Shown here in pieces: positions 1-12,447 of a stretch of 12,447 nucleotides of DNA. Origin of the DNA: Nanobdellota archaeon (GTDB taxonomy: Archaea > Nanobdellota > Nanobdellia > Pacearchaeales > GW2011-AR1); the NCBI GenBank assembly GCA_020056045.1, contig JAGVIM010000065.1:1-12447 (forward strand), written 5' to 3'. A program made the position numbers and the translations under genes. Position 1 is the stretch's first letter. Every line of letters begins with the position of its first letter. Below the pieces are notes generated by a model that had not been told where the DNA came from, made no database searches, and saw only the letters and a list, made by a program, of their open reading frames with translations.

Positions 1-36
1 TACTTTAGTAAGTGGATGCAATTTTTGTTGTTTTAA

Positions 37-200
37 TTTCTGAGCATCCTAAAAACAAGTGCCAATCAAACCACATTCGCCAGCAGGCGATTTTTTACCA
101 CAGTAAAAAACCTTTAGGACCTTAGAAATTTTTCAGAAAATTTCTGATGGTGCTCAGAAATCCATAAAAGATTTCTGACATGTGGTGGCACATTGTTTTT
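37..200. ncRNA. Multi-branched structured element (candidate non-coding RNA or structured 3' UTR)
   Basis: A long stem pairs 51-64 plus 71-76 with 180-191 plus 193-200, about 20 bp in total. It is interrupted by a one-base bulge at 192 and a six-base bulge at 65-70. Inside it are four hairpins in tandem: 77-81/86-90 (TCGCC/GGCGA, AGCA loop), 91-98/103-110 (T6AC/GTA6, loop CACA), 120-130/139-150 (one G-T wobble and one bulge) and 154-162/170-178 (perfect 9 bp, 7-base loop). The 3' arm runs into T7 at 196-202, as expected of a terminated transcript. The element lies upstream of the TATA box of the next gene, so it is not that gene's leader. It could be an independent RNA, the 3' end of an unseen upstream gene, or a DNA-level element such as a MITE remnant. 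The pairing is seen directly. Transcription and strand are inferred. I recognise no known RNA family. Confidence 0.5.
77..96 (+). terminator. Small GC hairpin followed by T6 (possible terminator)
   Basis: TCGCC (77-81) pairs with GGCGA (86-90) around an AGCA loop, and T6 (91-96) follows at once. Taken alone it looks like an intrinsic terminator for a gene entering from the left. It is also the first inner hairpin of the larger 51-200 fold, so both readings are possible. Confidence 0.3.
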
Positions 201-207
201 TTGATAA

Positions 208-215
208 TATAAATA
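208..215 (+). promoter_or_regulatory. TATA box upstream of the 245 gene
   Basis: TATAAATA is centred about 33 bases before the ATG at 245. An archaeal start about 25 bases downstream would give a leader of only a few bases. Confidence 0.5.
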
Positions 216-244
216 GTTAAAAACTCTCTTTGGTAATTAATATA

Positions 245-793
245 ATGTCTAAAAAAGAGGGGATCAATAGAAGAGTTCTCTATATAGGTTTAGATGATTC
301 TAATCATGGCAACTATCCAGAATTAGCTCTTGCTTATTTTTCAACAATTACAGGAGATTTTTTATTTGATAATTTTTCTTTTCGTAGAGATCCCAATCTA
401 TTAAACAGACTCCAATCTCCAAAAAGAGACTATAGATTTTTATTATTTTCACAAAGCGACATTGTTCAAGGATTAGATAATCTGGCAGTAGCAGGTCCTA
501 GTTTGATTTTTCCATTTATAGAACAAAAAGGGCCTTTTGAAGGAGTAGTAATTGGTATAGATGGACATTTAAATTCAGCTAGTAAATCCTATTTAAAACA
601 AGAACTTTCAGATTATTTTGAAACAATATCTGTTAATGGATTTATTAAATATAAACAAGGTCATGGAAAAGATAAGTCCTATAGTCAACCTAGAATTCTT
701 GCCTGGGCAGATGCACAAGTTCATCATCTTGCATCAACTCTTTCTCTTAAGACCCTTCAAGCTCATGAAAAAAGAGTCCCTTTAAGACAATAG
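245..793 (+). CDS. Conserved-looking hypothetical protein, possible RNase H-like fold
   Basis: I do not recognise a named family. The product is 182 residues from the ATG at 245. A TTG at 230 in the same frame would add five residues but lies in the expected start-site region, so the ATG is preferred. Near the N-terminus a hydrophobic strand leads into acidic residues (YIGLDDSNHG). A second strand, GVVIGIDGHL near residue 105, also ends in Asp, and a C-terminal helix carries another Asp (PRILAWADAQVHH). Strand-Asp followed by a 'DG' strand and a late helix recalls the RNase HII/RNase H-like arrangement, but this is a weak fold-level guess. No signal peptide or membrane segment is visible. The gene is the first of three plus-strand genes and precedes an Fe-S nuclease and a helicase. 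It has its own TATA box, so co-transcription is not required. Confidence 0.75.
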   Translation: MSKKEGINRRVLYIGLDDSNHGNYPELALAYFSTITGDFLFDNFSFRRDPNLLNRLQSPKRDYRFLLFSQSDIVQGLDNLAVAGPSLIFPFIEQKGPFEGVVIGIDGHLNSASKSYLKQELSDYFETISVNGFIKYKQGHGKDKSYSQPRILAWADAQVHHLASTLSLKTLQAHEKRVPLRQ

Positions 794-810
794 AAATACT
801 TTTAACCTAT

Positions 811-820
811 TATAATTTAT
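811..820 (+). promoter_or_regulatory. TATA-like element upstream of the 844 nuclease gene
   Basis: TATAATTTAT is centred about 28 bases before the ATG at 844, in a 50-base gap with no Shine-Dalgarno site. This suggests a leaderless or near-leaderless mRNA. Confidence 0.4.
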
Positions 821-843
821 CTTAAACACTAATTAATCTTAAA

Positions 844-1611
844 ATGGTGCTCTACTCTCATTCACGCCTTTCAACATTTGAACAATGTCCTTTAAAATTT
901 AAATTTAGATATATTGATAAGTTAGAACCAGAAATAAAACAGTCTATAGAAGGTTTTCTAGGAAATAAGGTTCATGATAGTCTTGAATTTATTTATAGAG
1001 AAGCTTGCAAAGGAAGAACAGTTGAACTAGATGAACTAATTGAATTTTATATTCAAGTTTGGAACAAAGAATATACAAATGAAATAAAAGTAATAAAAGA
1101 AGAATTAAATGCAGAACATTATTTTGAAAAAGGAGTTAAGTTTTTAATTGATTACTTTACAGAAAATTATCCATTTAAAGATAATACTATTGCAGTTGAA
1201 AAACAAATAATAATTGATTTAGATAAAGAAAATCCAGGAAAATACAAACTTCAAGGATTTATTGACAGACTTGTTCATAATAAAGATACTAACATTTTTG
1301 AAATCCATGATTATAAAACAGGTCAAATAAAAACCCAAGAGGATTTAGATAAAGATAGGCAACTCGCATTATATTCTCTAGGCATAAGAGAATCTTTTCC
1401 AGAAGCTGCAGATATTCATTTGATCTGGCATTTTCTTGATCTTAACAAGAAAATGAGTTCAAGAAGAACTCTTGAAGAATTAAATCAATTGAAGCAAGAG
1501 ATAATTAATTTAATAAATAAAATTGAGTCTACTAGTGATTTTCAAGCAAATCCAGGAAACCTCTGCAAATGGTGTGAGTTTCAAGGATATTGTGATTCTA
1601 GGGAAGAATAG
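844..1611 (+). CDS. PD-(D/E)XK nuclease, Cas4/RecB-like, with Fe-S-type cysteines
   Basis: This 255-residue protein is a RecB/Cas4-type nuclease (PDDEXK_1 class). Visible motifs are SHSRLSTFEQCP at the N-terminus, His44 (GNKVHDSLE), Asp141 (GFIDR), Asp156 and Lys158 in IHDYKTG, and the Gln173/Tyr177 motif QLALY. Cys15 and C-terminal Cys241, Cys244 and Cys250 (CKWCEFQGYC) match the four-cysteine pattern that binds a [4Fe-4S] cluster in Cas4 and AddB. The family cuts DNA ends or single strands with Mg2+ or Mn2+. Length and motif order are complete and the gene looks intact. The gene lies 185 bases before an XPD-like Fe-S helicase on the same strand, which suggests joint action on DNA ends or flaps. 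No cas1, cas2 or CRISPR repeats are visible, so I do not call it Cas4. The family assignment is strong; the specific role is unknown. Confidence 0.9.
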   Translation: MVLYSHSRLSTFEQCPLKFKFRYIDKLEPEIKQSIEGFLGNKVHDSLEFIYREACKGRTVELDELIEFYIQVWNKEYTNEIKVIKEELNAEHYFEKGVKFLIDYFTENYPFKDNTIAVEKQIIIDLDKENPGKYKLQGFIDRLVHNKDTNIFEIHDYKTGQIKTQEDLDKDRQLALYSLGIRESFPEAADIHLIWHFLDLNKKMSSRRTLEELNQLKQEIINLINKIESTSDFQANPGNLCKWCEFQGYCDSREE

Positions 1612-1765
1612 GATTATTCTTGAGAATTTTCACACAAATTCTTATATACTCTCATTTATATTTTATAGTTCTAACTTATTGTTAATATCAATAACTAAAA
1701 AGATAAGGATGAGTAGAAAAAGTAATTGTATTATAAACTTTGCAAAAACTCTTAATATCTTTTAA

Positions 1766-1773
1766 TTTAAATA
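1766..1773 (+). promoter_or_regulatory. TATA box for the helicase gene
   Basis: TTTAAATA is centred about 27 bases before the ATG at 1797. An AAAGGTA stretch at 1782-1788 is a weak possible ribosome site. The 185-base gap from 1612 otherwise holds only AT-rich sequence with short T runs, so the helicase has a promoter separate from the nuclease. Confidence 0.5.
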
Positions 1774-1796
1774 AAATAAAAAAAGGTAAATAAAAT

Positions 1797-2264
1797 ATGT
1801 GGTCATTATATGAAGATGAAAAAGAATTGAAGCCCTTGATTTTTTCAAATGGAAAATCCCAGGCAGACGTAGTTAAAGAAGTCATTGAAGGAGTCAATCA
1901 AGGCCATAAAATAATATTTATAAGGGGGATGATGGGCACAGGAAAATCTGCAATTGCCCTAAATCTCGCAAGGAAATTTGGAAAAACATCTATTGTTGTT
2001 CCAATAAAATCTCTTCAAGAACAATATATTAAAGACTATTCTGAAAACAAATATGTTCTTCTTAATGGAAAAAAACTAACAATCCAACCAATTCTTGGAA
2101 GGCAGAACTTTAAATGCAAATATCTTGAAGAAGATGAAATAAAAGGTCTTGAAAATATTCAAAAGAAAGAGATGCAAATCTTTTTGAAACTCTTCAAGAA
2201 AGATCAAGACCAAATAAGGCTAAAACAGATACCTGTGATAATAATTATCTTCCTTGTAAAATAG
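1797..2264 (+). CDS. XPD/DinG-like Fe-S helicase, N-terminal fragment (frameshifted)
   Basis: This frame encodes the first part of a superfamily 2 helicase of the XPD/DinG (DEAD_2) group. Residues 44-51, GMMGTGKS, form the Walker A motif. Motif Ia follows near residues 66-80 (SIVVPIKSLQEQY). GRQNFKC at 101-107 is the sequence that carries the first Fe-S cysteine in XPD-type helicases. After about codon 125 the frame no longer reads as family sequence and soon stops at 2262-2264. The remaining helicase motifs continue in the -1 frame, which is open from 2153. Restoring one base near the T5 run at 2181-2185 would join the two into about 643 residues. The break may be a real mutation or an assembly or sequencing error. 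If real, this fragment alone cannot be an active helicase. Confidence 0.8.
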   Translation: MWSLYEDEKELKPLIFSNGKSQADVVKEVIEGVNQGHKIIFIRGMMGTGKSAIALNLARKFGKTSIVVPIKSLQEQYIKDYSENKYVLLNGKKLTIQPILGRQNFKCKYLEEDEIKGLENIQKKEMQIFLKLFKKDQDQIRLKQIPVIIIIFLVK

Positions 2265-3727
2265 AAATAAAAGAAAAAAATCTTTCAATATTAAAAGAAT
2301 ATATTAAAAAAAATCCCGCTGTTAAACTTTCTAATTTTGATTCTGTTGAAGACATAAAAAGAATAACAATTGCTCCTGTTTGTGAGTATTGGTCACCAAT
2401 AGTTGCAGAAGAGTTTGAAACAAAAAGATTCAAGGATGCAATAAAAAAGCAATACACAGGAATAAACAAGAAAAAATATGCTTTTTACCAAAGAAAATCA
2501 GGTTGTCCTTATTATAATCAGTATAATGCCTATATTGATGCAGATGTTATAATTTTTAATAGTTTAAAATATAAAATTGAAAGTATGATGGGAAGAAAAC
2601 CTGCAACAAATATTGAGATAATTGATGAATGTGATGAATTTTTAGATAGTTTTGCAGAACAAGAACAGATCAATATTTCAAGACTTCAATTTTCCCTTAA
2701 TATGCTTTTTTCTCCAGATCCAAAAATAAAAGAAACAATTGATAAGTTAATAGATATAACAAATGCAATCAAGGTTTCTGAAAAATTAAAAGAATCAGAT
2801 GAAATTCATGAGTTAAACAATACTCTTGTTCAGGAATTGTTAGAAACTGTTCTTGAAAATCCAGATCTTTTGGATTTAATTGAATCAGATGACCATAACT
2901 ATTTATTTCATCTAGACAAGGCTGCAAAAAAGTTTTATGATTTCATGGATGAAACTTTTTTTTCAGTTGAAAAAAGAGAAAATGATAAAATAATCACTTT
3001 AGTAACAACAAACTTAGATAAGCAACTTAAAACAATGGTTGATAATAATAAAGTTGTTGTAATGATGTCTGGAACAATTCATTCTGAAACGGTTTTAAAA
3101 AATATTTTTGGTCTTGATACATTTAAAGTAATAGAAGCAGAAATTGAACATCAAGGAGAACTAATAAAATGTAAGCATGGTTATGAAGTAGATTGCAGCT
3201 ATGAAAGCTTTAGATCAAAAAGAGTAACAAGAGAAACCTATCTAAAAGCTCTTTCAAAATCCATCAGCTGTGCAAAATCTCCAACCCTTGTTCATGTCAA
3301 TAGTTTTTCAGATCTCCCAACAGATCAGGAAAAAGCTCTGTTTAGTTTAGATAATCTTCCAACTCAAATAGAATTAATAGAAGAGCAAAACAATGATCCA
3401 ACAGCCAAGCGAGTAAGGGAATTTAGAGATAAAAAAACAAAAATTCTATTCACAACAAAATGCAATAGGGGTGTTGATTTTCCAGGAGACATATGCAATA
3501 GCATAGTTATCACAAGATTTCCCTATCCCAACATATCATCAATCTTTTGGAAAATTCTCAAGAGAAACAAGCCTCAACATTTCATGTCCTTTTACATGGA
3601 TAAGTCAAGGCGAGAGCTTATGCAAAAGGTTTATCGAGGTTTGCGAAGTAAAACTGATAAAGTTTATCTTTTATCTCCTGATAAAAGGGTGTTGGATTTT
3701 AATTTTGACAGAGATCCTAAAAAATAA
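2153..3727 (+). CDS. XPD/DinG-like Fe-S helicase, C-terminal part (frameshift continuation)
   Basis: This frame is open from 2153 to the stop at 3725-3727, and its first ATG is at 2585. It carries the rest of the helicase. Cysteines at codons 2234, 2255, 2381 and 2504 (the last in SGCPYY) are candidate ligands for the Fe-S cluster begun by Cys107 of the N-terminal part. Next are a DEAH-box variant, IIDECDEF, at 2618-2641, a motif-III-like MMSGT near 3065, the segment ILFTTKCNRGVDFPG (motif V region), and a motif VI variant, QKVYRGLRSKTD, near 3622-3657. Good family sequence lies upstream of the ATG at 2585 in this frame, so that ATG is not the natural start. XPD/DinG enzymes unwind DNA 5' to 3' in repair and in some defence systems. 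The protein is cytoplasmic with no membrane segments. Function depends on whether the frameshift is real. Confidence 0.8.
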   Translation, partial: KYSKERDANLFETLQERSRPNKAKTDTCDNNYLPCKIEIKEKNLSILKEYIKKNPAVKLSNFDSVEDIKRITIAPVCEYWSPIVAEEFETKRFKDAIKKQYTGINKKKYAFYQRKSGCPYYNQYNAYIDADVIIFNSLKYKIESMMGRKPATNIEIIDECDEFLDSFAEQEQINISRLQFSLNMLFSPDPKIKETIDKLIDITNAIKVSEKLKESDEIHELNNTLVQELLETVLENPDLLDLIESDDHNYLFHLDKAAKKFYDFMDETFFSVEKRENDKIITLVTTNLDKQLKTMVDNNKVVVMMSGTIHSETVLKNIFGLDTFKVIEAEIEHQGELIKCKHGYEVDCSYESFRSKRVTRETYLKALSKSISCAKSPTLVHVNSFSDLPTDQEKALFSLDNLPTQIELIEEQNNDPTAKRVREFRDKKTKILFTTKCNRGVDFPGDICNSIVITRFPYPNISSIFWKILKRNKPQHFMSFYMDKSRRELMQKVYRGLRSKTDKVYLLSPDKRVLDFNFDRDPKK

Positions 3728-3741
3728 AGATAATTGCTGGC

Positions 3742-3815
3742 GGAATTAAAATGTTTAAATTCGATCACGATAACAAGAAATAAAATTTTATTAATTATTC
3801 TTTTATTTTAATTCC
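3742..3815. terminator. Inverted repeats between converging genes (possible bidirectional terminator)
   Basis: GGAATTAAAAT (3742-3752) and ATTTTAATTCC (3805-3815) are a perfect 11-bp inverted repeat 52 bases apart. Between them AATAAAATTTTATT (3779-3792) is a perfect 14-base palindrome next to T-rich sequence. The helicase and the minus-strand gene ending at 3803 converge here, which fits a shared termination region. The right arm covers the last codons of the minus-strand gene. Confidence 0.4.
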
Positions 3816-4141
3816 TTATCAGTCTTATATCCTAATCCATTCAACATTTTTTTCATTCTAATAAAGTAATTAATAGTTTCATCCAAGTCTTCAAACCACA
3901 TTATTGCTTTATATCTTTCTCTTGGAATTGTTTTTTTCTTGCTAAATAATACCTCTACAAATCCATTTTTAAGTTTTTTATAACCAACAATCTTATGAGA
4001 TTTATATTTTTCTTTTTCAATATAAAATAAACCACCATCCCAAAGTATAATATCTTTGTTTTTTAAATCAAAAGTTGATGCTCCATTTTTCATAACCCAA
4101 TCCTTTATTATTTTATATTTTCTGTTTTTCATCTTCTCCAT
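3803..4141 (-). CDS. Hypothetical basic protein, 112 residues
   Basis: I do not recognise this family. The protein is Lys-rich, with a hydrophobic and aromatic centre (IILWDGGLFYIEKEKY) and a short C-terminal helix (ETINYFIRMKKMLNGL). There are no cysteines, signal peptide or membrane span. The first ATG at 4141 lies inside the end of the upstream zinc-motif gene, giving a 29-base overlap. A second in-frame ATG at 4132 would shorten this to 20 bases. The overlap implies one mRNA and coupled translation. The small size and pairing with a small zinc protein are typical of virus- or plasmid-derived accessory genes. The reading frame is convincing from its overlap and codon use; the function is unknown. 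Confidence 0.65.
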   Translation of the reverse strand: MEKMKNRKYKIIKDWVMKNGASTFDLKNKDIILWDGGLFYIEKEKYKSHKIVGYKKLKNGFVEVLFSKKKTIPRERYKAIMWFEDLDETINYFIRMKKMLNGLGYKTDKELK

Positions 4142-4313
4142 CTTTTAATCTTTTTAATAATTCATATTTTTCTCCTTTTTCAAATCCAGCATTACACCAA
4201 GGACATTTAATAGTAAACTTCCCATACTCTCTGGCATCCATTTCCCCTAGGGGAACTAAATCTCCAATTGCCCACCAACCAAATCCATAGCATTTAAGAC
4301 ATTTGTTTTTCAT
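4113..4313 (-). CDS. Small zinc-motif protein with DnaJ-type CxxCxGxG
   Basis: This 66-residue protein opens with CLKCYGFG, an exact CxxCxGxG match to half of the DnaJ-type zinc module. A second pair, CPWCNAGF, lies about 29 residues later. The four cysteines can bind one zinc ion. The C-terminus is a charged helix rich in Lys and Glu. Such mini zinc proteins are common in phage and archaeal accessory regions and usually have no assigned function. It lacks a J domain, so it is not a DnaJ chaperone. It overlaps the 112-residue gene downstream by 29 bases and is probably translated from the same message. The start at 4313 is the only ATG that includes the first cysteine pair. Confidence 0.65.
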   Translation of the reverse strand: MKNKCLKCYGFGWWAIGDLVPLGEMDAREYGKFTIKCPWCNAGFEKGEKYELLKRLKDGEDEKQKI

Positions 4314-4520
4314 GTTAATTTAAAAGGCCATATAGAAAAATTAAGCTAAGATTAATGAGCTTTAATCCCTAATCTCTAAACCTTAATTTTTAATCTGTAA
4401 TCTTTGAAGCATCACATCACAACAGTAAGGATATTATCCTCCAATTTGCATTTGGAAATGTAATTCTTAAACTCTCTTAATCTACAGGCCCTTCTTACCT
4501 ATAAAATAGATAAGCATAAA
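4314..4520. other. Gap between minus-strand genes, no gene seen
   Basis: I see no gene in these 207 bases. The minus strand holds four GATTA words spaced 8-15 bases apart between about 4350 and 4405. AGGATA/TATCCT form a 6-bp inverted repeat at 4428-4440. The promoter of the zinc-motif gene should lie near 4330-4345, where only a weak AT-rich match is visible. Confidence 0.4.
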
Positions 4521-4982
4521 CTAATAATCGAGTAATTCAGTATTCCAGTTAGAAATCTGAATTTTATTGTCTAAAGCAGTTTTTTCAGCCTCTAATTTTT
4601 CAATTTCTTCTTCAGTCTCAGATTCATCTAACTGAGGGATATAGTTTTTAGTGTCTTTGTCAAAATACCAACGATCTCTTTTTCTCTCAAATAAACTAGA
4701 CAGATTACTAAGTTTACTTCTTATATCTCCTATCTTAATAATTGCTTCAGCAATAGTTAAGTTATCTCTTTCCAATTTAGAGCTGATATTTGTTTTTTGT
4801 ATCCTTATTTTTAATTTTCTTATATCTTCTATTTTCTTTTCAATATCTTCTGATAATTTTTTAGGATCAAATTCAGTCTTTTTTCCTTCCTCTACAAAAA
4901 CATTCTCCTTTCTAAGAGAAATTAGTCTAGCTAACCTAGATTTTTCTTTTTTCAATAAACTTAAAGCTTCACCAAGATTCAT
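4521..4982 (-). CDS. DIP1984 family protein (DUF6847), coiled coil
   Basis: The 153-residue protein matches the DIP1984 pattern. It starts NLGEALSLLKKEK, has a central IRIQKTNISSKLE helix, repeats an IAEAIIKIGDIRSKLSNL segment, and ends in IQISNWNTELL, the family's usual C-terminal signature. It is almost wholly helical and charged, so a coiled-coil oligomer is expected. The biochemical function of the family is not established as far as I know. The ATG at 4982 is preferred over an in-frame ATG at 5033. The family sequence starts at 4982, GGTGAT (4987-4992) sits just upstream as a Shine-Dalgarno-like site, and a TATA box at 5014-5021 would fall inside the longer version. The gene lies 84 bases downstream of the BRO-N gene but has its own promoter. 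Confidence 0.85.
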   Translation of the reverse strand: MNLGEALSLLKKEKSRLARLISLRKENVFVEEGKKTEFDPKKLSEDIEKKIEDIRKLKIRIQKTNISSKLERDNLTIAEAIIKIGDIRSKLSNLSSLFERKRDRWYFDKDTKNYIPQLDESETEEEIEKLEAEKTALDNKIQISNWNTELLDY

Positions 4983-5013
4983 TTTTATCACCAAGATAGA
5001 ATAAAATCCAGAA

Positions 5014-5021
5014 TTTATATA
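5014..5021 (-). promoter_or_regulatory. TATA box for the DIP1984-family gene
   Basis: On the minus strand this reads TATATAAA, centred about 35 bases before the ATG at 4982. Transcription would begin near 4990, at about the GGTGAT site. Confidence 0.45.
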
Positions 5022-5066
5022 ACTAATACACATGTTTTTGCACCCTCAAAAACATACCTTGATTTA

Positions 5067-5957
5067 CTAATTATTTTCTTGATAAGAATTCAATAACTTT
5101 TTTCTTTTTTTCTTTAGTTTTTCAGGAACCTCTAAGAAGTTTTCATCACTAACAACATCTTCTCCTGTTTTTGATTCAAGTTCTTTTCTTGCATTGCCTG
5201 CCACTTCTCCACCCTGTTTTGCAGCAATTTTATTTTCATCCAAGCCTTGAGCATCTTTTGCCTTTGTAATTGCTGTTGTAGATGCCTCTCCAAGCATAGA
5301 AAATATTAATTCTAAGTCATCCATATGATCTCTGAGATTTTCTTTCTTCAAATTCTTGAATTTTTTATATTCTTCGACTGTTTTACCAAATGTTGCCTGG
5401 CTTATTTCATTTGTCAGTATAGCAAACTCATTTTCTTTCTCTATCTTCCTGTTTTTCCATTCATCAGTCAGTTCTTGTCTTATTGCTATTCCTCTTAATC
5501 TCTTTTCAATCCAATCCTTAGAATATCCCTTTAGTTCATAAAGTTTTTTCATTCTTTCTTGGGCAAGCTCTGGATTTTCTATTTCTTGTATTCTTTCGTA
5601 ACCAATCTTAGCAAGCCATCTTTTGAATGGCTCTGCCTTTTTAGATGGAATTGACTGGATTATCCTGAATATACCTTCAGTATCTACACAATTCATAGAT
5701 TGTTTTCCTCCCTCTGTCTGAATTGGAAGGGTACGGACAATTTGTCCCCACCCCTCTTCTAAAGGTTTGTCCCTCTGTTTCATTTTTGAGATGTAGTCTT
5801 TGGGATTAATAGAGTCAGTTAAAGTGACTATAACATCTTCTAAGACAAACCACCATCTCTCTGCAAACCAAATTCTTCGAATAGCTTTGCCATTAAAAAT
5901 AGCAATATGAGTATCTTCCTCACTTTCACCTTTTTTTTTGTTATTATCTTCAGCCAT
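5067..5957 (-). CDS. BRO-N domain protein, DinD/antirepressor-like
   Basis: The 296-residue protein has an N-terminal BRO-N domain at about residues 15-115. Recognisable parts are IAIFNGKAIRRIWFAERWWF, VLEDVIVTLTDS, and the later VDTEGIFRIIQSIPSKKAEPFKRWLAKIGYERI in segments. The C-terminal half (WIEKRLRGIAIRQELTDEW, then a helix with HMDDLELIFSMLGEASTT) matches the DNA-damage-inducible protein D (DinD) type. BRO-N is a DNA-binding domain of phage antirepressors. E. coli DinD is SOS-induced and inhibits RecA filaments; whether this protein does so in an archaeon is unknown. The acidic and basic C-terminal tail is likely disordered. The start is the first ATG, and the BRO-N domain begins shortly after it. 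Such genes are often found on mobile elements, which fits the accessory context. Confidence 0.9.
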   Translation of the reverse strand: MAEDNNKKKGESEEDTHIAIFNGKAIRRIWFAERWWFVLEDVIVTLTDSINPKDYISKMKQRDKPLEEGWGQIVRTLPIQTEGGKQSMNCVDTEGIFRIIQSIPSKKAEPFKRWLAKIGYERIQEIENPELAQERMKKLYELKGYSKDWIEKRLRGIAIRQELTDEWKNRKIEKENEFAILTNEISQATFGKTVEEYKKFKNLKKENLRDHMDDLELIFSMLGEASTTAITKAKDAQGLDENKIAAKQGGEVAGNARKELESKTGEDVVSDENFLEVPEKLKKKRKKLLNSYQENN

Positions 5958-5977
5958 AATGTATCTAAATTATTATA

Positions 5978-5985
5978 GTTTAAAT
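5978..5985 (-). promoter_or_regulatory. TATA-like element for the BRO-N gene
   Basis: On the minus strand ATTTAAAC, followed by TATAATAA, is centred about 25 bases before the ATG at 5957. That is the right spacing for a leaderless mRNA. Confidence 0.4.
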
Positions 5986-5994
5986 TTGTTTATA

Positions 5995-6210
5995 TTATTC
6001 AATAACCTTTTTATTATCTGCTTTCCTTCCATCAGTATAAACAGCTATAATCTTCCTCCCATTTTCATCTTCTGCTAAATATGAATATAATTCTTTTCCT
6101 TTCTCCAATAAACATCCTTCAGCAACAAGCTTGTTTATTGAAATATAATAAGTCACTCTTTTCAAGCTAATTTTACTCTTCCATCCAAATCCAATAAATT
6201 TAAATTTCAT
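5995..6210 (-). CDS. Small AbrB/SpoVT-like DNA-binding protein
   Basis: The 71-residue product starts at the ATG at 6210. A GTG at 6225 in frame would add five residues but overlaps an inverted-repeat arm, and the TATA box at 6232-6239 fits the ATG exactly at 26 bases. The middle, TYYISINKLVAEGCLLEKGKEL, has the swapped-hairpin pattern of AbrB/SpoVT domains: 'hydrophobic-IS-I-x-K-L-V', then 'L-x-K-G-x-E-L'. It is followed by strands ending in IIAVYTDGRK. These proteins dimerise and bind DNA, often as transition-state regulators or antitoxins. It diverges from another AbrB-like gene across a 76-base gap with a shared operator, so auto- and cross-regulation is likely. No toxin partner lies directly downstream. 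Confidence 0.7.
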   Translation of the reverse strand: MKFKFIGFGWKSKISLKRVTYYISINKLVAEGCLLEKGKELYSYLAEDENGRKIIAVYTDGRKADNKKVIE

Positions 6211-6216
6211 AAATAT

Positions 6217-6255
6217 TTTAGGCACCTCAAATATATAAATCTTTTGGTGCCTAAA
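6217..6255. promoter_or_regulatory. Perfect inverted-repeat operator between divergent AbrB-like genes
   Basis: TTTAGGCACC (6217-6226) and GGTGCCTAAA (6246-6255) form a perfect 10-bp inverted repeat around 19 bases. The centre holds the minus-strand TATA box (6232-6239). The right arm ends two bases before the plus-strand TATA box, in the TFB-recognition position. A dimer bound here would block both promoters. Confidence 0.7.
6232..6239 (-). promoter_or_regulatory. TATA box for the minus-strand AbrB-like gene
   Basis: The minus strand reads TTTATATA, centred 26 bases before the ATG at 6210 and lying between the two operator arms. The spacing implies a leaderless mRNA. Confidence 0.6.
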
Positions 6256-6257
6256 GA

Positions 6258-6265
6258 TTTAAATA
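6258..6265 (+). promoter_or_regulatory. TATA box for the plus-strand AbrB-like gene
   Basis: TTTAAATA is centred 25 bases before the ATG at 6287 and directly follows the right operator arm. The spacing implies a leaderless mRNA. Confidence 0.6.
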
Positions 6266-6286
6266 TAATTTCTTCCTTAGACAATC

Positions 6287-6472
6287 ATGAAAGTACAGAA
6301 AAGATTTTTAAGAAAATACAAAAATAAGGATTATTATAAATATGTTATTAATATTCCTCCAATGATGGTTAAAGAATCCGGGCTTCAAGGGTATGAATTA
6401 GATGCAGAATTAAGTAATGGGGAGATAAGGATTAAGAAAAAAAAGCAACAAAAACAACATAACGCAAAATAG
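6287..6472 (+). CDS. Small AbrB/SpoVT-like DNA-binding protein
   Basis: This 61-residue protein contains YKYVINIPPMMVKESGLQ, then YELDAELSNGEIRIKKK. That is the archaeal AbrB pattern 'YVI-IPP-x-V-K-x-GL-x-G-x-EL...E-I-x-I'. The usual Gly before the second strand is present in GLQGYEL. A Lys-rich tail follows the domain. The TATA box 25 bases upstream fixes the start and implies a leaderless mRNA. It is transcribed away from the other AbrB-like gene, and an inverted repeat covers both promoters. The two proteins are not close copies of each other. Either or both could bind the operator. Downstream there is no co-directed gene, so any antitoxin role would lack an adjacent toxin. The family call is good; the target genes are unknown. 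Confidence 0.75.
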   Translation: MKVQKRFLRKYKNKDYYKYVINIPPMMVKESGLQGYELDAELSNGEIRIKKKKQQKQHNAK

Positions 6473-6631
6473 TATTAAAAAAGAAGAAAACTAAATCTCA
6501 ATATAATGCATCCATATTATTAATCAATATATTTGTTTAAAGATTCACAGGTTCATCTTTTTAATATTATCAGATCAAAAGTCATCAGTCATATTTTTAT
6601 AATCCCTTTGTTAAAAGAGTCAGAAGCATTG

Positions 6632-7180
6632 TTACATAATTTCCTTTGGAACTTCAAAGGGCTTATTTGAAAAAACAATATCTCCTGCCTGGGAAATAGC
6701 TTTCTTACAGAGAGTATTTACTTCATCATATCTTTCATTTATTGATTCAATCTCAATTGCAGAACTGTATCTGGCTTCTTCTCTTTTGTCAACATCAGAC
6801 TCTTCACCTTTTTTTGAATAAACTGTTATTCTTTTAATAAAATCATCCTCATATTCAATTAATTCTTTTAACCTTGCATATTCAAGAAATAATGCAGTGT
6901 ATTTTTGACTCCGAGATTCAATCCCAAATTTCGAAAGAATTGCGAGTGCACAATAATAAAGAGTATAAAACCATTCTTCAGGAATCTTATAGTCAAATCC
7001 TTTTTCCTTATAGAAATCGCAAAGTTCTAATTCTCTTTTGGCTTTTTCAATGTATTCTCTAGCTTTTTTGGGATCAGAATCTATGATTATCAAACCTTTG
7101 TGTTTTATTTCATTTTTCTCATCTCTTTCAGATTTGTTGAAACATTCTTTTAATGTTTTTTCTAGTTCTTCTAAATTCAT
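6632..7180 (-). CDS. HEPN-domain protein, partner of the nucleotidyltransferase
   Basis: The 182-residue protein has a HEPN-type helical core. AREYIEKAKRELELCDFYKE is followed by WFYTLYYCALAILSKFGIES and the C-terminal REEARYSSAIEIES helix. HEPN proteins paired with minimal nucleotidyltransferases are usually RNase toxins. The classical catalytic Rx4-6H motif is not visible, and the equivalent helix reads R-E-E-A-R-Y instead. This may be a COG2250-like or inactive subtype, or it may use other residues. Its ATG overlaps the stop of the upstream nucleotidyltransferase gene by one base (TAATG), a sign of coupled translation and a fixed protein ratio. The tail VFSNKPFEVPKEIM resembles ends of other archaeal HEPN proteins. 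The pair call is strong; toxicity is inferred from the family. Confidence 0.8.
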   Translation of the reverse strand: MNLEELEKTLKECFNKSERDEKNEIKHKGLIIIDSDPKKAREYIEKAKRELELCDFYKEKGFDYKIPEEWFYTLYYCALAILSKFGIESRSQKYTALFLEYARLKELIEYEDDFIKRITVYSKKGEESDVDKREEARYSSAIEIESINERYDEVNTLCKKAISQAGDIVFSNKPFEVPKEIM

Positions 7181-7812
7181 TATCCTAACTCTCCTATTAA
7201 TTTAACATAATCATCCTGCCCAAATAAGATAACTCCTTTTTTTAAAGCATCAACATATGCTTTATTATGTTTTTTAAGTTCATTTTTAAATTCTTCTTTA
7301 GTTAAATCAATTAAATGGATTTTTTTTGCTTGAGATTTCTGCATCTTGTTTTTTATCTCATCTATAGATTTAAAATTTTTTTTGTCTGAAACAATTAAAA
7401 TATCAATATCATTTGCTTCTTTAGGATTAGTTAGCATACTTCCAAATAAGATAATAAAATCAGAATATTTTTCTAATAGGGCAAATTCAAATCTCCATCT
7501 TTCGTTATTCAGAGCTTCTTTTGTAAGGAGCAATGAAATTGTCTTTAAAGCAAGTAAATTTTTAAATTCAAGTTCAACTTTTACAACACTTCTTTTTGTA
7601 TTCGCTATAGATTTAAGAGAAATCAATCTATCTTCAGATAATTTTCTCAAGGTTTTCCAAAGTCCCTGCCTAGTTATTCCAAGGGAAAGAGCAAGAGATG
7701 TTGCAGTATGTTCAAAAAAAGGCTCTTTAATCAATATTTTTAATATCTTTTCAAAAGTCTTTTCAGATGTTTTAGTTATATTCTTATTATTATCTTTATT
7801 ATTTGTTTTCAT
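7180..7812 (-). CDS. HTH-nucleotidyltransferase (MNT-type antitoxin-like)
   Basis: This 210-residue protein fuses a winged helix-turn-helix to a minimal nucleotidyltransferase. Residues about 20-70 form the winged helix (TATSLALSLGITRQGLWKTLRKL). The nucleotidyltransferase core follows at about 105-170, with the signature ILFGSMLTNPKEANDIDILIV: the GS pair and the D-x-D metal ligands are present. In MNT/HEPN systems the nucleotidyltransferase neutralises the HEPN toxin, in HepT/MntA by adding AMP to a tyrosine. The built-in HTH suggests that this protein also represses its own operon, and repeated GTTGATAG words lie in the promoter. The HEPN gene follows with a one-base overlap. The start at 7812 is the only early ATG in frame. 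It could also be a regulator with no toxin role. Confidence 0.85.
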   Translation of the reverse strand: MKTNNKDNNKNITKTSEKTFEKILKILIKEPFFEHTATSLALSLGITRQGLWKTLRKLSEDRLISLKSIANTKRSVVKVELEFKNLLALKTISLLLTKEALNNERWRFEFALLEKYSDFIILFGSMLTNPKEANDIDILIVSDKKNFKSIDEIKNKMQKSQAKKIHLIDLTKEEFKNELKKHNKAYVDALKKGVILFGQDDYVKLIGELG

Positions 7813-7841
7813 ATTAGTCAGTTAATTATTGTCTCCATTTA

Positions 7842-7882
7842 GTTGATAGCTATAAACTAATAGGTTGATAGTATTTATAAAC
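7842..7882 (-). promoter_or_regulatory. Promoter region with direct repeats before the nucleotidyltransferase/HEPN operon
   Basis: Two copies of a GTTGATAG...TATAAAC word occur on the plus strand: GTTGATAGCTATAAAC (7842-7857) and GTTGATAGTATTTATAAAC (7864-7882). On the minus strand each contains a TATA-like element. The nearer (7851-7858, AGTTTATA) is about 42 bases before the ATG at 7812. The doubled word is a plausible operator for the HTH in the first gene. Confidence 0.45.
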
Positions 7883-7923
7883 CTTTCTGCAGAATACTAT
7901 TTTAGTAATATTCAAAGTTATTC

Positions 7924-7947
7924 AGTTCTCACAATTGAGAACTTTTT
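7924..7947. terminator. 8-bp hairpin followed by T5
   Basis: AGTTCTCA (7924-7931) pairs perfectly with TGAGAACT (7936-7943) around CAAT, and T5 completes the run to 7947. It looks like an intrinsic terminator but no plus-strand gene ends near it. It may instead be an operator or regulatory site in the gap between the divergent nucleotidyltransferase and macro-domain genes. Confidence 0.4.
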
Positions 7948-8016
7948 GAATTAGTTAAGTTAGGGAGGAAGAGCAGTACAACAAATCTTAAATTCTAATC
8001 TCCCTTTTAACAATCA

Positions 8017-8556
8017 ATGAAACCAAAAATCACAATAATTAAATCAGACATAACAAAAATAAAAGCTGATGCTATTGTTAATGCAGCTCATCATACTCTC
8101 ATGGGTGGAGGAGGTGTTGATGGAGCAATTCATAGAACTGCAGGTAGTGATTTAATTAAAGAATTTATTAAATTAAGAAATGAAAAATATCTGCATGGGC
8201 TTAATACAGGAGAAGCAGTTGCAACAAAAGCATATAATCTAGAAAAAACAAATAATGTAAAGATTATTATTCACACAGTTGGCCCAAGATTCTACAATGG
8301 AGATCTAGATCTTTTAAAAAATTGTTACATAAACTCTCTAAAGCTTGCAGAAGAAAATAATTGTAAGTCAATTGCTTTTCCAGCAATTGCAACAGGAGCT
8401 TATGGTGTTCCAATTGAAAAATCTGCAGAAATCGTAAGAAATGTTTTGAATTCTTATGAATTCAAAGAAGGAATAATCGAAGAAGTTATTTTGGTGTTGT
8501 GGAGAGAGGAAGATAAATTGGTGTATGAGGAAATTATATTACACAATAGGAGATAA
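8017..8556 (+). CDS. Macro-domain protein, ADP-ribosyl hydrolase of the MacroD/YmdB type
   Basis: The 179-residue protein is a complete single macro domain. The key motifs are ADAIVNAAHHTLMGGGGVDG with AIHRTAG directly after, and AFPAIATGAYGVP near residue 125. These form the ADP-ribose pocket of MacroD/YmdB-type enzymes, which remove ADP-ribose from proteins or deacetylate O-acetyl-ADP-ribose. The usual second Asn (NAAN) is His here (NAAHH). The catalytic Asp of GGGGVDG is retained. Length is typical and there is no fusion. A TATA-like stretch (TCTTAAATT, near 7986-7994) lies about 27 bases before the ATG, and no Shine-Dalgarno site is visible. Downstream, a stable hairpin at 8595-8624 probably ends the transcript. 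The NYN nuclease after it has its own promoter, so co-transcription is uncertain. Confidence 0.9.
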   Translation: MKPKITIIKSDITKIKADAIVNAAHHTLMGGGGVDGAIHRTAGSDLIKEFIKLRNEKYLHGLNTGEAVATKAYNLEKTNNVKIIIHTVGPRFYNGDLDLLKNCYINSLKLAEENNCKSIAFPAIATGAYGVPIEKSAEIVRNVLNSYEFKEGIIEEVILVLWREEDKLVYEEIILHNRR

Positions 8557-8594
8557 TTTTATATACCTCTATTGCTTCTTATATTCATTAAGTC

Positions 8595-8624
8595 CCCGGT
8601 ATGACTCGCAAGAGAAATACCGGG
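8595..8624 (+). terminator. GNRA-capped hairpin after the macro-domain gene
   Basis: CCCGGTAT (8595-8602) pairs perfectly with ATACCGGG (8617-8624). Inside, GA/AA forms a small internal loop, then CTC/GAG (8605-8607/8612-8614) closes a GCAA tetraloop (8608-8611). ATTTTA follows. Position after the macro stop suggests a terminator or mRNA 3'-end structure. The GNRA cap and purine internal loop are more ordered than a terminator needs. The pairing is seen; the role is inferred. Confidence 0.55.
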
Positions 8625-8632
8625 ATTTTACC

Positions 8633-8644
8633 ATAAATTTAATT
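8633..8644 (+). promoter_or_regulatory. TATA-like element for the NYN gene
   Basis: ATAAATTTAATT is centred about 28 bases before the ATG at 8666, just after the hairpin. It supports 8666 as the start. Confidence 0.4.
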
Positions 8645-8665
8645 AGTTCTAATATCTTTAATTTT

Positions 8666-9328
8666 ATGCAAGAAATTATTAAACCCAAGAAAAAAGCAAT
8701 TCTTTTCATAGATGGAAACAATTGGTATCATAATACTAAAAAGATTATAGACACTAAAGAGATTGATTTTATTAAATTAGGCAATTTTATTGCAAACAAA
8801 CTTGATTTAAATATTTCTCAGATAAGATATTATAATTCTATACCTGATATAAATGAAAATCCATTACTTTATCATAAACATATGGAATTTTTATTAAATT
8901 TGGAGAGACAAGGAATAAAAGTATTTAAGAGAAAACTACAAAAAACTTCTAATGAAGAGGTTTTAAAACAAAAACAAAAATTATTGGAAAGAATAGACTT
9001 ATGTAAAGCTTGTTTCCCATTAGTAAAATTAAATTGTTTTGGTTGTATAGGTAATACTTCTAAAAAAGAAAAAGGTGTTGATGTTAAAATAGCTGTAGAC
9101 CTGATTAGAAAATGTTTAATAGAAAGTGAATGTGATGTTTGCATTCTTATTTCAGGAGATGCAGATTTTATTCCAGCCATGCAAACAATAAAAGATGCAA
9201 AAAAAGAAGTAATCACTACATCTATTTATACAGGATATTCTAGAGAATTAAGAGCAGGAAAATTTAGATATCTTTATTTAACTCCTGAAGATCTTAATAA
9301 AAATTGCATGAAAGATTATAAAAAATAA
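8666..9328 (+). CDS. NYN-domain (LabA/DUF88-like) ribonuclease with zinc knuckle
   Basis: This 220-residue protein is a NYN/PIN-like nuclease. KAILFIDGNNWYHN gives Asp16 and Asn18, GVDVKIAVDLI gives Asp139 and Asp145, and CILISGDADFIP gives Asp165 and Asp167. These are the acidic metal-binding positions of the family, which cuts RNA. An insertion with Cys113, Cys116, Cys124 and Cys127 (CKAC, then CFGC) can bind zinc and lies just before the GVD motif. The open frame extends upstream to 8525, but that part overlaps the macro gene and the hairpin and shows no family sequence. ATG 8666 has a TATA box at the right distance and starts just before the first strand. The gene lies 14 bases before RadC. 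The family call is strong; the target RNA is unknown. Confidence 0.88.
   Translation: MQEIIKPKKKAILFIDGNNWYHNTKKIIDTKEIDFIKLGNFIANKLDLNISQIRYYNSIPDINENPLLYHKHMEFLLNLERQGIKVFKRKLQKTSNEEVLKQKQKLLERIDLCKACFPLVKLNCFGCIGNTSKKEKGVDVKIAVDLIRKCLIESECDVCILISGDADFIPAMQTIKDAKKEVITTSIYTGYSRELRAGKFRYLYLTPEDLNKNCMKDYKK
9317..9324 (+). promoter_or_regulatory. TATA-like element for radC
   Basis: TTATAAAA inside the last codons of the NYN gene is centred about 23 bases before the radC ATG at 9343. A separate promoter or read-through from the NYN gene are both possible. Confidence 0.35.
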
Positions 9329-9342
9329 ATTTTTTTATTACA

Positions 9343-10041
9343 ATGAAAATCCTAGATTTTCCAAAAGACGGTCGGCCTCGTGAAAGATTTCTTAAACTTG
9401 GTCCAGAAGCATTGTCAGATGCAGAATTGTTCGCAATTCTCCTAAGAACTGGAAGTAGGGGTGAGAAAAACAAAGAAGGCGAATTAATGCCAGGTGAAAA
9501 TGTTATTGATATGTCTAATCGGCTTATTGCCGAATATGGTTTAGACAAGTTGTTCGATTGTTCATTAAAAGAACTTCAAGATATAAAAGGCATTGGTCCA
9601 ACCAAAGCAATGCAGATATTAACAATTGCAGAAATTCAAAAAAGAATCAATCAGTCCAAAAAACCAGTCAAGCGAATCTCCTGTGCCGAAGATGTTTTTA
9701 ATCTCATGCATGAGAGATTAAAAGACAAAAAAGAAGAACATTTTTATGTCTTACTTTTAGATACAAAAAACAACTTAATCGGTGAACCCGTTTTAATAAC
9801 AAAAGGTATATTAGATGCTTCAATCATCCATCCAAGAGAAGTTTTCAAGCCTGCAATAAAGAACTCAGCAAGCAAAATAATTCTGGTACATAATCATCCG
9901 AGTGGGGATGCAACGCCGAGTGGAGAGGATTTAGAGATTACAGAGAAGTTGATGAAGGCAGGGGAAGAGATTGGGATAATTGTTCTTGATCATATTGTTG
10001 TTGGAAGAGGGGAGTGGGGGAGTTGGAAGGAAAGAAGCTAA
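9343..10041 (+). CDS. radC: RadC/JAB-domain protein
   Basis: This 232-residue protein is a full-length RadC. It begins with the family's usual DFPKDGRPRERFLKLGPEAL and has a helix-hairpin-helix at about 78-92 (LQDIKGIGPTKAM). Its JAB/MPN+ domain carries His183, His185 and Asp196 in LVHNHPSGDATPSGEDL, with Glu132 upstream. The metalloprotease-like zinc site is therefore intact. RadC is mainly bacterial; its true role is unsettled, with old repair claims withdrawn, and it is common on mobile elements. In an archaeon it is probably horizontally acquired. The last 150 bases are unusually purine- and G-rich relative to the neighbours. The stop overlaps the stop of the convergent HRDC gene by four bases. 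A diverged fragment of a second radC lies at 12273-12350. Confidence 0.93.
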   Translation: MKILDFPKDGRPRERFLKLGPEALSDAELFAILLRTGSRGEKNKEGELMPGENVIDMSNRLIAEYGLDKLFDCSLKELQDIKGIGPTKAMQILTIAEIQKRINQSKKPVKRISCAEDVFNLMHERLKDKKEEHFYVLLLDTKNNLIGEPVLITKGILDASIIHPREVFKPAIKNSASKIILVHNHPSGDATPSGEDLEITEKLMKAGEEIGIIVLDHIVVGRGEWGSWKERS

Positions 10042-10484
10042 GAAAATTGAAATATCTCTTTTACAAAAATTGCACCATATTTTTCAAATTTCTTTTCTCC
10101 GATTAGTTCTTTCATGCTTCCTAAAGAAACAGGCCTTTGTTTTACCATTTTCTTTAGCATAGAATCATGGAAAATAACATAAGGTGGATAATTTTCTTTT
10201 TTAGCTAATTCTAATCTTATTTTTTTAAGATGAGAAAAAAGCATCTCTTCTTCAGGATTGAGAATAATTTCTTCTTTTTCTTGGACAGAATCTTCTTTTA
10301 TCTCATTCTTACTATTAATTCTTTCTATTTTCTCTTCAATTCTTGGAGATATATCATCGATTAAAGAATTAAACTCTTCAATACTATCTACATTTATTTT
10401 TAAGGAACCCAAATACCATATCCCTTTTGCAGTTTGTTTTAATTCAATACTAAATTTTGAGGTTTTAAGTTCTTCCATTTTCAT
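10038..10484 (-). CDS. Stand-alone HRDC-domain protein
   Basis: Residues about 78-145 form an HRDC domain. PEEEMLFSHLKKIRLELAKK is followed by NYPPYVIFHDSML and GSMKELIGEKKFEKYG, the classical pattern from RecQ helicases and RNase D, where it binds nucleic acid. Residues 1-70 form a separate region with a short beta-like start (GIWYLGSLKINV) and a charged helix that I do not recognise. No helicase domain is attached. The first ATG at 10484 overlaps the end of the PIN gene by 20 bases, and an ATG at 10478 is also possible. The overlap indicates co-translation with the PIN and winged-helix genes. The HRDC protein may help a nuclease or helicase bind DNA or RNA. Confidence 0.88.
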   Translation of the reverse strand: MKMEELKTSKFSIELKQTAKGIWYLGSLKINVDSIEEFNSLIDDISPRIEEKIERINSKNEIKEDSVQEKEEIILNPEEEMLFSHLKKIRLELAKKENYPPYVIFHDSMLKKMVKQRPVSLGSMKELIGEKKFEKYGAIFVKEIFQFS

Positions 10485-11103
10485 ACAACAAATTTTTTAG
10501 CTCGGGAAATTTATATTCTTTAAGCCTTGGTTCATCTTTTATAAACTTATACTCATTTGGGCTAAAATGCTTGTCAGCAGTTACAAAAAAGAAAATATCT
10601 TTATTCTTTTGCATTTGTATTGCACTGGTTAAGACTCGAGAGTCTGCAAAATCTGACATAAAATCATGAATTACTGAAAGGACAAAATCATTTAACTCTG
10701 ACTTATTTATTGCTATTTCATTTACCTTATTTTTTAGAAATAAGTCTAAAGAAGCTTTTAAAAAATCTACTTCAGAGTCAAAATCTTGTTTTAATCTATT
10801 AATATCTTTATCTTTGAGTTTTAAGTACAATTCTTGGACAAAAAGAGTATCTTGTTTATTCAAGTAGATAGTATTTTTATAATCTAATTCATAACCAGGG
10901 TCTCTTATTTTTTTTAAAACGCATTCGTAGATTTCTTTTCTTTGAAGGATAACTCTATTTAATTCATCTTTAACTATAAAAGAAATAAATATTTTTTCAT
11001 TTGAAGATTTTATATATTCAAAGCACTTTTTTCTTAATTGTTCTTTTATATAATCATATTCAAAATATTTTATTATAACTGTACTATCTAAAAAAGAATC
11101 CAT
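10465..11103 (-). CDS. PIN-domain protein, likely ribonuclease
   Basis: The 212-residue protein begins MDSFLDSTVIIKYF, the first PIN strand with Asp6. Glu47 follows (IVKDELNR), and Asp154 and Asp177 occur in SDFADSRVLTSAI and VTADKHFS. These match the acidic cluster of PIN nucleases. It is longer than a VapC toxin (about 130 residues) because a charged helical insert lies between residues 60 and 145. An in-frame ATG at 11142 exists, but 11103 starts at the PIN strand and lies one base after the stop of the upstream winged-helix gene. GGAGAG just before it is a plausible ribosome site, one of the few in the window. The upstream gene may encode its regulator or antitoxin. The PIN call is good; the toxin role is inferred. 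Confidence 0.85.
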   Translation of the reverse strand: MDSFLDSTVIIKYFEYDYIKEQLRKKCFEYIKSSNEKIFISFIVKDELNRVILQRKEIYECVLKKIRDPGYELDYKNTIYLNKQDTLFVQELYLKLKDKDINRLKQDFDSEVDFLKASLDLFLKNKVNEIAINKSELNDFVLSVIHDFMSDFADSRVLTSAIQMQKNKDIFFFVTADKHFSPNEYKFIKDEPRLKEYKFPELKNLLYENGRT

Positions 11104-11104
11104 T

Positions 11105-12148
11105 TTATTCTCTCCAAACCTCACTATCAATCCATTTGTCAATGACTTTTCTTGCTTCGGAATCTATTTCAGTTAATTTAGGAGGGGCCAATTTTTCTGG
11201 AAGGTTTTCTATATAGACTTCTCTTAATTCACTTATATTATCTACAGTCATATGATATTTATTTTCTAATATCTGTCCAAGTAAGATTGATATTTCTTGT
11301 TTTGAATAACCTATTTTTATTAAAGAATCTATTAGCATCTTTGAAGCAATATATTTCCATAATGAATCAAATGCTAGCAGGAATTTATTCTGGAATTCAA
11401 ATTTATCAAATAACTTAATATAATTTGCCCCAAGAATTATTCCATAAAATTCACTCATTATTTCTTCAAAAGATCTGTCATAGGATAGTGTTGCTGTAAG
11501 AAATTCAAAAAAAAGCTGGGAAATATCTTTATATTTCTTTGTTTCAAGTTCTCTATATATCTTTTCTTTTAATACATAAACAGTATTTTTAGATTTCTGA
11601 TAATACTCTACTCTTAGTTCTCTTATCAGGTATTTAGTGTTGTTTCTTATCCACTGTTCAATTGCCTTTTTTATTTTGCTTGAATTTTCAGGCACAAATT
11701 CAGTATAATAGTTTTTTTGGCTGTCTATAATCATTAAAGGCATAGGTCCGTAGATATACCAAACAATAGGAAGTTTAAGATCAAGCTCTGTATTTATTTC
11801 AGCACAGAGTTTTGCAAGCTCTGTTTTTCTTATAGGCTTTGTTGTTATTTCTTTATATTTTTGAATTGCATTATAAAAAATAAACTTTAGCATATCTCTT
11901 TCTTCTTCTGTAATTGGAATATTAAAATATGTATCTCCAGTTATCTTTTGATAAATGACCTGGTCATTATATGAAATTTCTTTTATATTTCTCTCCCTAA
12001 TCATCTCTTCAACATAACTTTTAACAGTAGACCAGTTAGAATTTATTGCTTTGCTTATCTCCTGAGCATTAAGGGGCTTGTCATTCAAGGTTTCAAGTAT
12101 TTTTTGTTTAATCTCTTCAGGTTTTTTTCTTTCATTCAGCTCTGCCAT
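11105..12148 (-). CDS. Winged-helix protein with uncharacterised C-terminal region
   Basis: Residues about 10-65 form a winged helix: IKQKILETLNDKPLNAQEIS, then a recognition helix at NWSTVKSYVEEMI. The middle part (TKPIRKTELAKLCAEINTEL, then IVWYIYGPMP) faintly recalls SocA-like/Panacea antitoxin domains, with their 'KL-x-Y/F' and 'GP' features. I cannot confirm this. The rest is helical with no known motif. No membrane segments are visible. It is the first gene of a minus-strand trio, and the PIN gene begins one base after its stop. The HTH suggests autoregulation or control of the PIN protein. The start ATG at 12148 has a GAGGGTTG stretch about 15 bases upstream and a TATA-like TTTATATA near 12202-12209. 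The protein could be an antitoxin, a repressor or a sensor. Confidence 0.8.
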   Translation of the reverse strand: MAELNERKKPEEIKQKILETLNDKPLNAQEISKAINSNWSTVKSYVEEMIRERNIKEISYNDQVIYQKITGDTYFNIPITEEERDMLKFIFYNAIQKYKEITTKPIRKTELAKLCAEINTELDLKLPIVWYIYGPMPLMIIDSQKNYYTEFVPENSSKIKKAIEQWIRNNTKYLIRELRVEYYQKSKNTVYVLKEKIYRELETKKYKDISQLFFEFLTATLSYDRSFEEIMSEFYGIILGANYIKLFDKFEFQNKFLLAFDSLWKYIASKMLIDSLIKIGYSKQEISILLGQILENKYHMTVDNISELREVYIENLPEKLAPPKLTEIDSEARKVIDKWIDSEVWRE

Positions 12149-12201
12149 TTGAGTTTCAACCCTCTTTTTTTATTTTTCATATATTCTATAAAAAAGATGA
12201 G

Positions 12202-12209
12202 TATATAAA
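12202..12209 (-). promoter_or_regulatory. TATA-like element upstream of the winged-helix/PIN/HRDC operon
   Basis: The minus strand reads TTTATATA, about 57 bases before the ATG at 12148, giving a leader of about 30 bases. Other AT-rich matches lie closer, so the assignment is tentative. Confidence 0.3.
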
Positions 12210-12223
12210 CCTTATTACTATTA

Positions 12224-12253
12224 GTATAGACATATAGATATAGATAGTATAGA
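12224..12253. repeat. Imperfect TATAGA repeats
   Basis: Four TATAGA words with short spacers occur between 12224 and 12253. They lie just upstream of the winged-helix promoter and next to the radC fragment. They may be operator half-sites or simple low-complexity sequence. Confidence 0.4.
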
Positions 12254-12272
12254 ATAAATATATTATATTCGA

Positions 12273-12350
12273 AATACAAAAAATAATATAATTGGAGAAG
12301 AACCCGTTTTAATCACAAAAGGCATATTGGATGCTTCAATTGTCCATCCA
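12273..12350 (+). pseudogene. radC: Fragment of a second radC gene
   Basis: Translated in frame, this stretch reads NTKNNIIGEEPVLITKG then ILDASIVHP. It matches residues about 141-164 of the RadC at 9343 (DTKNNLIGEPVLITKG, ILDASIIHP), with one extra Glu codon. At DNA level the best match is to 9761-9837, similar but clearly diverged, so it is not a recent copy. The match ends at CATCCA; the catalytic HNH-P motif and everything after are missing, and the frame soon stops. It has no start codon of its own. It is a remnant of a related radC, left by deletion or recombination beside the PIN operon. Confidence 0.8.
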
Positions 12351-12376
12351 ATGTCATTAAGTTAAGCATAGAAACA

Positions 12377-12384
12377 TTTATAAA
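12377..12384 (+). promoter_or_regulatory. TATA box for the gene starting at 12406
   Basis: TTTATAAA is centred about 25 bases before the ATG at 12406, the right distance for a leaderless mRNA. Confidence 0.6.
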
Positions 12385-12386
12385 CT

Positions 12387-12406
12387 TAGAGCTCTTAAGA
12401 GCTCTA
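12387..12406. promoter_or_regulatory. 20-bp perfect palindrome at the start site (likely operator)
   Basis: TAGAGCTCTTAAGAGCTCTA is its own reverse complement over 20 bases. It fills the space between the TATA box and the ATG and includes the first base of that ATG. A dimeric repressor bound here would block transcription start. Confidence 0.65.
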
Positions 12407-12447
12407 TGAAAAAGATAGAAATTAAACATAACGAGTTAACTCTTAAA
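12406..12447 (+). CDS. Start of a gene running off the window end (partial)
   Basis: Only 14 codons are visible (MKKIEIKHNELTLK), with no stop before the window end. The TATA box 25 bases upstream and the palindrome at the start support a real, leaderless gene. The sequence is too short to assign a family; the alternating pattern is compatible with a first beta strand. Confidence 0.55.
   Translation, partial: MKKIEIKHNELTLK

Follow-up and report, generated by a model that had tools for sequence, protein, structure and literature searches.

A dispersed, non-coding element with two end hairpins in Pacearchaeota-type archaea, probably a PATE-like transposable element

The palindrome-associated transposable elements (PATEs) of Haloquadratum walsbyi are, in the available part of their description, short and non-coding, with palindromes near their termini, no target duplication and many copies (PMC3119063). 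The same text records them as targets of other elements, and reports new PATE insertions in H. walsbyi although its IS200-type transposases are disrupted, intact ones being scarce (PMC3119063). Elements of the IS200/IS605 family, as outlined in the available sections of a second source, carry a hairpin at each end and insert 3′ of a specific tetranucleotide, with neither terminal inverted repeats nor duplications; possible guide sequences that pair with the cut site lie at the 5′ base of each hairpin (PMC7290912). The small mobile repeats SMR-A and SMR-B of H. walsbyi, in the available account, are transposase-free units of about 110 bases that produce no target duplication and have prominent terminal inverted repeats (PMC3119063).

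The locus compared here with these systems lies at the start of contig JAGVIM010000065.1 of a Nanobdellota archaeon of the order Pacearchaeales, the window being the whole 12,447-nucleotide stretch analyzed. An earlier note had singled out a multi-branched fold at 51–200, enclosed by a 20-bp stem with two bulges, and had considered it unlikely to arise by chance. Recomputation confirms both points. The minimum free energy of 51–200 is −54.9 kcal/mol (shuffle mean −25.57, sd 3.39, z = −8.65), and none of 200 dinucleotide shuffles folds as well; the 20-bp closing stem pairs 51–58 with 193–200, 59–63 with 187–191 and 70–76 with 180–186, leaving bulges of six bases (64–69) and one base (192). The four hairpins proposed inside it were recovered at essentially the same positions (77–90, 91–110, 116–154 and 155–177), and the run of seven T (196–202) is a portion of the terminal stem. 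Folding this strand under DNA parameters yields z = −8.86, and the opposite strand also folds strongly (z = −6.37). An Rfam search returned no match above the gathering threshold, the best sub-threshold match being LPR10 (20.6 bits vs 69).

The fold at 51–200 makes up the right-hand portion of a dispersed non-coding element, of which this is one copy; the layout is GTC-hairpin-GAGCATCC-long hairpin-GAT, and the family ends are GTC-hairpin-GAGCATCC at the left and ...TTTTTTTGAT at the right. The original extent thus captured a real structure but fell short of the unit, which also takes in 1–50 and the GAT at 203–205. Units measure about 110–240 bases, and the 101 copies delimited below span 108–238 bases, which is less than a transposase gene needs. 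The window copy (1–205, plus strand) is 5′-incomplete: it matches at 93% a 225-base copy on another contig of the same genome (C80), base 19 of which matches the window start, so that the contig begins 18 bases inside the element. Positions 1–43 (plus strand) hold the 3′ part of the left-end hairpin, as judged from the copy alignment and from left-stem pairing in relatives, most of the 5′ arm lying beyond the contig start. The conserved linker GAGCATCC between the end hairpins follows at 42–49 (plus strand), with CATCC present in 98/101 delimited and 27/27 distant copies, both sets having been picked by patterns or a model that favor CATCC. The 5′ arm of the terminal stem occupies 46–63 (plus strand; 51–63 from the fold, and the pairing of 46–48 with 203–205 from the consensus fold), and its 3′ arm, together with the right end ...TTGTTTTTTTGAT, occupies 180–205 (plus strand), as placed by the fold and the delimited copies.

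The element is dispersed. Positions 40–215, searched against the genome that contains the window (G000; 1.31 Mb in 262 contigs, 73% complete), gave 58 matches at E ≤ 10, with C80 as the one second full copy; many others keep just the left part (query 1–37 or 1–80) or the right arm (141–173), and their middles differ. It was the side-by-side alignment of copies that placed the start of the unit upstream of the window. DNA searches at E ≤ 0.001 found matches in 18 of 36 genomes, and 10 of 180 genomes across the order contain the exact right-end pattern, with the window's genome counted in both; the reversed control pattern was absent from the matches listed. The richest genome (G011) holds 157 exact right ends (66 + 91), and several contigs of G000 and G011 begin or end within a copy. 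The covariance scan that the earlier note had suggested, with a model built from short copies, places the family in 40/180 genomes and 26/96 genera of the order, own included, where the sampled genomes are drafts of about 0.3–1.7 Mb and copy numbers are lower bounds, up to 18 candidates having been scored per genome. The window's own copy scores weakly under this short-copy model (27.5 bits, E = 0.0015, partial), so that it is the match to C80, together with the ends in common, that places it in the family. A pattern scan of named genomes gave at least 111 stretches; 110 of those listed have titles that name Nanoarchaeota, Pacearchaeota or Woesearchaeota, and the remaining one is from Aggregatibacter, where no left core was found within 400 bases. 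Viral contigs scanned with three patterns gave no matches, and no match to the element was found in phage and plasmid records.

Both end hairpins are conserved. In 28 diverse short copies, 97.1% of cells pair and 16 of 32 pairs show changes on both sides, which are the compensatory changes that the earlier note had looked to for support. None of 500 shuffles reaches the observed value for pairing or for paired changes, a count that is not a probability because the sequences are related, and slid structures pair in 38.6–56.2% of cells. The outer left stem pairs in 244/252 cells (shuffled mean 208.7, maximum 220), and the terminal A/T stem is mostly invariant among the short copies. In 27 distant copies, a set biased towards the covariance model with which it was found, both arms of the terminal stem carry new sequence (such as CACGAGTGCC with GGCACATCGTG and AAAAGTTC with GAACTTTT); the final GAT is kept in 27/27, and TNAT-GTC stands at or just before the start in 23/27. 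These paired changes indicate that both end hairpins are maintained and that the structure is under selection.

A strong fold with covariation suits RNA and single-stranded DNA alike, and a structured ncRNA that serves a cellular function and is multicopy by chance would be compatible with this part of the evidence. It is nevertheless a very improbable explanation, since the copies lie in unrelated places and some interrupt genes, their hairpins are nested and reassorted, the left edge shows a target preference and no Rfam family matches. What was found is a dispersed multicopy element rather than a single-copy RNA gene. An undescribed ncRNA working with the neighboring proteins, a possibility raised in the earlier note, is not supported either: copies are spread over many unrelated sites, some of them apparently within genes. 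The next gene in the window (245–793, plus strand), which we do not count as part of the element, matches no Pfam family and is followed by a PDDEXK_1 nuclease and helicase pieces. Homologues of this gene occur in 3 of 32 genomes including the window's own, at 34% and 30% identity in the other two, and at neither of these two loci was a recognizable element seen, contrary to the expectation that the element would recur beside homologous genes. The stretch at 208–215, between element and gene, is one we take to be TATA-like, which suggests that the element does not form part of the leader of the gene at 245. Elsewhere in the window, a helicase-like gene lies in two frames (1797–2264 and 2585–3727, within 1797–3727), possibly through a frameshift, and two adjacent minus-strand genes at 6632–7812, one with the look of a nucleotidyltransferase and the other maybe HEPN-like from their translations by eye, are reminiscent of a toxin–antitoxin pair.

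The boundaries of the element were defined on 101 copies delimited with both flanks, 62 of them in loci mostly from Nanoarchaeota archaeon C20_maxbin.123. TNAT precedes 90/101 copies vs 51/909 positions further upstream, and the four bases before the first G are TTAT in 58, TAAT in 21, TCAT in 6, TGAT in 5, ATAT in 4 and others in 7; T is strongly preferred at −4 as well. GAT ends all 101 copies, as the finder nearly requires. Across loci L121–L230, a left core was located no more than 400 bases away for 115 of 126 right ends; the distance is 68–73 in 61 cases, 103–106 in 50 and another value in 4, the other 11 right ends having no left core or too little sequence. Direct repeats between the flanks occur at chance level (k = 3, 4 vs 3.5 expected; k = 4, 1 vs 1.4; k = 5, 2 vs 1.2), and no target duplication of 3–8 bases was seen above chance in the 101 copies; a 2-base AT duplication is indistinguishable from none because the right end itself finishes in AT. 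Insertion into palindromes was considered and rejected, the inverted flanks matching at chance.

These ends bear on whether the unit could be a small mobile repeat or an ordinary inverted-repeat MITE, moved via terminal inverted repeats. The first and last eight bases, inverted, do match at 4–7 of 8 positions, with 6 or 7 in 36/101 copies (a comparison made without a shuffled control), and the right-end sequence (ATCAAAAAAACAA...) stands at both ends, inverted and symmetric, in two copies (L205, minus strand, ~3374; L206, minus strand, ~1061). The two end architectures differ, however, a GTC-hairpin at the left vs an ATC/GAT stem at the right, a target is preferred on one side only, and duplications of three or more bases are not seen, which together make this reading at least as improbable as the RNA gene. 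The earlier suggestion of a folded DNA element such as a MITE end accordingly holds in that the element is multicopy and transposase-free, but a plain inverted-repeat MITE is disfavored by the unlike ends. Integron attC sites are bulged hairpins with conserved ends and a variable center. The element looks similar in outline, yet inspection of the loci by eye brought up neither arrays resembling cassettes nor the motifs of attC sites, so that an attC-like recombination site is scarcely credible here.

Interrupted genes gave a view of the empty site. When the flanks were joined, 12 frames of at least 330 bases stayed open across the junction, which without homologues is little proof alone. In L128, the copy interrupts an ADP-ribosylglycohydrolase-like gene. 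Residue 165 of the 175-residue left piece aligns to residue 161 of the solved homologue 8za7 (an alignment that is weak alone, domain E = 0.11), and residue 2 of the right piece, searched separately, aligns to residue 174. The 12 intervening positions of 8za7 equal ten left residues, the junction codon and one right residue; this spacing fits the prediction of an insertion after TTAT without loss or gain of bases. A second copy (L127) interrupts a diphthine synthase-like gene, which gave no exact empty site because no PDB match was found for its C-terminal piece.

The center of the element takes up extra hairpins. In the window copy these are a two-hairpin module at 77–110 (plus strand), common to many copies, and a nested, inverted, left-end-like two-hairpin module at 117–181 (minus strand), the first 32 bases of which are identical to the left ends of L121 and L190. 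The same 32-base hairpin recurs inside the loops of L077, L078 and L148, which are other copies, and the shorter elements L121 and L190 have it as their own left end, placed behind TTAAT; we read this as a sign that a nested hairpin can take over as a new end. A second repeat family, in genome G009 (L074–L076 and L280; CTCCCCAAATC..GTACAAATCCGAAGGATTTG), likewise contains this nested two-hairpin module within its loop. IS200-type right ends in genome G001 (L101, L102 and L106) nearly share the module at 77–110 and contain a hairpin almost the same as one of those in the window copy (GATTTTTTGC..GCAAAAAACCTTTAGG), as if hairpin modules moved between elements. In several copies (L025 at ~70–141, L015 at ~30–86, L021 at ~60–127, L071 and L081), the TTTA loop at the apex of the right-end hairpin seems to be occupied by a different insertion sequence, whose ends are like ACAGGCTG.

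Candidate mobilizing enzymes were sought among the Y1, TnpB and IS110 families. Y1 transposases occur in 12 of 32 relatives and in 59 of 161 genomes of the order; among 12 element-bearing or related genomes, 7 have a hit at E ≤ 10 and 3 a hit over the cut-off. None over the cut-off was found in the incomplete drafts G000, G009 and G117, and the richest genome, also an incomplete draft, has a Y1 fragment only, directly beside a copy: in L262 (contig C59), a full element at the contig start (1–260) lies immediately before what is left of the 3′ part of a truncated Y1 transposase gene. Comparison of 63 loci by profile (some overlapping) and inspection of 11 more by eye, which cover part of all Y1 hits, brought up no Y1 element that has these ends; of the 63, L262 alone matches, the next best values being E = 0.0015 for the left end and E = 0.045 for the right. 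As a full end, no palindrome like those of an IS605-type transposon was found in these loci; a single central hairpin is common to the element and the right ends in G001. A Y1 hit is present in 19 of 40 element-bearing genomes, with no clear link to the element, the two genome samples being different. TnpB was found in 2 of 17 genomes (1 over the cut-off) and over the cut-off in 0 of 9 in a second set. Of the open reading frames that recur near copies in G011 and on the named contigs, the commonest are the element read through, and none of the others listed had the look of a transposase by eye.

This search leaves room for a mobile element that depends on a different recombinase, one leaving AT as a 2-base core or duplication, such as an RNA-guided IS110-like enzyme, with the fold perhaps acting as RNA. 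AT is common to the left flank and the right end in 95/101 copies, as a 2-base core would allow, and no matching Y1 enzyme was found in the loci compared. The strong preference for T at −4 points away from a core of this kind. Among nine element-bearing genomes, moreover, an IS110 transposase reaches E ≤ 1 in three and passes the cut-off in just two; paired element ends were seen at neither of those two loci, the short motif matches there being attributable to chance. We consider such an element improbable.

The reading that we prefer is a non-coding, non-autonomous transposable element of the PATE kind, that is, palindrome-associated and IS200/IS605-like, and this is probably correct, because published features of such elements are matched by its hairpin at each end, its 4-base target on one side, its lack of coding capacity and the absence of any visible duplication. 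In such an element, the ends would fold as hairpins of single-stranded DNA, and a transposase supplied in trans, presumably of the Y1 type, would recognize them, cutting the left end after TNAT and the right end after TGAT; the excised strand would then be reinserted 3′ of another TNAT. The CATC of the linker, which is the complement of the right end plus the first base (GAT/G), may guide both ends. The enzyme itself is one that we infer, since no transposase with these ends was met in the loci compared. A bolder reading, which is unlikely, is a distinct class of hairpin transposon across this DPANN order, with a single internal CATC guide for both ends, nested hairpins able to serve as new ends and a mobilizing enzyme other than a canonical Y1/TnpB pair.

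Taken as PATE-like, the element is a variant found in DPANN archaea, its distinctive features being the missing enzyme and the nested ends, and none of the titles listed from the open-licence PMC literature names one of this kind in Pacearchaeota or Woesearchaeota. REP elements with RAYT transposases are likewise dispersed hairpins with a short conserved foot; the present element differs in that its two hairpins form a defined unit and a target is preferred, and no RAYT-like gene was identified. As far as the available text describes PATEs, it shares with them its short, non-coding form, end palindromes, many copies, invasion by other elements and apparent mobility where intact IS200-type transposases are scarce, whereas its hairpins directly adjoin the termini, extra nested hairpins are acquired and can become new ends, the host is a DPANN archaeon and no parent IS605-type element bearing the same ends was found (PMC3119063). 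Compared with the IS200/IS605 family as covered by the available sections, it has a hairpin at each end, a tetranucleotide target and a putative guide complementary to the cut site, but it lacks tnpA and tnpB and its putative guide lies between the two hairpins (PMC7290912). With the SMRs, within the same limits of the source, it has in common the lack of a transposase and a length of ~110 bases, and no target duplication of three or more bases is seen here; SMRs, however, have prominent terminal inverted repeats (PMC3119063), while in the present element only 4–7 of the 8 terminal bases match.

The element would help to explain the broken assemblies of Pacearchaeota-type archaea, and it serves as a warning that such folds are not to be read as RNA genes. 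Having spread this far without a recognized enzyme, it would offer a fresh case on which to test guide-directed single-strand transposition.
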